From: Permianibacter fluminis
GTDB lineage: Bacteria > Pseudomonadota > Gammaproteobacteria > Enterobacterales > Permianibacteraceae
Assembly: GCF_013179735.1 (NCBI RefSeq)
Contig: NZ_JABMEG010000001.1
Span: forward strand, 3,100,001 to 3,164,000
Length of the DNA: 64,000 nucleotides
Reading direction: 5' to 3'
The notes under the pieces were generated by a model. It was given only the letters and a program-made list of their open reading frames with translations, was not told the DNA's origin and ran no database searches. Made by a program: the position numbers and the translations under genes. Shown in pieces: positions 1-64,000 of this stretch; position 1 is the stretch's first letter; every line of letters begins with the position of its first letter.

Positions 1-136
1 ACAAGCTACTGAATTGCTGAACACCCGAGACCCCCGAGCTCTTGTTGAGCACCTGCCCGGCCGATTCGGTTCGGCCGGCCTGACTGGCCAAGGCGCGCAG
101 TTCCTGCAACAGCTGAGTGCGATCAATTGTGCTCAT
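1..136 (-). CDS. fliE: Flagellar hook-basal body protein FliE (N-terminal part, cut by window edge)
   Basis: FliE is the small adaptor that joins the MS ring to the proximal rod. Only the first 45 codons are in the window. Translation from the ATG at 136 gives a protein starting MSTIDRTQLLQELRALASQA, with a later GVQQFSSL stretch, which resembles FliE N-termini. The assignment rests mainly on position: it directly follows fleR on the same strand, the usual Pseudomonas-type order fleQ-fleS-fleR-fliE-fliF. The 41-bp gap to fleR has no convincing sigma-54 box. The stop lies outside the window. Confidence 0.75.
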   Translation of the reverse strand, partial: MSTIDRTQLLQELRALASQAGRTESAGQVLNKSSGVSGVQQFSSL

Positions 137-177
137 GTCAAAATCCTGTCCATCAACTGACTAGTGCCGGACCAACG

Positions 178-1518
178 TCACATGCTCGGCACGGCGTAAC
201 CCATCTCGCGCATCCGCGCCAACTTGTAACGCAACGTGCGCGGACTAATCCCCAATTGCTTGGCAATGCTTTCCCGGGTGTCTTCGGTGTCGCGCAGGGT
301 TTGCAGAATGCGTTCGAACTCAATACGGCGGACCGCGTCGCTCAGCCGGTTTTCCGCCGCCGGTTCCGGACTGATGCCGGCGGCCTCGCTGGCAGGCGAA
401 AACTGCAACTGAAAATCGGCGGCACCGAGTTCACGCCCACTCTGCAGAATCAGCGCCCGCTGCACGGCGTTGTCAAGTTCCCGGACATTGCCCGGCCAGC
501 TGTGTGCGGTCAGTGCCGACATGGCTTCAACGCTGAGTCGTGGCGGCAGCCGCTGACTGCTGCGGCAGTGCCGGGCGATCAGGTGTTCGGCAATCGGCAC
601 GATGTCGCCGGGCCGCTCCATCAGCGCCAGGCAGCGGAGCGGGAACACGTTCAGCCGGAAATACAGATCCTCGCGGAAGCGGTGCGCTTTCACTTCATCC
701 AGCATGTTGCGATTGGAGGTAGCGATGACCCGAACATTGAGCGAAATCGGTTTGCGACCGCCGAGGCGCTCGACTTCGCGCTCTTGCAGCACCCGCAACA
801 ACTTCGCCTGCAGGTTCAGATCCATTTCGGAGATCTCATCGAGCAACAGCGTGCCGCCCTGCGCCTGTTCAAATTTGCCTGGTGTCGCCTGATGGGCGCC
901 GGTAAAAGCGCCTTTCTCATAGCCAAACAAGGTGGCTTCCAGCATGTTCTCCGGGATCGCGGCGCAATTGATGGCGATGAACGGGCCGTCGCGTCGAGCA
1001 GAATGATCATGAACATAACGGGCCAGCACTTCCTTGCCGACGCCACTCGGGCCGGTCAGCAGGACCGTGGCTTCCGATTCCGCAACGCGGCGAGCCAGCG
1101 TCAGCAATTCGACACTGCGCGGATCGGCGGCAATCGGTCCGGTGCTGGCCGCCTGCGCGCGCGCATATTGACGGACCGTGTCAATCAGGATTTCGGGGGA
1201 AAACGGCTTCTGTAAATAGTCGGTAGCGCCGTCCTGCATGGCTTTGACGGCATTGCCGACATTGCCATAAGCCGTCATCAGCACGACCGGAAGGTTGTTA
1301 TGTACGCGACGGACATGACGAAGCAAATCATGACCCGACATTTTTTCCAGATTCCAATCCGACAACACCAGGTCCGGCAGTTGCTCGGTCAACAATTGTT
1401 GCGCCTGCTCGGCACTGCTGGCGCTGCTGACGGAAAAGCCGGCAGAAGACAGCGTTTCGACCACCGCTTCGCGCAAGGCACCGTCGTCTTCAACGACCAG
1501 TACGGAAATGTCAGTCAC
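178..1518 (-). CDS. fleR: Sigma-54-dependent response regulator FleR
   Basis: FleR is the response regulator partnered with FleS; with RpoN it switches on the hook and outer basal-body genes. From the GTG at 1518 the protein is 446 aa. It has a receiver domain at about 1-120 (acidic pocket E10-D11-D12, phospho-acceptor D54), a sigma-54 AAA+ domain with Walker A GPSGVGKE and the GAFTGA loop, and a C-terminal Fis-type helix-turn-helix. The GTG start is preferred because GGAG lies 6 nt upstream and the receiver begins at once. An alternative ATG at 1572 overlaps the fleS stop and would add 18 residues; translational coupling to fleS is possible. Confidence 0.95.
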   Translation of the reverse strand: MTDISVLVVEDDGALREAVVETLSSAGFSVSSASSAEQAQQLLTEQLPDLVLSDWNLEKMSGHDLLRHVRRVHNNLPVVLMTAYGNVGNAVKAMQDGATDYLQKPFSPEILIDTVRQYARAQAASTGPIAADPRSVELLTLARRVAESEATVLLTGPSGVGKEVLARYVHDHSARRDGPFIAINCAAIPENMLEATLFGYEKGAFTGAHQATPGKFEQAQGGTLLLDEISEMDLNLQAKLLRVLQEREVERLGGRKPISLNVRVIATSNRNMLDEVKAHRFREDLYFRLNVFPLRCLALMERPGDIVPIAEHLIARHCRSSQRLPPRLSVEAMSALTAHSWPGNVRELDNAVQRALILQSGRELGAADFQLQFSPASEAAGISPEPAAENRLSDAVRRIEFERILQTLRDTEDTRESIAKQLGISPRTLRYKLARMREMGYAVPSM

Positions 1519-1571
1519 GATTTTCTCCTGTTGGAAATGCGTTGGGCCGGGCGCGGTCGAGCCAACGGCCA

Positions 1572-2732
1572 TCAACCGGCGCGGGCCAGGGCGTTCGACG
1601 CCGCGGGCAAGGTCAGTGCAAAGCAGCTGCCAGAGCCGACGCTGCTGCTGATCGTCAATTTCGCCTGATGGGAATCGGCCACTGCCTGCACCACTGCCAG
1701 ACCCAGTCCAGTGCCGGTGCGTTTGGTGGTAAAGAATGGTTCGCGCAGCCGCGCCAATACCGATGGCGACATGCCGCAGCCGTTGTCGGTGACGCTGAGC
1801 GTGATGTGTTCCGGGTTCGGTTGGCTCAGCGCGAGGCTGACGGTAGCGCTGCCGTGCGCATTGCGCTGGCAGGCATGAAAAGCATTGTCAAGCAGATTGC
1901 CGAGCGCACCGATCAAGGCATCGCGATTGCCGATCAGAAAGCAATCGACGTGCTCGGCATCGCGGCACAGTGTGATGCCCTGCTGCTGTGCCAGCGGCAT
2001 ATAAAGTTCGAATACCCGATCAAGCAAATCGGTAACGGCAAGCAGTTCCACTTTCGGGCTGCCACCGCCGGCAACGAGCAGCATGTCGGCAATTTGACGT
2101 TCCATGTGTTGCAAGCGCTCGATTACCCGCGCGGCATGCCGTGAAGGCAACGCTTCGCCGGCCACATGTTTCTGTAATTGATGGGCGCACAACAAGGCGC
2201 TGGCGATTGGCGTCCGCAATTGATGCGAGAGACTGGCGAGCAGATGGCCGATAGTGGCCAACCGATCACGCTGCGCCAGACGAGCCTGCAAGCGACGGGT
2301 TTCGGTCAGATCCGAAACCATCACCAGCTGGCCCATGCCGTTGCTCATGGCGCGTGTGGCAATTTGCACCCGGCGACCGTCACGCAAGCTGACTTCGTGA
2401 CCATCGTCAGCGCGCGGCTCGAAGCTGCGCGCAATCACGTCGCGCCAGCGCTGGCCGAGCAAGGGTACGCCGAGCAAATCAATCGCAACCGGATTGGCGT
2501 CCTGCACCCGACCCGAGGCATCAAGCAGCAGCACGCCAACCGGCAACAAGGCCAGCACTTCGCGCAGCGCTTCATTACCGGTGGTGAGCGGTCCGACACT
2601 GGCCTGCGGCCCTTGCCGAAGCGACTCAGATGAGTCCGCCGATGCGGCACCAAGGCCGGCAATGGCGGCGACAACACTGGCACCGGCCGACACCGGATGG
2701 GCTGAAGGATTACGGATTGCAGCTTCGATCAT
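1572..2732 (-). CDS. fleS: Cytoplasmic sensor histidine kinase FleS
   Basis: FleS phosphorylates FleR to start the middle tier of flagellar gene expression. The protein (386 aa from ATG 2732) has no membrane segment. It has a PAS-like domain (LLPVGVLLLDASG, roughly residues 62-135), a HisKA domain with phospho-accepting His170 in SHQLRTP, and an HATPase domain with N and G boxes (GNLLDNAFHA, DNGCGM, GTGLGLAVV). ATG 2732 is chosen over the in-frame ATG at 2771 because GGAG sits 7 nt before it and a sigma-54 box ends about 40 bp upstream. Size and position match Pseudomonas FleS. Confidence 0.94.
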   Translation of the reverse strand: MIEAAIRNPSAHPVSAGASVVAAIAGLGAASADSSESLRQGPQASVGPLTTGNEALREVLALLPVGVLLLDASGRVQDANPVAIDLLGVPLLGQRWRDVIARSFEPRADDGHEVSLRDGRRVQIATRAMSNGMGQLVMVSDLTETRRLQARLAQRDRLATIGHLLASLSHQLRTPIASALLCAHQLQKHVAGEALPSRHAARVIERLQHMERQIADMLLVAGGGSPKVELLAVTDLLDRVFELYMPLAQQQGITLCRDAEHVDCFLIGNRDALIGALGNLLDNAFHACQRNAHGSATVSLALSQPNPEHITLSVTDNGCGMSPSVLARLREPFFTTKRTGTGLGLAVVQAVADSHQAKLTISSSVGSGSCFALTLPAASNALARAG

Positions 2733-2774
2733 GATCACGCTCCGCGGCGGAATGCCGGTAGGCGCAATCAATAA

Positions 2775-2790
2775 TGCAGGGACTATGCCA
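2775..2790 (-). promoter_or_regulatory. Sigma-54 promoter of fleSR
   Basis: Reading the minus strand, TGGCATAGTCCCTGCA fits the RpoN pattern, with GG and GC separated by exactly 10 nt. It lies in the fleQ-fleS gap, about 40 bp before the fleS ATG. FleQ, encoded just upstream, is the known activator of fleSR in Pseudomonas, so this box is the expected target. Confidence 0.8.
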
Positions 2791-2837
2791 AGATATTTTT
2801 TCTATTTAAATCAGTACGATATGCTGACTAGTAAAAA

Positions 2838-2847
2838 TTGACGTCAA
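2838..2847. promoter_or_regulatory. TTGACGTCAA palindrome at the fleQ/fleS junction
   Basis: A perfect 10-bp palindrome overlaps the fleQ stop codon and lies about 50 bp upstream of the fleSR sigma-54 box, a normal distance for an upstream activator site. The same TGACGTCA core occurs in the fleQ leader (4302-4315). Binding by FleQ or another regulator is an inference. Confidence 0.4.
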
Positions 2848-4280
2848 GCTTCCGTCATTTCCTCGCCGCGACCCATACCGTACTTGCGCATCTTCTCGAC
2901 CAAAGTGGTCCGACGCATCTGCAGCCGTTCCGCCGCGCGCGCCACCACGCCACCGGCTTCGCTCAAGGCCTGATTGATAAAGGCGATTTCCAGCTCCGCC
3001 ATATAGTCCTTGAGATTCAGACCGTCACGCGGCAACACAGCGACCGTGCTGTTGACCATGGCGCCACTGCGATCCTCGCCCGCCAGGGTCGGCGCTGAGG
3101 TAACCGTCAGGCCTTCGGCGTGACGGTACTTGGTTGGCAGATCACCGACATCGACCACGCCATAGGGATACAGAATCGCCAAACGTTCGATCAGATTGGC
3201 CAGCTCGCGGACATTGCCCGGCCAGTCGTAACGGCTCAGGCTGACCAGTGCATTCGGCGACAGCCGAACTGCCGGCGCCCCGCTCGCTTCCAGACGCGCA
3301 ATCAGTTCATTGACCAGCAACGGAATGTCTTCACGGCGATCACGCAGTGGCGGCATTTCTATGGGGAAAACATTCAGCCGGTAGAACAAATCTTCACGGA
3401 ACTTGCCGTCAGCAACTTGACGTTCGAGATTGCGATGCGTTGCCGCGATGATCCGGACATCGGCCTGCACGGTGCGGTTACTGCCGACCCGTTCGAAGGT
3501 TTTTTCCTGCAGAACCCGCAGCAATTTGACTTGCAGCGCCATCGGCATGTCGCCGATTTCGTCGAGAAACAGCGTACCGCCCTGCGCCAGTTCAAAGCGC
3601 CCCTGTCGGGCCGTGATGGCGCCGGTGAACGCGCCTTTTTCGTGACCAAACAACTCGCTTTCCAGCAAGTCGGCTGGAATCGCCCCGCAATTGACCGGCA
3701 CGAATGGCTTGGTTCGGCGCGCCGACATGTAGTGCAGATTGCGGGCGACAACTTCTTTGCCGGTACCGGTTTCGCCGAGCACCAAGACGCTGGCATCGGT
3801 CTGGGCGACATGCTCGATCAAGCGGCGCACTTCCTGCGTTGCTTTACTGTTGCCAACCAGGCTGCGGAACAATTCAACTGACCGATCACCGACCCGGGTT
3901 GCATGCTGGTTGTTGCGGCAGACCTGACATTGATGCAGCAAATCCAGCAACTGTGCGTAGCGCAGCGGCACATCCAGCGTGCCGACCACATGTGGCTGCA
4001 GCACGGGCTCCAACTGTTGCACCGGAATGCCACCAGACAGCAGCAAGACCGGCGCCTGCCGATCATGCTGATGCAGCGCCTGCAGCACGGTCTTGGCATC
4101 GGCCGGCGCGATGGTGCCGAGAACAACGCCGAGATAGCGGCGGTTTTCGGTCAGAAATTCCCGATAGTTGCGACTGTCGGCAGGGGCGCACTCCTCACCC
4201 AGAAACTCCAGGATGATCCCCAGGCGCTGACGGCGCTCGATATCGTCATCCAGCACCAACAACTGCAATTCTCGCCACAC
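2844..4280 (-). CDS. fleQ: Flagellar master regulator FleQ (sigma-54 activator)
   Basis: FleQ tops the polar flagellar hierarchy and in Pseudomonas also responds to c-di-GMP and FleN. The protein is 478 aa from GTG 4280. It has an N-terminal FleQ/receiver-like domain beginning [13 protein letters not shown], a sigma-54 AAA+ domain with Walker [12 protein letters not shown] and GAFTGA loop, and a C-terminal Fis-type HTH ([20 protein letters not shown]). GTG 4280 is chosen because FleQ homologues start with MWRE, and GGAG lies about 10 nt upstream; the open frame extends to 4496 but those codons show no homology. It is transcribed from its own sigma-70-type promoter. Confidence 0.96.
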
Positions 4281-4301
4281 GATACCCGCGCTCCACAAAA
4301 A

Positions 4302-4315
4302 AACTGACGTCAGTT
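4302..4315. promoter_or_regulatory. 14-bp perfect palindrome AACTGACGTCAGTT in the fleQ leader
   Basis: This palindrome lies between the predicted fleQ promoter and the GTG start, 22 bp before the start codon. Its TGACGTCA core is shared with 2838-2847. It could be an operator for fleQ control. No regulator can be named from the sequence. Confidence 0.45.
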
Positions 4316-4331
4316 CAAGAAGTTGGAATAA

Positions 4332-4360
4332 GGGATAGAAGACGGGTCGAGAATTGTCAA
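4332..4360 (-). promoter_or_regulatory. Probable sigma-70 promoter of fleQ
   Basis: On the minus strand a consensus TTGACA (-35) is followed after 17 bp by TATCCC (-10). It points at fleQ, with a leader of about 45 nt. A dyad (GAATT-GTCA-AATTC, 4351-4364) overlaps the -35 box and may be a repressor or activator site. Confidence 0.55.
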
Positions 4361-4534
4361 ATTCTTGGCAGCACTCTTTTCGCGATGTAATCGCAGCTTG
4401 TACACACGTTCCTGAGCGAAATGGATCTTCTGGATCGTTAGGCTTCGCGAGCCGGCACGACGGATCGCCATTGCGGGATCCATGCAGCGTGAACACAAGC
4501 CTGCGCAGCCACCGCGGCGCGAGCGGCTTTTTCC

Positions 4535-4571
4535 GCGCAAAAAGAAAGGGGCTTAAGTCACCCTAAGCCCC
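4535..4571 (-). terminator. Terminator-like hairpin reading leftwards
   Basis: An 8-bp stem GGGGCTTA / TAAGCCCC with an 8-nt loop is followed on the minus strand by TTTCTTTTTG, the shape of an intrinsic terminator. It would stop leftward transcripts before the fleQ promoter. No leftward gene is evident to its right, so it may terminate an unannotated RNA. Confidence 0.45.
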
Positions 4572-4600
4572 TTACCGTACGACTGAAGCCGCATTCCCTG

Positions 4601-4730
4601 AAGTGTTCTCAGCACCGCAAGGTACGTCTTCGTGAAGCCTTATCACTATCGGATGTTCTCAGCACCCGGCAGCAACGGCCTCGTTTTCTCCGGAGATGTC
4701 ACCGATGCGCAAATGGAGACCTATCATGGG
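4601..4730 (+). pseudogene. Orphan flagellin-type leader and start site
   Basis: Two TTCTCAG elements (4606-4612, 4656-4662) are followed by GGAGACCTATCATGGG at 4715-4730. These 16 nt are identical to the ribosome-binding site and start of flagellins 2 and 3. The frame opened by ATG 4726 runs to 5070 (114 aa) but is Arg/Ser/Ala-rich and not flagellin-like. I see no sigma-28 box before it. The simplest reading is the surviving 5' end of a decayed or displaced fifth flagellin gene; a small regulated peptide is the alternative. Confidence 0.45.
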
Positions 4731-5269
4731 AACTGACATTCGTGTCTCGGGACGCCCTTCACTCAGCAAGTGGCGTGCCAAGGTGCCTATCTCGGCGTCG
4801 CAAAGCAGGAAAAGCCGGCGATTCCTAACGCTTATTGCCCGCATTGCTGCAGCAATCAACGTGCAAACAGCGCGTTCGCTGGCGCAATTTCCGGACCGCC
4901 CTGCCATTTTTCCTGCGCGCCGCGTCGGCAAGGCGTTTGCCGCCGCCTTGCCACGGTTGCTGCGACCGCATGGCAGCTCAGACAAGAGCCAAAGCGGCAA
5001 GACCTTGCCGCCGCGGCAAGTGGTTGCATTTGCCGCCTCCACAGCCCGCCTGCCATACGCCTTGCCTTAATGTGGCTACCAACCTGCCTGGCCTGCGCGA
5101 ACCGCCACGGCAGCCGCCCGTAACGAAAGAATCCGCCATAACGCTGAATAAAATCCGCGCTTTGCATTAAAGAGGCTTGAGGCCGACTTCGCTCGCGCCA
5201 TTCCGCTCGTTTATGCCCGGCCTGTGCAACCGGCCAACCGCTCGCCTCCACTCAATTAAAAAAAAATCC

Positions 5270-5296
5270 TCAAGCTTTGTCAGGGCGGGTCGATAA
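5270..5296 (+). promoter_or_regulatory. Sigma-28 promoter of flagellin 1
   Basis: TCAAGCTT, an 11-nt spacer and GTCGATAA match the FliA (sigma-28) consensus with the correct spacing. The start of transcription would lie near 5303, giving a leader of about 265 nt before flagellin 1. Confidence 0.75.
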
Positions 5297-5340
5297 CCCG
5301 GACGAGCGAGTTGTGTCTCAGCATGAATCGCTCGACGTGG

Positions 5341-5568
5341 CAGGAATGTTCTCAGTGTTCCCCACGGCTAGGCAGGGGTGTTCTCAGCTCCACCAGCCGA
5401 CTAACACGAAAGGACGTTCCTGCTTTTTTGTGCCTGCGATTTGTCATGACTCATCCATGACTGATGGCGGCGGCAAAAGTCCCAGCACGAACTCCTTTCC
5501 TACACCGGCAACTTTGTAAGCGTCTTGAAGCCAGCAGGCCTGACGCGTCGAAGACTGAGGAGTAAGAA
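5341..5568 (+). promoter_or_regulatory. Long structured leader of flagellin 1 (two TTCTCAG hairpins)
   Basis: TTCTCAG occurs at 5349-5355, closed by GGAATG / TGTTCC, and at 5381-5387, near GGTG / CACC arms. The block ACTTTGTAAG (5511-5520) is followed by a GCGTC / GACGC stem and then GAGGAG before the ATG. The same order (TTCTCAG hairpins, ACTTTGTARG, hairpin, strong ribosome site) recurs at flagellins 2 and 3, and in short form at flagellin 4, suggesting post-transcriptional control of flagellin synthesis. Confidence 0.5.
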
Positions 5569-7101
5569 ATGGGAAGCGTGATCGCCACCAACATTGCGTC
5601 CATCAACGCCCAGCGTAACTTGTATGGGACGTCGAACGGACTCAACGTAACGTTCCAGCGACTGTCGTCCGGCTTTCGGATCAATACGGCGAAAGACGAC
5701 GCGGCTGGGCTGCAAATCTCCAACAAACTGAGCTCACAAATCGGCGGCTTGACCGTTGCCGCCCGTAACGCCAATGACGGCATTTCGCTGTCGCAAGTGG
5801 CAGAAGGCGCGGTTGGTGAAGCCACCAACCTGCTGCAACGGATGCGCGATCTGGCGGTGCAATCGGCCAACGGCAGTAATGGCCCGTCAGAACGTTCGGC
5901 GCTGCAACAAGAAGTTGCGCAGCTGAAATCCGAATTGAACCGGATTGCGGAAACCACGCGCTTCGGCAGCGCGGTGCTGCTGAACGGCTCGTTCGGTTCG
6001 CGCTCGTTCCAGGTCGGTGCCAATGCCTTCGAAACCATCAGCGTCACGATGGGCAACGTCCGCGCCGATGCCACCGGCTCCTACCGCGTCGACACCAGTG
6101 CCGGCGTCAATTTGCTTGATGCCAGCGCGACCTTGGCCGACAACGCCACCAACGCGGTCAATGCGGTCGCCGGCGATACGATTACCCTGTCCGGCTTCCT
6201 CGGCACCCAGGACATCACCTATGCCGCCGGCTCGACGGCGCGCGACATCGCCAATGCGGTCAATTTTGTCTCGAGTGAAACCGGGATCAACGCAGCGGCT
6301 CGCACCGTTGCGCAATTGTCGAGCTTGGCCCTGCCGGGCACGCTTTCATTTCAGCTGTATGGCTCCAATACCAGCACGACCAATCCGATCATCATCTCGG
6401 CAACGGTCACTGATGTCACCGATTTGTCGGCGATCTCGGATGCGGTCAACCGGGTCAATGCGGAAACTGGAGTTTCGGCCGAAATCGTCGTTGACCCGGC
6501 TACCGGTGACAAGAATGTGCATCTGATCAGTGAAACCGGTACCGATATCAAAATCGCCGATTTCAACAACAGTGCCGGTGCCAACGGCACCATCGCGATG
6601 ACACCGGAAGACTTCAACGGCTTGGCATTGGCCGGTTCGACGGCTGCCACGTTGACGCCTGGCGCCGCCACCGATTCGGCCGTGGTCGCCGGCATGGTGC
6701 GGTTTGACTCCAGCCGTTCGTATACGGTGACCTCGCTGGCAGCCGATATCTTTGCCGCCATCGGCACGCAAAGCGCCGGCTTGGAGCAAGTGGCCAATCT
6801 CAGCATCGCCACCGGCATCGGCGCGCAGGAGGCCATCATCGTGATCGACAAGGCAATTGAAGCCATCGATTCGGTGCGTGGCGATCTCGGTGCCGTGCAA
6901 AACCGTTTCATCAGCACCATCTCGAACCTGAACAGCGTCAACGAGAACGTTGCTGCCTCGCGTTCGCGCATCCGGGACACCGACTTCGCGCAGGAAACGG
7001 CGAACCTGTCGAAGTTCCAGGTGTTGCAACAAGCCGGCCTGTCCGTACTGGCGCAAGCCAATGCCCAGGGCCAATCCGTCCTTCAACTGTTGCAAGGATG
7101 A
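5569..7101 (+). CDS. fliC: Flagellin 1 (divergent paralogue)
   Basis: Flagellins polymerise into the filament after export by the flagellar type III system. This 510-aa copy has the conserved D0/D1 ends (start [19 protein letters not shown]-end [20 protein letters not shown]) around a variable centre (about 165-400). The D1 segment [15 protein letters not shown], a TLR5-type site, is intact. It is the most divergent of the four copies: [20 protein letters not shown] against [20 protein letters not shown] in the others. It has its own sigma-28 promoter and a GAGGAGTAAGAA ribosome site, and may form a distinct zone of the filament. Confidence 0.96.
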
Positions 7102-7121
7102 TAACCATGACCGCCAAGATG

Positions 7122-7152
7122 GTCGCCGGCAACCCTGGCTCTTGCCGGCGAC
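7122..7152 (+). terminator. Strong hairpin after flagellin 1
   Basis: GTCGCCGGCAA (7122-7132) pairs perfectly with TTGCCGGCGAC (7142-7152) across a 9-nt loop, 20 bp after the flagellin 1 stop. There is no T-tract, so it is either a non-canonical terminator or a 3'-end stabiliser of an abundant mRNA. Confidence 0.5.
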
Positions 7153-7640
7153 AACCAGGTATTACCCAAACAGGCATGACCCCGACTGTGTACAGTTCCA
7201 GAGCCGTCCAGTCTGCAGCAACCGAAGTAGCCGTACCCGCAGTGCCCCAAGCCCTTACCGACGACGACTCCGCAGGACAGGGCTGAGGGTTTTCTCAGGA
7301 CCGCTCAGCCACCTGAGCCCCGCTCCCCGAATGACGTTCTCGGGCCGCGGGGTTCAGGCCCGGCGCGGAGTCCCGGCAAATTGAGCAAACCGGATATGGC
7401 AAACGGGTTTCGGTAAACGGCTTTCGGTGAACGGCTTTTGATAAACAGAATACCGGCAACAGTCTTTGATGGATGTACCAGTTGAGTCCGGGAAGCCAAG
7501 CGGTTTGGCTAACTGACAAAAAACTGACAGAAAAAATTTTCGGCGCTAACAGTTTCGGTAAGTGACTGATTCGCTGGTCCCATACGGGTTCTGCCAAGAC
7601 AGCCAGGCAGATGCCCGCGTTCGTCATTGTGAAATCCATT
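7153..7640. other. Intergenic region between flagellins 1 and 2
   Basis: No credible gene. It contains one TTCTCAG element (7292-7298, arms GGTT / GACC), three imperfect 14-bp repeats (7401-7442), and a hairpin AGCCAA-gcgg-TTTGGCT near 7488-7504. A possible 59-aa frame starting at 7107 runs across the strong hairpin and looks non-coding. Confidence 0.6.
7401..7442 (+). repeat. Three tandem 14-bp repeats
   Basis: Units AAACGGGTTTCGGT, AAACGGCTTTCGGT and GAACGGCTTTTGAT follow one another directly. They lie about 200 bp upstream of the flagellin 2 sigma-28 promoter. Function unknown. Confidence 0.6.
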
Positions 7641-7667
7641 TAAAGTTTCCTCAGGCAAGCCCGATAA
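7641..7667 (+). promoter_or_regulatory. Sigma-28 promoter of flagellin 2
   Basis: TAAAGTTT, an 11-nt spacer and CCCGATAA give a near-consensus FliA promoter. Transcription would begin near 7674, leaving a leader of about 175 nt. Confidence 0.85.
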
Positions 7668-7680
7668 CCTGTTCGGACCG

Positions 7681-7849
7681 GCGCTGCGTTCTCAGCGCAA
7701 GCCGGACTAGACAGGTTGCGAATTTGCTCGAAGTTGCACCCAGAGCTACGTGACCGGCGTCGGTAGTGAGCTTTCTCAGAGCAGCTGCCAGCGTCTCGTA
7801 ACTTTGTAGGCCCCGCTTTCTCAGAGTGGGACATCGAAGGAGACCTATC
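7681..7849 (+). promoter_or_regulatory. Structured leader of flagellin 2 (three TTCTCAG hairpins)
   Basis: TTCTCAG sits at 7689-7695 (arms TGCG / CGCA), 7773-7779 (GCT / AGC) and 7818-7824 (CCCGCT / AGTGGG, 6 pairs). The block ACTTTGTAGG at 7801-7810 directly precedes the last hairpin, and AAGGAGACCTATC precedes the ATG. The last hairpin aligns with those at 12471-12491 and 14068-14086, where the arms differ but still pair. Confidence 0.55.
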
Positions 7850-9331
7850 ATGGGTAACGTCATTCAGACGAATGCGTCCTCGCTTAACGCCCAGCGTAAT
7901 CTGCTGGGTACCAGTAATGCCCTTGGCACCGTGTTCCAGCGCCTGTCGTCCGGTTTCCGGATCAACAGCGCCAAGGACGATGCCGCCGGCCTGCAGATCA
8001 GCAACCGTTTGAGCTCGCAAATCGGTGGCTTGTCGGTCGCGGTTCGTAACACCAACGACGGTATCTCGCTGGCGCAAACAGCTGAAGGTGCCTTGCAGGA
8101 AAGCACCAACATTCTGCTGCGTATGCGTGATTTGGCCGTGCAATCCGCCAACGGTTCGAACGGCGGTAGCGAACGTCAGGCACTGCAACAGGAAGTCAAC
8201 CAGCTCAAACAAGAGCTGACCCGTATTGCCAGCACCACCACGTTCGGCTCGCGCAAGATTCTGGACGGTTCGTTCGGTTCGGAAGCCTTCCAGGTCGGTG
8301 CCAACGCCTTCGAAACCATCAACGTGACCTTGGGTAACTACAAGGCCAACAACATGGGTTCGTACAGCTACGATCTGTGGAATGCGGCCGGCGCTGCGGC
8401 GGTGACCTCATTGGGCGGCGTGCTGGCGGCCAACTCGGTTACGGCCAACGGCGTCACCGGCAACCTGACCATTGCCGGTCTGGCAACCTCGGTTGTCGCC
8501 GTCGCGGGTTCGGCTTCGTCGGTTGCCACGTCAATCAATGCCGTCAGCGGTTCGACCGGCGTTTCTGCCGATGCCCGCACCGTGATCGGCCTGACCTTCG
8601 ACAACGACACCTTCTCGTTCAGCCTGGCTGCACAAGGCGGTACTGCGGTTTCGATTCAAGCCACCGTTGCCGGCGGCGACCTGACCAGCATGGCCGACGC
8701 GATCAACGCCGAAGCCGGCAAGACCGGTCTGACCGCAAAAGTGTCCGGTTCGGAAATCATTCTGACCAGCGAAGCAGGCGATGACATCACCATCGACAAC
8801 CTGAACAGCATCACCAACACCAGCCAAATCACGGTGCAGGGTTATGATTACACCGGTCAGAACGCCTTGGCGGCCTCGACCGACATCCTGACCGAAGCAG
8901 CTGATGATGCGATGCGCGCCATCGGTACCGTTGCCCTGAACAGCGCCAAGTCGTTCACCAGCACTGCCAGTGCGGCGACGATTGACGGCACCACGACCGT
9001 CAACAGCGGTGCGCTTGATGATGTCACCACCGTCGATATTTCGACTGCGATTGGCGCCCAACAAGCGCTGAAGATCCTGGATGACGCGACCTCCTTTGTT
9101 GACAGCTCACGCGCCGCACTCGGTGCCGTGCAAAACCGTCTGCAAAGCACCATCGCCAACCTGGGCAGCGCGATCGAGAACCTGTCGGCCTCGCGCTCAC
9201 GCATCCGTGACACTGACTTTGCTGCCGAAACAGCCAACCTGACCAAAAACCAGGTGCTGCAACAGGCGGGCCTAGCGATTCTGGCGCAAGCCAACGCCTC
9301 GCCGCAAAGCGTACTGTCGCTGCTGCAGTAA
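7850..9331 (+). CDS. fliC: Flagellin 2
   Basis: A 493-aa flagellin starting [18 protein letters not shown] and ending [19 protein letters not shown]. The first 170 or so residues are almost identical, also at DNA level, to flagellins 3 and 4; the centre (about 175-390) is Thr/Ser/Ala-rich and unique. Ser and Thr in that outer part are the usual sites of flagellin O-glycosylation, relevant to the cassette at 15.8-25.9 kb. ATG 7850 follows an ideal AAGGAG site; an in-frame extension to 7826 is not needed. It has its own sigma-28 promoter and is followed by flaG. Confidence 0.96.
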
Positions 9332-9384
9332 GTGGCGGATAAGGAACGGCAATGATGAACCGCCGCTCCCCACGGGCGCACACT

Positions 9385-9408
9385 GGCTACGGTCGAAAGA
9401 CCGTAGCC
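9385..9408 (+). terminator. 10-bp hairpin with GAAA tetraloop after flagellin 2
   Basis: GGCTACGGTC and GACCGTAGCC pair perfectly around GAAA, a very stable GNRA loop. It lies 53 bp after the flagellin 2 stop and before flaG. The following TTCGG is not a T-tract, so it may limit read-through into flaG or protect the flagellin mRNA 3' end. Confidence 0.55.
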
Positions 9409-9487
9409 TTCGGTGCGGTCGCAAACGTTGTAAGCCCTTTGCGACACGCTGCACTGACAAGTGCGGCAGCAGTTGCAGGAGACGACC

Positions 9488-9934
9488 ATGTCAACTGATC
9501 TCAGTCTGACTGGTGGACCCCGCGTGCCCGTCAACATCGCTACGCCTGCCAACGGCAACAATGTGGTGAGCTTGCGCCCTGCCGCCCGGCAAGAAGTTGC
9601 CGCGCCAGTCGCGCAATCCGAGATTCAGGCCAAACCGGCTGCCGAAGAACAAACGACGGCCCGACGTCTGGAACAGCAAAGCAAGGCCGAAGTGGAAGCG
9701 CTGCGGGCCAAGGTTGAAGAACTCAACCAGAATGCCCAGAGCGTCCGTCGCAGCCTGCGCTTTGATGTCGATGACGACACCGGAATCACGGTAATCACGG
9801 TTCGCGACCGGGAAACGGATGAAGTTATCCGCCAGATCCCGTCGGAAGAATTGCTGCAACTGGCCCGCTATTTTGCGGCCGCCAGCGAAGGTCAGGTCGA
9901 TAGTAAAGGGTTGTTGTTGCGCGCTGAGGTTTGA
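9488..9934 (+). CDS. flaG: FlaG family protein
   Basis: FlaG proteins are encoded beside polar flagellins and affect filament length; their biochemical role is not settled. The product is 148 aa from ATG 9488, with AGGAG 6 nt before it. It has a poorly conserved N-terminus, a charged helix (about 55-90) and the typical FlaG C-terminal domain (RFDVDDDTGITVITVRD ... IRQIPSEELLQLARYF). The order flagellin-flaG-fliD-fliS is that of Pseudomonas and Vibrio. Confidence 0.9.
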   Translation: MSTDLSLTGGPRVPVNIATPANGNNVVSLRPAARQEVAAPVAQSEIQAKPAAEEQTTARRLEQQSKAEVEALRAKVEELNQNAQSVRRSLRFDVDDDTGITVITVRDRETDEVIRQIPSEELLQLARYFAAASEGQVDSKGLLLRAEV

Positions 9935-9978
9935 CAGTCAAGCTCAGTCTCCGCCCTGCAGGGATGTAGGGTGTGCCG

Positions 9979-9999
9979 GCTGCTGTCTGGAACAGCAGC
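9979..9999 (+). terminator. Hairpin after flaG
   Basis: GCTGCTGT pairs with ACAGCAGC around a CTGGA loop, 45 bp after the flaG stop and upstream of the fliD sigma-54 box. There is no T-tract. It may end flaG transcripts; the GGA in the loop resembles a CsrA/RsmA site, but that is only a resemblance. Confidence 0.4.
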
Positions 10000-10028
10000 G
10001 GCCATTGCCAGCCATCCTGATGATGGCT

Positions 10029-10044
10029 TGGCATGGGGGTTGCT
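10029..10044 (+). promoter_or_regulatory. Sigma-54 promoter of fliD
   Basis: TGGCATGGGGGTTGCT has GG and GC exactly 10 nt apart and a good -12 TTGCT. It lies about 85 bp before the fliD ATG, so fliDST can be expressed in the RpoN tier, before the sigma-28 flagellins. Confidence 0.8.
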
Positions 10045-10125
10045 CTCGCTTTGCCTGAATGCGTGTAGTGATAGTGCGTTACGGCCGCATCCGGGCCGAC
10101 ACCGACACGATACAGGAGTGGTTCC

Positions 10126-11478
10126 ATGGGACTCATATCTGCTGCAGGTTCCGGCTCTGGCCTCGATGTCGATTCGATCATCAAGGCCTTGGTCAACGCC
10201 GAGCGCGCGCCAGTCGAGCAGCGACTGAACCGGCAAGAAGCCCAGACCACCACGACGCTGACCGGTATCGGTTCGCTGTCATCCATTCTTGGCACGCTGA
10301 AAACCGCGCTGCAAAAGCTCGACTCAGCCTCCGATTTCAAACTCCGCACCACCTCTCTGTCGCAGAGTGGTTACGTCACGGTCACTCCGGGTGAAACAGC
10401 CAGCAGCACCAGCTTTTCGGTGGAAGTCGTTTCCTTGGCGACCGGCAGCAAGCTCGAATCCGGGGTCATAGCCGGCGGTTCCAGCGCAACCTTTGGCGAT
10501 GGTTCGCTCGATTTTTCTGCTGGCGGCAATACCTTCTCGGTTGCAGTTTCCGCAACTGACACCCTGACCCAGATCCGCAACAAGATTAACAATGCGACGG
10601 GCAATTTTGGTGTCACTGCGACCATCACGACGACCGACGCTGGCACCAAACTGGTTTTCAACTCCAAGATTACCGGCACCGGCAAAGATCTGGTCGTCAC
10701 CAATACCAATGCCGCGCTGAACTCCATCTCGACCGGCATGAGCTCGACGCAGGCGGCCGCCAATGGCCAAATCAAGATCAACGGCAATGTCGTTACCGGC
10801 ACCAGCAACACCTACAGTACGGCGGTCGAAGGCATCACCATCACGGCGCTGAAAACCAACACCGCAGCGGAAACTACCGAAGTGACCATTGCCGAGGACA
10901 AATCGGCAGTGAAAAAAGCGGTGGAAGAATTCGTCAAGGCCTATAACAGCGCCTTTTCCGAGATCAGTAAACTGACCAGCAACGTCAAAGGCGCCGAAGG
11001 TCCATTGGCCGCCGACAGCTCAGCCCGCAGCATCACCCAGCGGCTGCGCAATCTGTTGACCGGTTCGGTCAGCAGTGTCGATAGCGAATTTGGTAGCTTG
11101 GCCGCTATCGGCGTGACGACATCCAGAACCGGCACGCTGGAATTGAACAGCAGCAAACTGGATACAGCGCTGAGTAGCGGCTTTGACAAGATTGTCTCGC
11201 TATTCAGTGCAACGGATGGCCTCGCCCAGCGCACCATCAGCTATATCGATTCGCAGACCGGATCGAACGGCGCGCTGCAAAGCCGCACCACCACACTGAA
11301 CCAGGATCTGCAACGAATTGCCGGCCAGCGCGACTCGCTGTCGCTGCGGCTGGAAAAAATCGAAACCCGTTTGCGCGCTCAGTATGGCGCGCTGGATGCG
11401 CTGGTTGCCCAGTTCAACGGAACGTCCACCTTTATCAGCCAGAACCTGGCAAGCATGTCTACCGGTTCCAAGAAATAG
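10126..11478 (+). CDS. fliD: Flagellar filament cap protein FliD
   Basis: FliD forms the cap at the filament tip that folds and inserts flagellin subunits. The protein is 450 aa, within the normal range. It begins MGLISAAGSGSGLDVDSIIK, which fits the FliD N-terminal domain, and ends in a long coiled-coil segment (about 375-445) typical of the D0/D1 legs. ATG 10126 is preceded by CAGGAG. A sigma-54 box lies upstream, and fliS follows after 52 bp. Confidence 0.95.
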   Translation: MGLISAAGSGSGLDVDSIIKALVNAERAPVEQRLNRQEAQTTTTLTGIGSLSSILGTLKTALQKLDSASDFKLRTTSLSQSGYVTVTPGETASSTSFSVEVVSLATGSKLESGVIAGGSSATFGDGSLDFSAGGNTFSVAVSATDTLTQIRNKINNATGNFGVTATITTTDAGTKLVFNSKITGTGKDLVVTNTNAALNSISTGMSSTQAAANGQIKINGNVVTGTSNTYSTAVEGITITALKTNTAAETTEVTIAEDKSAVKKAVEEFVKAYNSAFSEISKLTSNVKGAEGPLAADSSARSITQRLRNLLTGSVSSVDSEFGSLAAIGVTTSRTGTLELNSSKLDTALSSGFDKIVSLFSATDGLAQRTISYIDSQTGSNGALQSRTTTLNQDLQRIAGQRDSLSLRLEKIETRLRAQYGALDALVAQFNGTSTFISQNLASMSTGSKK

Positions 11479-11530
11479 TCAGGCTTTCAGGCACTCGCTA
11501 CGCCATTACCGTCGTTTGGAGATCGTTTTC

Positions 11531-11959
11531 ATGTCCATGCAATACGCCAAGCAGTACGCCAAAATCAGCGCCAGTTCGGAAACCGAATCCGCCGATCCCC
11601 ATCGACTGATTCAGATGCTGATCGACGGTGCGCTGGCCAAACTGGTCGTCGCCAAAGCAATGATCGAACGCCGCGACGTCGCCAAAAAAGGCGAAAACGT
11701 CAGCTGGGCCATTTCGATCATCGGCGGCCTGCAAGCCAGTCTGGATCTGCAAAAAGGCGGTGAAATCGCCCAAACACTGAATGCCCTGTACGAATACATG
11801 ACCATACGCCTGGCGCAGGCGAGCGCCAACAATGATGCCTCGGGGCTGGATGAAGTCATCCATCTGATGAAGACCATCAAGGAAGGTTGGGATGGCATTC
11901 GGCCACAGGCAGTCGACATGTTCAAAGACAATCAAGCCTCCGAGCGCAGCCCCGCATGA
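11531..11959 (+). CDS. fliS: Flagellin export chaperone FliS
   Basis: FliS binds the disordered C-terminus of flagellin in the cytosol, prevents premature polymerisation and hands it to the export gate. The product is 142 aa from ATG 11531 (GGAG 9 nt upstream). It starts MSMQYAKQYAKISASSETES and contains ADPHRLIQMLIDGALAKL, matching the FliS helical bundle. The stop overlaps the next start as ATGA, so translation is probably coupled to the fliT-like gene. Confidence 0.94.
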   Translation: MSMQYAKQYAKISASSETESADPHRLIQMLIDGALAKLVVAKAMIERRDVAKKGENVSWAISIIGGLQASLDLQKGGEIAQTLNALYEYMTIRLAQASANNDASGLDEVIHLMKTIKEGWDGIRPQAVDMFKDNQASERSPA

Positions 11960-12270
11960 GTCCGGCATTGGCGGAAATCGTCGCGCTGAGCGAAAAACTG
12001 CAGGCCTTGTCGGTCAGCAGCGACTGGACCGCGATGCTGACCGTGGCACGGCAGCGACAGCAATTGCTCGACCACTATTTTGCCAGCAAGCCGCTGCCAG
12101 ATCCTGATGAATTGGTGCAGGGAACGCTGGGCAAAATTCAGAAAGAAGATGGCGTTCTGAACCAACTGGCCCGCAACCACCGGCAGAAAATGCTCGAAGA
12201 AGTGATCGACCTGCGCCAGCGTTGGCAGATGTCTGATGCCTACCAGACGGTGCAGCAACTGCAAATCTAA
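11956..12270 (+). CDS. fliT: Probable FliT-like flagellar chaperone
   Basis: A 104-aa, all-helical protein that overlaps fliS by 4 nt (ATGA). FliT chaperones FliD in enterics, and small poorly conserved FliT-like proteins follow fliS in many polar flagellar clusters. The sequence is charged and Gln-rich (AEIVALSEKLQALSVSSDW; ARNHRQKMLEEVIDLRQRW) and gives no decisive motif. The call rests mostly on size, predicted helices and position. Confidence 0.7.
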   Translation: MSPALAEIVALSEKLQALSVSSDWTAMLTVARQRQQLLDHYFASKPLPDPDELVQGTLGKIQKEDGVLNQLARNHRQKMLEEVIDLRQRWQMSDAYQTVQQLQI

Positions 12271-12355
12271 TCCCAGCTCTCATTGACGCCATTTCGGCGT
12301 CGTGCATTTGTCTCTTCAAATGAAAGCACCGACGAAAGTCTGCTGTAAATCCCGC

Positions 12356-12382
12356 TAAAGATTTAACACTACGCGCCGATAA
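12356..12382 (+). promoter_or_regulatory. Sigma-28 promoter of flagellin 3
   Basis: TAAAGATT, an 11-nt spacer and GCCGATAA give a near-perfect FliA promoter. The start of transcription would be near 12389, with a leader of about 120 nt. Confidence 0.88.
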
Positions 12383-12390
12383 TCGATTAT

Positions 12391-12509
12391 CCGGTTCTGC
12401 ATTCTCAGTGCACCCCGGCAGTCGGCCCTGCTTTGCCCAAGGCAGCAAGCCAGCAAAGACACTTTGTAAGTTCCGCTTTCTCAGAGCGGGACATCGAAGG
12501 AGACCTATC
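12391..12509 (+). promoter_or_regulatory. Structured leader of flagellin 3 (two TTCTCAG hairpins)
   Basis: TTCTCAG is at 12402-12408 with TGCA / TGCA arms and at 12478-12484 with TTCCGCT / AGCGGGA arms (7 pairs including one wobble). ACTTTGTAAG (12461-12470) directly precedes the second hairpin, and GAAGGAGACCTATC precedes the ATG. Relative to flagellin 2, one G-U pair becomes G-C and one C-G pair becomes U-G, so pairing is kept. Confidence 0.55.
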
Positions 12510-14015
12510 ATGGGCAACGTCATTCAGACGAATGCGTCCTCGCTTAACGCCCAGCGTAATCTGCTGGGTACCAGTAATGCCCTTGGCACCGTGTTCCAGC
12601 GCCTGTCGTCCGGTTTCCGGATCAACAGCGCCAAGGACGATGCCGCCGGCCTGCAGATCAGCAACCGTTTGAGCTCGCAAATCGGCGGCTTGTCGGTCGC
12701 GGTTCGTAACACCAACGACGGTATCTCGCTGGCGCAAACCGCGGAAGGTGCCTTGCAGGAAAGCACCAACATTCTGCTGCGCATGCGTGATCTGGCCGTG
12801 CAATCCGCCAACGGTTCGAACGGCGGTAGCGAACGTCAGGCACTGCAACAGGAAGTCAACCAGCTCAAACAAGAGCTGACCCGTATCGCCAGCACCACCA
12901 CGTTCGGCTCGCGCAAGATTCTGGACGGCTCGTTCGGTTCGGAAGCCTTCCAGGTCGGTGCCAACGCCTTCGAAACCATCAACGTGTCGCTGGGCAATTA
13001 CAAAGCCGACAACATGGGTTCGTATCGTTTTGATTTGTTCAATACAGCAGGCAATAACCTTGGCGCCAGTTTTGGCGCGGCCGCTTCTGGCGCGAACGCG
13101 GCGGGTGCACCGAATAATGTAGCCGGCACGGTCACGATTGCCGGCGTCGGCACTTCAAGCGCCATTTCACTAGCAGGCTTATCGGCCGGTAGTGCGGCGG
13201 CCGCCATCAATGCCGAATCAGGCACCACCGGCGTGATCGCCGATGCACGTACTGTTGTTAACATGATATTTACAGGCGCCGACACCTACACGTTCACCTT
13301 GACCGGCGCACCGGGTTCATCCGTGTCCATTCAGGCCTCCATCACCGCTGGTACCTTCGACTTGACCAGTATGGCCGACAGCATCAACGCCGAGGCCGGC
13401 AAAACTGGCATCACGGCCGCCGTCAGCGGTAGCAACGTGAAACTCACCAGCGAAGCCGGCGACGATATCATTCTGGAGAACTTGACCACTGTCGGTGCCA
13501 GCGGAATCTCATTTAATGGATATGACTACGAAGGCGACAATGCATTGCCAGCCTCTTTTGCTGGGGCTACGGGCAACCTTGCCGGGTCAGATTCGATGCG
13601 TGCCATCGGTACTGTGGTATTGAACGGTGCCACGCCATACACCGTCGCCACCTCAGCAACGACCATCACCGGCACTGCGGGCTCTGCCACCAGCACGTTG
13701 CAAGCTGTGACCAACGTCGATATCTCGACGACGATTGGCGCCCAGCAGGCACTAAATACTCTGGACAATGCCCTGTCGTTTGTTGACAGTTCGCGCGCCG
13801 CGCTCGGTGCCGTGCAGAACCGTCTGCAAAGCACCATCGCCAATCTGGGCAGCGCGATCGAAAACCTGTCTGCTTCGCGCTCACGCATCCGTGACACCGA
13901 CTTTGCCGCCGAAACCGCAAACCTGACCAAGAACCAAGTGCTGCAGCAGGCGGGCCTTGCGATTTTGTCGCAAGCGAATGCCTCGCCACAAAGCGTATTG
14001 ACGTTATTGCGATAA
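12510..14015 (+). CDS. fliC: Flagellin 3
   Basis: A 501-aa flagellin from ATG 12510, starting [18 protein letters not shown] and ending [19 protein letters not shown]. Its N-terminal 165 or so residues are essentially those of flagellins 2 and 4; the centre differs (a [19 protein letters not shown] insertion, then [17 protein letters not shown]). The [10 protein letters not shown]1 segment is intact. It has a strong sigma-28 promoter and the leader hairpins, and lies downstream of fliDST. The open frame continues upstream of 12510 only because the leader lacks stops. Confidence 0.96.
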
Positions 14016-14050
14016 CAAAATGAATTTCGCCCCGGCCAGGGCGATCAGCA

Positions 14051-14107
14051 CCAACCGACTTTGTAGGCCCGCATTCTCAGGGTGGGGCAGCAAAGGAGAC
14101 CTATCAG
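14051..14107 (+). promoter_or_regulatory. Short leader of flagellin 4 (one TTCTCAG hairpin)
   Basis: ACTTTGTAGG (14058-14067) is followed by TTCTCAG (14074-14080) flanked by CCCGC / GGTGGG arms and then AAAGGAGACCTATCAG before the ATG. Only 92 bp separate flagellins 3 and 4 and no sigma-28 box is visible, so flagellin 4 is probably read from the flagellin 3 promoter. A CGCCC / GGGCG hairpin without a T-tract (14030-14045) lies between them. Confidence 0.5.
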
Positions 14108-15589
14108 ATGGGCAGTGTGATTCAAACCAACGCATCGTCGCTGAATGCCCAGCGTAACCTGCTGGGTACCAGTAATGCCCTTGGCACCGTGTTCCAGCGC
14201 CTGTCGTCCGGTTTCCGGATCAACAGCGCCAAGGACGATGCCGCCGGCCTGCAGATCAGCAACCGTTTGAGCTCGCAAATCGGCGGCTTGTCGGTCGCGG
14301 TCCGTAACACCAACGACGGCATTTCACTGGCGCAAACCGCGGAAGGCGCCTTGCAGGAAAGCACCAACATTCTGCTGCGCATGCGTGATTTGGCCGTGCA
14401 ATCCGCCAACGGTTCGAACGGCGGTAGCGAACGTCAGGCGCTGCAACAGGAAGTCAACCAGCTCAAACAAGAGCTGACCCGTATTGCCAGCACCACCACG
14501 TTCGGCTCGCGCAAGATTCTGGACGGCTCGTTCGGTTCGGAAGCCTTTCAGGTCGGTGCCAACGCCTTCGAAACTATCAATGTGTCGCTGGGCAATTACA
14601 AAGCCGATAACATGGGTTCGTATCGCTACAATCTGTTTGATGCGTCGGCCGCCGATACGACCGTGTTAGGCGGCATTGATGCCGACACTGTGTTTCCACC
14701 CAGCGGCGTCACGGGCAATTTGACGATAGGCGGCTTGCAGACAACCACCATCGCTGTCGCCGGTTCCGCCGCCAATGTGGCTACCGCGATCAATGCCGTA
14801 ACGTCGACCACAGGAGTATCTGCCGATGCCCGAACCGCTAGCGGTTTGGCATTTGCTGATGACACCTATGCTTTCGGCATCTCCTTTCCCGGCGGCTCAG
14901 GCATCCGCATTCAGGCCACGGTCGCTGGCGGCGATCTGACCCAGATGGCCGATGCCATCAATGCCGTGGCCAGCCAGACGACGTTTACCGCGCGGGTTAA
15001 TGGCAGCGAAATCATCGTGACCAGTGAAGAAGGTCATGACTTTGTTATCGATAACTTTACTACCATCGGCACCGGCGCCATGACCGGACGCGGTTATGAT
15101 TACAACGGCACTACGGTCATCTCCTCCGCTGACGAAACTGTGACTATGGCCGGCAACAATACCTATCGTGTTATCGGCACCATTCAGCTGAACAGCGCCA
15201 CATCATTTACCACCTCCCCCAGCGCCGCCACGATCGATGGCAACGCGGCCAATTCGGTCAATAGCGCCACCCTTGACGACGTAACAACTGTCGACATTGC
15301 CTCTGCCATTGGCGCCCAGAAAGCCTTGAAAGTGCTGGATGATGCCCTGTCTTTTGTCGACAGCTCGCGGGCCGCACTCGGTGCGGTGCAAAACCGGCTG
15401 CAAAGTACGATCGCCAACCTCGGTAGCGCGATCGAAAACCTGTCGGCTTCGCGTTCACGCATCCGTGACACCGACTTCGCCGCCGAAACCGCCAACTTGA
15501 CCAAGAACCAGGTGCTGCAGCAGGCGGGACTTTCAATACTGGCGCAAGCCAACGCCGGGCCACAAAGCGTATTGTCGCTACTGCGTTAG
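14108..15589 (+). CDS. fliC: Flagellin 4
   Basis: A 493-aa flagellin starting [18 protein letters not shown] and ending [19 protein letters not shown]. The N-terminal 170 residues match flagellins 2 and 3 closely, also at DNA level. Its centre is related to that of flagellin 2 (shared GVTGNLTI and [10 protein letters not shown] segments) but clearly different. The ribosome site is AAAGGAGACC with the start shifted by 2 nt compared with flagellins 2 and 3. It is the last flagellin before the glycosylation-type cassette. Confidence 0.96.
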
Positions 15590-15769
15590 TCGCTCCTGCG
15601 CCTGAACGACGCTCTGCGGTCCGCATGGAGGCAAGGTTTTGCCGCGCTGTTGCCATACCCTCGCCCCACTTGACCGGTTGCACGGAAGCAGCCAAGCTCA
15701 GCCCATCGTTCTGCCGGCACGACTCAGTGTTGCCCAGGCAGCGGCTGATGCCAGGGAGAGTTCTGCAGC

Positions 15770-16261
15770 GTGAATCCAACCAGCTCCGGCGAACTGGCGG
15801 TGCGCCTAGCCACCGCAGCCGATCTGCCATTCATCGTCCGTGGCGCCTGCGCGCTGGCTGAGCAGGAAGCCGAGCAAGGCGCGGCCTTGACGTTGCAGGC
15901 GGATTTTCCGCAACGGGTCGAACGCTACTTTGCCGATCTGATCGCCAGCCCGACCGCCTTGGTCATCCTCGCCGAACGCCAGCAACAGCCACTGGCCTAT
16001 ATCGCCGGCAGCCTGCAAAGCATGCCCAATGATTTCACCACCGCAGCGCTGTACGGCATGATTCAGGTACTATGGGTCGAACCCGATGCCCGCCGCCTGC
16101 AACTTGGCAAAACCTTGGTCGAGATGTTCGAAGCCACGCTGCGCGATCAAGGTGTTCACCATATCGATACCCAGCATGCCCACAGCAACTTGCCGGCGGT
16201 GCTGTTCTGGCAGAGCTGCGGCTATGCACCGGTCAGCACGACCCTGCGCAAAATGCTCTAG
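15770..16261 (+). CDS. GNAT family N-acetyltransferase
   Basis: A 163-aa single-domain acetyltransferase starting at GTG 15770, 180 bp after flagellin 4. The GNAT fold is suggested by the start LAVRLATAADLPFIVRGACA, the central strand YGMIQVLWVEPDARRLQLGK (acetyl-CoA loop region) and the end HIDTQHAHSNLPAVLFWQ SCGY. The substrate is unknown. Position suggests action on a flagellin glycan precursor or on flagellin itself, but it could equally be an unrelated small-molecule acetyltransferase. Confidence 0.75.
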   Translation: MNPTSSGELAVRLATAADLPFIVRGACALAEQEAEQGAALTLQADFPQRVERYFADLIASPTALVILAERQQQPLAYIAGSLQSMPNDFTTAALYGMIQVLWVEPDARRLQLGKTLVEMFEATLRDQGVHHIDTQHAHSNLPAVLFWQSCGYAPVSTTLRKML

Positions 16262-16343
16262 GGACGTGTCGCCAAAGTCGTCGGCGCAGGATTCCACTAG
16301 GCCTGTTTTTAGCCAGACCTGTTTTTTGGCCAAACCAAGACTT

Positions 16344-16407
16344 AACTGGATCTGGATTTAACTGGGTCTGGATTTAACTAGACCCGGGTTGAACTGGTCC
16401 CGAATTT
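16344..16407 (+). repeat. Four degenerate 16-bp tandem repeats
   Basis: Units AACTGGATCTGGATTT, AACTGGGTCTGGATTT, AACTAGACCCGGGTTG and AACTGGTCCCGAATTT follow directly one after another, ending 133 bp before the TPR glycosyltransferase. Preceding Y-rich text (CCTGTTTTTAGCCAGA, CCTGTTTTTTGGCCAAA) looks like further decayed units. It could be a phase-variable spacer or a protein-binding array. Confidence 0.65.
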
Positions 16408-16540
16408 CATCTGAGCCCGATTTCATCCCGCCTCGGTCTATCGCCGCCTTTCTGGCACTCTAGTTGCTACATTGATTCGGGTAGCACCGGGTCAGTCTTG
16501 GCTAAGACTCGGCAACCGACCTTGGAGTGCATCCGTCACC

Positions 16541-18751
16541 ATGCAGCTGCCAGCCATCAGTTATGACGACGCGCTGTTGCGCGCGCAGCAATTGCTGCTG
16601 AGCGCCCAACATCAGGGTGCGATTCAGTTGTCCTCGCATTTGTTGCAGATGCAGCCGCATGATCCGACGCCGTTTTACATTCTCGCGGTCGCGCTCAGCC
16701 AGTTGCGGCAATATGACCGCGCCCGCGAAGCCTTGCATCACGCGCTGAAGCTGGCGCCAGAGCGCAGCGAGCTGTGGCTGGCACTCGGTAAGACCCACGA
16801 CAGCGAACAGCAATTTGCCGCAGCCACCCCCTGCTACGAAACCGCGGTGGCCTGCGCGCCGAGCAACCTCATTGCCCGCTATGCGCTGGCACGCAATCTG
16901 GAAGCGCAAAAACTGACCGATGCGGCACTGGCGCAGTATCAGGCGCTGACCCAGTCGGCGCCAGCCGATACCGATGCCCGTGAAGGCCTGTGGCGTTGCC
17001 TGCGCAATTTGCAGCGTCGCGAAGAGCTTTGCCACCCTGACAAACTGGCCGAGGCCGTTACCCCGATCTTGCGCATCATTCGCGCCAAGACTTTGATCGA
17101 ACTCGGCACCGACAGCCACCTCACCGAAGCCGAATCCCTGCTACAGCAAACCCTGACCGAACAACCGCAGCGCCCCGATGCACTCGCCGCACTCAGCCTG
17201 CTCTATCGCGTGCGCGGCGACTTTGACCATTGCCTGCCGATTGCCCAGCAGTTGATGGCGGCAGAACCAGACCGCACCGAAGGCTACCTGGGCTGCATCG
17301 AATCGCTGATTGCAATGGATCGTGACCGCGAGGCCTGGGCGATTGGTCAACAAGCCGCAGCGCGCTCCGGCTCGCAAGCCATGCTGATGCACGCGGCGGC
17401 CTATATCGCCAACATTCCGCTCTCCAACGCTCATATTGAACACCAGCGCCAACGTGTCCAGGATGGCATCAAAAAAATCCTCGCCTCCGGCGCCCGCGCC
17501 AACAATCCGCTACGCGAAGCGCCGCTGACCTATTTCTATTTTGCGTATCACGGCTGCAACAACAAGGCATTGCTGAGCTACATCGCTGACAGCCTGCGCA
17601 AACTTGCACCTTCGCTGACCCATGTTGCCGAACATTGCCGGAAGCCCCGTCGCAGCGGTCCATTGCGCATTGCTTTCGTCTCGACTTTTATGCGCGACCA
17701 TCCGGTCGGCCGCTGCTACCAGCCGCTGTTGCAGGCCATGGCCGCGAAAGGGCAAGTGACTATTCAGGTCTACACAAAACTGAAAGAAGCCGACCCACTG
17801 CAACAGCAACTGCGTGAGCACGCAATTCCGGTCGTGCCGTTGCCGCTGGAACTGGTCAGTGCGCGGGCCGCGATCGAATCGTTCGCGCCTGACGTCATGT
17901 TGTATGGCGACATCGGCATGGACAATTTCACCTATTATCTGGCGTTCTCGCGGCTGGCCACGGTGCAATGCCTGTTGCCTGGGCATCCGGAAACCAGCGG
18001 CATCGACACCCTGGATTTCTTTCTAAGTCAGCAGGCGTTGGAAGGGCCGCAGCCGGCAAGCCGATATCGCGAGCAACCGATTTTGCTGAATCACTTCGCC
18101 ATGGCCTACCCCGCAGCGAACCCGGTTCATGATGCCCGCGATCGCAGCGCACTGGCGCTGCCAACCGAGCGCTTCTATCTGGTGCCGGCAAAGCTGCAGA
18201 AGATCCATCCCGATTTCGATACGCTTGTCGCTGAAATCCTGCGCCGCGACCGCGACGCCGTGGTGCTGTATTTCGAAGACCAGATCGCCACTGGTTGGGG
18301 CAAAACGCTGCGCGCCAGACTGGCGGCGCAGATGCCGGAATTGATGCCACGCATCCGCTTCCGCCGCTGGGCCGAAAAAGCTGACTTTCAGGCAATTTTG
18401 AGCCATGCCGATGCCATTCTCGACCCGATCCACTTTGGCCTCGGCACCACCGCAATTTATGCGCTCGCTCAAGGTCAACCGATCGTCACGCTGCCGTTGG
18501 ACAATATGGCCAGTCATCCGACGACCGCGATGCTGCAGCAAATCGGCGTAACCGACTCGATCGCAAGCAGCCGCGAATCCTATGTTGACATCGCCTACGA
18601 ATTGGCCAATGACAGTGCCCATCGAACTGCCATTGGCAAGCGCATCGCCGCGGGTTTCCCGCGGCTGTTTGATGCCGGCAACGCCGCAACCGAGCTGTTG
18701 CAATTCCTGCACAAAAAGACCCGGATACCGCGCCAACATGACCAGCACTAA
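16541..18751 (+). CDS. TPR-domain glycosyltransferase, O-GlcNAc transferase (GT41)-like; probable flagellin glycosyltransferase
   Basis: A 736-aa cytoplasmic protein. The N-terminal part (to about 370) consists of TPR-type helix pairs (QGAIQLSSHLLQMQPHDPTP, ARYALARNLEAQKLTDAALA). The C-terminal half has the two Rossmann lobes of GT41/SPINDLY enzymes: LRIAFVSTFMRDHPVGR, then LLPGHPETSGIDTLDFFLS and LDPIHFGLGTTAIYALAQGQ, equivalent to the donor-binding part of O-GlcNAc transferase. GT41-like enzymes modify Ser/Thr or Asn of proteins, and a location beside flagellins fits a flagellin transferase. ATG 16541 is chosen because homology starts there; an in-frame upstream start at 16472 exists. The ribosome site is weak. 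Confidence 0.8.
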   Translation: MQLPAISYDDALLRAQQLLLSAQHQGAIQLSSHLLQMQPHDPTPFYILAVALSQLRQYDRAREALHHALKLAPERSELWLALGKTHDSEQQFAAATPCYETAVACAPSNLIARYALARNLEAQKLTDAALAQYQALTQSAPADTDAREGLWRCLRNLQRREELCHPDKLAEAVTPILRIIRAKTLIELGTDSHLTEAESLLQQTLTEQPQRPDALAALSLLYRVRGDFDHCLPIAQQLMAAEPDRTEGYLGCIESLIAMDRDREAWAIGQQAAARSGSQAMLMHAAAYIANIPLSNAHIEHQRQRVQDGIKKILASGARANNPLREAPLTYFYFAYHGCNNKALLSYIADSLRKLAPSLTHVAEHCRKPRRSGPLRIAFVSTFMRDHPVGRCYQPLLQAMAAKGQVTIQVYTKLKEADPLQQQLREHAIPVVPLPLELVSARAAIESFAPDVMLYGDIGMDNFTYYLAFSRLATVQCLLPGHPETSGIDTLDFFLSQQALEGPQPASRYREQPILLNHFAMAYPAANPVHDARDRSALALPTERFYLVPAKLQKIHPDFDTLVAEILRRDRDAVVLYFEDQIATGWGKTLRARLAAQMPELMPRIRFRRWAEKADFQAILSHADAILDPIHFGLGTTAIYALAQGQPIVTLPLDNMASHPTTAMLQQIGVTDSIASSRESYVDIAYELANDSAHRTAIGKRIAAGFPRLFDAGNAATELLQFLHKKTRIPRQHDQH

Positions 18752-18775
18752 CCGGCACCGCCGCGGCCAACCACA

Positions 18776-19918
18776 ATGGCATCTGTCATGACCCACCCGG
18801 CCGCCATTCCGGTCCTGATACCACATCTGCCAGCAGCCGAAGCGGTCATGCCTTACCTGCAACGCGCCGACCGTTTGCATCGCTACAGCAATTTCGGTCC
18901 GCTGTGTCTGGAACTGGAAAAACGCATCCGGAGTCTCTTGCAGGGTACGGCCGGACCGCCCGCCGTTTGTTCGGCCGCCAATGCGACGTTGGCACTTGAA
19001 ATGGCGTTGCTTGCGTTGCGACTACCAGTACAAGCCAACATTCTGATGCCGGCATTGACCTTTGTTGCCACGGCTTCCAGCGCATTGCGTACGGGACACC
19101 AACCGGTGTTTGCCGATGTTGATCCCGACAGTTGGCAGCTCACCCCGGCAACGGCGTATCAATATGCTGCGCAGCATCCACTCGCCTGCGTGTTACCGGT
19201 CGCGACATATGGCGTGCCGCAGGATGTCGCAGCCTGGGACCAATTCAGCGCAGACACCGGCATTCCGGTCGTCATCGACGCAGCCGGTGCCATGGGCAAT
19301 CAAGCGGTGGGGCAACGCTGCCACGTCATCTTCAGTTTGCACGCAACGAAGACGCTGAGCTCAGTCGAAGGCGCCATCATTGCAAGTCACGATGAGGATT
19401 GGATAGCGCGGGTTCGGCAGCTGTCCAACTTCGGCATTGATATGGGTACTGGCCAGATTGACCACGCTGGCACCAATGCCAAATTGTCGGAATATCATGC
19501 TGCGGTGGGTCTGGCGTCGCTGGATATGTGGCCAGCAATGCAATTGCAGCGCCGACAACGTTGGCACATGCTGCGTACCCAGCTTGCAACCGCCATCCCG
19601 TCGTTACACTGGCAACACGGCAGTGAAAATCTGGTGCACAGTCTGATGCCGGTTGCCCTGCCCACCGGTATGAGCAATGCAGCAACGCAACGCCAACTCG
19701 CCAGCAAAGGCATTGAGACGCGAGCCTGGTATTGCCCTCCGCTCCCACAACAACCGGCATTTGCGGATTGTCCGCGATTCGGTGAGCTTACGATCAGCCA
19801 GCAGCTCGGCACGCGTGTGCTCGGCTTGCCGTTTCATTTGCAACTCACGGATGCACAGCAGCAATACATCATCACCAGCATGGTCGAGCTGGTACACGCG
19901 GCAGGAGTGCCGACGTGA
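18776..19918 (+). CDS. DegT/DnrJ/EryC1/StrS-family sugar aminotransferase
   Basis: A 380-aa PLP enzyme of the family that transaminates keto-sugars of nucleotide sugars (WecE, VioA, PseC type). PLP-binding features are present: Asp168 in VVIDAAGAMG and the Schiff-base Lys192 in SLHATKTLSSVEGA. LMPALTFVATASSALR is the usual substrate-side segment. It probably makes an amino sugar for the glycan of this cassette. In P. syringae the flagellin glycan contains viosamine made by such an enzyme, but the actual sugar here is unknown. It lies 24 bp after the transferase and overlaps the next gene (GTGA). Confidence 0.85.
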   Translation: MASVMTHPAAIPVLIPHLPAAEAVMPYLQRADRLHRYSNFGPLCLELEKRIRSLLQGTAGPPAVCSAANATLALEMALLALRLPVQANILMPALTFVATASSALRTGHQPVFADVDPDSWQLTPATAYQYAAQHPLACVLPVATYGVPQDVAAWDQFSADTGIPVVIDAAGAMGNQAVGQRCHVIFSLHATKTLSSVEGAIIASHDEDWIARVRQLSNFGIDMGTGQIDHAGTNAKLSEYHAAVGLASLDMWPAMQLQRRQRWHMLRTQLATAIPSLHWQHGSENLVHSLMPVALPTGMSNAATQRQLASKGIETRAWYCPPLPQQPAFADCPRFGELTISQQLGTRVLGLPFHLQLTDAQQQYIITSMVELVHAAGVPT

Positions 19919-20925
19919 GCAAAGCCATTGGCGGATTCTTTCAGCTTGAAACCGCGGCCCAGCGCCCGGATAGTCTTTGGCAACACTGGCTACCCGCAGA
20001 TACGGTTGCTGTGCTGACTCGGTATAACGCCCGCTCAGCAATGCATGCTCGTCTGCTGGCGCTCGACTGTCGGCGCTGCTGGCTACCGGCGTATAGCTGC
20101 ACAGCATTGGCCGACGCGGTGCCGGTCACAACCGAGACCTTGTTCTACCCGCAGGACGAATCGCTGGCGCCAACCGCGGAACTCTTTGCCCAGCTGCAAG
20201 CCGATGACGCCGTGCTGGTCATCAACTATTTTGGCATGCCACCAACGGCAGCCACGTTGGCCCGTATACAACAGCACCGTCATTGTCATTGGTTTGAAGA
20301 CCGCGCCCACAGCCTTGCGGCCGGCGACAGCGCCTGGGGCGACGACGTGCTGTACTCACCGCGCAAACTCTGCGGCGTTCCGGACGGCGGTTTGCTATTT
20401 GCGCGCAGCAGACCGACGCAGATCCCGGGCCCGGCCAGTTTGCCGCCACCGGATCATTTCGCGGAGCCGGCCTTGCTGCGTCTGCAGGAGCAAGTCGATT
20501 CTTCTACCTCGCACAGCTTTGCCCGGTATCAGCAGATCGAGCAGGCGATGCGCGCGGATGACCGCGCAATGAGCGAACTCAGCAGCGCCATGCTGCAGTC
20601 GCTGCCGTGGCGGCCACTGGTGCAGCAGCGCCGACAAAATTACCAGTTTCTGCAGCAGCAGCTGGTCGGCATCAGCTGGCTGGGTGAGCTCGGTGAGCAC
20701 ACGCCGTCTCACTTTGTCATTCGGCATCCAGATGTCGAGCATCTGACCAACCGTTTGCATCAGCAAAAGATTTACGGCCAGCGTCATTGGCGCGAATTGG
20801 CGGCCCCGGCAACATTCACCCAAGCCCATGATCTGGGCCAACAACTGCTCAGCCTGCCCTGCGATCACCGTTACGATCTCGACGATATGGCGGCGATTGT
20901 GCGCGCGCTGGAGCCGCTGCTATGA
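19915..20925 (+). CDS. DegT/DnrJ-like PLP-fold protein
   Basis: A 336-aa protein with a shortened, divergent DegT-type layout: WLPAYSCTALADAVP, then VLVINYFGMPP, the acidic FEDRAHSLAAG (E128-D129) and a Lys151 in DDVLYSPRKLCGVPDGGLL at the Schiff-base position. So the catalytic residues may be kept even though overall similarity to aminotransferases is low. Its start GTG overlaps the preceding stop by 4 nt and its stop overlaps the next ATG, indicating tight translational coupling. It may be a second aminotransferase or a non-catalytic partner of the first. Confidence 0.65.
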   Translation: MSKAIGGFFQLETAAQRPDSLWQHWLPADTVAVLTRYNARSAMHARLLALDCRRCWLPAYSCTALADAVPVTTETLFYPQDESLAPTAELFAQLQADDAVLVINYFGMPPTAATLARIQQHRHCHWFEDRAHSLAAGDSAWGDDVLYSPRKLCGVPDGGLLFARSRPTQIPGPASLPPPDHFAEPALLRLQEQVDSSTSHSFARYQQIEQAMRADDRAMSELSSAMLQSLPWRPLVQQRRQNYQFLQQQLVGISWLGELGEHTPSHFVIRHPDVEHLTNRLHQQKIYGQRHWRELAAPATFTQAHDLGQQLLSLPCDHRYDLDDMAAIVRALEPLL

Positions 20926-21839
20926 CCTCGCCTTACTGTCACCCGCTGTTCGCGGAAGCGCATCGCCATCTCGGCGTGCCAGTGGCCATGTCGGCAAGTG
21001 GCAGCTACGCTTATCTGCGATCGCTGCCAGACGCAGCAGGGCTGGATGCCAGTGCCCTGTATCCGATTTGGGTAATGCAAGCCCCCGAGCAACTGGCGAC
21101 AGATTTCTCGGCCTTGACCAACGCCGGCGCCATCAGCTTTGTCGGCGTATGCGCTTTGCAATCGAACGCAGCCATGGCGGCCCTGGCCAGCCAAGCCGAT
21201 GTCTGGCAAGCATTCAAACCGCACTATTTGTTCGATAACCGGCTGCCTTTTCAATTCAGCAAGCATCATCGCTACGAACTGAAGCGGGCGAACAAAAGCG
21301 TCTCCGTACACTGGTCGACCCTCACTCCGGTGCTGGACAAATGGCTGGCAATGTATGGGCAATTGGCAGTTCGGCACCAGCTGTCCGCGCTGCATCAATT
21401 TCCGCGCGCCTACTTTGAGTGCCTGAGTCAGGTCCCCGGCCTGGAGGTCGTGATTGCGGCCACCGACAACGAGCCGGTATCGATGCATCTATGGTTTGAT
21501 GATGGCGAAATTCTATGGAGCCATCTTGCCGCCAGCTCGGAACAGGGGTATGCACTCAGCGCCGCCTATGCCGTCAATGCTGCGGCGCTCGACCGCTACG
21601 GTTCGACCCGGCTAATCAACTTTGGTGGTACGGCTGGAATTGCCGGCAGCGAATCCGATGGACTGGCACGATTCAAGCAGGGTTTCAGTAATCGCAGCGA
21701 GACCAGCTGGTTGTTTGGCAAAATTCTGGACCCTCAGGAATACCGGCGCCGCACCGCCGAGCTGGCCCCGAGCCGCTACTTTCCCCGGTACCGGCAACCG
21801 GCTGCGACAGTAAAAACGGAAACGAGAACAACGACATGA
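20922..21839 (+). CDS. FemAB/GNAT-like acyltransferase
   Basis: A 305-aa protein with a double-GNAT appearance. The segment FQFSKHHRYELKRANKSVSV matches the conserved FemAB/acetyltransf_6 region, and VSMHLWFDDGEILWSHLAAS followed by INFGGTAGIAGSE...FKQGF resembles the end of the second GNAT half. Such proteins move acyl or aminoacyl groups onto amines; a sugar amine is a reasonable substrate in this setting. It overlaps its neighbours by 4 nt on both sides. The specific activity is unknown. Confidence 0.65.
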   Translation: MTSPYCHPLFAEAHRHLGVPVAMSASGSYAYLRSLPDAAGLDASALYPIWVMQAPEQLATDFSALTNAGAISFVGVCALQSNAAMAALASQADVWQAFKPHYLFDNRLPFQFSKHHRYELKRANKSVSVHWSTLTPVLDKWLAMYGQLAVRHQLSALHQFPRAYFECLSQVPGLEVVIAATDNEPVSMHLWFDDGEILWSHLAASSEQGYALSAAYAVNAAALDRYGSTRLINFGGTAGIAGSESDGLARFKQGFSNRSETSWLFGKILDPQEYRRRTAELAPSRYFPRYRQPAATVKTETRTTT

Positions 21840-22396
21840 ACATTCATGGCAAAAAAGTGCTGATCCGGGCCATCGAAGAAACCGATCTGGAGCTGCTTCA
21901 TCGCTGGGCCAATGATCCGGCTATCTGGTATCAGCTTGGCGGCTGGCATTTCCCCAGCAACCGTCATGAACAACAGAAATGGTTCGAATCGCTTTCGTCC
22001 AACAGCACCCAGCAACGGTTTGCCATCACAACCGAGGAGCATGGCCTGATTGGCACCACCAATCTGGTGGATATCGACTGGAAAAACAATCACGCCTTTC
22101 ACGGCATGATGCTCGGTGACAAGGACATTCGCGGCAAAGGCTATGGCATTGATTCCATCATGGCGATCATGCGCTATGCCTTTGAAGAGCTGCATCTGGC
22201 CAGACTGGATGGTTCAATGATTGAATACAACCAGATCTCGCTGAACATCTACCTGAATCGCTGCGGCTGGATTGTCGAAGGCCGGCAACGAAACTGGTAT
22301 TACCGCCAAGACCGTTACTGGGATCGCATTTTGGTAGGGATAACCCGTGAAGACTATCTTGCGCTCATTCGCAGCAACAATTACTGGACCCGTTGA
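21836..22396 (+). CDS. RimJ/RimL-type GNAT acetyltransferase (possible sugar-amine N-acetyltransferase)
   Basis: A 186-aa GNAT. It starts MNIHGKKVLIRAIEETDLEL and shows the acetyl-CoA loop DIRGKGYGIDSIMAIMRYAF and the late motif LNIYLNRCGWIVEGRQRNWY. This pattern is shared by RimJ/RimL proteins and PseH, which acetylates the 4-amino group of pseudaminic acid precursors for flagellin glycosylation. The ATG overlaps the previous stop (ATGA). It is likely to acetylate an amino sugar made by the upstream aminotransferase(s). Confidence 0.78.
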   Translation: MNIHGKKVLIRAIEETDLELLHRWANDPAIWYQLGGWHFPSNRHEQQKWFESLSSNSTQQRFAITTEEHGLIGTTNLVDIDWKNNHAFHGMMLGDKDIRGKGYGIDSIMAIMRYAFEELHLARLDGSMIEYNQISLNIYLNRCGWIVEGRQRNWYYRQDRYWDRILVGITREDYLALIRSNNYWTR

Positions 22397-22405
22397 GGCT
22401 TCGTC

Positions 22406-23164
22406 ATGACGACACCCCCCATTACTACCAAATCCTACTCACCTCAGCGCGAACAGGAACTTCGCGCTGAGTTGCTGGCCGCCTTTCGCAACACGCCGAT
22501 TCCCGACAATGAACTCTTTGCCAATCTTGGCCTGTTCCTGTCTCGCTGGCAGCTCTGCCGAATTCTGTACATGGCCGATCTCTATCAGCTGATACTCAAC
22601 ACCCATGGCAATATCATGGAGTTCGGCTGCCGCTGGGGCCAGAACCTCGCACTGTTCTCTTCGCTGCGGGCCATCCACGAACCGTTCAATCTGTCGCGAA
22701 AAATCATTGGCTTTGACACCTTCAGCGGCTTCCCCAATGTCGACCACAAGGATGGCGCTGACCCGATAGCCCAGCCCGGCCATTACGCCACCAGTGCCGG
22801 CTATGAACAACAGCTCGACTTCATCATGAATTACCACGAGCAGATCAATCCGAATCCCCACGTTAAAAAATTTCAGCTGGTCAAAGGTGATGCGACCGTG
22901 GAGGCGGAAAAGTATTTCGCTGCCAATCCGCACACCATTGTCGCCCTCGCCTATTTCGATTTTGACCTGTACAAACCTACCCACCGCTGCCTGGAACTGG
23001 TTCGCGATCACATGACCAAGGGTTCCGTGCTGGCCTTCGATGAACTGAACATGGAAGAGTTTCCGGGCGAAACCGTGGCATTGAAAGAAGTGTTTGGTTT
23101 GTCGCGCTACCAGATCCGCCGACACCCAAACAGCCAGTTTCAGTCTTACATCATCATCGACTGA
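22406..23164 (+). CDS. TylF/MycF-type SAM-dependent O-methyltransferase
   Basis: A 252-aa protein with the class I SAM fold of the macrocin O-methyltransferase family. Visible features are HGNIMEFGCRWGQNLALFSS (SAM loop), IIGFDTFSGFPNVD, VALAYFDFDLYKPTHRCLE and GSVLAFDELNMEEFPGE; the acidic residues in the last two fit the metal-binding site of TylF-like enzymes. These methylate sugar hydroxyls, which fits a role in finishing the flagellin glycan. It lies 9 bp after the GNAT gene. Confidence 0.85.
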   Translation: MTTPPITTKSYSPQREQELRAELLAAFRNTPIPDNELFANLGLFLSRWQLCRILYMADLYQLILNTHGNIMEFGCRWGQNLALFSSLRAIHEPFNLSRKIIGFDTFSGFPNVDHKDGADPIAQPGHYATSAGYEQQLDFIMNYHEQINPNPHVKKFQLVKGDATVEAEKYFAANPHTIVALAYFDFDLYKPTHRCLELVRDHMTKGSVLAFDELNMEEFPGETVALKEVFGLSRYQIRRHPNSQFQSYIIID

Positions 23165-23174
23165 GCAGCCAACA

Positions 23175-23954
23175 GTGCTTGCCGAGCTGAACGCCCTCTC
23201 TCGCGACGGCTACGTCCTGGTACCGGCCGTTTTCCCGGCCGATACCGTGGCAGCGGTTCGCCTCGCCTTGGACGCTGCCTTGCTGCAATACGCCGACCTG
23301 CACCAACAGCTCGGCTACACCAATGCCGAACAAGGCGGCGCTCACCACGTGCTGGCGAAAGGCGGCGTATTCCTTGAGACCTTGTCGTTTCTCAGCCGGC
23401 TGGACTGGCTCACACACTATCTGCGCAGCAAACTTGTCATCAACTCCTATGGTGGTTTCGACAATCGCCGCGACCGCAAGCTTTATGTCCGCAACATCCA
23501 TCGCGACATCCGTTTTTTTTCCACGGAACGGCCGTTGATGCTGAATTTGTTGGTCATGATCGATGACTTCACCATTCACAATGGTGCCACGCACCTGCTG
23601 CCGGGCTCGCACCGACAGGAACAGCAGCCGGATGACGCGCTGTTTTACGCCCGCGCCGAACGTGCGGTCGGCCGCTCCGGCGACCTGCTGGTGTTTGATT
23701 CCAGGCTTTGGCACGCGGCCGGCCACAATGAGACGGATGGCTCAAGGCGCGCCCTGACCATTACCTTGACCAGTCCGTTCTTCAAACCGCAATTTGATTA
23801 TTGTCGCGCCCTTGGTGATAGCCAGTGCCAAGCCTGCAGCGACGAGGTAAAACAATTGCTGGGCTACTACGCCAGAATTCCGGCCACACTCAGCGAGTGG
23901 TATCAACCCGCCGACAAGCGCTTCTATCGTGGAGATCAAGATCATGTCACGTGA
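23175..23954 (+). CDS. Phytanoyl-CoA dioxygenase (PhyH) family Fe(II)/2-oxoglutarate oxygenase
   Basis: A 259-aa member of the PhyH family. The iron triad is visible: His109 and Asp111 in NIHRDIRFF and distal His180 in SRLWHAAG. Arg191/192 (SRRALTITL) is positioned to hold 2-oxoglutarate, and NGATHLLPGSH is the family hallmark. GTG 23175 is chosen because the frame upstream runs inside the methyltransferase gene; GAG lies about 9 nt before it. It overlaps the next gene by 11 nt. It could hydroxylate an acyl group or sugar of the flagellin glycan, an inference from context. Confidence 0.82.
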   Translation: MLAELNALSRDGYVLVPAVFPADTVAAVRLALDAALLQYADLHQQLGYTNAEQGGAHHVLAKGGVFLETLSFLSRLDWLTHYLRSKLVINSYGGFDNRRDRKLYVRNIHRDIRFFSTERPLMLNLLVMIDDFTIHNGATHLLPGSHRQEQQPDDALFYARAERAVGRSGDLLVFDSRLWHAAGHNETDGSRRALTITLTSPFFKPQFDYCRALGDSQCQACSDEVKQLLGYYARIPATLSEWYQPADKRFYRGDQDHVT

Positions 23955-24684
23955 TTACAATCGCGAGGCGAAAGACAGCGCAGAGCAAAAGTATGCCTAT
24001 CAATTTGATTATGTGATGCGCCGCTACATGATGCGGACGCTGGCACCAGCCTGCGTCGCCGGCAATGCGCTTGAGATGGGCTGTTTTGAAGGCGAGATGA
24101 CCAGCCTGTTGGCTGCGCAGTTCTCTGACCTGACCGTCATCGAAGCCGGCAGCGAACTGATTGCGCGCGCGCGGCAGCGGGTGCCGGCATCCGTGCGATT
24201 CATTCACTCGACCTTCGAACAGGCCAACCCGGCGACACCATTTCATAATATTTTTCTGGTGCATACGCTGGAACATCTGGATGACCCGGTCGCTGTGCTG
24301 AGCCGGGTTCGTCAGTGGCTGCATCCGGGTGGTCGTCTGCTGGTTGTTGTTCCCAATGCCGACGCAGCGTCTCGGCAAATTGCCGTCAAAATGGGCTTGA
24401 TTAGCCACAACAACGCCGTCACGGCCGCCGAAGCGGAGCATGGCCATCGCATCACTTACAGCTTTGACACCCTGGAGCGCGATGTCAGGGCGGCCGGATT
24501 TCATGTTCATCAGCGTGGCGGCATTTTCTTCAAGCCCTTTGCCAACGCCCAATTTGATCGCTTGCTGCAAACCGACATCATCACACCCGCCTACCTCGAG
24601 GGCTGCTATCAGCTCGGCATGCAGTACCCGGAATTGTGCGCCAGCATCTATCTGGTTTGTAGCCATCCCGTTCCCCAGCAATAA
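23944..24684 (+). CDS. Class I SAM-dependent methyltransferase (Methyltransf_11/23 type)
   Basis: A 246-aa methyltransferase from ATG 23944, with GGAG 9 nt upstream. The SAM motif is NALEMGCFEGEMTSLLAA, followed by LTVIEAGSELIARAR, and the catalytic-strand region is NIFLVHTLEHLDDPVAVLSR. LHPGGRLLVVVPNAD is the post-motif typical of this family. It starts within the end of the PhyH gene, so the two are probably translated together. The substrate is unknown; a sugar or its acyl side chain is likely here. Confidence 0.83.
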   Translation: MSRDYNREAKDSAEQKYAYQFDYVMRRYMMRTLAPACVAGNALEMGCFEGEMTSLLAAQFSDLTVIEAGSELIARARQRVPASVRFIHSTFEQANPATPFHNIFLVHTLEHLDDPVAVLSRVRQWLHPGGRLLVVVPNADAASRQIAVKMGLISHNNAVTAAEAEHGHRITYSFDTLERDVRAAGFHVHQRGGIFFKPFANAQFDRLLQTDIITPAYLEGCYQLGMQYPELCASIYLVCSHPVPQQ

Positions 24685-24754
24685 AAACGGATGACCGAAC
24701 GCCTGTGCGGTCTATCTGGCGTGCTTGTGCGCTGGCATGCAGGTGCACTGATGA

Positions 24755-25876
24755 ATGGACAAGCTGGACATGACTGAACAACGCAAATCACGCACGCTCA
24801 TCTTTCCCGCCGGGATGCCACGCGCACTGAGTTACCTGGCGCAAGCGCGGGCGGAAAATCAGGATGTCATCGGGGCGTCATCGCTCGGCTATGATCCCGC
24901 CCAAAAGCAGTACCCAGCCTGGATCCATTTGCCCTACATCACAGCAGAGAACTTCGATAGCGCGCTGCGGCAAGCACTGATCGAGCATGGCATCACTGCG
25001 ATTTACACCCCCAACCCGGTGGTCTGGAACTACCTGCAGCAAAAGCTGGCGCAGCTGGCTCCCACTGTCCAGCTCGTCAATGGCTCGCCGGTCGACAGCG
25101 AGCTGGCACCGTACCGCAGTGCCCTGACGCTGGCTCAGCAACTCGGTGACGACACCTTGGCACTGGCAAGCTGCGACACGCCAAAGCCAGCCGGCTCAAT
25201 ACTGGAATTGGCGGCGCTGTTTCGCCACGCTGAAACCATTCCCGGGATGTGTGACCACGATAAAATTCGTGCGCTCTGCGCCATTGCTCGACAAACCCCT
25301 GACGGTGACATCATCGAGATTGGCAGCTGGTGGGGAAAATCGGCCTTTGTCCTGTTGCAACTGGCAACGATATACCGCATCGGTAAACTGCTGTGTATAG
25401 ACCCGTGGTCGAACGAGCATCTGGTTCAACACGATGAAAAAGGACTGGTGGATAGTATTGCCATCAGCGCTGATGAAGCGTTCACCGTCTTTCGGCTCAA
25501 TTTGCTGCCGTACGGCAAGGGCGCAGTCAATTACCTCAGGATGCCATCGGTTCAAGCAGCTGCGATCTATCGTGAACAACGGGAACTTTCCAGTGCGGAA
25601 TTCGGCAGTAGTCGCTATGAAGGCAAAATTTCGCTATTGCACATCGATGGCAACCACAGCCTGAGCAGCGTACAAGCCGACTTGTCGGCATGGGTCGGCC
25701 ATGTCTGCGTCGGCGGCTGGATCATTATTGATGATTATGTTTGGCCCTACGGCGACGGCCCGAAGCGCGCAGCCGATCACCTGCTGTTGCAAAACCGGCA
25801 GTGCATCGAACTGGCATTTGTGATGGGTAGCGCACTGTTTATCCGATTGAACCAGCGCATTGAAAGCAACAGCTAA
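24755..25876 (+). CDS. Two-domain protein with C-terminal SAM methyltransferase (Methyltransf_24)
   Basis: A 373-aa protein. The C-terminal half carries a methyltransferase fold: GDIIEIGSWWGKSAFVLLQL, LLCIDPW, then LLHIDGNHSLSSVQADLSAW and GGWIIIDDYVWPYGDG. The N-terminal 110 or so residues (LIFPAGMPRALSYLAQARAE ... IPAWIHLPY-like) resemble a Rossmann pre-ATP-grasp fold and have no assigned role. It is the last gene of the cassette, 70 bp after the previous one, and converges on flgL. With the two other methyltransferases it suggests a heavily methylated glycan. Confidence 0.75.
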   Translation: MDKLDMTEQRKSRTLIFPAGMPRALSYLAQARAENQDVIGASSLGYDPAQKQYPAWIHLPYITAENFDSALRQALIEHGITAIYTPNPVVWNYLQQKLAQLAPTVQLVNGSPVDSELAPYRSALTLAQQLGDDTLALASCDTPKPAGSILELAALFRHAETIPGMCDHDKIRALCAIARQTPDGDIIEIGSWWGKSAFVLLQLATIYRIGKLLCIDPWSNEHLVQHDEKGLVDSIAISADEAFTVFRLNLLPYGKGAVNYLRMPSVQAAAIYREQRELSSAEFGSSRYEGKISLLHIDGNHSLSSVQADLSAWVGHVCVGGWIIIDDYVWPYGDGPKRAADHLLLQNRQCIELAFVMGSALFIRLNQRIESNS

Positions 25877-25941
25877 AGATTCAACCTGCCCGGATCACCT
25901 CAGGCTCACCGGGTGCTATCCGATACCAAGCACAGACACTC

Positions 25942-27189
25942 TCAAAGAAAGCGGAACAGCGACAAGCCCTGTATCCGGGCAAAACTGCTTTGCGCGGCCT
26001 CAAGTGAGGTCTGCTGCTGGGTAAACAGGCTGATCGCCTCGACCACGTTCAAGTCCTGCAGCGAGGACAGCGTGGTTTTGGCGTTCACTTTGCCGGCTTC
26101 ATTGGCCGACAGTTCGGAATCGATGACGTTCAAACGCGTGCCGAGCTCGGCGCGAACGCGGCTGATATTTTCCAGACCGCGGTCGAGCGATTCCAGCGAA
26201 TAGTCCAACGCCATTTGCAGGCGGGCGCGGTCGGCATCGTTCGAGCTGCCAAGGCGCATGGCGTCGATGGCATCCTGCACCGTGGTGAAGATGTCCTTCG
26301 ACGCGCTGTTCTGTACGGTAAAGGTATCACCGGCAATCGGCGTCCCGGTGAAACTGGTCGTGATGCCATTGAAGGTAATCGCTGCGTCTTCCACATAGGC
26401 CGGCGCTGCGGTAATCGAATTGGCGGGCAACGGTGGAATCAGCTGGCCATCGACCGAGCCAAAGACGTTGTAGGCCAACTCGCCCAGCGCATTGGTAACC
26501 ATTGTGATGGTATAGGTTTGCGGCGCGGCGGCATCAAACGCCACTCGGTTGCTGACACTGCCCGGATCAATGGCGGCATTGCCGGTATTGAGTGCACCAC
26601 CGAAGGTGGCGAAATCGCCGTTGCCTTCCTTGATGTTCTGGAACACGTCGAAACCGGAGTGGGTTACGCCAACGGCGACATCATTGTTGACGAAAATTTC
26701 GCGCTGGCCATTGTCTCCGGCGTATTGATAGTTGCCAGCAGCATTGCGGGTAAAGGGTTTGACATCGGTGCGAAAGCCGGCAAACAGGTATTCGCCTTCC
26801 GAGTTCTGGCTGTTGGCGATACCAACCAACTCTTCCAGCCGCTCCTGCGCCTCGTTGGCCAGCGCATTGCGCTCCAGGCTGTCATAGGCTCCGTTGCCGG
26901 CCAGCAGGATCAGTTCGCGTACGCGGCCGAGCGCCGTGGTGACGCTATCAAGCGTGGTATCGGATTGCTCGTTATAGCCCTTGGCAGTGTTGGCGTTGAT
27001 TTTGTAGCGCTCAAGCGACGCCAGTTCGCCCTTGAAGGTTTCAATCAGCGTTGAGGCCACCGGATCATCGGACGGCGTCAGCACCCGCTTCTGGGTCGAC
27101 AGCTGCAGCTGGGTTTTGGCAATGGCCGCCTGTTGATCCAGAATCGAATCCACACCGCGTTGAAAAAATCCGGGGGTCGAAATACGCAT
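25942..27189 (-). CDS. flgL: Hook-filament junction protein FlgL (HAP3)
   Basis: FlgL connects the hook-side HAP1 ring to the filament. The product is 415 aa. It starts MRISTPGFFQRGVDSILDQQ and has flagellin-like D0/D1 helices at both ends (TAKGYNEQSDTTLDSVTTAL; SLEAAQSSFARIQGLSLF). It lies 14 bp after flgK on the same strand, in the expected flgKL unit driven by sigma-28. It converges with the glycosylation-type cassette. Confidence 0.95.
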   Translation of the reverse strand: MRISTPGFFQRGVDSILDQQAAIAKTQLQLSTQKRVLTPSDDPVASTLIETFKGELASLERYKINANTAKGYNEQSDTTLDSVTTALGRVRELILLAGNGAYDSLERNALANEAQERLEELVGIANSQNSEGEYLFAGFRTDVKPFTRNAAGNYQYAGDNGQREIFVNNDVAVGVTHSGFDVFQNIKEGNGDFATFGGALNTGNAAIDPGSVSNRVAFDAAAPQTYTITMVTNALGELAYNVFGSVDGQLIPPLPANSITAAPAYVEDAAITFNGITTSFTGTPIAGDTFTVQNSASKDIFTTVQDAIDAMRLGSSNDADRARLQMALDYSLESLDRGLENISRVRAELGTRLNVIDSELSANEAGKVNAKTTLSSLQDLNVVEAISLFTQQQTSLEAAQSSFARIQGLSLFRFL

Positions 27190-27203
27190 GGTCGCTTTCC
27201 TGA

Positions 27204-29198
27204 TTAACGCACAGACTGGAACAAGGTATCGAACAAGGACCGCGCCACCGAAATCACTTGCGCCGACGCTTCATAGGATTGCTGGAAGCGCAGCAAATTG
27301 GCCGCCTCCTCGTCCAGATTGACACCGGACAGTGAATCGCGCCGGGCCTTGGTCTGCTCCACCAGCGACTTGGTCGATGCGGCATTGACCTCGGCCTCGG
27401 AGGTCCGGGTGCCCACTTCTGCAATCAAGCGGCCATAGGCCTGCGAATAATTCGAGCGTCCGTTATCAAGCGTTGCGATATTCTGCAGTGCCGCCATCAA
27501 TTGACTGTTGCGGTTGTCGCCGATGCCGCCAGTATTGTAATCGGTAAAAAACTGATCACCGGTACGCGGCGCACCCGCCAACACCACTTCATAACCATAG
27601 GCATTGACCGGTGGTCCGGCAGTTGCCAACAGATTATTGTCCTGATTGGGCACGAAGGTGGCGCCGGCAACCAGTACCGCATTGGTCGTGTTGTCAATGA
27701 CGTCGTAAGTGGTTGCCGAGGTAAAATTAATCCGCAGCGGCGGCGTGATGGCAAATGGCGTGGCGAACACGGCGGTGCTGGTATCCGTGACCTGCACCGA
27801 CTTGACCAAACCGCTACCGGTATTGCTCAACGACGTACTGGTGCTGACCGGCAGCGCGGCGGCGACGCCCCGAACATCGTCAATGACCCGATCAAACTCG
27901 CCAGCGGCACCACGGGTCGGTGCCAGAATGAAACTGTCGCCATTATTGGCGTTGGCCGCGATATTCAACGAAATGCCGTCGCCAATATTGACCGTAGCGG
28001 GTGGTGCCGGCGCCGCAAAACTGCTGACGACGGTGTTGTCGGACAGACGGGTAACCGTGTAAGTGCCGGCATTCATGGTCAGCAAATAATTGCTGTCGGT
28101 CATGGTGTTCGGGTCAACGATATCGACCGAAAAACTGCCGGGCCCGGCGTAACCGGTCGGCGTCAATACACGCCGGGTAGCGATGGCAGGATCATTGAAA
28201 TCGGTAAAGAACAAACCACCCAGCTGATTGTTGAGATCCATGCCGAGCGCATGCTGATCATTCATGGTTTCAGACAAACCAATGGCAACACGGCCGAGGG
28301 TGTTGATGGCTGGCTCCAGCAGTTCGCGGCGGAACTGGAACAATCCACCCAGCTTGCCACCGCTGATTTGACTGGTGATATCAATCTGGGCGCTGCCGCT
28401 CGACGGTTGCAGGAACACGCCATACTGACGCGGGTCGGTCACGCTCGGCTGCGCCACCACCGTGTTGTACACCACGCCGATCACCAACGCCTGACCATTA
28501 CCGAGAAAGACACTGGTGCTGCCATCAGCTTGATCGATCGTCGTGACATTGGTCAGCGTCGCCAGCTCGTCGAGCAGGCGATCACGCTGATCACGCATGT
28601 CATTCGGTTGTCCGGCAATGCCGCCACCGGCCGATACCGCGCCGGTGATCGCGTTGTTGAGCTGGGCAATATCGCGGGCAATGGCCGAGATGTGATCAGC
28701 TGTGGCAACAATACCGTCGTTCAGCGTGTCGCGTTGCTTCGACAACGTTGAATCCAGCGACTGGAATCGACCGGCCAGCATCTGCGCCTGACTCAGCAGC
28801 ACCTGCCGGGCCGGAATCGATGAGGGGTTGTCGCTGACACCCTGCAACGAAGCAAAAAACGCCTGCAGCTGCTGGTTCAATCCGGTATCGGCATCTGCGA
28901 CCAGATTGTCCAGCCGCTGCGCTTCCTGCAGATAGGCTTCGTACCCTGCCGAACCGTTGCTGTTGGTACGTAGCTCATTGATCAGCGTCTGACTGAAAAT
29001 ACGCTCGACATTGCTGAGCTCGACACCGGAACCAAAATACTGGCTGCCGAGAAACTGCGGTAACGAGGCAATGTAATCGGTGCGCTGCCGGTTATAGCCG
29101 GCGGTGTTGACGTTGGCGATATTGTGCGAGGTCGTGGAAATGCCGAGCTGCGAGCCAATCAGCCCGGAAACGCCCACATTGAGAATATCGATTGCCAT
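27204..29198 (-). CDS. flgK: Hook-filament junction protein FlgK (HAP1)
   Basis: FlgK forms the first junction ring above the hook. The product is 664 aa, larger than the 550-aa enteric protein but normal for Pseudomonas-type FlgK. It starts with a rod/hook-type N-terminus (NVGVSGLIGSQLGISTTSHN, NIANVNTAGYNRQR) and ends with the D0 helix (NLLRFQQSYEASAQVISVAR). The central 320-560 region is an Ala/Thr-rich, variable insertion. A sigma-28 promoter lies directly upstream. Confidence 0.95.
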   Translation of the reverse strand: MAIDILNVGVSGLIGSQLGISTTSHNIANVNTAGYNRQRTDYIASLPQFLGSQYFGSGVELSNVERIFSQTLINELRTNSNGSAGYEAYLQEAQRLDNLVADADTGLNQQLQAFFASLQGVSDNPSSIPARQVLLSQAQMLAGRFQSLDSTLSKQRDTLNDGIVATADHISAIARDIAQLNNAITGAVSAGGGIAGQPNDMRDQRDRLLDELATLTNVTTIDQADGSTSVFLGNGQALVIGVVYNTVVAQPSVTDPRQYGVFLQPSSGSAQIDITSQISGGKLGGLFQFRRELLEPAINTLGRVAIGLSETMNDQHALGMDLNNQLGGLFFTDFNDPAIATRRVLTPTGYAGPGSFSVDIVDPNTMTDSNYLLTMNAGTYTVTRLSDNTVVSSFAAPAPPATVNIGDGISLNIAANANNGDSFILAPTRGAAGEFDRVIDDVRGVAAALPVSTSTSLSNTGSGLVKSVQVTDTSTAVFATPFAITPPLRINFTSATTYDVIDNTTNAVLVAGATFVPNQDNNLLATAGPPVNAYGYEVVLAGAPRTGDQFFTDYNTGGIGDNRNSQLMAALQNIATLDNGRSNYSQAYGRLIAEVGTRTSEAEVNAASTKSLVEQTKARRDSLSGVNLDEEAANLLRFQQSYEASAQVISVARSLFDTLFQSVR

Positions 29199-29219
29199 GC
29201 TCGGGTACTCCGCCTCGGG

Positions 29220-29246
29220 TTATCGGCCGGGGCGGACACGACTTGA
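29220..29246 (-). promoter_or_regulatory. Sigma-28 promoter of flgKL
   Basis: On the minus strand TCAAGTCG, an 11-nt spacer and GCCGATAA match the FliA consensus. The start of transcription would be near 29213, only about 15 nt before the flgK ATG. This splits flgKL from the sigma-54-driven genes upstream. Confidence 0.85.
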
Positions 29247-29281
29247 GCCCAACCTTGCCGTTCCGCCACTGCCTGAACGAA

Positions 29282-30418
29282 TCAGAGCAATTCGCGTGCC
29301 TTGGCGACCAGGTCGCGCAAAGAATCGCTGTTGAACAGCTGTATCAGCTTGTTGGCGTAGTTCGGGTCGGTGGCATAACCACCTTGCTGCAGTCCTTTGG
29401 CGTACGCAGCCGGATCACCGGCCTGCTCGACTGCGGCGGCATAACGCGGCGACGACTTGATGAAATCCGCGTAATCGGCGAACGCTTCCGCAACCGAGTC
29501 ATAGGCCCGGAAACTGGCGCGCTGACGCGCGGGCACCGCGCTGTTGCCGGGACCGTATTCGAGCGTGTTCGCGGTCACCGTTTTGCCGGTCCAGCGACTA
29601 TCGGCCTTGATGCCAAAATACTGGTGGCTGGAAGCCGCAGTCATCGGTATCGACTGATTTGGTTGTGAATAGCCGTTTGGCTGTGAATGGCCGGCTGGAT
29701 GTGCAGAAGCGCTTGACTGGCCAATTGCTGCCTGCGCCGGCGGCAAAACTTTTCCGCTGACATTATCCGCTGCAGTCGGCAATTTGCTGCCCCAGCCGGT
29801 TTCCAGCGCCGCCTGTGCCAGCAACATCAGCGGACTCACACCCAATTTCTCGGCCGCTTGCTCGGCATGCGGCAACACCGTTTTGACAAACTCGGCCGGG
29901 GTCGCCGGTGGTGGATTTTGTGCGGCTTGCAGCGGCGGGCGCGCTGGCAACGGCAGGGGCACACTGTGCGCGGCTTTGACGGCGCCTTGCACGCTATGCG
30001 GGCGCAGGCTGCGCTCTGGCAGGTGACTGGCAGCAGGCAAGGTTTCCGGCGCGGCTTGCGGTGCAGCTGAACCAGACTTGCTGATGGCCGTCTGGCTCAA
30101 CTGTTGCACCATGCGTTCCGCCAAACCCAGTGATTGATTGTTGGCCAGCGACAAGGCCAGCTGCTCATCGTGCATCTGCTGATAGACCTCGTCATTGCCA
30201 CCGCCAAAGAAGTCGTCATCCTCGAACACTTCATTGGCGGCACGCATGGCTTTCAGCAGCTGTTGCAAGAAAACCGATTCGAATTGCTTGGCAGCAGCTT
30301 TCAGCGCCGCCTGTTCGTCATGCTGAGCCAGATTGCGCAGCTTGTTGAGCGCACGCAGATCGTGATAGCTGCCGGCATCCGGTAGGGTCGCAGAGGTCAG
30401 CGGTAATTGCTCGGCCAT
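29282..30418 (-). CDS. flgJ: Rod-cap and peptidoglycan hydrolase FlgJ
   Basis: FlgJ caps the growing rod and opens the peptidoglycan. The 378-aa protein has the N-terminal rod-binding domain (about 25-105: KAAAKQFESVFLQQLLKAMR, FFGGGNDEVYQQMHDEQLA), a Pro/Ala-rich linker, and a C-terminal glucosaminidase domain (LLAQAALETGWGSKLP with the catalytic Glu, YFGIKADSRWTGK, FRAYDSVAEAFADYADFI). A short Ser/Gln/Pro insertion, with SQPNGYSQPNQS, splits the front of the enzyme domain (about 240-260). Gene order and length are normal for polar systems. Confidence 0.93.
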   Translation of the reverse strand: MAEQLPLTSATLPDAGSYHDLRALNKLRNLAQHDEQAALKAAAKQFESVFLQQLLKAMRAANEVFEDDDFFGGGNDEVYQQMHDEQLALSLANNQSLGLAERMVQQLSQTAISKSGSAAPQAAPETLPAASHLPERSLRPHSVQGAVKAAHSVPLPLPARPPLQAAQNPPPATPAEFVKTVLPHAEQAAEKLGVSPLMLLAQAALETGWGSKLPTAADNVSGKVLPPAQAAIGQSSASAHPAGHSQPNGYSQPNQSIPMTAASSHQYFGIKADSRWTGKTVTANTLEYGPGNSAVPARQRASFRAYDSVAEAFADYADFIKSSPRYAAAVEQAGDPAAYAKGLQQGGYATDPNYANKLIQLFNSDSLRDLVAKARELL

Positions 30419-30441
30419 GATCGGTATCCGTCAGCGCCGAC

Positions 30442-31551
30442 TTAAATGACAACCAGCTCGGCCTGCAAGGCACCAGCCTGTTTCAATGCCTCCAGAATCG
30501 CCATCAGATCGCCTGGCGCGGCACCGACAGCATTGACCGCCCGGACAATCTGCTCCAGCGTCACGCCTGCCGGAAACAGGAACATCCGCGAGTCATCCTG
30601 ATTGACCGCAACATTGCTTTGCGGCGTAGTCACAGTATTGCCCTGTGCCAGCGCATTGGGTTGACTGACGTTCTGCTGCTCAGTAATCGTCACGACCAGA
30701 TTGCCATGAGCAACCGCGGCTTTCTTCACTCTGACATGATTGCCAATGACGATGGTGCCGGTGCGTGAATTGATCACGACTCTGGCAGCCGGCTCGCCCG
30801 GCTCCAGGGTCAGATTTTCCAGCACCGACATGAACGTTACCCGCTGTGACGGATCGCGCGGCGCACCAACTTCAATCGTGCCGGCATCGACCGCCTGTGC
30901 AACCAGAGGCCCAAGCAGCAGATTGATTTGCTCGGCCACTCGCTTGGCAGTGGTGAAATCCGGCTCGTGCAAATTCAGCATCACCGAATCGCCGAGCGCA
31001 AAACCGTTGGGCGAAATCCGCTCGACCGTCGCGCCATTGGGAATCCGACCAGATGTCGGCACATTGATAGTAATTTTGGAGCCGTCGTTGCCCTGGGCGC
31101 CAAAACCGCCGACCACCAGATTGCCCTGGGCAATGGCATAAATCTCACCATCCACACCGCGCAGTGGCGCCATCAACAAGGCGCCGCCGCGCAGCGATTT
31201 GGCTTCACCGAGACTGGAAACGGTAACGTCGATCGGTTGACCGGGTTTGGCATACGGCGGCAGCTCAGCTTGAATCGCCACCGCGGCGACATTCTTGAAT
31301 TTCGGCGTCTGCCCGTCCGGCAGGACAATGCCAAACCGGCTCAGCATGGATTTGAACGCCTGCGCTGTGTATGGCGTTTGCTCACCGGTGCCGTCGAGCC
31401 CCACGACCAGACCGTAGCCGACCAGCGGGTTGCTGCGAATGCCACCGATGCCGGCGATATCTTTCAAGCGCTCGGCCTGTGCCGAGGCGCTGATCGCCAG
31501 CAATCCGGCAATCAGCGCCGCATGAAAACATTTAGCTGCAGTGTGGTTCAT
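30442..31551 (-). CDS. flgI: Flagellar P-ring protein FlgI
   Basis: FlgI builds the periplasmic P ring around the rod. From the third of three consecutive ATGs (31551) the product is 369 aa, with AGGAG 7 nt upstream. It has a Sec signal peptide ([18 protein letters not shown]) and the conserved start [35 protein letters not shown] and the C-end [18 protein letters not shown] are typical. It begins 11 bp after flgH ends. The longer open frame to 31764 lies inside flgH and is not used. Confidence 0.95.
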
Positions 31552-31562
31552 CATCATGCTCC

Positions 31563-32261
31563 TCAGAACGGCCACCATTCGGTACTGAAGAACCGTGCCA
31601 ACCAGCCACGACTGTTCGCTTCGGCCATTTGCCCTGTGCCACTGTAGGCAATGCGGGCATTGGCCACCCGGGTCGATTGCACACTGTTGTCCGGCGCAAC
31701 ATCCTGTGGCCGGACAATGCCGGTAATGCGGACAAATTCCTGACCCTGATTGATGTTGACCCACTTGTCGCCACGAATGACCAGATTGCCATTCGGCAAC
31801 ACCTGACTGACCATGACAGTAACGGTGCCGGTCAGGGCATTGCTTTGCTTGCTGTCACTTTCGGCCTTGAAATCGCGGCTGGCACCGAGGTCAGTTTCCA
31901 GACCAAATTTTCCGCCATCGATTTGCGGATTGGTGCGGCCGAAAATCAGCGGCGGATCGATCTCGGTGGAATCGTTTTTCTTGATCTTGGTGTCCGCTTT
32001 TTTCTGGGCCTGGGTATTTTCAACCAGTCGGATGGTCAGCAAATCCCCGACCCGACTGGCGCGGCGATCTTCAAACAGGAAATTGGCGGTACCCGGGTTG
32101 TACAAGGCGCCGGGCTGCGCCGCCGACGGCTCCGGCATGGCCGGCAGAATCGGCGCAAATTCCGGGTCATCCGGCTGCGGTCCAGGCAATGCTGCGCAAC
32201 CGGCTAACAACGACACCAGCGACAGCAACGTCAGCAGCGGCGAAAACAGGCGGGCGTTCAT
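31563..32261 (-). CDS. flgH: Flagellar L-ring lipoprotein FlgH
   Basis: FlgH forms the outer-membrane L ring. The 232-aa protein has a lipoprotein signal with the lipobox LLAGC (Cys22). Conserved features are [20 protein letters not shown] and [20 protein letters not shown], with [13 protein letters not shown] near the end. It is followed by flgI and preceded by flgG after a 32-bp gap. Confidence 0.95.
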
Positions 32262-32293
32262 GTCAGCGTACCTTCATTCATCAAATTGACGGA

Positions 32294-33082
32294 TCAGAGC
32301 GTCTGACTGACGTATTGCAACATCTGGTCCACCGTCGAGATGACTTTGGCATTCATCTCATAGGCGCGCTGGGTTTCGATCATGTTGACCAGCTCTTCCA
32401 CCGTGTTGACGTTGGAGCTTTCCAGCGAGCCACCGCGGATCGTGCCGATACCGGTCAGACCCGGTGTGCCCACCACCGGCGCGCCACTGGCCAGCGTTTC
32501 GACAAACAGGTTATCGCCCATCGGCTGCAAGCCGGCCGGATTGATGAAATCGGCCAGTGTGATATTGCCGATGACCGTTGGTGCCGCCTGCCCTTGCAGC
32601 GTCACTGACACGGTGCCGTCCAGACCGACCGTAAAACTTTGCGCATCAGTCGGGACCGCAATGGCCGGGTTCAGCAAATAGCCTTCGCCGGTGGTAACGA
32701 TTTCACCGTTCTGGTTGAGCTGGAAATTGCCGGCACGGGTATAGGCCGTGCTGCCGTCTGGCATTTGAATTTGGAAAAATCCACGCCCTTGAATGGACAT
32801 GTCCAGGGCATTTTCAGTGACCTGTGTTGTGCCCTGAGTGAACTGTTTGGGGTTGGCCACGGTTTTGACACCGGTGCCCAGCATCAAGCCGGTCGGCAGC
32901 GTCGAATTCTGGGTCGTCGCGGCACCGGGCTGACGAATGTTCTGATACAGCAGGTCTTCGAACACCGCGCGATTTTTCTTGAAACCCACCGTGCTGGCGT
33001 TGGCCAGGTTGTGCGAGATGACGCTCAGATCCGTTTGCTGGGCATCAAGGCCGGTCTTGCTGATCCAAAGGGCGGGATGCAT
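32294..33082 (-). CDS. flgG: Distal rod protein FlgG
   Basis: FlgG makes the distal rod. The product is 262 aa, the usual size. It starts MHPALWISKTGLDAQQTDLS and has the rod hallmark SHNLANASTVGFKKNRAVFE. LLYQNIRQPGAATTQNSTLP is the FlgG-specific segment, and NVNTVEELVNMIETQRAYEM is the conserved C-terminal helix. A 110-bp gap to flgF on the 5' side has no clear promoter. Confidence 0.96.
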   Translation of the reverse strand: MHPALWISKTGLDAQQTDLSVISHNLANASTVGFKKNRAVFEDLLYQNIRQPGAATTQNSTLPTGLMLGTGVKTVANPKQFTQGTTQVTENALDMSIQGRGFFQIQMPDGSTAYTRAGNFQLNQNGEIVTTGEGYLLNPAIAVPTDAQSFTVGLDGTVSVTLQGQAAPTVIGNITLADFINPAGLQPMGDNLFVETLASGAPVVGTPGLTGIGTIRGGSLESSNVNTVEELVNMIETQRAYEMNAKVISTVDQMLQYVSQTL

Positions 33083-33192
33083 AGCAGTTTCCTCATATTA
33101 CCGAAGCCGCAAGCCAGTTTGGCGATTGGGCGTGGCTGACCATTCACGTCGGGATCAACAGACCCGGCACGCAAAAATACCTGTACAACACC

Positions 33193-33930
33193 TTACATCT
33201 GCACCAGCCGTTCCAATGACGAATCATTGTCTTCACTGATGCGCATCATCTTGACGTTCACTTCAAACTGGCGTGCGAGCGTGATCATGTCGACCATTTC
33301 TTCAACGGCATTGACGTTGCTCGACTCCAGCACGCCCTGAACGATCTGCACATTGGCATCCGGCGCTGCCGGTGCCCCGCTTTCCTGCCGAAACAAACCG
33401 TCTTCGCCCTTGCGCATGCTGGCCAGATCCGGGTTGACCAGACGTAACCGATCCAGCACCACGACCGCACTGGCAGGTGCGCCTTGCGGACGGATACTCA
33501 GCGTGCCGTCACTGCCGATGTCCAGCTTTTCATTGGCCGGAATCTGCACCGGACCGCCGTTCCCGAGCACCAGTCGGCCACCGGAGGTTTCCAGCAAACC
33601 GGCGGCATTGATGCGCAGTTCGCCAGCACGGGTATAGGCTTCGCCACCTTTGGCATCCTGCACGGCGAGAAAACCGTTGCCCTTGATGGCGATATCAAAA
33701 TCATTGCCGGTGGTGATCAAACTGCCGTGATTGAAATCCGTGCCCGGACGCTCGGTCATGACAAACGCCCGGCTCGGCATACCGTTACCAAAAATCGGCA
33801 TGGCCCGCGCTTGCGCCAGATCAGCTTTGAAACCGGTCACGCTAGCGTGTGCCAGGTTATTGGCGGACTTGGCTTGCGCCAAGGTCGTTTCCTTGGCGCC
33901 GGTCATTGCGATATAGAGCAAGCGATCCAT
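33193..33930 (-). CDS. flgF: Proximal rod protein FlgF
   Basis: FlgF is a proximal rod component. The 245-aa product starts MDRLLYIAMTGAKETTLAQA, has SANNLAHASVTGFKADLAQA in the rod N-terminal helix and VLESSNVNAVEEMVDMITLA at the C-terminus. It begins 6 bp after flgE ends, so the two are surely cotranscribed. Confidence 0.95.
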   Translation of the reverse strand: MDRLLYIAMTGAKETTLAQAKSANNLAHASVTGFKADLAQARAMPIFGNGMPSRAFVMTERPGTDFNHGSLITTGNDFDIAIKGNGFLAVQDAKGGEAYTRAGELRINAAGLLETSGGRLVLGNGGPVQIPANEKLDIGSDGTLSIRPQGAPASAVVVLDRLRLVNPDLASMRKGEDGLFRQESGAPAAPDANVQIVQGVLESSNVNAVEEMVDMITLARQFEVNVKMMRISEDNDSSLERLVQM

Positions 33931-33936
33931 CAGCGG

Positions 33937-35232
33937 TTACCGGATTTGGATGATGGTTTGGGTAATGGCGTTGTTGGTTTCGATCGAACGGGCATTGGCC
34001 TGGAAGTTGCGCTGCGCCGTGATCAAGTCAACCAGCTCACGGGTCAAATCAACGTTCGAGTTTTCCAGCGCGCCAGAGCGGACAAAACCAAAACTCGCGG
34101 TACCGGCTTCACCGGCCAGTGCTGCGCCGGAATCCAGCGTCTCGGCCCAGTTGGTGTTGCCGAGTTGCTGCAAGCCCTGCGAATTCGGGAATCGCGCCAA
34201 GGCAATCTTGCCGAGCGCGATGGCCTGACCGTTGGAGAAATTCGCGCGGACCACACCGTCGTCAGCGATATCGATGCCGGTCAAACGTCCAACACCAAAG
34301 CCGTTCTGGCTCAGCGTGCTGACAATAAAGCCAGAGGCAAATTGGGTAGGATTGTTGTTGCCGAAATCCAGCGTCAATGTCTGCGCCGGATCGGCGCCGT
34401 TGGTAAAGCCAAGTGCGGCGGTGGTGAACTCGCCGGGCGGTATCGTCGCCGGCACCGAGCTTTGCAACACCCCGGTATTGTCGAAGGTCAGTCGGCCAAA
34501 CAACTGGCCACCGGCACCGGCAGTACCGCCGGTGATATCAACCGGATTGCCGTCGACGTAGTAATAAGTCGCCCAGGAATTTGGCACCGCCGCATCCTTG
34601 ACGAAATAGAAGGTTCCAATATGGGTCTGACCCAGCGAGTCGAAGAACGAAATCGATGTCGACGAGCTGTACGTTGTCGGCTGGGTCGGGTCAAACAGCG
34701 CGACGTTCAGGTTGCTCGCCGATGCCGACAGGTTCGCACCGATTTCAATTTCCGTTGTATTGGCCGGTGTCCCTGCCGTTTGCGGCAACTGGATCGGCAC
34801 CGTACTGGAAAGCGACGTAGAGGTGACCGTGCCATTCGGGTTAACCGGAAACGCCTGCAGCACCTGGCCGGTGGCATTGACGACGTTACCCACGTCATCG
34901 ACACCGAAAGCGCCGGCCCGGGTATAGACACGCTCTACGCTGCCAACATTGGGTGCCAGGACAAAAAAGCCTTCGCCACTGACCGCCAGATCCAGGGTGT
35001 TCTGGGTGAAGTTCAGATTGCCCTGATTGAACTGCTGCGCCACCGCCGTCAGCAGCACGCCGGCGCCGATTGAAGTGCGGACGCTGCCGAACGGCGACAG
35101 CGCATAGATGTCAGCAAACTCGGCGCGCGACTCTTTGAAGCCGGTCGTGTTGACGTTGGCAATGTTGTTCGAGGTAACGGCCAGATCCGATTGCGCGGCA
35201 TTGAGACCACTGAGTGCGGTATTGAATGACAT
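33937..35232 (-). CDS. flgE: Flagellar hook protein FlgE
   Basis: FlgE polymerises into the hook. The product is 431 aa, in the normal range. It starts MSFNTALSGLNAAQSDLAVT, carries NNIANVNTTGFKESRAEFAD, and ends with the hook D0 helix (LVDLITAQRNFQANARSIET). The ribosome site is GAGGAGAGC. It lies downstream of flgD, which supplies the hook cap used during its assembly. Confidence 0.96.
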   Translation of the reverse strand: MSFNTALSGLNAAQSDLAVTSNNIANVNTTGFKESRAEFADIYALSPFGSVRTSIGAGVLLTAVAQQFNQGNLNFTQNTLDLAVSGEGFFVLAPNVGSVERVYTRAGAFGVDDVGNVVNATGQVLQAFPVNPNGTVTSTSLSSTVPIQLPQTAGTPANTTEIEIGANLSASASNLNVALFDPTQPTTYSSSTSISFFDSLGQTHIGTFYFVKDAAVPNSWATYYYVDGNPVDITGGTAGAGGQLFGRLTFDNTGVLQSSVPATIPPGEFTTAALGFTNGADPAQTLTLDFGNNNPTQFASGFIVSTLSQNGFGVGRLTGIDIADDGVVRANFSNGQAIALGKIALARFPNSQGLQQLGNTNWAETLDSGAALAGEAGTASFGFVRSGALENSNVDLTRELVDLITAQRNFQANARSIETNNAITQTIIQIR

Positions 35233-35277
35233 GGACTGCTCTCCTCTAGACCGTAAACGTGTGCTGAGCGCGTCGGC

Positions 35278-35955
35278 TCAACCACCGATTTCTTTCACAT
35301 CCGACAGCGGCACCGAACCCAGCCCGGCCAGATTCAGCACAATGCCGCCGGTGCTGCTGCTCATGTTGACGCTGGTAACCAAGGCCCGGGTCTGGACGGC
35401 CAGTTGCTCTGTGCGGTTGCCGACACTGGCAAACACCGACACTTTGTATTTGCCGGCCGGCAAACGATTGCCGCTGGCATCCTGACCGTTCCACCACAGA
35501 TCAATCTTGCCGGCCGCCTTCGGCCCCATCTCTTCGCTGTAGACCAGCTGACCGTTTTCATCCGTCACCTGCATCTGCACGCGATAGGCATTGGCACTCA
35601 GATTGGTGGTGCCACTCATGCCGCCGTCGCTGAACAGATATGCCGTGTCATTCGGCACCAGCACTGTCCGACCCACCATCGACGAGGCTTGCAGCGCCTG
35701 ATTGGAAGTCAGCGAGCTGGCCAGATCATTGACACTGGTCAGCAGCTGCTGCTGGCTGTCGAGGCTGGAAAACTGCGCCATTTGCGCAATGAATTCGGTG
35801 TTTTCCAGCGGTTTGAACGGATCCTGGTATTGCAGCTGCGTGGTCAACAGCGCCAGAAAATCTTCCTGGCCCAACTGCTTTTTGTCGTTCTCGGTTGACT
35901 GGGTACGTGTCAGGCCAAGGCCGGAATAAATATCTGTTGCGCTGCTGACCGTCAT
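35278..35955 (-). CDS. flgD: Hook cap / scaffolding protein FlgD
   Basis: FlgD is the cap under which hook subunits assemble. From ATG 35955, with AGGAG 8 nt upstream, the product is 225 aa. It has the conserved N-terminal block (LGQEDFLALLTTQLQYQDPF, then TEFIAQMAQFSSLDSQQQLL) and a C-terminal tudor/FNIII-like part (KIDLWWNGQDASGNRLPAGK). The in-frame ATG at 35982 is less likely. Confidence 0.94.
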   Translation of the reverse strand: MTVSSATDIYSGLGLTRTQSTENDKKQLGQEDFLALLTTQLQYQDPFKPLENTEFIAQMAQFSSLDSQQQLLTSVNDLASSLTSNQALQASSMVGRTVLVPNDTAYLFSDGGMSGTTNLSANAYRVQMQVTDENGQLVYSEEMGPKAAGKIDLWWNGQDASGNRLPAGKYKVSVFASVGNRTEQLAVQTRALVTSVNMSSSTGGIVLNLAGLGSVPLSDVKEIGG

Positions 35956-36027
35956 GGCTGACGCTCCTGAAATGAATGACACTTCACTTCAAACTTCGAC
36001 CAAGCGGCTTTCATTTGCCGCTGCTGC

Positions 36028-36441
36028 TTACTGACCGAGTTGCAAAGTACGGGCCAGCATCTGCTTGGCGGTGTTGGCGACCTGAACATTGGTCTGATAA
36101 GCCCGCGACGCCGAGATCATGTCGGCCATCTCTTCCACCAGATTCACGTTTGGTTGAAAGATGTAGCCGTCGGCATTGGCCAGCGGATGATCGGGTTGAT
36201 ACAGCGGCCGCACCGGCGCACTGCTCTCGACAATGCCCTTGACCTGAACACCGGCGACGCCGTCGGCATTCAAGGCCTGCTGAATGGCGGAAAACACCGG
36301 ATGCCGCGCTTTGTAGGTCTGGTTGATGCTGCTGGAAATGCTGTCAGCGTTGGCCAGATTGGAAGCCGTGGTATTGAGCCGAACCGACTGCGCCGACATC
36401 GCGCTGCCGGCAATATCCATCACATTGTTCAGATCCATCAT
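36028..36441 (-). CDS. flgC: Proximal rod protein FlgC
   Basis: FlgC is a proximal rod protein of 137 aa. It begins MMDLNNVMDIAGSAMSAQSV, has NTTASNLANADSISSSINQT and the C-terminal helix NLVEEMADMISASRAYQTNV. Its first ATG overlaps the flgB stop (ATGA), so the two are translationally coupled. Confidence 0.95.
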   Translation of the reverse strand: MMDLNNVMDIAGSAMSAQSVRLNTTASNLANADSISSSINQTYKARHPVFSAIQQALNADGVAGVQVKGIVESSAPVRPLYQPDHPLANADGYIFQPNVNLVEEMADMISASRAYQTNVQVANTAKQMLARTLQLGQ

Positions 36442-36839
36442 TCACCTCGAATCGCGGTTAACAGCGTCCGAATCTTGCCGTTCAGGAAGGTCAAACTGGT
36501 TTGATACTGGATGGCGTTTTGGGCGAACGCCGCCTGCTCGACGTTGGCATCGACGGTGTTGCCATCGCCGGTATCCGGTTGCATCGGCACCCGGTATTGC
36601 TGTTCGGTGCTCAGGTAACGGCTGTTGCCGCTGAAATGCCGTTCATCGGTGCGCGTCAAGCCCGGCGACGTCGCCCCGTGCATGGCGTTCTGCAGCGCCT
36701 GGCGGAAGTCGATGTCACGCGCCTTGTAGCCGGGCGTGTCGGCATTGGCGATATTGTTGGCGAGCGTGGCTGAGCGTTTGGATTGCACATCCAGCGCTTG
36801 CTCGTGTATGCCAAAGGCCTGATTGAAGTTGATGCTCAT
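36438..36839 (-). CDS. flgB: Proximal rod protein FlgB
   Basis: FlgB is the first rod subunit on the FliE-MS ring. From ATG 36839 the product is 133 aa, with the typical start MSINFNQAFGIHEQALDVQS and NNIANADTPGYKARDIDFRQ. An upstream in-frame start at 36893 would overlap the sigma-54 box and is rejected. GAGG lies 8 nt before the chosen ATG. It heads the flgBCDE-FGHIJ run. Confidence 0.95.
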   Translation of the reverse strand: MSINFNQAFGIHEQALDVQSKRSATLANNIANADTPGYKARDIDFRQALQNAMHGATSPGLTRTDERHFSGNSRYLSTEQQYRVPMQPDTGDGNTVDANVEQAAFAQNAIQYQTSLTFLNGKIRTLLTAIRGE

Positions 36840-36881
36840 GGCGCTCGCCTCACCTGCCGCCGTTTCACTCAGGCATGCAGT

Positions 36882-36897
36882 CGCAACTTCCATGCCA
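36882..36897 (-). promoter_or_regulatory. Sigma-54 promoter of flgBCDE
   Basis: On the minus strand TGGCATGGAAGTTGCG has GG and GC 10 nt apart and good -24 and -12 boxes. Transcription would start near 36871, about 32 nt before the flgB ATG. This is the expected RpoN/FleR-controlled promoter for hook-basal body genes. Confidence 0.82.
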
Positions 36898-37192
36898 GAG
36901 AATCAGACGGCATTTTTGACGCCGAGCCTTGATGGTTTGAGCCCGATCAGACTGCCGCTGGGGACCGCTTGCGCGCGCTGGTAGCGTTTTATGGTGACCG
37001 GTAGATTCAAAGCCGGAATCATCCGGAACACACGATGCAAGCTGGCACTTGCCACAGCGGCAAAGACTTGCCGCCCCGGTTCCGGAAGTGCAGGTCAGAT
37101 CTAATGCGGGCACAGATCAGCAGCGCCCGGCAGCTGCACGCCGGACCACTGTTATAAATGGGGCGATGAAGGGAGTAATGAAGCGGAGACGT
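36898..37192. other. Intergenic region between cheR and flgB
   Basis: With the promoter just described, the gap spans about 350 bp. Apart from the sigma-54 box it holds GC-rich inverted repeats (for example GGCACTTGCC and GGCAAAGACTTGCC near 37042-37073). Enhancer sites for FleR or FleQ would be expected here, but none can be pinned down by eye. No gene is supported. Confidence 0.6.
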
Positions 37193-38035
37193 TTACTTCA
37201 GGCGATACATGATGCCGGGGCTGCAGCGGATCATTTCAAACCGCTCGGACAACTCGCCGAGCGACTCGGAGCCGCCGAGGAACAAAATGCCGCCCTTTTT
37301 CAACCGGGCAGTCAAGGCGGCCAATACCTGCTGCTTTACCTGCGGGGAAAAGTAGATCAAGACATTGCGGCAGAAAATCACGTCGAACGGGCCGACCGAG
37401 TACGGCATGCTGAGCAGGTTCATTGATTGGAAACTGATGGCAGTTTTCAGCGCTGCCTTGACTTGCCAGCGGCCACCGGGCAACTCATCAAAGAACTTCT
37501 TCTTGCGTTCCGGCGACAATCCGCGCGCCACCGCCAGACTGTCGTAAGCGCCTTCCTTGGCGGCCTGCAGCATCTGGGCAGAAATGTCGGTTGCAACGAT
37601 ACGCACACCAGGAAACAACCGCGACTTCGGCTCGGCGCGATACTCTTCGGCCGTCATCGCAATGGAATAGGGTTCCTGACCACTGGAACAGGCCGCACAC
37701 CAGATCGACAACTGGCCGGGACCGGGATGATTCGGGAAGATGTCCTTGCGCAGGACATCAAACGGATAGGCATCGCGAAACCACATGGTCTCGTTGGTGG
37801 TCATCGCATCGATGACTTGCTGCAACAGCCCCATCGGCTGCGAGCGCTGCAGGCGGTCAACCAGCTCCGACAAGGTCGTCAACTGATGCTCGCGCATCAG
37901 CTGACTGAGCCGACTGGTCACTAGATACTGCTTGCTGTCGCCGAGGACAATGCCACTGCGTTGTTGCAATAGCTCACAGAAGCGCAAATAGCCCTGTTGT
38001 TCGCGATCGCTGCTAATCCCGCTGGTTACCGCCAC
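37193..38035 (-). CDS. cheR: Chemotaxis protein methyltransferase CheR
   Basis: CheR uses SAM to methylate glutamates of chemoreceptors. The 280-aa protein starts at a GTG (GGAG 8 nt upstream). It has the N-terminal helical domain (SRLSQLMREHQLTTLSELVD), the SAM loop IWCAACSSGQEPYSIAMTAE and the region FDVIFCRNVLIYFSPQVKQQ. It lies 18 bp after cheV; the cheV-cheR pair in front of flgB is typical of polar flagellates. Confidence 0.95.
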   Translation of the reverse strand: MAVTSGISSDREQQGYLRFCELLQQRSGIVLGDSKQYLVTSRLSQLMREHQLTTLSELVDRLQRSQPMGLLQQVIDAMTTNETMWFRDAYPFDVLRKDIFPNHPGPGQLSIWCAACSSGQEPYSIAMTAEEYRAEPKSRLFPGVRIVATDISAQMLQAAKEGAYDSLAVARGLSPERKKKFFDELPGGRWQVKAALKTAISFQSMNLLSMPYSVGPFDVIFCRNVLIYFSPQVKQQVLAALTARLKKGGILFLGGSESLGELSERFEMIRCSPGIMYRLK

Positions 38036-38053
38036 TGCGGAGTCTCCGCCCCG

Positions 38054-38986
38054 TTAAGATTTATTGGCTGATTCGACCCGGCGCTGCACCGCGCTGGCCA
38101 GCTCATCCGGATTGAATTTCGGAATAAAATCATCCGCGCCAACTTTGGCCACCATGGCCCGGTTGAACACGCCAGACAATGACGTGTGCAACAGGATGTA
38201 CAAGTCTTTCAATGCCGGATCGCCGCGCACTTCGGCGGTCAGCGTGTAACCGTCCATCTCCGGCATTTCAATGTCGGAGATCATCATGACAAACTCGTTG
38301 GCAATGCTGAGACCTTTCGCCGCCGTGTCTTTCAGAATCTGCAGAGCTTCGGCGCCGTCTTTTGCCATCACGCAGCGATAGCCCAGCTGCTCGACCGTTT
38401 TCTTGATCTGGTTGCGCGCCACCACCGAATCGTCGGCAATCAACACCGCCCGCTCGGTCATCGACTTGTCGGAGGCCTTGTCCAGCACCGCCTGACTGAC
38501 CTGGGTCGATTGCGGCGAAATTTCCGACAGGATTTTTTCGACGTCGATAATTTCAACGAGCTGCTTGTCGATCTCGGTTACCGCGGTCAAATAGGTATTG
38601 CTGCCGGAACCTTTCGGCGGCGGATGCATATCCGACCAATTGGTATTGATGATGCGTTCAACCGAACTGACCAGAAAGCCCTGCACCGCCCGGTTGTATT
38701 CGGCAATGATGATGAAACTGCCTTCCAGATTGGCCAGCGGCGGCCCACCGATAGCCATGCTCATGTCGATGACGGAAATGGTATTGCCGCGAATATGGGC
38801 AACACCGCGCACCACCGGATGCCGATGCGGCAACTGGGTCAGCGACGGGCATTGCAACACTTCCCGCACCTTGAACACGTTGATGCCGTAACGCTGTTTG
38901 CCGCCCAATCGAAACAGCAGCAATTCCAGACGGTTTTGTCCGACCATCTGGGTGCGCTGGTTAACGGTGTCCAATATGCCAGCCAT
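38054..38986 (-). CDS. cheV: Chemotaxis coupling protein CheV (CheW-REC)
   Basis: CheV is a CheW-like coupling protein with its own receiver domain, helping to adapt the chemoreceptor-CheA array. From ATG 38986 the product is 310 aa: a CheW domain (about 10-165; LLLFRLGGKQRYGINVFKVR, VRGVAHIRGNTISVIDM) and a receiver (about 180-305; VLIADDSVVARNQIKK, phospho-Asp in MMISDIEMPEMDGYTL). The in-frame start at 39037 adds residues without homology. It diverges from flgA. Confidence 0.95.
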   Translation of the reverse strand: MAGILDTVNQRTQMVGQNRLELLLFRLGGKQRYGINVFKVREVLQCPSLTQLPHRHPVVRGVAHIRGNTISVIDMSMAIGGPPLANLEGSFIIIAEYNRAVQGFLVSSVERIINTNWSDMHPPPKGSGSNTYLTAVTEIDKQLVEIIDVEKILSEISPQSTQVSQAVLDKASDKSMTERAVLIADDSVVARNQIKKTVEQLGYRCVMAKDGAEALQILKDTAAKGLSIANEFVMMISDIEMPEMDGYTLTAEVRGDPALKDLYILLHTSLSGVFNRAMVAKVGADDFIPKFNPDELASAVQRRVESANKS

Positions 38987-39140
38987 GACCAATATCCTCA
39001 TCTGCCCGCTCAGGGCATGAAATCTGCAGAGCAGCAACGCAATACCGGTGAGCTCTGCAACAAGGGAAACCTTCCCGGCACCGCCCAGTGGCTAAACCAA
39101 CCAACCGAAGCGTGAACCTGCCAAAGCATAGGTCAAGCCA

Positions 39141-39854
39141 ATGAAATTGCGTAATGCATTCAGTCTGCTGGCATTTCTTGTCATCTGCACGGCGCAGGCC
39201 GATGTTGCGCCGGTGCTAAAAACCTTTCCGGCCGATGTCACCAGCCTGCAGCAAACTGCCCGGCAATTTCTTGCCGGCAAGCTGCCACCGGCAACGGCCG
39301 AAGACGAACGGGAAATCACACTGGCCGAGCCTGATGCCCGGCTGCAACTGGCCGCCTGCGCCCAGCCATTGGAAGGTTTCTGGCCTGCCAATGCCCGCCA
39401 ATCCGGCAGCACGGTGGTCGGCGTCCGCTGCGTCGGCACGCCCGGCTGGCAGGTGTTCTTGCCGGTGCGGATTCAGGAATGGGTCACCGTAGTGGTGGCC
39501 AGCCGGCCGCTGCGCCCCGGCGAGCGACTGCTGGCGGCCGACCTCCAGCTCCAGCGGGTCAGCCGCGACCAGCTGCGTGGCAATCCGTATCGCGACCCGG
39601 CGGCCCTGGTCGGCTCGGTGACCCGGCAGGCCATCGCCGCCGGCCAGACCCTGAGCGACCAGCAGACCTGCCAGGTCTGCAAGGGCGACAGCGTCGACAT
39701 TTCCGCCGCGGACAGCGGCTTCAAGGTGGTGGTAAAGGGTGTGGCCGAAGGCTGGGGCAATAGCGGCGACCGTATCCCGGTACGCAACCTCGGCAGTCGC
39801 CGAACCATCCGGGCCGAAGTCGTCACGGCCGGCCAGGTTCGGGTCAGCCTGTAG
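39141..39854 (+). CDS. flgA: P-ring assembly chaperone FlgA
   Basis: FlgA is the periplasmic chaperone for FlgI. The 237-aa protein has a Sec signal (NAFSLLAFLVICTAQA) and a C-terminal SAF-type domain (RPLRPGERLLAADLQLQRVS, then VTRQAIAAGQTLSDQQTCQ and the terminal VRNLGSRRTIRAEVVTAGQV). It is divergent from cheV and precedes flgM. I could not identify a firm promoter. Confidence 0.93.
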   Translation: MKLRNAFSLLAFLVICTAQADVAPVLKTFPADVTSLQQTARQFLAGKLPPATAEDEREITLAEPDARLQLAACAQPLEGFWPANARQSGSTVVGVRCVGTPGWQVFLPVRIQEWVTVVVASRPLRPGERLLAADLQLQRVSRDQLRGNPYRDPAALVGSVTRQAIAAGQTLSDQQTCQVCKGDSVDISAADSGFKVVVKGVAEGWGNSGDRIPVRNLGSRRTIRAEVVTAGQVRVSL

Positions 39855-39984
39855 CGCGGGGCCTTGCCGGTCATGGTCGTGCTGGCCCGTAACTTGCTCG
39901 TAACTGGCTGTAGAGAGTTAATCGAGCAACCGGCCCGGTTCGGTCCGATTCGGGCAACGGCTTCAGCCAAACCCGCGTTGCCGC

Positions 39985-40011
39985 TAAAGTTTGGTCCGCC
40001 GCTGCCGATAA
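39985..40011 (+). promoter_or_regulatory. Sigma-28 promoter of flgMN
   Basis: TAAAGTTT, an 11-nt spacer and GCCGATAA: a perfect FliA consensus, about 57 bp before the flgM ATG. It places the anti-sigma factor under the sigma factor it inhibits, a standard feedback loop. Confidence 0.92.
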
Positions 40012-40068
40012 ATGGGCAGTGAGTATTGAACGGCCTCAACAGGCTGAGCTACCGACAGGCTGAAACAC

Positions 40069-40437
40069 ATGGATATCAAACAACTGGGTCTTGCCAAACC
40101 GGGTACTGCGGGCCAGCCCGCCGTCGAGGGTCGCCGCGCTGAAAAAGCCGGGACCGCCGCCGCGCCTGCTGCGGCGCCGGCCACCGTTCGCAGCACACCG
40201 GAAGTGGAAGTGTCGGCCGAGGCCAAAGCCATTGGCGCGGCGCTGAATCAGGTCGCCACCCAGCCGGAAGTCGATCAGGCCAAGGTCGCCCGCATCAAAG
40301 CCGCCATCGACGAGGGCCGTTACACCGTTTCGGCGGAACGACTGGCCGGCAAAATGATTCGCTTTGAGGAAGGCTTTGGCGAAGTGAACGGTCGTAGCGA
40401 AAGCAATCGCGGCGAAACCAGCAAGGATCAACGCTAA
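40069..40437 (+). CDS. flgM: Anti-sigma-28 factor FlgM
   Basis: FlgM binds FliA until the hook is complete and is then secreted, freeing late gene expression. The 122-aa protein has a disordered Ala/Pro-rich N-terminus (export signal region) and the conserved C-terminal sigma-binding part (VDQAKVARIKAAIDEGRYTV, then AERLAGKMIRFEEG). Its stop overlaps the flgN start (TAATG). A perfect sigma-28 promoter precedes it. Confidence 0.94.
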   Translation: MDIKQLGLAKPGTAGQPAVEGRRAEKAGTAAAPAAAPATVRSTPEVEVSAEAKAIGAALNQVATQPEVDQAKVARIKAAIDEGRYTVSAERLAGKMIRFEEGFGEVNGRSESNRGETSKDQR

Positions 40438-40922
40438 TGAGCGCCGGCATGCCGACACTTGCCGAACAATTACAGACCGCGCTCCGTCAGGAAACCGCCG
40501 TCGCCCAACGTCTCTATGAGGTGATGGCGCAGGAACAATCGGCCTTGCAGCGAATGGACAGCGCCTCGATACAGGCACTGGCGCAGGAAAAATCCCGCTT
40601 GCTCGCTGCGCTCGATCAACAACTGCTGGCCCGGCAGAAACTGGTGCCGAACCATCAGGTCGAAGGCGCCGTCGATGCCTTGATCAACACCTTTCCGGCC
40701 GCGATCGCCAATCCGCTGCAGCAGGCGGTTGATCAACTGCGCGAGCTGCTGTTTCGCTGCCACAACCAGAATGAAATCAATGGCCGCATCATCAGCGCCA
40801 GCCGGCGCAGCGTGGAGCGTTCGCTGAGCCTGATCCGCGGTCACCAACCGGATGCGGTGTTGTACACCCAAAATGGCGGCGCAACCCGGATGGGGCCCAA
40901 CCGGCGGTTTGCCTCGGCCTGA
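40437..40922 (+). CDS. flgN: FlgK/FlgL export chaperone FlgN
   Basis: FlgN escorts the junction proteins FlgK and FlgL to the export apparatus. The 161-aa product is helical and Gln/Leu-rich (LAEQLQTALRQETAVAQRLY, YEVMAQEQSALQRMDSAS, then QLRELLFRCHNQNEINGRII), which fits the FlgN family. It overlaps flgM by one base. The flgZ gene that often follows flgMN in Pseudomonas is not present here. Confidence 0.88.
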   Translation: MSAGMPTLAEQLQTALRQETAVAQRLYEVMAQEQSALQRMDSASIQALAQEKSRLLAALDQQLLARQKLVPNHQVEGAVDALINTFPAAIANPLQQAVDQLRELLFRCHNQNEINGRIISASRRSVERSLSLIRGHQPDAVLYTQNGGATRMGPNRRFASA

Positions 40923-40959
40923 GGCCTGTTCTTCAGGCTAACGCATTCACTTTCGATTC

Positions 40960-40995
40960 CAATAAAAAAGGCCGCAACAGCGGCCTTTTTTATTG
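40960..40995. terminator. Bidirectional intrinsic terminator after flgN
   Basis: AATAAAAAAGGCCGC pairs perfectly with GCGGCCTTTTTTATT around AACA. T-rich ends on both strands let it stop flgAMN from the left and the zinc-ribbon gene from the right. It marks the edge of the flagellar region. Confidence 0.9.
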
Positions 40996-41027
40996 GGTAG
41001 GCCCCATCTTTTATTGGGCAGACCCCA

Positions 41028-41366
41028 TCAGCTTTTCCGGAAAAATTTGTCCCATAACATGGCACCGCGGGCAAACACATAGAGCAGCACGGCACCGATC
41101 AGCAGCGCCTGACCGGTTGCCAGCAACATGCCGGCTTTGCTGCCGTAACCATTGCTGCCAAACCACCACATGACACCACCCACCATCAACACGATCACCG
41201 CCAGCATTTGCAGCATCTGCTGCCGGCGATAACGATCAGCGGCGCGACGCGCCAACATCCGGTCCTGTTCTTCCGGCGCGGCGTTGGCACTGAAGCCACA
41301 ATGTGGACACGACGGTGATTTATTGGACATTTTTTTGCCGCAGGACGGGCAGTTAATCAAGGCCAT
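41028..41366 (-). CDS. Zinc-ribbon membrane protein
   Basis: A 112-aa protein with an N-terminal double CxxC zinc ribbon (CPSCGKKMSNKSPSCPHCG, residues 6-24), a charged linker rich in Arg, and two predicted membrane helices (MLAVIVLMVGGVMWWF; LLATGQALLIGAVLLYVFA). Such small zinc-ribbon membrane proteins are widespread and mostly uncharacterised. It stands alone between pepN and the terminator. Confidence 0.8.
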   Translation of the reverse strand: MALINCPSCGKKMSNKSPSCPHCGFSANAAPEEQDRMLARRAADRYRRQQMLQMLAVIVLMVGGVMWWFGSNGYGSKAGMLLATGQALLIGAVLLYVFARGAMLWDKFFRKS

Positions 41367-41425
41367 TTCAGAGGTCTCTCTTGGTTCAGCTCAAATTATT
41401 CAAAAAATAAAACACAAAATTCCCG

Positions 41426-44074
41426 CTAAGCCGCCACCGACTTGCTGACAATCTCGAACACATCGGCCGACAATCCCGACTTGCCAAGCAGTGCCTTCAA
41501 TTGCGCCAGCATCAGGCGTTGACGCTGATCATCAAATTTCTTCCAGCGATTGAAACAACTGACCAGCCGCGCCGCCACCTGCGGGTTACTGTCATTCAAC
41601 CGGGCCACCCGCTCGGCAATGAACTGATAACCCGAGCCATCGGCGCGGTGGAACTCGCTCGGATTGCCATGCGAGAACGCCAACCACAAGGCGCGAATCT
41701 TGTTGGGGTTGCGGGCATCGAACGCCGGATGCGTTTCCAGCCGGCGAATATCATCCAGCACACTGGCAATGGGCGCACTGGCCTGCACGGCAAACCATTT
41801 GTCCATGACCAAGGCTTGGTCCTTGAACCGCTCAGCGAACGCGTTCAAAACCATCAGTCGCTGCGGAGCAGCGCTGTGCGCCAGCGCTTTGACCGCAGCA
41901 AAGCGGTCGGTCATGTTGTCGGCATCACGTGCCTGTTGTTCGGCCAGCGCGTAGGCTTCGCTGCGATCGCTGTCGATCAACAGCGCCAGACAGGCATTGG
42001 CCAGCGCCCGTTTGCCAATCGCCGCGCCGTCGGTACCACCGGCACCGCGATGGCGCTGTTGGCAAGCCAAAAGATCGGCATAAAGGCTTTGCGCCAGCTG
42101 CCGGCGCAGGAAACGTTGTGCCGCAACCAGCGCGTCGATATCGACAATCTCGACCTGCTCCTGCAGATAGGCGATATCCGGCAACTGCAAGATGCGCGCG
42201 CGCACGGCATTGTCGACGGCGTCATCGCGCAACACGGCACGAAGTGCTTCGGCCAGAATGGTTGGCAGCGTCAGCGCCTTGCTGGCGCGAAAATCGGCGG
42301 CCAACTGCAACAGCACGCGGCTCGCCAGCGTCTGGCTGGCGTCCCAGCGATTGAACAAATTGCTGTCATGTTGCAGCAGAAACGCCAGCTGTTCGTCGCG
42401 ATAGCCGAATTCCAGCTTGACTGGCGCCGAGAAGTCGCGCAGCAATGACGGTAGCGGCCGACTGCTTACTCCACGGAAAACAAAGGTTTGTTCGGCGGCA
42501 GCAAATGGCAATACCGCGCTCTGGCTGCGCTGTGTCCCCTGCTGCCAATCCAGCGCCAGTTCATTACCTTGCTCATCCAGCAAGCCAATCCGGAACGGAA
42601 TCAGGAACGGTTCTTTCTGCGGCTGTCCCGGTGTCGGCGCGCAATGCTGTTTCAGGGTCAGATGGTATTCGTTTTTTTCGGCATCAAAATCATCACTGAC
42701 CGCGACGGTCGGCGTGCCGGCCTGACTATACCAACGCTGGAACTGAGTCAAATCCACCGCATTGGCATCGGCATGGGCCTGAACAAAATCATCACAGGTC
42801 ACAGCCTGGCCGTCATGGCGCTGGAAATACAAATCCATACCCTTGCGGAAGCCCTGCTCACCGAGCAGGGTGTGCAACATGCGAATCACTTCCGCACCCT
42901 TGTTGTAGACGGTGACGGTGTAGAAGTTGTTCATCTCGACGTAGCTGTCGGGCCGAATCGGATGCGCCATCGGGCCGCCGTCTTCGGAGAACTGCGCCGT
43001 GCGCATGACCCGGACATCGTCCATCCGCTTGACCGTTGGCGAACCCATGTCAGCCGAGAATTGCTGATCGCGAAAAACGGTCAACCCTTCTTTCAATGAC
43101 AACTGAAACCAGTCGCGACAGGTGACCCGGTTGCCGGTCCAGTTGTGGAAGTATTCGTGACCAATGACACTCTCGACGCCTTCATAATCGGTATCGGTCG
43201 CGGTCTCGCGATTGGCCAGCACATACTTGGTGTTGAAAATGTTCAGGCCCTTGTTTTCCATCGCGCCCATATTGAAATCGGATACCGCGACAATCTGGTA
43301 GATATCCAGATCGTATTCGCGTCCGTATTTCTGTTCGTCCCAGCGCATCGAATTCTTGACCGACGCCATGGCGTGCGCGCACTGATCGAGTTTGCCTTTG
43401 TCGACATAGATTTTCAGATCAACCTTGCGACCGGACGTAGTGATGAACTGATCGGCGAGCAAATCAAAATCACCGGCGACCAGCGCGAACAGATAACAAG
43501 GCTTCGGAAACGGATCCAGCCAGCGGGCAAAATGCCGACCGCCGTCCAGCTCGCCCTGCCCGGCCGGATTGCCATTGCTGAGCAGATGCGGATATTTCGC
43601 CTGCTCGGCGCGCACGGTCACGTCATAGGTCGCCAGCACATCGGGCCGGTCCAGGAAAAACGTGATGCGGCGAAAGCCCTCGGCCTCGCACTGGGTGCAA
43701 AACTTGCCGCCGGATTTGTACAGCCCTTCCAGCCGGGTGTTGTTCTGCGGCGCGATGTGCACCACCGTTTCCAGCAGGAACTGCGCCGGCAGATCGTGCA
43801 AGGTCAGCGAGTCCTCGTCCTGCTCATAGCGCGAAGCCGGCAGCGGCTGACCATCGATGGCGATGGACTTCAGGGCCAGCTCCTCACCGTCCAGGCACAG
43901 GCTGGACGCCGGCGCCGGCACTGCCGGGTTGGTCCTTATATGGAGCTGGCTGTAGATCTCGGCGTGGCTTTCGTACAGATCGACGGTCATGGTGACCTGA
44001 TCGATCAGGTAATCGCTGGCACGGTAATCCTTGCGGAATTTCGGCTGTTTGGGCTGTTGGTTGCCTTTGGCCAT
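41426..44074 (-). CDS. pepN: Aminopeptidase N
   Basis: PepN is a cytosolic M1 zinc aminopeptidase with broad specificity. From ATG 44074 (GGAG 6 nt upstream) it is 882 aa, close to the 870 aa of E. coli PepN. The GAMENKGLN exopeptidase motif and the zinc site GHEYFHNWTGNRVTC (HEXXH) are present. No signal peptide is visible. The extended frame to 44095 is not preferred. It is monocistronic. Confidence 0.96.
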   Translation of the reverse strand: MAKGNQQPKQPKFRKDYRASDYLIDQVTMTVDLYESHAEIYSQLHIRTNPAVPAPASSLCLDGEELALKSIAIDGQPLPASRYEQDEDSLTLHDLPAQFLLETVVHIAPQNNTRLEGLYKSGGKFCTQCEAEGFRRITFFLDRPDVLATYDVTVRAEQAKYPHLLSNGNPAGQGELDGGRHFARWLDPFPKPCYLFALVAGDFDLLADQFITTSGRKVDLKIYVDKGKLDQCAHAMASVKNSMRWDEQKYGREYDLDIYQIVAVSDFNMGAMENKGLNIFNTKYVLANRETATDTDYEGVESVIGHEYFHNWTGNRVTCRDWFQLSLKEGLTVFRDQQFSADMGSPTVKRMDDVRVMRTAQFSEDGGPMAHPIRPDSYVEMNNFYTVTVYNKGAEVIRMLHTLLGEQGFRKGMDLYFQRHDGQAVTCDDFVQAHADANAVDLTQFQRWYSQAGTPTVAVSDDFDAEKNEYHLTLKQHCAPTPGQPQKEPFLIPFRIGLLDEQGNELALDWQQGTQRSQSAVLPFAAAEQTFVFRGVSSRPLPSLLRDFSAPVKLEFGYRDEQLAFLLQHDSNLFNRWDASQTLASRVLLQLAADFRASKALTLPTILAEALRAVLRDDAVDNAVRARILQLPDIAYLQEQVEIVDIDALVAAQRFLRRQLAQSLYADLLACQQRHRGAGGTDGAAIGKRALANACLALLIDSDRSEAYALAEQQARDADNMTDRFAAVKALAHSAAPQRLMVLNAFAERFKDQALVMDKWFAVQASAPIASVLDDIRRLETHPAFDARNPNKIRALWLAFSHGNPSEFHRADGSGYQFIAERVARLNDSNPQVAARLVSCFNRWKKFDDQRQRLMLAQLKALLGKSGLSADVFEIVSKSVAA

Positions 44075-44316
44075 TGGCGGCTCCAGCCCGGTCACGGACC
44101 GGGCTTTTTGTAAATGGGGCGGAATCAGGCCGGGGATTGTAACCGCTGTCCCTGCATTCGCGGGCCATCACGCGACCGCAACACCAGGTCAAGCCGAGGG
44201 GAGACCGCTAAGGTAAGGAGTGAATTAAGAAGGGGCCAAATATTGCTGCATCGCAACATATCCCGCCCCTGGCAGCTGGTCGGTCCGGTCTGCCGGCAAC
44301 CAGCCACGCAACGGTG
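44075..44316. other. Intergenic region between pepN and pdhA
   Basis: About 370 bp separate the pepN start and the pdhA start. The left part has no gene and no recognised element apart from the promoter region of pepN, which I cannot resolve. The pdh promoter is given separately at its right end. Confidence 0.5.
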
Positions 44317-44345
44317 TTGGGCTGTCACACCGACTCGGGTACAAT
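44317..44345 (+). promoter_or_regulatory. Possible sigma-70 promoter of pdhABC
   Basis: TTGGGC and TACAAT are separated by 17 bp and lie about 100 bp before the pdhA start codon. The -10 is good, the -35 weak. No PdhR-like operator was recognised. Confidence 0.5.
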
Positions 44346-44446
44346 GCGCGCCCTTCCGTTTGCGTAAAGGGAAACTGGCTGTCGTCGGCAGACCCAGCTA
44401 GGATCTCACGCGCTTTTTTGTCCTTCACCACCCCGGAGGATTTGCC

Positions 44447-45544
44447 TTGTCGACGACCCCCGTCGCGAAGTTCGCCATTGAACGCGTCCAGTACCTGGAC
44501 CCGACTGGCAAACCGCTTACCAAAAACCTGCCTGATTTCGCCAAAGACAAAGATTTGTTGCGCTCGATGTATCGCAACATGGTCCGTCTGCGCACCTTCG
44601 ACGCCAAAGCCTACGCGCTGCAGCGTACCGGCAACATGGGCACCTACCCGGCGTCATTGGGCCAGGAAGCCATCGGCATCGGTTACGGCACGGCACTGAA
44701 AAAAGAAGACGTGCTGGTGCCCTACTACCGCTCAACCGGCGGTCTGCTGATGCACGGCGTCTCGATGCTGGAAATTTTCCTGTACTGGGGCGGTGACGAG
44801 CGCGGTTCCGACTTCAAGGTCGCGCGCGAAGACTTCCCGATTGCGGTGCCAATTGCCACCCAATGCCTGCACGCTACCGGTGTTGCAACAGCGCTCAAAT
44901 ACCGCAAGCAACAGCGCGCTGTGGTGACTGAAATTGGCGAAGGCGGCACCTCAGAAGGCGACTTCTACGAAGCCATCAACGTTGCCGGTATCTGGAATCT
45001 GGGTGTGGTGTTCTTCATCAACAACAACCAGTGGGCCATTTCGGTACCGTCGGAAATTCAGACCAACTGCGAAACCTACGCGCAGAAAGGTATCGCGGCT
45101 GGCATCGAAAGCATTCAGGTTGACGGCAACGACATTCTGGCCGTTTACGACGTGTCCAAGAAAGCGCTTGAAAAAGCCCGTGCTGGCAAAGGCGCGACGC
45201 TGATCGAAGCGGTGTCATATCGCCTTTGCGACCACACCACCGCTGATGACGCCTCCCGTTACCGTTCAAAAGACGAGCTGGAAAAAGGCTGGGACAGCGA
45301 GCCAGTCAAGCGCCTGCGTGCTTACCTCGAATCGCTAAAAGCCTGGAGCGATGCCGACGAAGAAGCGCTGCAAAAAGAACTGGCGGCGGAAATCGAAGCC
45401 GCTGTGCACGCCTACAAAACGTTCCCGGCACCGAAGCCTGAAGACATGTTCGACACGCTGTTCGCCGAACTGCCGAAACACATCCAGCAACAACGTGCGG
45501 AAGCCATTGCTCGTGGCGCCAAGCATGTTGGCGGTCATCATTAA
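44447..45544 (+). CDS. pdhA: Pyruvate dehydrogenase E1 component, alpha subunit
   Basis: E1-alpha binds thiamine diphosphate and, with E1-beta, decarboxylates pyruvate. The 365-aa product starts at TTG 44447, preceded by GGAGG at 7 nt. It has the ThDP motif (GEGGTSEGDFYEAINVAGIW then VFFINNNQWAIS) and YRLCDHTTADDASRYR, the phosphorylation-loop region in homologues. Branched-chain keto-acid E1 is the alternative, but the operon with two lipoyl domains on E2 and no other bkd genes fits pyruvate. Confidence 0.88.
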   Translation: MSTTPVAKFAIERVQYLDPTGKPLTKNLPDFAKDKDLLRSMYRNMVRLRTFDAKAYALQRTGNMGTYPASLGQEAIGIGYGTALKKEDVLVPYYRSTGGLLMHGVSMLEIFLYWGGDERGSDFKVAREDFPIAVPIATQCLHATGVATALKYRKQQRAVVTEIGEGGTSEGDFYEAINVAGIWNLGVVFFINNNQWAISVPSEIQTNCETYAQKGIAAGIESIQVDGNDILAVYDVSKKALEKARAGKGATLIEAVSYRLCDHTTADDASRYRSKDELEKGWDSEPVKRLRAYLESLKAWSDADEEALQKELAAEIEAAVHAYKTFPAPKPEDMFDTLFAELPKHIQQQRAEAIARGAKHVGGHH

Positions 45545-45556
45545 GGAGTCGCCAGC

Positions 45557-46537
45557 ATGGCTGCCATTACTCTGATTGAAGCGGTAAATCTTGCGCTCGC
45601 CCACGAGCTGAAGCGCGACAACGATGTGGTTGTGCTCGGTGAAGACGTTGGCGTCAACGGCGGCGTGTTCCGCGCCACCAACGGTCTGGCCCAGAAGTTC
45701 GGCAAGGACCGCGTCATCGACACGCCACTGGCCGAATCGATGATCGCCGGCTTGGCGATTGGCATGGCCGCGCAAGGCATGAAGCCGGTTGCTGAAATGC
45801 AATTCGAAGCCTTCATGATGCCGGCTTACGACATGATTTATAACCACATGGCCCGGATGCGCCTGCGCACTCGCGGTCGCATCACGTTGCCGATGGTCAT
45901 TCGGGCACCGTGGGGCGGTGGCATTCACGCGCCGGAACACCACAGCGATTCGCCGGAAGCGCAATGCGCGCATATTCCGGGCCTGAAAGTGGTGATCCCG
46001 TCGAACCCGTCGCGTGCTTATGGTTTGCTGCTGGCCGCGATTCGTGATCCGGATCCGGTGCTGTTCTTTGAACCGAAGCGCGTCTACCGTATCGTCAAGC
46101 ACGAGATCGAAGACAACGGCGAAGAATATCCGCTCGGCACCTGCTTTGTGGACCGTGAAGGTACTGACATCACCCTGGTCAGCTGGGGCGCGATGATGCA
46201 TGAAACGCTGATCGCCGCCGACAAACTGAAGCTTGAAGGCATCAGTGCCGAGGTGATCGACGTGGCCACCATTTCGCCACTCGATATCGACACCATTCTG
46301 GAATCGGTCGCCAAGACCGGTCGCCTGTGCATCGTCTGTGAAGCACCGCGCTCGGGTTCCTGGGCTTCGGAAATTGCCGCGCAAGTGGCCGAAAATGGCC
46401 TCTTTAACTTGCTCGCCCCGATCGGCCGCGTCACCGGTTACGACACCACCATGCCGTACTACAAACTGGAAAAGCAGTTCATGCCGAGCGTGGATCGCAT
46501 TCTGGAAGAAGCCCGCCGCTTGCTGGAGTACAAGTGA
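45557..46537 (+). CDS. pdhB: Pyruvate dehydrogenase E1 component, beta subunit
   Basis: The 326-aa beta subunit completes the alpha2-beta2 E1. It starts MAAITLIEAVNLALAHELKR and contains VVVLGEDVGVNGGVFRATNG, AESMIAGLAIGMAAQGMKPV and the metal/cofactor-side PYYKLEKQFMPSVDRILEEA at the end. GGAG precedes the ATG. Its stop overlaps the E2 start as TGATG. Confidence 0.92.
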   Translation: MAAITLIEAVNLALAHELKRDNDVVVLGEDVGVNGGVFRATNGLAQKFGKDRVIDTPLAESMIAGLAIGMAAQGMKPVAEMQFEAFMMPAYDMIYNHMARMRLRTRGRITLPMVIRAPWGGGIHAPEHHSDSPEAQCAHIPGLKVVIPSNPSRAYGLLLAAIRDPDPVLFFEPKRVYRIVKHEIEDNGEEYPLGTCFVDREGTDITLVSWGAMMHETLIAADKLKLEGISAEVIDVATISPLDIDTILESVAKTGRLCIVCEAPRSGSWASEIAAQVAENGLFNLLAPIGRVTGYDTTMPYYKLEKQFMPSVDRILEEARRLLEYK

Positions 46538-48279
46538 TGAGCTTTGTTTTCGAGTTGCCCGATCTGGGTGAAGGCCTGCCGGATGCGACCATTGTCAAAT
46601 GGCTCATCAAAGAAGGCGACACCGTCAAAGTCGATCAACCGATCGCGGAAATGGAAACCGCCAAAGCCGTGGTGGAAGTGCCGTCGCCGGTCAACGGTGT
46701 GATTCTGAAACTGCACGGCAAAGCCGGTGATGTGATCATCACCCACGCTCCGCTCGTTACCTTTGGCAATGCCGGTGAAAAGCTGGCTGCCGCACCTGCC
46801 GCAGCTCCGGCACCGAGCCAATCAGTACCGAGCGCATCGGCCTCGATGCATTCGCAAGTGGCTGCCGGCATTCCGGCGGCACCGGCAAGCGGCGGCGGTG
46901 AAGTATTTCTGCTGCCGGATCTCGGTGAAGGCCTGCCGGACGCCACCATCGTCAAATGGCTGGTAAAAGAAGGCGACACCGTCAAAGTCGATCAACCGAT
47001 CGCCGAAATGGAAACGGCGAAAGCGGTAGTCGAAGTGCCGTCGCCGTTCAATGGCGTCATTGCCAAACTGCACGGCAAAGCCGGTGATGTGATTATCACC
47101 CATGCGCCGCTAGTTACGTTCGGCGGTTCGGCTGTCGGTGGTTCAGCTGCTGCTGTGCCGGCGCCCAGCAAAAAAGACGAAGCACCTGCGGATGCCGGCA
47201 CGGTTGTCGGCGCGGTGCAAGTCGGCAACACCATCGTTGCCGAAACCAGCGATGCGGTGGTCAAAGCGCTGGCGAAAAAACTCGGCGTCGATCTGAATCA
47301 GGTCAAAGGTACTGGCGCTGGCGGCAAAATCAGTCAGGCTGATGTCAAGTCCGCGGCAGCTGGTGGCTTGGCGAAATCGATGGCGCTGGCGGCGGCACCG
47401 GTCGCGACATCGACCAACAACCCGCTCGCATTCCGCGCCTCACCTGCTGTGCGCAAATTGGCGAATGAGCTTGGTGTCGATTTGAGCCGCTGCAACAGCA
47501 GCGGCCCGAAAGGCACGATTACCCGTGACGATGTGAAGTCGGCTTCAACCGGTGCCTCTGCGCCGGTCGCCGCACGCACAACAGCGGCAACGGCGGTGGC
47601 GGCTCCGGCCGTCGGCGCCCGTTTGCCGACCGTTACGGTGCAGGTAAAACCGGAAGCCGTGCGTGGCGTGCGCCGGGCAATGGCGCAGGCAATGACGCTG
47701 TCGCATCAGACCGTCGTGCCGGTCACGCTGATGGAAGATGCCAATATCAGCAAGTGGAAAAAAGGCGAAGATTCACTCGCCCGTTATATCCGCGCGCTGT
47801 GTGCTGCGGCCAAAGTCGAGCCTGCGCTCAATGCCTGGTTTGATGGCGCCAACATGGAGCGGCTGCTGCACCCGAACGTCAATGTCGGTATCGCCGTTGA
47901 TACCCCGGATGGTTTGTATGTGCCGGTCGTCAGTGAGGCGCAGGCCAAATCGAACGCAGAACTGCGCGCCGATGTTGAAACCCTGCGCAAGAAAATCGCC
48001 GACAAGGCCATCAAGCCGACCGATCTCAGCGGCGCCACGATCACGCTGTCGAACTACGGTTCGATCGCCGGTCGCTACGGCACGCCGATTGTGTCGCCTC
48101 CGCAAGTGGCGATTCTGGGCTGCGGCCGCTTCCGCAACGAGCTGAAACTGACTGACAAAGGCATCGAGAACGCCAAGATGCTGCCGTTGTCGCTGTCGTT
48201 TGACCACCGTGCCTGCACTGGCGGCGAAGGCGCCCGCTTCCTGGCGGCCGTGATCGCCGATCTGGAAAAGCCGGAATAA
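46537..48279 (+). CDS. pdhC: Dihydrolipoamide acetyltransferase (E2) with two lipoyl and two subunit-binding domains
   Basis: E2 passes the acetyl group from E1 to CoA on swinging lipoyl arms. The 580-aa protein has two nearly identical lipoyl domains (lipoyl-lysines K43 and K162 in EMETAKAVVEV), Ala/Pro linkers, two segments that both look like peripheral subunit-binding domains (AVVKALAKKLGVDLNQVKGT; SPAVRKLANELGVDLSRCNS), and the CoA-dependent catalytic domain. The usual DHRxxDG active site reads DHRACTGG: the His is kept and the Asp is Thr. ATG 46537 is preferred to GTG 46534. No E3 gene is in the window. Confidence 0.92.
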   Translation: MSFVFELPDLGEGLPDATIVKWLIKEGDTVKVDQPIAEMETAKAVVEVPSPVNGVILKLHGKAGDVIITHAPLVTFGNAGEKLAAAPAAAPAPSQSVPSASASMHSQVAAGIPAAPASGGGEVFLLPDLGEGLPDATIVKWLVKEGDTVKVDQPIAEMETAKAVVEVPSPFNGVIAKLHGKAGDVIITHAPLVTFGGSAVGGSAAAVPAPSKKDEAPADAGTVVGAVQVGNTIVAETSDAVVKALAKKLGVDLNQVKGTGAGGKISQADVKSAAAGGLAKSMALAAAPVATSTNNPLAFRASPAVRKLANELGVDLSRCNSSGPKGTITRDDVKSASTGASAPVAARTTAATAVAAPAVGARLPTVTVQVKPEAVRGVRRAMAQAMTLSHQTVVPVTLMEDANISKWKKGEDSLARYIRALCAAAKVEPALNAWFDGANMERLLHPNVNVGIAVDTPDGLYVPVVSEAQAKSNAELRADVETLRKKIADKAIKPTDLSGATITLSNYGSIAGRYGTPIVSPPQVAILGCGRFRNELKLTDKGIENAKMLPLSLSFDHRACTGGEGARFLAAVIADLEKPE

Positions 48280-48294
48280 GCATTAGTGAGTTGT

Positions 48295-48327
48295 AAAACA
48301 AGGGCGCCACTGGCGCCCTTGTTTTTT
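48295..48327 (+). terminator. Intrinsic terminator of pdhABC
   Basis: ACAAGGGCGCC and GGCGCCCTTGT form an 11-bp stem with a 3-nt loop, followed by a run of six T. It lies 16 bp after the E2 stop. Confidence 0.9.
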
Positions 48328-48453
48328 GCGGTGATGATAACGACTGGCGTTTGTCGCCACGGACCATCATCACAACCGCAAATCTCGCACCGCTGCCCTC
48401 GACAAATGCAACTACACTGAGAGCACGGGATAAACCAAGCCTGCGAGTCGTCC

Positions 48454-49740
48454 TTGCCCCTCCCTGCCCTTCTTTCGCCACTGCTGCCGACAACAGCGCA
48501 AGACACGTTGGAGAGTCGCAGTCAAACGCAGGTGCAAGCCGGTTTTCTGCTGCTCGGCTGCCTGCTGTCCGGCGTGATGTTTCTGTATCGGCTGCTGGAT
48601 GCGGGCTGGGCCGCTGCCACGCTTGTTACCCTGCTGGCCTGGCTCGCCTACAGCGCGCTGCTGATTGCCTTTCGTTGCAATCTGGATCGAGGATTGACGG
48701 CGGATCTGTCGTTGCTGCTGCTGCTGGTGGTGGTTATCGGCGTAGCGATCAATGACAACGGCCTGTATTCCCGGGTGATGATCTGGTTACCGGCGGTGCC
48801 GCTGATTGGCAATTTTTTTGCCGGCCGCATTCGCGCCATCGGCAGTTGCCTGTTGGTCATTGTGATGCTGATCGGTTTGGCGCTGGCACACCATCAGGGG
48901 CTGCTTGCCCGCTTTCCTGCACTCGGCAATGAATGGGCCCGATTGCTGGCGTTTTCAGCGTCGACCTTGCTGGTGTCCGGCACGGCCTATCTGTACGAAC
49001 GCAACCGGCGCGAGGCCGACGCAGAAAAACAGCGGCTGGCGGCGTTACATCGGCAATGGGTGTCGGTGGTCAGTCACGAATTGCGGACACCGCTCACCGC
49101 ATTGCACGGTGCGCTGTCGCTGACCCGGCACAATGCGGAAAGCAATCCCGAGCGCAATGCCGAGTTTCTGGCCATCGCCTTGCGCAACACCGAGCGGCTG
49201 GTCCGGTTGACCAATGATTTGTTGGACATGGAGCGGATCAACGCCGGCAAGGTGCTGCTCACGCGCAGTCCAAGCGACATTTCTCAGCTGCTTGAACATG
49301 CCGCCAGCATGCATCAATCGCGCGCTGATGAATGCCACATTACGTTGCGTGTTGAGTCGACGGTTACAGCCCCGGTCAATATCGATGCCGACCGGATTGA
49401 GCAGGTGGTGCACAACCTGCTGTCGAATGCACTCAAGTTTTCCAAACCGGACAGCACGGTACAGCTGCGTGCCAACATCACGCACGACAAACGTGGCAAC
49501 GACACCTTGCATGTCGAAGTAACCGACACCGGACCGGGCATCAGTGCTGAATTGGCGACCCGCTTATTCACACCATTCAGTCAGGGCGACGGCAATGACA
49601 GCCGCGCCCACGGCGGCTTTGGTCTGGGTCTTAGTATATGCAATGCATTGATCGCTGCCCACGGTGGGCAGATTGGCTTTCGCAATGGCGCTGATGGCGG
49701 CTGCACGTTTTATTTTGAGGTTCCGCTCAGCGCAGTCTGA
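48454..49740 (+). CDS. Membrane sensor histidine kinase
   Basis: A 428-aa kinase from TTG 48454. It has about six predicted membrane helices (roughly 29-47, 54-72, 84-100, 107-124, 130-147, 163-181), a HisKA domain with phospho-accepting His208 in SVVSHELRTPLTAL, and an HATPase domain (NLLSNALKFSKP, DTGPGI, GGFGLGLSICNAL). No cognate response regulator is adjacent, so the partner is unknown. The ribosome site is weak, leaving the exact start uncertain. Confidence 0.88.
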   Translation: MPLPALLSPLLPTTAQDTLESRSQTQVQAGFLLLGCLLSGVMFLYRLLDAGWAAATLVTLLAWLAYSALLIAFRCNLDRGLTADLSLLLLLVVVIGVAINDNGLYSRVMIWLPAVPLIGNFFAGRIRAIGSCLLVIVMLIGLALAHHQGLLARFPALGNEWARLLAFSASTLLVSGTAYLYERNRREADAEKQRLAALHRQWVSVVSHELRTPLTALHGALSLTRHNAESNPERNAEFLAIALRNTERLVRLTNDLLDMERINAGKVLLTRSPSDISQLLEHAASMHQSRADECHITLRVESTVTAPVNIDADRIEQVVHNLLSNALKFSKPDSTVQLRANITHDKRGNDTLHVEVTDTGPGISAELATRLFTPFSQGDGNDSRAHGGFGLGLSICNALIAAHGGQIGFRNGADGGCTFYFEVPLSAV

Positions 49741-49750
49741 TCCGACTTTC

Positions 49751-49772
49751 GCCGGCATGACAAACTGCCGGC
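49751..49772 (+). terminator. Hairpin after the histidine kinase
   Basis: GCCGGCA and TGCCGGC pair around an 8-nt loop 10 bp after the kinase stop. There is no T-tract; a weak or factor-assisted terminator. Confidence 0.4.
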
Positions 49773-49897
49773 ACCATGCGAGCCCTTACAGTTGATCTGC
49801 ATTGTCGGCCTCGCCGGAATTAAAGATCGAATCTGACTTCAAACAGACATCGAACCAGACAGCAAACCAGAACAATTCAAAACAGGAAAAACAAACC

Positions 49898-50245
49898 ATG
49901 GACATCACCCGCACCGGAACCACTGCCCGCTGGTCCGATACTGTCAGCCACAACCACACGCTGTACCTTGTCGAAGTGCCCACCACGTTGAGCGCCGACA
50001 TCAGCGGACAGGCACAGGAAATGTTGGCCAGCCTCGAACAATCACTGGTCAGTGCCGGCAGCAGCAAGGCGCGGTTGTTGATGGCGACCATCTATCTGAG
50101 CGATATCAGCGAGATCGATGCCTTCAATGCCATTTGGGACAGCTGGGTGCCGGCCGATACCGCACCCGCTCGCGCCTGCGTACAGGCCAAGCTGGCCAAG
50201 CCGGGCTACCGGGTCGAAATCCAGGTGATCGCGGCGCTGGCTTGA
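49898..50245 (+). CDS. RidA family protein
   Basis: RidA-family (YjgF/UK114) proteins hydrolyse reactive enamine/imine intermediates. From ATG 49898 the product is 115 aa, a full single domain. The family end ARACVQAKLAKPGYRVEIQV with the catalytic-type Arg is present, and LLMATIYLSDISEIDAFNAI fits the central strand-helix. The open frame upstream (from 49802) is Asn/Gln-rich and non-homologous. It is a lone gene. Confidence 0.88.
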   Translation: MDITRTGTTARWSDTVSHNHTLYLVEVPTTLSADISGQAQEMLASLEQSLVSAGSSKARLLMATIYLSDISEIDAFNAIWDSWVPADTAPARACVQAKLAKPGYRVEIQVIAALA

Positions 50246-50371
50246 GGCAAGGCGAACCGATAAACCTCGCGTTGTTTCCTTTACGGTAAAAGTGTTGTGA
50301 CAAATTATCGGTATCGGCGCCAGCCGCGGGTTCGGTAGCATGCGCGGCAATTCCCGAGAGCTAGCACTCCA

Positions 50372-52600
50372 ATGTCCGCCACCGCCATGAAAACGCTGTT
50401 CGCCGTCGCATCCCTGCTGCTTTGCAGCGTTGGCCATGCCAACATCAATGTTGATGGCCGGGCCGATGAAATCGAATGGCAACAAGCCAAGGTGCTCGAT
50501 CAGTTCGTCACCGTCGAGCCGTATACCCAAGCCATACCGCCGTATCAGCAACGGGTTTTGCTGTTGTCACTGCCGGAAGGACTGGCACTGGCCTTTCAGA
50601 TTGATCATCCGGCCGAGGTCACCCGCACCAAGCCACAAACGCAGCGTGACCAGCTCGACAGCGCCGACCGGGTCAATCTGATTATCGATTTCGACAACAA
50701 GGGCCAGACCGCCTACAACTTCACGGTCAGTCTGGCCAACGGAATCGAAGACGGCATCGCCTCGCGCAACAATTTCCGCAATGACTGGGATGGCGATTGG
50801 CAGCACGCCGTACATGAAACGGACAACGGCTGGTCGGTGGAAATGCTGATTCCCTGGACCATTGCCGCGATGGATCCGGTCGACGGCGATACCCGCACGG
50901 TCGGCATCTATCTGGACCGGGTGTTGAAAGCGCGCGGCGAGCGTTATGCCTACCCGGCGCTGCGTTTCAACCAGAGCGACTTCATCAGCACCTTTGCCAA
51001 AATCAACATCCCCGCGTACTCGGCGTCGCAGTCGCACGTCTACCCATATGTCAGCGTCCGCCGTGACATGGTCAATGGCGATACCGAAACCCGCGCCGGT
51101 CTTGATGTGTTTTACAAACCATCGCCGTCGTTTCAGTTGATCGGCGCGCTTAATCCGGATTTTGGCCAAGTCGAAAGCGATGATCTGGTCGTGGATTTTT
51201 CGGCCATCGAAGTGTTCTTTTCCGACAAGCGGCCCTTCTTCACCGAGAACAATGACGACTTCATTCTGTCACTGCCGGACAGTGGCCAACTGATCTACAC
51301 CCGCCGCATCGGTGGCAACCGCGACGACGGTAAAGGCATTGCCGATATTGATGCGGCAGTCAAACTGCGCGGCGCCAATGGCGCCGGCTCCATCAGTTAC
51401 CTCGGTGCCCAGGAAGCTGATTTTGGTGATGACCTTGGCCGGCGGTTTCAGGTGCTTCGGCCCAAGTACCGGGTTGGTGAAACCCAGTTCGGTTATACCC
51501 TGCTGCAAACCGATCGGCCGTTCCTGCAACGCGAAGCCCAGGTCCAGGCGGTCGATGTCACCAGTGTTTTCAACGAAAACGTTCACCTGCATGTGCAGGC
51601 CCTGCAAAGCCAGATCGACGTCGCCGACAGCCGCACGCGCGACAACGGTGGCTGGCTTGCTGTCGACATCAACCCGTCGGTGTCGACCCAGCACACGTTT
51701 GAGCTGGTCAATTACGGCGAAGAGCTCATGCTCAACGACATGGGCTACGTTCAGCGCAGCAATCTGCGTCAGGTCTCCTGGCTGACCCGTTATGTGCAAA
51801 CCGGTTTTGCCGACGATGCCTGGATTCAGGAAATCGAGTGGCAAGGCAAAGTCAAACCACGGCGCAATCAGCAAGGTGATGATATCGGCGACATGGCGCG
51901 CATCACCATGCAGGCGCGCAGCCGTGCCGGTGACATTGCGTTTTTTGAATCGGTGATCACCCAACCGGGCGAAGACGATCTGATTTCCCGTGGCAATGGC
52001 AACTGGGATGCCCCGGAAAAACTCAGCAAGGAAGTCTGGTTCGAATCGGCGCGCCGCGACAACAGCGCCTGGAGCGGCGGCTATTACAGTTACGAAGAAG
52101 GCCTGCACCAATCGTTTGACATGTACTGGGCCGCTTACACCCATTACTTCGGCGACAGCTTCACCACCAGCACGGAACTCAAATACCGTGACAGCCCGGA
52201 CTGGTTGATCTGGCAGCAAGGCATCGACTTCAACCGTTACCAGCGCGAAGTCTACGAGGCCGAGTTTGGTCTGAACTGGTTCCCGAGCGACAAACACGAG
52301 CTGCGGCTGAAAGCCCAGTGGCTCGCCATCGCAGCCGACCACGGTCAGGCCTATCAACTCGTCAATGAAGACATGCAGGCGACCGGTAACGCCGTTGCCG
52401 ATCTGAATATCAATACCTTTGGCCTGCAGCTGCGCTACCGCTACAAGCTCGGCTCATTGTCCGATGTCTTTGCCGTCTACAGCCGTGGTGGCTTCAGCGA
52501 ACGCGAAGATGGCCCCGATGCGCCAGGCCCGCTTTTCAGTGACGCGCTGGAACTGCGCGATGCCGACCAGTTTCTGGTCAAGCTACGGTTGCAGTTTTAG
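50372..52600 (+). CDS. DUF5916-type outer-membrane protein with N-terminal CBM9-like domain
   Basis: A 742-aa exported protein. A Sec signal starts at the second Met (MKTLFAVASLLLCSVGHA), so either ATG 50372 or 50387 may be used. Residues 25-200 resemble a carbohydrate-binding family 9 domain (INVDGRADEIEWQQAKVLDQ; VNLIIDFDNKGQTAYNFTVS; GWSVEMLIPWTIAAM). The rest alternates in short amphipathic strands and ends in Phe (FLVKLRLQF), typical of an outer-membrane beta-barrel; DKRPFFTENNDDF is a DUF5916 hallmark. The function is unknown; sugar or peptide binding/uptake is a guess. Confidence 0.75.
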   Translation: MSATAMKTLFAVASLLLCSVGHANINVDGRADEIEWQQAKVLDQFVTVEPYTQAIPPYQQRVLLLSLPEGLALAFQIDHPAEVTRTKPQTQRDQLDSADRVNLIIDFDNKGQTAYNFTVSLANGIEDGIASRNNFRNDWDGDWQHAVHETDNGWSVEMLIPWTIAAMDPVDGDTRTVGIYLDRVLKARGERYAYPALRFNQSDFISTFAKINIPAYSASQSHVYPYVSVRRDMVNGDTETRAGLDVFYKPSPSFQLIGALNPDFGQVESDDLVVDFSAIEVFFSDKRPFFTENNDDFILSLPDSGQLIYTRRIGGNRDDGKGIADIDAAVKLRGANGAGSISYLGAQEADFGDDLGRRFQVLRPKYRVGETQFGYTLLQTDRPFLQREAQVQAVDVTSVFNENVHLHVQALQSQIDVADSRTRDNGGWLAVDINPSVSTQHTFELVNYGEELMLNDMGYVQRSNLRQVSWLTRYVQTGFADDAWIQEIEWQGKVKPRRNQQGDDIGDMARITMQARSRAGDIAFFESVITQPGEDDLISRGNGNWDAPEKLSKEVWFESARRDNSAWSGGYYSYEEGLHQSFDMYWAAYTHYFGDSFTTSTELKYRDSPDWLIWQQGIDFNRYQREVYEAEFGLNWFPSDKHELRLKAQWLAIAADHGQAYQLVNEDMQATGNAVADLNINTFGLQLRYRYKLGSLSDVFAVYSRGGFSEREDGPDAPGPLFSDALELRDADQFLVKLRLQF

Positions 52601-52642
52601 CCGGTCGTTAAATGCAGCAAACGCTGCCGGTTTCCTGGCAAA

Positions 52643-52672
52643 GTAAAACCGCCGCATTTGCGGCGGTTTTAC
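52643..52672. terminator. Perfect 14-bp terminator hairpin
   Basis: GTAAAACCGCCGCA pairs perfectly with TGCGGCGGTTTTAC around TT, 42 bp after the DUF5916 gene. The AAAA/TTTT ends let it act in both directions. Confidence 0.85.
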
Positions 52673-52855
52673 GTTCAAACTATCGCACCTCGCGTACGGC
52701 GGATTAATGCCTTGTGGCAGGGCGCCACCGCGAAGCACTTCCGTCGCAGGTTTCCCACGGCATGCTCGGGACGTTTCGGAAACGCAACATTCGGCGGAAA
52801 ACCCTGCGGATGTCCCGCCCTACCTGCACTGGTCGTTGTTAATTCGAGCGTGACC

Positions 52856-53641
52856 CTAATTTTTCATATCAGAAAGAATCATTTCCCGCTCCTCCTCTGA
52901 CAAATCAGGCACGGCAAGCAATGCATTGAAGCATTTAATTGCCTTTTCCTTTAACTGCCGATATTTGTAAGCCGAGCAAACTTGGTACTGTATGGTTTCG
53001 CGAAAACCGAACTGGCTTTCGAAAGATTTCGCAAACAACTCGACTTCTTCTATCGTTGAAAACTTAGTTAACAACCTTACCTTCTCTTGAGCAAGTGAGT
53101 CATGGCCTGGATTGGCGGCCAAAGCAGCATCCATCACTTCAAGCGACTCAGGCAGATCGCCAGAATCTGCTATCAAATATGCGAAGTCTGAAAATGTGTC
53201 GATACGCCCTTCCCGAGTCAGAAACTCGTTATCATCCTTATACTTCAAAAAAATACTCATCGCTTCTCTTGGGGCACTTATCCCGGCATAAACTAGTGCA
53301 GCGCCCCATTCTGTTTCAACATCATCTGGCCCAATTGCAAACCCCTTACTTAGATACTTTCTGACCTCATTTGCGGTCTCATTAGAAAAAGGATGCGACT
53401 CAGTCATCTGAGCCTTTCTTCCTAGATAGAAAGCTGCAAGAAATTGAGCTTTCGCACTCCCAGGAAAGTCTTTCGCCAATTTTACCGCCTCGTCAGCGGC
53501 GCGCTGATAGTCCCCGCTCAGAGATAGCTTATTGACTACCGCGCCTCTTGATTGCAGCTCCTGCGCGCCCTTATCGCTTTCATCACAACCAAACAAAAGC
53601 ATAGCCGACAAAAAAAAGAATAGTTTGAGCGTCGCCTTCAT
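52856..53641 (-). CDS. Lipoprotein with TPR-like repeats (AT-richer gene)
   Basis: A 261-aa protein from ATG 53641 with a lipoprotein signal (LFFFLSAMLLFGC, Cys19) and helical repeats of TPR/Sel1 character (LSLSGDYQRAADEAVKLAKD, SGDLPESLEVMDAALAANP, CSAYKYRQLKEKAIKCFNAL). No family is recognised. The DNA is visibly AT-richer than its neighbours and uses many A/T-ending codons, suggesting acquisition from elsewhere. A direct repeat lies just upstream. Confidence 0.78.
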   Translation of the reverse strand: MKATLKLFFFLSAMLLFGCDESDKGAQELQSRGAVVNKLSLSGDYQRAADEAVKLAKDFPGSAKAQFLAAFYLGRKAQMTESHPFSNETANEVRKYLSKGFAIGPDDVETEWGAALVYAGISAPREAMSIFLKYKDDNEFLTREGRIDTFSDFAYLIADSGDLPESLEVMDAALAANPGHDSLAQEKVRLLTKFSTIEEVELFAKSFESQFGFRETIQYQVCSAYKYRQLKEKAIKCFNALLAVPDLSEEEREMILSDMKN

Positions 53642-53695
53642 AACATTAGCCTTCATCTATTTAGTGACCATTTAAATTATTCAGCGCAGCCTGCA

Positions 53696-53890
53696 CAGGT
53701 ATCGGGGTCAGGTCTTGCATTAACACATCCCCCAACAGGCAGCCCCTTTAGCGTTACTCAGCAAATTCCTTACAGCAGCTCACTGAGCCAACACCTTGGA
53801 GATCTTCCAAGCAGCTTGACGGCGATGGTCTATTCTATCGCGCCCGCCCTAGGCTCCAGCTGGCCTGACGACCGCAACATTGCTCCTGAG
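53696..53890. repeat. Direct repeat, copy A (about 195 bp)
   Basis: This block, starting CAGGTATCGGGGTCAGGTCT, recurs almost unchanged at 53893-54088. Both contain a near-palindrome CTTGGAGATCTTCCAAG and the words CACTGAGCCAACACC and CGCCCGCCCTAGGCTCCAGC. The opening words resemble sequence often seen next to REP-associated/IS200-like transposases, but no transposase is here. Confidence 0.85.
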
Positions 53891-53892
53891 CC

Positions 53893-54088
53893 CAGGTATC
53901 GGGGTCAGGTCTTGCATTAACACATCCCCCAACAGACCGCCCCTGTAGCGTTCCTCAGCAAATCCCTCACAGCAGCTCACTGAGCCAACACCTTGGAGAT
54001 CTTCCAAGCAGTTTGACGGCGATGGTCGATTCTATCGCGCCCGCCCTAGGCTCCAGCTGGCCCGGCGGCCGCAACAATGCTCCTGAGC
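53893..54088. repeat. Direct repeat, copy B (about 196 bp)
   Basis: Second copy of 53696-53890, offset by 197 bp, with about a dozen scattered differences and small indels, so the duplication is not very recent. The pair fills most of the gap between the AT-rich lipoprotein gene and ybiT; the remaining 54089-54302 shows no gene. Confidence 0.85.
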
Positions 54089-54302
54089 CGGCCATGATCG
54101 GCCCGCGCCAGTTCTATCCGCAAACCAGGCCCCATCCTCTAGCCCCTCGCTCCCCAACGGCAAAATTGGTCAGTGACTGAACAATGCTGCTGTGCGACAA
54201 TCGCGCCCCATTTCGCTGGGGTCACCTAACTGGTATCAAGTTACCAGCTGGTGGCTTCCGTACGGGCATGTCGCCCGTGTTGCCGCTGCTGTGGAATCCG
54301 TT

Positions 54303-55913
54303 GTGATCTCGACTGCCAATATCACCATGCAATTCGGGGCCAAGCCCCTGTTCGAAAACGTCAATGTCAGCTTCAACAACCGCAATCGCTACGGCCTGAT
54401 TGGTGCCAACGGCTGCGGCAAATCCACCTTCATGAAAATCCTCGGTGGCGATCTGGAACCGTCGGCCGGACAAGTGATGCTGGAACCGAACGTTCGGCTT
54501 GGCAAGCTGCGCCAGGATCAATTTGCGTTTGAAGAATTCACCGTGCTCGACACCGTGATCATGGGCCACACCGAACTGGCTCGTGTGCGCGCCGAGCGCG
54601 ATCGCATTTACGCGCTGACCGACATGAGCGAAGCCGACGGCATGAAAGTCGCCGAGCTCGAAGTGCTGTTCGCCGAGATGGACGGTTACACCGCCGAAGC
54701 GCGCGCCGGTGAGTTGCTGCTGGGTCTTGGTATTCCGGTTGAACAACACACCGGCCCGATGAGCGCCGTGGCGCCGGGTTGGAAACTGCGCGTGCTGCTG
54801 GCGCAAGCCCTGTTTGCCGATCCGGATGTGCTGCTGCTGGACGAACCGACCAACCACCTCGACATCAACACCATTCGCTGGCTGGAAGACATTCTGAACC
54901 AACGCAACAGCACGATGATCATCATCTCGCACGATCGTCACTTCCTGAACAGCGTCTGCACCCACATGGCCGACATGGATTACGGCGAGCTGCGCGTTTA
55001 TCCCGGCAATTACGACGACTACATGGTCGCCTCCACCGCCGCGCGTGATCGCTTGCTGGCCGACAACGCCAAAAAGAAAGCCCAGATTGCTGAACTGCAG
55101 CAGTTTGTCAGCCGGTTCTCGGCCAACGCGTCCAAATCGGCGCAGGCCACCTCACGCGCCCGCCAGATCAAGAAGATCGAACTGGAAGAAGTCAAACCGT
55201 CGAGCCGGGTCAGTCCGTTCATCCGTTTTGATCAAAACAAGAAACTGCACCGTCAGGCCATCACGCTGGACAAGCTGACGTACGCGTATCCGGGCAACGA
55301 ACCGCTGATCAAGAACTTCAGCCTGCAGATCGATGCTGGCGATCGTGTCGCCATCATCGGCCCGAACGGTATCGGCAAAACCACGCTGCTGCGCTGCCTG
55401 ATGGGTGAACTGACGCCGACCAGCGGCACGGTCAAATGGACCGACAGCGCGGAAGTTGGTTACTACTCGCAGGATCACGCAGCAGACTTCCCGCAAGACT
55501 GGACCTTGTTCGACTGGATGCAGCAATGGACCAAGGGCGGTGAAATGCTGGTTCGCGGTACGCTGGGCCGGATGCTGTTTTCCGGCGATGAAATCGGCAA
55601 ATCGGTCAAGGTACTTTCCGGTGGTGAACAAGGCCGGATGCTGTTCGGCAAACTGATCCTGACCCGGCCAAACGTCATGGTCATGGATGAGCCGACCAAC
55701 CACCTGGATATGGAATCGATTGAAGCGCTGAACCTGGCACTGGAGAACTATCCCGGCACGCTGATTTTTGTCAGCCACGACCGCGAATTCGTTTCCTCGC
55801 TGGCCACTCGCATCATCGAGATGACACCGCAAGGCATTATTGATTTCGGTGGCAATTACGAAGACTACCTGCGCAGTCAGGGCATCCACGAAAACATTCG
55901 CAGCGGCACCTGA
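54303..55913 (+). CDS. ybiT: ABC-F ATPase YbiT
   Basis: ABC-F proteins are soluble twin-ATPases that act on ribosomes. From GTG 54303 the product is 536 aa and starts [20 protein letters not shown], aligning with E. coli YbiT (530 aa); the upstream frame to 54192 has no homology. Both nucleotide sites are complete: Walker [10 protein letters not shown] and GPNGIGKTT, with Walker [12 protein letters not shown] and [10 protein letters not shown]. The inter-domain linker [20 protein letters not shown] is conserved with YbiT. GGAA lies 6 nt before the start. Confidence 0.95.
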
Positions 55914-55924
55914 GCTGCAACAGG

Positions 55925-55960
55925 CATCGTCTTGCTGTTCAAACGGACAGCAAGACGATG
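55925..55960 (+). terminator. 14-bp hairpin after ybiT
   Basis: CATCGTCTTGCTGT pairs with ACAGCAAGACGATG around an 8-nt loop, 12 bp after the ybiT stop. It lacks a T-tract but is stable and well placed to end the transcript. Confidence 0.55.
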
Positions 55961-56047
55961 TGCTTCCAGATTTCACCCGCAATCATGCAAGCGCTGGCGC
56001 AACGTCAGCCTGTCAACAAAACTCCCGCCTCTCACCCGCCCTGCCCT

Positions 56048-57154
56048 TCATCCAAACCGCACCGAATAAATCGGCGGCAGATGGCTCGACAGCAGTTGCC
56101 AGCTATCGCCTTGGTCTTCAGACAACCAAAGATTGCCGGTAGTGGAGCCCATGGCCAGCACATTGCCGCTGGCATCGACATCCAGGCCGTGGCGGTAAAT
56201 CAAATCAAAGCAGTGTTGCTGCGGTAACCCGGTGCGCAACTGTTCAAAACTCCGGCCACCGTCGCGCGTTCGCGTGACCACCAATTTCTGCTCGACCGGC
56301 ACCCGGCATTCGTCTTTGACTGCCGGAACAAACCAGGCCGTGTCGGGCTGCTGCGGATGCACAGCCACGGCAAAACCAAATGCCGATGGCTTGGCGGTTT
56401 CAATTTCCTGCCAGTGCAAACCGGCATCAACTGAGCGAAAAATACCGTTGTGGTGTTGTACCCACAGATGATCCGGTTGCGCCTTGCAGGCAACCAAACG
56501 GTGTGGGTCCTGGATATTCGGTTCGAAGGCGCGCTCCGGCGGCATGTACGCCGCACGCATGCCCTGCGCACGAACGCTCCAGCTGTTGCCACCGTCATCG
56601 CTGTACCAGACGCCACCACAGGAAATGCCGATCAGGATCCGACGACTATCGCGAGGATCAACGCAAATGGAATGAATGCCGGGTTGATCATAGCCGCCAC
56701 CGAGCCATTCCTTGCGCGCCGGCAGCTGCCACAGCGGTTGGTTCAATTGCCAGGATTCACCAGCATCCGTCGAGCGAAACAGCGCGCCCGGAATGGTACC
56801 GGCCCACAGCACACCCGGCTCATCCGCACCGCCGCACTCCAGTGACCAGATCATGTCAACCGATGCCGCTTTGGCGTTCGCATCTGGCTCGCTGCCATCA
56901 TCCGCTGCGGCTATCGCCGGAAAAGCCGGTGCCGAAATCTCCTGCCAGGTTTGGCCACCGTCGCGGGAGCGGCGCAGCTTGGGTCCGAAATGCCCCAGCC
57001 GCAACGCCGCATACAGCGAGCCATCGCGAGCATCGTACAGCGATGCCGTTACCGGCTCGGCGAGCAGATCCGCTCGCTCAATCTGCCAACCTCTTGCGCC
57101 GCGACTTACCGTCAACAAGCCTTTGCGAGTGGCAACGTGAATTTTCGCTGACAT
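56048..57154 (-). CDS. BNR/sialidase-like beta-propeller protein
   Basis: A 368-aa protein from ATG 57154 (GGAG 6 nt upstream) with no signal peptide. It carries about six Asp-box (BNR) repeats: RSRDGGQTWQE, RSTDAGESWQL, YSDDGGNSWSV, RSVDAGLHWQE, RTRDGGRSFEQ and LSEDQGDSWQL, spaced like propeller blades. It starts like the cytosolic exo-alpha-sialidase-like family (SAKIHVATRKGLLTVSRGAR). The role is unknown. The gene for a MoaD-like protein lies directly upstream on the same strand. Confidence 0.82.
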   Translation of the reverse strand: MSAKIHVATRKGLLTVSRGARGWQIERADLLAEPVTASLYDARDGSLYAALRLGHFGPKLRRSRDGGQTWQEISAPAFPAIAAADDGSEPDANAKAASVDMIWSLECGGADEPGVLWAGTIPGALFRSTDAGESWQLNQPLWQLPARKEWLGGGYDQPGIHSICVDPRDSRRILIGISCGGVWYSDDGGNSWSVRAQGMRAAYMPPERAFEPNIQDPHRLVACKAQPDHLWVQHHNGIFRSVDAGLHWQEIETAKPSAFGFAVAVHPQQPDTAWFVPAVKDECRVPVEQKLVVTRTRDGGRSFEQLRTGLPQQHCFDLIYRHGLDVDASGNVLAMGSTTGNLWLSEDQGDSWQLLSSHLPPIYSVRFG

Positions 57155-57226
57155 GATGCGCTCCTGTGCTCGATGTGACTCCAATGGTTTGATTGCACTA
57201 ATGCGGCTTCAACCGCCAGTGCGACT

Positions 57227-57496
57227 TCAACCGCCAGACAAAGCCTGCATGACATAGATCTCGCTGTCAGGCCTTACGGTGTCGGTCAAATGGATACGAT
57301 CACGAATCTGCTGGGCATCAACAAATATCGCCACATGCTGACGCACCCGGCCCTGATCATCGAGCACATAGGCACGCAGCCGCGGATTGACTGCAAACAC
57401 CTGCTCAAGTGCAGCAAGCATGGTATCGCCGTCAACCGACAACGTTGCCGTTTCGACATGACGCTGCAAATTGGCAGTAAAACTGATACGCGGCAT
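57227..57496 (-). CDS. MoaD/ThiS-like ubiquitin-fold protein
   Basis: An 89-aa beta-grasp protein from ATG 57496 (GGAG 8 nt upstream; 57502 is an alternative). It ends in ...YVMQALSGG, the exposed Gly-Gly used for adenylation and thiocarboxylate formation in MoaD and ThiS. Its own E1-like enzyme or sulphur-transfer partner is not nearby. The tight link with the BNR protein suggests a shared function rather than molybdopterin synthesis. Confidence 0.8.
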   Translation of the reverse strand: MPRISFTANLQRHVETATLSVDGDTMLAALEQVFAVNPRLRAYVLDDQGRVRQHVAIFVDAQQIRDRIHLTDTVRPDSEIYVMQALSGG

Positions 57497-57537
57497 GAGC
57501 ATGGCTCCAGCTCAGTCAAGAACGCCGACATTTGCCA

Positions 57538-58230
57538 TCAGCTGACGCCGGGGATTCGGTAGTCCGTCAGTACGGTGCCGGAGCGCATGACCTCGTCTTC
57601 ATGCCCCTGCTCGCGCCACGGTTCAACCAGCGCGGCGCGGTACCACTCAAGCATTGCCGGCAATGTCAGCAATCGTTCGGCATAGCTCGTTGCGGTAGCG
57701 GACAATTTCAGTTGATAGGTCTGCACGCGAAACGCCACCGGAGCAAAAAACGCATCGACGGCAGTGAATTCCGCACCGGTCAGGAACGGACCACCGTGCC
57801 GGTTCAGGCCATCGCACCAGAGCTCATCGAGCCGTGTGATGTCGTTGTTGAGCGGCGCCGCAACGCTGTTCAGTTGAACCCGTAACGCGCAGTTCATCGG
57901 ACAACGCTCGCGCAGCTGCTGAAAACCGGAATGCATCTCGGCGGTTGCCGAACGTGCCCACGCGCGGGCCTTTTGCTGTTGTGGCCAGACACCGTCGTGG
58001 CGCTCTGCCAGATATTCGGTGATGGCCAGCGAATCCCAGATATAACTGTCTTCGTCACGCAGACAGGGAACCCGTCCGGTGGGCGAAAAACGGCGAAACT
58101 GTTCCCAATTGGAGCCGGACGAAAACGGCACCATGCGTTCCTGAAACGGAATCGCCAACTGCCGCATCAACAGCCACGGCCGCAATGACCAGGAAGAATA
58201 GTTTTTATTGGCGATATACAAAACGTACAT
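57538..58230 (-). CDS. Glutathione S-transferase family protein
   Basis: A 230-aa protein with a thioredoxin-fold N-terminus (MYVLYIANKNYSSWSLRPWL, with the Ser-rich active site), the glutathione-contact turn CLRDEDSYIWDSLAITEYLA and a helical C-terminal domain (FLTGAEFTAVDAFFAPVAFR). ATG 58230 is chosen over 58245 because homology starts there and GAGG lies upstream. It is followed on the same strand by the MoaD-like and BNR genes, so the three may form a unit. Confidence 0.85.
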   Translation of the reverse strand: MYVLYIANKNYSSWSLRPWLLMRQLAIPFQERMVPFSSGSNWEQFRRFSPTGRVPCLRDEDSYIWDSLAITEYLAERHDGVWPQQQKARAWARSATAEMHSGFQQLRERCPMNCALRVQLNSVAAPLNNDITRLDELWCDGLNRHGGPFLTGAEFTAVDAFFAPVAFRVQTYQLKLSATATSYAERLLTLPAMLEWYRAALVEPWREQGHEDEVMRSGTVLTDYRIPGVS

Positions 58231-58387
58231 GAAACGCTTCCTCAATTACCAATCCGCTTCACTAAACCTGATGCTTGAATCAATCCCCGAAGCCAATACC
58301 CGGCACCGATACCCGAAAAAAAAAGGCGCGACACAAAGACAAGTTCGACAACAAGCAAACAATCGTTACTGCCACTGCGCGACGCAA

Positions 58388-59509
58388 TCAACCACCGGCC
58401 AAGGTCGATATCACCGTCGCTTCGAGCGCTGCCGGTTGCGCCGTCACCCGCAGCAGATGCTGCAATGCCGGGTGTGGTGGCCTGTGCACAGAAATGCCTT
58501 GTTGCCACAACTGCTGCTGAACCGCCGTCGCGCGAGCGGCATCGGAATACCGGATCGCAATGAAATTGGTGGCCGACGGCAATACCGTTATGCGGCCGTT
58601 GCCGGCTGCGCTCAATTGCTCGGTCAATTGCTGCCGCAACTGCAGTGTCTGCGCGATCAGTTGCTGCTTGTAGCGTTCATCATTCAGCAGAATCAGACCG
58701 GCAGCCTGCGCGACACTGCTGGTGGCGTAGTGGATTCGGATCATCGCCGCCTTCTTGATCCACTCGGCATCAGCCAACGCATACCCGAGCCGCAGACCGG
58801 CGGCCGCATACGCCTTGGACAGCGTACGCAAACGCACCGTGTTGGGGTAGTCGATGGCAACGTTGCCATGGCCCGCCAGCGCAAGGCACTCCTCGACGCC
58901 GCAAAAGTCAATGTACGCCTCATCCAGAATCAATGCAGTTTCAATAGGCAATTGCTCGCGGAAGCGGCGAATGGCGTTGCGGTCATGATAGTAACCGCTG
59001 GGATTATCGGGGTTGGCGAGATAGACCACTTTTGCGTTACACGCGGTTGCCTCGGCGGCCATCGTCGACAAATTTGGGGCAAGCAGTCCCGCCTGATCGT
59101 GATACGGCACCTCGATAATCCGGGCACCGACCCCCTCGGCAAAATATTTGAAACTGGGATAGGTCCCCGCGCTGGTCACCACCGCATCGCCAGCATTGCA
59201 GAAACTCCGAAGCGCCAGCAGCAGCAGACTGTCCGCGCCGGCATCAAACAGGACCTGCTCTGCCTGCACACGCTGCTGAGCCGCGACGCACTCGCGCAAG
59301 GCCAGCGCGGAGGGGTCCGGATACAGCCGGGCCAGCTCACAGAAAGACGCACCGAACGCATGCAGCAGCGCCTCATTGGCAATCGGCAAGCCTTCGTTCG
59401 AGCCGATACGCGCCGTGATCGCACGGCCAAGCATACGCTCCAGCGCAACGATGCCCGGAAACGGATTGATGATATCGGTGGTCTGCAGCGGGTCGGCAAA
59501 GCGTGGCAT
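58388..59509 (-). CDS. HisC-like class I/II aminotransferase
   Basis: A PLP aminotransferase of 373 aa from ATG 59509 (381 aa from 59533 if the earlier ATG is used). Visible features are ANPDNPSGYYHD, DEAYIDF (pyridine-binding Asp), the Schiff-base Lys in LRTLSKAYAAAGLRLGY and Arg in RVTAQP near the end. This resembles histidinol-phosphate aminotransferases and related enzymes. No other his genes are near, so the substrate is open. Confidence 0.85.
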   Translation of the reverse strand: MPRFADPLQTTDIINPFPGIVALERMLGRAITARIGSNEGLPIANEALLHAFGASFCELARLYPDPSALALRECVAAQQRVQAEQVLFDAGADSLLLLALRSFCNAGDAVVTSAGTYPSFKYFAEGVGARIIEVPYHDQAGLLAPNLSTMAAEATACNAKVVYLANPDNPSGYYHDRNAIRRFREQLPIETALILDEAYIDFCGVEECLALAGHGNVAIDYPNTVRLRTLSKAYAAAGLRLGYALADAEWIKKAAMIRIHYATSSVAQAAGLILLNDERYKQQLIAQTLQLRQQLTEQLSAAGNGRITVLPSATNFIAIRYSDAARATAVQQQLWQQGISVHRPPHPALQHLLRVTAQPAALEATVISTLAGG

Positions 59510-59784
59510 GGCAGTTCCCAAAACCAATGACATGTCTCAATGACATGGCTGAGCACGAACATAGCACCGGGCGCGTTCGGAGTGAACAGGGCCAGCAATC
59601 ACAGACCGCGCCACATTACGCCGATATCCCAATCGATTCTGGCTTTGACTCCTGCTCGAATGGGCTGTGATTCATCGTTGGCAACGTGACCCAGGTTTGT
59701 TGGCGCTTGCCAGTACGGCAATGCCGCCGACATAGCAGCGGTGCTAACATTGGCCGACCACTTCCCCGCCGACCACCGATAACC

Positions 59785-60420
59785 GTGCGCCGCATTCACC
59801 CGATGTTCCTGTTGACGCTGCTGCTTGCAACTACCCACGCCAGCGCGGCCGATGACACCTGCAGTTATTCGACCTACCAGTGGAACACCCAGACGCGTCA
59901 GGCGGTCAACCACCAACAAATACGCAAATTGCGCAGCGAACTGAGCAATGCCGAAATCGACGCCACCACCGGCTGCACGGTGTGCAACGAAGATCAAATG
60001 GAGTTTGAGTTTCCCGGTTTGCGGCCATTCAAGGCCTGTAAAAAGCTGGCAGACAACATCCGCAAAATTGTCACGGAATTGCAGCAGCAACAGGCGGCGC
60101 TGATCGACATCGTCGGTTATCGCGTTGGCATGACCCGTGGCGAGCCGGACAAGTCCGGTAATCGCACCGGCTTCAGCAATCACTCATTCGGGGTCGCGCT
60201 GGATATCAATACCGAACAAAACGGGCTCTATGACAACTGCTATCAGTTCGGCCCCGGCTGTCGCTTGATCAAAGGTGGTCCGTGGAATCCGCAGCAGCCG
60301 ACCAGCCTGACAGTCGAATCCCCCATTGTGCTCACGTTCAAGAAATACGGCTTCAAGTGGGGCGGCGAAATTGCCGGCAAGCAAAAAGACTTCATGCATT
60401 TTTCGCCGAGCGGTTACTGA
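59785..60420 (+). CDS. Exported M15 (VanY-type) D-alanyl-D-alanine carboxypeptidase-like protein
   Basis: A 211-aa exported protein. Starting at GTG 59785 gives a full signal peptide (VRRIHPMFLLTLLLATTHAS). The mature part has the zinc motif SNHSFGVALDIN (His and Asp) and a final His in KDFMHFSPSGY, the layout of M15 peptidases that trim peptidoglycan side chains. Several Cys pairs suggest disulphides. It is convergent with the NTF2-like gene, the ends overlapping by 7 bp. The ribosome site is poor. Confidence 0.8.
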   Translation: MRRIHPMFLLTLLLATTHASAADDTCSYSTYQWNTQTRQAVNHQQIRKLRSELSNAEIDATTGCTVCNEDQMEFEFPGLRPFKACKKLADNIRKIVTELQQQQAALIDIVGYRVGMTRGEPDKSGNRTGFSNHSFGVALDINTEQNGLYDNCYQFGPGCRLIKGGPWNPQQPTSLTVESPIVLTFKKYGFKWGGEIAGKQKDFMHFSPSGY

Positions 60421-60941
60421 TCCAGACGCATCAGGTCACTCGCGATCATCAGGCCCGGGCGCTCATCATCCCAGGCCACTGCGGCTATTTTCCAGCCGCC
60501 CGGCGTCTTGATGAACTGCATGGTCTTCATTCCCTTGGCCTGAAAAGCCTGGCCCTGCTGCATTCCGGATTTTTGGTAGACACAAAAGCGCTGGGCGATC
60601 TTGCCAAAGATATCGGTGCGCTCGGCCAACTCCTGCTCAAAAAAATCCAGCAGCTCGCCATTTGTCAGCAGCACTTCCCGCGGCGCAATGAACTGGGTCA
60701 GCGTATAAATTTCCGGCCGGTCGCCGACATTCTTTATCACCAGCGCCTCGCTAATGAACAACTGATGCAATTGGTCAAACGCCGGGCGCTTTCCGCCACG
60801 GTTGTCAAAAACCTGAAAGAACGCTTTGACCAGCGCATCGATCTCCAGCTTGTCTTTTACTGGCTTGTCTTTTACTGGCTTGTCTCTTGCAGACTCGTCG
60901 TTTACAGATTTGTCTCTTGGAGAAACGTCGTTAAACGCCAT
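60414..60941 (-). CDS. NTF2-like (SnoaL/DUF4440-type) protein with N-terminal pentapeptide repeats
   Basis: A 175-aa protein from ATG 60941. Residues about 7-31 are five charged pentapeptides of the form x-x-[KRN]-D-[KE] (for example PVKDKPVKDKLE). The rest is a cone-shaped NTF2-like fold (ALVKAFFQVFDNRGGKRPA, LFISEALVIKNVGDRPEIYT, FQAKGMKTMQFIKTPGGWKI, AVAWDDERPG). Such domains bind small molecules or act as enzymes; nothing indicates a specific one. Confidence 0.75.
   Translation of the reverse strand: MAFNDVSPRDKSVNDESARDKPVKDKPVKDKLEIDALVKAFFQVFDNRGGKRPAFDQLHQLFISEALVIKNVGDRPEIYTLTQFIAPREVLLTNGELLDFFEQELAERTDIFGKIAQRFCVYQKSGMQQGQAFQAKGMKTMQFIKTPGGWKIAAVAWDDERPGLMIASDLMRLDQ
60849..60923 (-). 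repeat. Five 15-bp in-frame tandem repeats
   Basis: The first two units are identical (CTTGTCTTTTACTGG on plus), the other three diverged. They encode the pentapeptide repeats of the NTF2-like protein. Unit number may vary between strains by slippage without breaking the frame. Confidence 0.8.
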
Positions 60942-60973
60942 GGTTCCAGCTCCTGTCACGGTTGCTGCCGCCC

Positions 60974-61002
60974 GAAAAAAACGGGGCACCAAGGTGCCCC
61001 GT
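60974..61002 (-). terminator. Terminator of the S9 peptidase gene
   Basis: On the minus strand ACGGGGCACC and GGTGCCCCGT form a 10-bp palindrome (effective loop about 4 nt) followed by a run of seven T. It separates the S9 gene from the NTF2-like gene. Confidence 0.9.
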
Positions 61003-61062
61003 CAGCATGACGATGTCTTGTCATGATCCGGTGTTTTGCCATGATCAGATATCGTGCCGTGA

Positions 61063-63117
61063 TCAGTTGCTCGCTGGCGCCGACTCAGGCGCAGCCGATT
61101 CGGACGTCGCGGATTCAGCGGCAGCGGGCTCCGTAGTGGCGGATGCCGGCGCTGCAGGCACAACCGGCCCCTGCCCTTTCAAATACGTGTCCAGGAACAA
61201 CAGATAGGAATCAGAGGCCCGGATACGATTGTTCTTTTTGACGAAGCCATGGCCTTCGTCCGGGAACAGCACGTACTCGACCGGGACATTGTTGGCGCGA
61301 ATGGCCGCGACCATCTCGTCACTTTCCGCCTGCAGCACCCGCGGGTCGTTGGCGCCCTGAATGACCAGTACCGGCTTCTTGATGTTGTCGGCATGGAACA
61401 GCGGCGAAATGCGCCGCAGGCGTTCCTTGTCCTTGGCCGGATCGCCCATTTCTGCGTACAGCGAATCACGGAAGCTGGCCCACCACGGCGGAATCGATTC
61501 CAGGGTCCGGACCCAGTTGGTGACACCGAAAATGTCGATACCAACCGCGAACTCGTCGGTATAAGTCATGGCCGCCATGGTCAGGTAACCGCCATAACTG
61601 CCGCCCATCACGGCAATGCGGTCGCCATCGACCCACGGCAGCGACTGCAGGTATTTCTTGGCCGCAACGATGTCTTCCAGATCTTTCTCGCCGTGCTTCT
61701 TGTCATCCAGATGATAAAAGGTCTTGCCATAACCGCTAGAGCCGCGATTGTTGACACCAATGACCGCGTAACCGTGATTGACCAGATGCTGGATGGTCGG
61801 GTTGTAACCTTTGCGAGTCTGGCCACCGGGACCGCCGTGGATGTAAACAATCGCCGGTACTTTGCTGTCGGCATTGGCAGTTTGCGGCCTGAACAGCAGC
61901 GCCGGAATTTCCAGATTGTCGGTGCTCGGATAACGCACCACATCGCTCTTGACCAGATCCAGCTCGGCTACCTCTTTCGGCAAGGCCTGCGTCAGCTGTT
62001 GCGGCGCCTTGCCATCCATGTTGTAGACATACAGATTGGACGGCGAGGTGTCGGAGTTGACGTAGAACACCATCCGCTTGCTGTCTTTGCTGAAGCTGAT
62101 GCTGCGCAGATCGCCCTTCGGCATTTCTGGCAGTGGCAACGCCTTGTTGGTCACGGTGTCCAGAATGCGGACTTCGGTGGAGCCATCGGCATTGATGCCG
62201 CTGATCATGTAGCGGCCGTCATCCGAAAAATAAACGAACGAGACATCCCATTCGGCATTGATCAGCGTGTCGCGTTTGCCACCCGCCATGTTGTAACGGA
62301 TCGCCTGGGCAAATTCGCCGTTGGCGTCGGTGGTGTAAATCAGGCCAAAGTTATCCGGGGTAAAGGTCGCCGCGCTGTACTGGACAAAACCTTCATGCGG
62401 CGTAAGGTGCAGCAACTTTTTGTCCTTGCTGCTCAGATCAACCACAAAAATATCGCTGTCGGCGTTGTTGTTGCTGCGGTTCAAGGCCAGCCAGCGACCG
62501 TCGCCACTGAGCGCTTCCGGTTGCATGCCGGCATCGTTCTTGTAGACCATCTCCCGGCGATAGTTTGCGCTGTCGTATTTGTAGACATCAAAAAATTTGG
62601 CATCGCGCTCATTGGTCATGACGTAGAAGGACTTGCCGTCCTTGCTGAACCGGATGAACTGCGCCTTCAGTTTGTCGCCGGGGGTCAGATCCGTGATGGA
62701 GCCATCCAGCGCGCGAACAAACAGATGGTCCAGCTCGTTGCCACCTTTGTCGCCGCTGTAGAGCACGCGATCATCGGCCGGGAAAAAACTTTCGGCAAAC
62801 AGCGCGTCGTCTTTCGAATCGGTCAGTGCGGTCTTTTCGCCGCTGGCCAGGGCAACGCGATAGACATTGAAAACGCCCGACTCGTCAGAATGCAACAGCA
62901 CGGCGTCACCGGCAGCATTGATGGAGCTACCGCCATAGCTGACCGTTTCATAGAGCATCGCGGCGCTGTATTGTTTTATTTCCCGCGCTTTGGCGCTGGC
63001 TTGCGCGACCGGCGTGGTGGTTTCCGGCGCCGGCTCATCACCCCGTTCGCAGCCGACCAGGCCAAGCGCGGTCAGGGTCATCACGGTTGCCAGCAATTTA
63101 TTCAAATTTTTCTTCAC
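61063..63117 (-). CDS. S9 family (prolyl oligopeptidase-type) peptidase lipoprotein
   Basis: A 684-aa exported lipoprotein (signal MKKNLNKLLATVMTLTALGL, lipobox VGC with Cys23). Residues about 50-420 form a WD40/beta-propeller-like gate (repeated FSKDGKSFYVMTN, SDDGRYMISG), and the C-terminal alpha/beta hydrolase carries Ser507 in GGSYGGYLT, Asp in GANDPRV and His in DEGHGF. It degrades peptides in the periplasm or at the cell surface. A terminator follows, and it is divergent from an M3 peptidase gene. Confidence 0.93.
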   Translation of the reverse strand: MKKNLNKLLATVMTLTALGLVGCERGDEPAPETTTPVAQASAKAREIKQYSAAMLYETVSYGGSSINAAGDAVLLHSDESGVFNVYRVALASGEKTALTDSKDDALFAESFFPADDRVLYSGDKGGNELDHLFVRALDGSITDLTPGDKLKAQFIRFSKDGKSFYVMTNERDAKFFDVYKYDSANYRREMVYKNDAGMQPEALSGDGRWLALNRSNNNADSDIFVVDLSSKDKKLLHLTPHEGFVQYSAATFTPDNFGLIYTTDANGEFAQAIRYNMAGGKRDTLINAEWDVSFVYFSDDGRYMISGINADGSTEVRILDTVTNKALPLPEMPKGDLRSISFSKDSKRMVFYVNSDTSPSNLYVYNMDGKAPQQLTQALPKEVAELDLVKSDVVRYPSTDNLEIPALLFRPQTANADSKVPAIVYIHGGPGGQTRKGYNPTIQHLVNHGYAVIGVNNRGSSGYGKTFYHLDDKKHGEKDLEDIVAAKKYLQSLPWVDGDRIAVMGGSYGGYLTMAAMTYTDEFAVGIDIFGVTNWVRTLESIPPWWASFRDSLYAEMGDPAKDKERLRRISPLFHADNIKKPVLVIQGANDPRVLQAESDEMVAAIRANNVPVEYVLFPDEGHGFVKKNNRIRASDSYLLFLDTYLKGQGPVVPAAPASATTEPAAAESATSESAAPESAPASN

Positions 63118-63384
63118 GCCTGATTCCTCTCCATTCTCAGGTAGCCGTGAAACTTACCATAAAAAATCCGCGCAATAGCCGAAATGGCGGGCCGCCGGCA
63201 CTCGGCCGGGTAAGCCGGGCCGCTGAAACGCCTTGTAACGGTTTTGCCGGCTGGCAGCAGCGACAGGGCCGGCTACCATCCCCGGTCTCGCCCGGCGGAG
63301 GGATTCGCTGGCTATTGATCGTCCGGTAAGGCGGCAGGATTGCCCCGCCCTTTGCACCGGCACTGCCATCCGAGGTTTGTCGCG

Positions 63385-64000
63385 ATGCAGAAAACCCGTA
63401 CCTCACCGAAAAACGCCCTGATTGCCAGAACGCTGGTTACTGCCACTCTCGTTGCCACACTGGGCACCAGCATCAGCCATGCCGACGAGACCACCACCCC
63501 GACGGGGTCGCCGGCGATGCTGGCCGCATGGACCGGCCCCTACGGTGGCGTCCCGGCCTGGGACAAGGTCAAGCCGGAGGACTTCGGCGCCGCGTTTACC
63601 GCCGCCATGGCCGACTCACGCGCCCGGGTCGCCAAAATCGCCAGCAATCCCGACGCACCCACCTTCGCCAACACCATCATCGAACTGGAACGCTCCGGCC
63701 GACTGCTGGATCAGGTCTACACCTATTACGGCGTGCATTCGAGCACGCTGAATCTCGGCGAGATGCCGAACATCCAGCGCGATCTGGCGCCCAAGCTGGC
63801 CGCGTTCAATGATGAAATCAATCAGAACGAACCGCTGTTCAAGCGCGTTGAGGCGGTTTACAACAGCCCGGACAAAGCCAAGCTGACGCCGGAAGAACAG
63901 CGTCTGGTCTGGACCTATTACAACGGTTTTGTCCGCTCCGGCGCGACGCTGAATGCAGAACAAAAAGCCCGCATCACCGAGATCAACGGTCGGCTGGCAA
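63385..64000 (+). CDS. Exported M3 family peptidase (Dcp-like), N-terminal part
   Basis: The first 205 codons of a peptidase that continues beyond the window. ATG 63385 follows CGAGG at 9 nt. The product has a Sec signal (IARTLVTATLVATLGTSISH), then the N-terminal helical domain of M3 peptidyl-dipeptidases (VPAWDKVKPEDFGAAFTAAM, FANTIIELERSGRLLDQVYT, LFKRVEAVYNS, LVWTYYNGFVRSGATLNAEQ). The HEXXH catalytic part lies outside. It is divergent from the S9 gene with a 267-bp gap. Confidence 0.85.
   Translation, partial: MQKTRTSPKNALIARTLVTATLVATLGTSISHADETTTPTGSPAMLAAWTGPYGGVPAWDKVKPEDFGAAFTAAMADSRARVAKIASNPDAPTFANTIIELERSGRLLDQVYTYYGVHSSTLNLGEMPNIQRDLAPKLAAFNDEINQNEPLFKRVEAVYNSPDKAKLTPEEQRLVWTYYNGFVRSGATLNAEQKARITEINGRLA

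Follow-up and report, generated by a model that had tools for sequence, protein, structure and literature searches.

The delay of flagellin until the hook is ready is attributed mostly to transcriptional control by FlgM and sigma-28, and to a few proteins (FliW-CsrA, FlbT). In ColE1 RNA I / RNA II, as in other kissing antisense RNAs, paired hairpins carry complementary loops of about 7 nt, with several loops per molecule. To our knowledge, OxyS does not act specifically on flagellin, nor does it carry several copies of the same loop. OxyS binds the leader and the coding region of fhlA mRNA via two kissing complexes (PMC2946933). In Campylobacter jejuni, the RpoN-dependent sRNA CJnc230/FlmE of the flagellar cascade is processed from the flgE mRNA and represses the Cj1387c and flgM mRNAs, which raises flagellin (PMC11187230); the word kissing is absent from the main text of that paper. 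In E. coli, UhpU, MotR, FliX and FlgO are sigma-28-dependent sRNAs, and the first three base pair with the flagellin (fliC) mRNA (PMC10578931). CsrA-FliW exerts post-transcriptional control on flagellin mRNA (PMC4894983).

We looked at a 64-kb stretch of DNA (the window, taken at its full length) in which a dedicated sRNA probably pairs with the flagellin messages and restrains their translation. Our main reading, to which we give a probability of roughly 0.8, is that a trans-acting sRNA of the sigma-54 class catches the flagellin mRNAs, which are of the sigma-28 class, by repeated contacts between loops and covers the ribosome sites of these mRNAs; we infer its expression, the kissing and the direction of its effect. 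As in ColE1, the hairpin loops are of about 7 nt, complementary and several per molecule. Unlike in ColE1, a single loop sequence recurs on stems that differ, the targets would be several flagellin mRNAs, and the sRNA is not encoded opposite its targets. The likeness to the OxyS-fhlA contact, as far as that report describes it, would be in the use of kissing complexes between sRNA and mRNA. CJnc230/FlmE shares the sigma-54 class (predicted here) and the flagellar cascade but comes from the flgE mRNA and targets Cj1387c/flgM. The E. coli sRNAs differ in being sigma-28-dependent, UTR-derived and pairing mostly within the fliC coding sequence, and CsrA in being a protein repressor acting on GGA motifs, with no antisense RNA. 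GGA of the CsrB/CsrA type is absent from the hairpin loops of our locus, which read UUCUCAG and CUGAGAA, and a literature search found no description of this sRNA. The flagellin genes and their leaders are as follows.

5268..5298, plus strand: fliC1 sigma-28-like promoter (weak consensus, judged by eye)
5341..5363, plus strand: fliC1 leader UUCUCAG hairpin, loop at -220
5373..5395, plus strand: fliC1 leader UUCUCAG hairpin, loop at -188
5569..7101, plus strand: flagellin 1 (fliC1)
7278..7312, plus strand: UUCUCAG hairpin between fliC1 and fliC2, 5' of the fliC2 promoter (GGCTGAG-GGTT / GACC-G-CTCAGCC)
7641..7668, plus strand: fliC2 sigma-28-like promoter
7681..7703, plus strand: fliC2 leader UUCUCAG hairpin, loop at -161
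7765..7787, plus strand: fliC2 leader UUCUCAG hairpin, loop at -77, weak stem
7810..7832, plus strand: fliC2 leader UUCUCAG hairpin, loop at -32
7839..7854, plus strand: fliC2 RBS/start, 16 nt perfect complement of the predicted sRNA
7850..9331, plus strand: flagellin 2 (fliC2)
12356..12382, plus strand: fliC3 sigma-28-like promoter
12394..12416, plus strand: fliC3 leader UUCUCAG hairpin, loop at -108
12470..12492, plus strand: fliC3 leader UUCUCAG hairpin, loop at -32
12499..12514, plus strand: fliC3 RBS/start, 16 nt perfect complement of the predicted sRNA
12510..14015, plus strand: flagellin 3 (fliC3)
14066..14088, plus strand: fliC4 leader UUCUCAG hairpin, loop at -34
14095..14106, plus strand: fliC4 RBS, 12 nt complementary to the predicted sRNA
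14108..15589, plus strand: flagellin 4 (fliC4)

The initial annotation had listed 11 TTCTCAG copies at 4606-14080 and three further ones (23389, 49281, 63134), and all are exact on the plus strand; the minus strand of the window has none. These 14 copies on both window strands compare with 5.69 expected from window shuffles, at least 14 being reached in 1 of 100 shuffles. Genome-wide, TTCTCAG occurs 179 times in 4.36 Mb, which gives about 1.3 copies per strand in 64 kb, so that the earlier chance figure of about 4 was too high. On the plus strand at 4606-14080, an interval picked post hoc with the copies already known, there are 11 against 0.19 expected from the genome count (Poisson P for at least 11 = 3e-16). 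The placement of nearly all copies after a sigma-28 promoter and ahead of a flagellin ATG held only in part: it fails at 4606 and 4656, which are inside the minus-strand predicted sRNA gene and had been wrongly counted in the leader family, and at 7292, in the fliC1-fliC2 gap ahead of the fliC2 sigma-28-like promoter. No sigma-28 promoter was recognised immediately 5' of fliC4. In a relative (locus L066), a hairpin copy at 5711 has a place comparable to that of the 7278..7312 hairpin. As a point against the main reading, a fifth flagellin-like gene of the window's genome (G000:C1:3316977) has no TTCTCAG nearby, on both strands of the surrounding 8 kb.

The complementary closing arms proposed for these copies were recovered overall: the nine copies beyond 5000 have 3-6 of 6 flanking pairs, being weaker at 7773 (3/6) and at 14074 (mismatch adjoining the loop). 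Control copies, the first 100 of 165 outside the window and all from contig C1, have mostly 1-4 pairs, with 5 in 3/100 and 6 in 0/100 (Mann-Whitney p = 1e-5 against the nine), and the three extra window copies have 0 immediate flanking pairs. The compensatory changes noticed among flagellins 2-4 are present but few on their own; the claim is carried by covariation across relatives. For the predicted gene encoded opposite, upstream of fliC1, the features are the following.

4766..4783, minus strand: sigma-54-type promoter (-24/-12), TTGGCAC-N5-TTGC, predicted +1 near 4754
4541..4754, minus strand: predicted gene for an sRNA of roughly 214 nt, with approximate ends (alignment of 14 genes and covariance model)
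4715..4730, minus strand: anti-RBS stretch; its antisense, GGAGACCTATCATGGG, is identical to the translation start of fliC2 and of fliC3
4648..4670, minus strand: sRNA hairpin A, loop CUGAGAA (4656-4662)
4598..4620, minus strand: sRNA hairpin B, loop CUGAGAA (4606-4612)
4546..4573, minus strand: terminator-like sRNA hairpin with a 12-pair stem followed by TCTTTTTG

With its own promoter and terminator-like hairpin, the predicted sRNA appears from these signals to be a free-standing gene, and the same anatomy (promoter, anti-RBS, hairpins, terminator) is found in the 14 aligned genes and in later finds. The aligned promoters have TGGCA in 14/14 and GC at -12 in 13/14; the sigma-54 pattern was matched in 11/14, and those of L067, L089 and L119 were recognised in the alignment. 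In the window, the strict TTGGCACN5TTGC occurs once and a looser form 8 times. The window copy, itself part of the covariance model, matches it at 7.5e-15. Hairpin A has 6/6 pairs on the minus strand and 5/6 on the plus, and hairpin B 5/6 and 4/6. One terminator-like site was found in 4440-5600, a count not beyond chance by itself since shuffles average 1.8; the layout recurs in relatives. Rfam 15 gave no match over the gathering score in the window or in six relatives' loci, the best sub-threshold match in 4300-14130 being BjrC68 (24.6 bits vs 39), which covers the terminator.

CUGAGAA is the exact 7-nt complement of UUCUCAG. We compared 43 CTGAGAA sRNA hairpins from 19 genomes with 108 TTCTCAG leader hairpins; because each set was collected by its loop sequence, the result is not the invariance of the loops but the complementarity between the sets. 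Stem wobbles were counted on the plus strand, where A.C stands for G.U on the minus. Over the first five stem positions, the 27 sRNA-array copies had 0 G.U and 17 A.C, against 68 and 16 in the 108 leader copies (Fisher p = 1.5e-10) and 90 and 71 in 127 other copies. Over seven positions, G.U and A.C were 1 and 21 in the array vs 98 and 29 in the leaders, and over ten, 11 and 35 vs 132 and 48. By locus, A.C exceeded G.U in 10/12 arrays (2 ties, 0 reversed), while G.U exceeded A.C in 17/21 leaders (3 ties, 1 reversed, L111). In 16 hairpins from sRNA genes outside the model, counting on the sRNA strand gave 12 G.U and 1 A.C. By their wobbles, the array stems fit the minus strand. Covariation, the absence of which had been named beforehand as refuting the RNA element, stood above controls in the following measures: 75% of cells were paired in leaders vs 43% when shuffled (score 0.783 vs 0.231), and 89.9% vs 63.4% in sRNA hairpins (0.747 vs 0.240). 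Both measures were reached by 0/500 shuffles and by no slid control; two of the five leader measures, double-change pairs (500/500) and pair types (119/500), were not above shuffles. Wobbles and covariation together strongly support the proposed RNA element, whose stems vary around a constant loop, and the two putative partners bear complementary loops on covarying hairpins, as kissing RNAs would.

The sRNA gene resembles a flagellin leader that was duplicated and is now transcribed in the reverse direction. Loop complementarity could be a relic of an origin as an inverted leader copy; the strand-specific wobbles argue instead for use. We find it barely credible that the array acts as a decoy RNA made from the plus strand, a leader copy soaking up leader binders: its plus strand does read like a leader (hairpins, RBS, ATGGG), but the stem wobbles fit the minus strand, which also holds the promoter and terminator signals, and no sigma-70-like promoter was found at 4440-5600 on either strand. 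An RNA-binding protein had been suggested as partner. Fixed loop, variable stem and multiple copies per leader are the usual look of a protein site, and a protein, whether translational repressor or stabiliser, might tolerate the weak stems of some copies, the minus-strand gene then being separate. We consider this unlikely and not the best fit, as the sRNA has the full loop complement and an anti-RBS stretch that a protein leaves unexplained. What the sRNA hairpins carry is the loop's complement rather than the loop, and their stems match the minus strand; a decoy role for a leader-binding protein would therefore not be open to them.

Under the trans-acting sRNA reading, the leader hairpins would be docking loops. 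Sigma-54 RNA polymerase would transcribe the sRNA together with the middle flagellar genes, its CUGAGAA loops would form 7-bp kissing contacts with the UUCUCAG loops of the sigma-28-transcribed mRNAs, and its 5' part would pair with the RBS/start codon (16 nt in fliC2/fliC3, 12 nt in fliC4) and block translation. Flagellin would be withheld up to completion of the hook-basal body, or for as long as its mRNA does not outnumber the sRNA. In the sRNA the anti-RBS comes ahead of the hairpins, and in the mRNA the hairpins come ahead of the RBS; with the two strands antiparallel, the two contacts could be made together in one co-linear complex. Between the sigma-54 and sigma-28 stages, such an sRNA from the preceding transcriptional class would act as a direct checkpoint made of RNA, and one fixed loop borne by many stems of unrelated sequence, on the side of the targets as on that of the regulator, would be an unusual natural case of multivalent loop-loop recognition. 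The prediction is clear: changing one loop should abolish control and changing both should restore it.

By sequence, complementarity to translation starts is found for fliC2 and fliC3, extends over 12 nt in fliC4, where two additional bases ahead of the ATG disrupt the remainder, and is not found for fliC1. In 18 genomes, the anti-RBS had on average 21.4/28 identities to its own second flagellin and 19.5 to those of other genomes; 0/20000 permutations were as high, taking the better-matching flagellin, in a test that shared ancestry inflates, as it does all counts given here. Allowing at most one mismatch, the 16-nt pattern has 3 sites in the window's genome (sRNA gene, fliC2, fliC3). In L094's genome (L180), the anti-RBS lacks its ATG portion. 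Plain duplex energies, which leave accessibility out, did not discriminate sRNA-flagellin pairs (fliC2 -144.7, fliC1 -126.4, fliC3 -108.1, fliC4 -88.8) from 300 random stretches (mean -112.8, minimum -146.5). The match of fliC1 is poorer (8-19/28, 17 genomes compared), and its fate is therefore left unspecified by the model. An unlikely variant is that the system switches the order of flagellins and is no plain brake: the sRNA would bind all clustered flagellin messages at several points, mask the RBS of fliC2-fliC4 only and free that of fliC1. The fliC1 ribosome site CUGAGGA would pair with its own UUCUCAG loops until sRNA binding frees it, FliC1 would be allowed first and FliC2 delayed, setting filament composition. 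A conserved box of the relatives just 3' of fliC1, CCCCUACCGUACGAC, would pair with the sRNA 3' part and release or consume the sRNA, and multivalent loop contacts would gather several flagellin mRNAs in one complex. Purely cis pairing of leader loops with their own ribosome site (TCTC with the GAGA of AAGGAGA), as first proposed, is a weaker fit than the 7-nt complement in conserved sRNA loops and seems quite improbable. The fliC1 site CTGAGGA in the window (5555-5561) and in L066 (4097-4103) could form 7 pairs with UUCUCAG, one of them G.U, but fliC2-4 offer only 4 nt, and the relatives compared other than L066 lack CTGAG in the fliC1 site.

In the window, the predicted minus-strand RNA lies upstream of a sigma-54 activator gene on the same strand, and could be only its 5' leader with cis-acting hairpins; L164, L170 and L172 likewise have a sigma-54 activator as the following gene. 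As no NCBIfam model exceeded the cut-off for the window's activator gene, its fleQ/flrA-like name rests on position. We hold this cis reading to be very improbable: the 12-pair terminator-like hairpin intervenes, with the same layout in relatives, the downstream frames in L169, L180, L185 and L186 are, by eye, unlike such a regulator, the sRNA sits between two flagellin genes in L109 and L111, and cis action does not need an anti-flagellin-RBS stretch. L109 and L111 have a single CUGAGAR hairpin and a different terminator, and are negative with the covariance model (R1). R1 found the predicted sRNA in 18/20 related genomes, 12 of them in the model and 6 outside it, the latter with no sRNA gene within the fetched flagellin locus. 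Order-wide, 9/295 genomes matched, only in the window's family and one other. In the neighbouring family, the sRNA was found in 19/40 genomes, the same 19 that have a flagellin-domain match; 20 of the 21 genomes with neither are of one genus, so this co-occurrence may be one event, and a single loss could account for the genomes with neither. An hfq gene is present in the window's genome.

The TTCTCAG hairpins in the flagellin mRNA leaders are probably docking sites for a small RNA (sRNA) that acts in trans. As read from the sequence, this sRNA would capture flagellin mRNAs through loop-loop contacts and mask their ribosome sites. The genes concerned are the following:

5569..7101 (+), fliC1, flagellin 1
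7850..9331 (+), fliC2, flagellin 2
12510..14015 (+), fliC3, flagellin 3
14108..15589 (+), fliC4, flagellin 4
4541..4754 (-), predicted sRNA gene of about 214 nt upstream of fliC1, with the TTCTCAG copies at 4606 and 4656 inside

The 11 TTCTCAG positions of the initial annotation were exact, every one on the plus strand. The whole genome holds 179 copies in 4.36 Mb, a density at which 0.19 copies would be expected on the plus strand between 4606 and 14080. That complementary arms close these copies was borne out, the flanks of flagellin-adjacent copies being more self-complementary than those of 100 other genome copies; among the first 100 listed of the 165 copies outside the window, none paired at 6/6 stem positions and three at 5/6. 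A fifth flagellin-like gene of the same genome, outside the cluster (G000:C1:3316977-3317378, locus L068), had no TTCTCAG across the surrounding 8-kb stretch.

The loop recurred unchanged on other stems in L066, a congener, and in L067, from the same family. Among 77 loci retrieved with flagellin 3 from named genomes, there were 18 (17 genomes, L092 and L095 sharing one) in which flagellin starts were preceded by TTCTCAG hairpins, from one to several, with stems of up to 13 bp and usually a sigma-28-like promoter before them. These loci came from Kangiellaceae, Pleionea, Aliikangiella and MAGs labelled only Enterobacterales or Gammaproteobacteria. The remaining 59, mostly Shewanella and Pseudomonas, contained zero copies or scattered ones with 0-2 immediate stem pairs. 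For other families of the order (17 loci, 16 genomes), no copy lay within 300 nt of any recognised flagellin start in 15 loci; L072 and L073, where the motif did not recognise the start, are outside this result. In 108 leader hairpins (101 distinct), both sides of every stem position vary, with a covariation score of 0.783 vs 0.231 when shuffled and 0.19-0.29 when slid. A genome search with a model of the leader hairpin (23 nt) yielded 28 weak matches in four relatives, part of them in flagellin or sRNA regions and part elsewhere, and no match at E<=1 in the window genome. Since known copies were missed there, the model was too weak as a finder of further targets.

A second set of copies, a pair or triple spaced by 45-58 nt, was located upstream of the fliC1 leader in the window and at 11 other loci. 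Read 5' to 3', its minus strand carries a sigma-54-type promoter, TTGGCAC-N5-TTGC, whose strict form occurs once in the 64-kb window, then the flagellin ribosome site and start in antisense (the anti-RBS stretch), hairpins with a CUGAGAA loop and, last, a terminator-like hairpin that is rich in G+C and has a T run. Two loci, L109 and L111, have a one-hairpin form sited between two flagellins. In the consensus fold, a conserved CGUACGG box is predicted to pair with part of the anti-RBS stretch; no pair there was changed on both sides, so that covariation support for this pairing was absent. A small peptide encoded in the sRNA was considered and set aside; by eye, the reading frames that open at the CCATGAT start codon are short and vary among relatives.

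The loops of the upstream and leader hairpins are exact complements, and G.U pairs are stable on the transcribed strand only. When stem positions 1-5 were scored on the plus strand, the 27 upstream copies showed 0 G.U and 17 A.C, the 108 leader copies 68 and 16, and a control set of 127 other copies 90 and 71, these counts not being independent given the common ancestry of related genomes. The controls include four copies that had been left out of the leader set: window 7292, L066 5711, L094 5429 and L111 6975, the last within an sRNA gene. Per locus, the upstream array leaned to A.C in 10/12 (2 ties) and the leaders to G.U in 17/21 (3 ties, 1 reversed). By this bias, the upstream hairpins behave like RNA of the minus strand and those of the leaders like RNA of the plus strand. 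A.C mismatches had been seen in four upstream copies before the test; as a check, 16 hairpins of later-found sRNA genes, obtained through a model built on the minus-strand structure and read in the orientation of the sRNA, gave 12 G.U against 1 A.C. Also considered and judged unlikely were a protein site, the leader of a neighbouring regulator, a plus-strand decoy and pairing with the ribosome site in cis.

For an sRNA acting in trans, the anti-RBS stretch was compared with its predicted targets. It is the antisense of GGAGACCTATCATGGG, the start of fliC2 and fliC3, and with <=1 mismatch its pattern was found in the window genome only at fliC2, fliC3 and the sRNA gene. Ten genomes gave 21 matches, three of which, with 1 mismatch each, were outside sRNA genes and known flagellins (G044:C1:527269, G040:C308:2557 and G056:C3:321663). 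At the two variable bases 3' of GGAGA (CC, TT or TC), sRNA gene and target were the same in 14/18 genomes; L111, L115 and L119 differ at one of them, yielding G.U, and in L091 gene and target each have one additional base, at different places. Both carry GTAGTG in L106, and the ATG part of the anti-RBS stretch is lost in L180. Identity was 21.4/28 for own pairs vs 19.5/28 for swapped ones (0/20000 permutations). The match of fliC1 was poorer (8-19/28, 17 genomes compared), and fliC4 retains 12 nt complementary to the sRNA. Plain duplex energies between sRNA and flagellins gave no discrimination and were not counted as support.

A covariance model of the 3' 124 nt of the sRNA, built from 12 genes, matched 18/20 genomes at a single place each, except for two overlapping matches in G047; the two non-matches are one-hairpin forms. 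Six of the 18 were absent from the model, and their fetched flagellin locus was without the sRNA gene. The sequence was re-read in five of these new finds (L164, L169, L170, L172 and L180); L173 is partly masked. Order-wide, 9/295 genomes matched. In a neighbouring family, 19/40 genomes have the sRNA and the identical 19 have the flagellin domain, a co-occurrence that may reflect a single loss because 20/21 of the genomes lacking both are in one genus.

The order of elements would allow the sRNA to dock by loop-loop contacts while lying along the ribosome site. In the polar flagellar cascade, sigma-54 serves middle genes and sigma-28 flagellins are later; the promoters would group the sRNA with the former and put these flagellins later. 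The simplest outcome would be a brake on flagellin translation, released as flagellin mRNA increases. A second Hfq-like match (G000:C1:3235233-3235334), separate from the clear hfq gene, was weak (22.7 bits, under the cut-off). The kissing antisense RNAs I/II of ColE1 are among the nearest systems in mechanism. No Rfam family matched, and no account of such an RNA was found in a literature coverage without most subscription papers and all preprints. The nearest in role include CJnc230, the RpoN-dependent sRNA of C. jejuni (PMC11187230), together with the sigma-28 sRNAs of E. coli (PMC10578931); the kissing antisense pair OxyS-fhlA (PMC2946933) is among the nearest in mechanism.

Directly 3' of the fliC1 stop lies a conserved box, mostly CCCCTACCGTACGAC, which complements GTCGTACGGTAAGGGG of the sRNA. 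Its occurrences in relatives are:

L086:5430-5444, fliC1 3' box
L088, L089, L090, L091, L092, L093, L096, L099, L106, L110 and L115, fliC1 3' box also (L090 omitted from the alignment)
L113 and L119, variants of the box

Own runs were 9 nt in the window, 10 nt in L066 and 8 nt in L067. Box and sRNA side changed in concert in L110 (GTGCGG with CCGCAC), and in a swap comparison the match was species-specific in L110 only (16 nt own, 7-9 nt against other genomes); for L106, L099, L119 and L066, runs against other genomes were at least as long as the own one. The complement of the CGUACGG box after fliC1 in relatives hints at a switch for sRNA release, L110 alone giving species-specific support.

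Also 3' of fliC1, a UUCUCAG copy precedes the next promoter in the window (7278-7312, with a longer stem) and in L066 (5711). In the fliC1-fliC2 gap (7312-7358), an inverted repeat, CCTGAGCCCCGC / GCGGGGTTCAGG, surrounds TTCTCGG, a loop variant with one base changed. The ribosome site of fliC1 is CTGAGGA (window 5555-5561, L066:4097-4103), which could pair with the UUCUCAG loops of its own leader over 7 nt with one G.U. Finally, the translations of flagellins 2, 3 and 4 (7850-15589) are almost the same at the N- and C-terminal ends and diverge in the middle, as though recombination had homogenised them.
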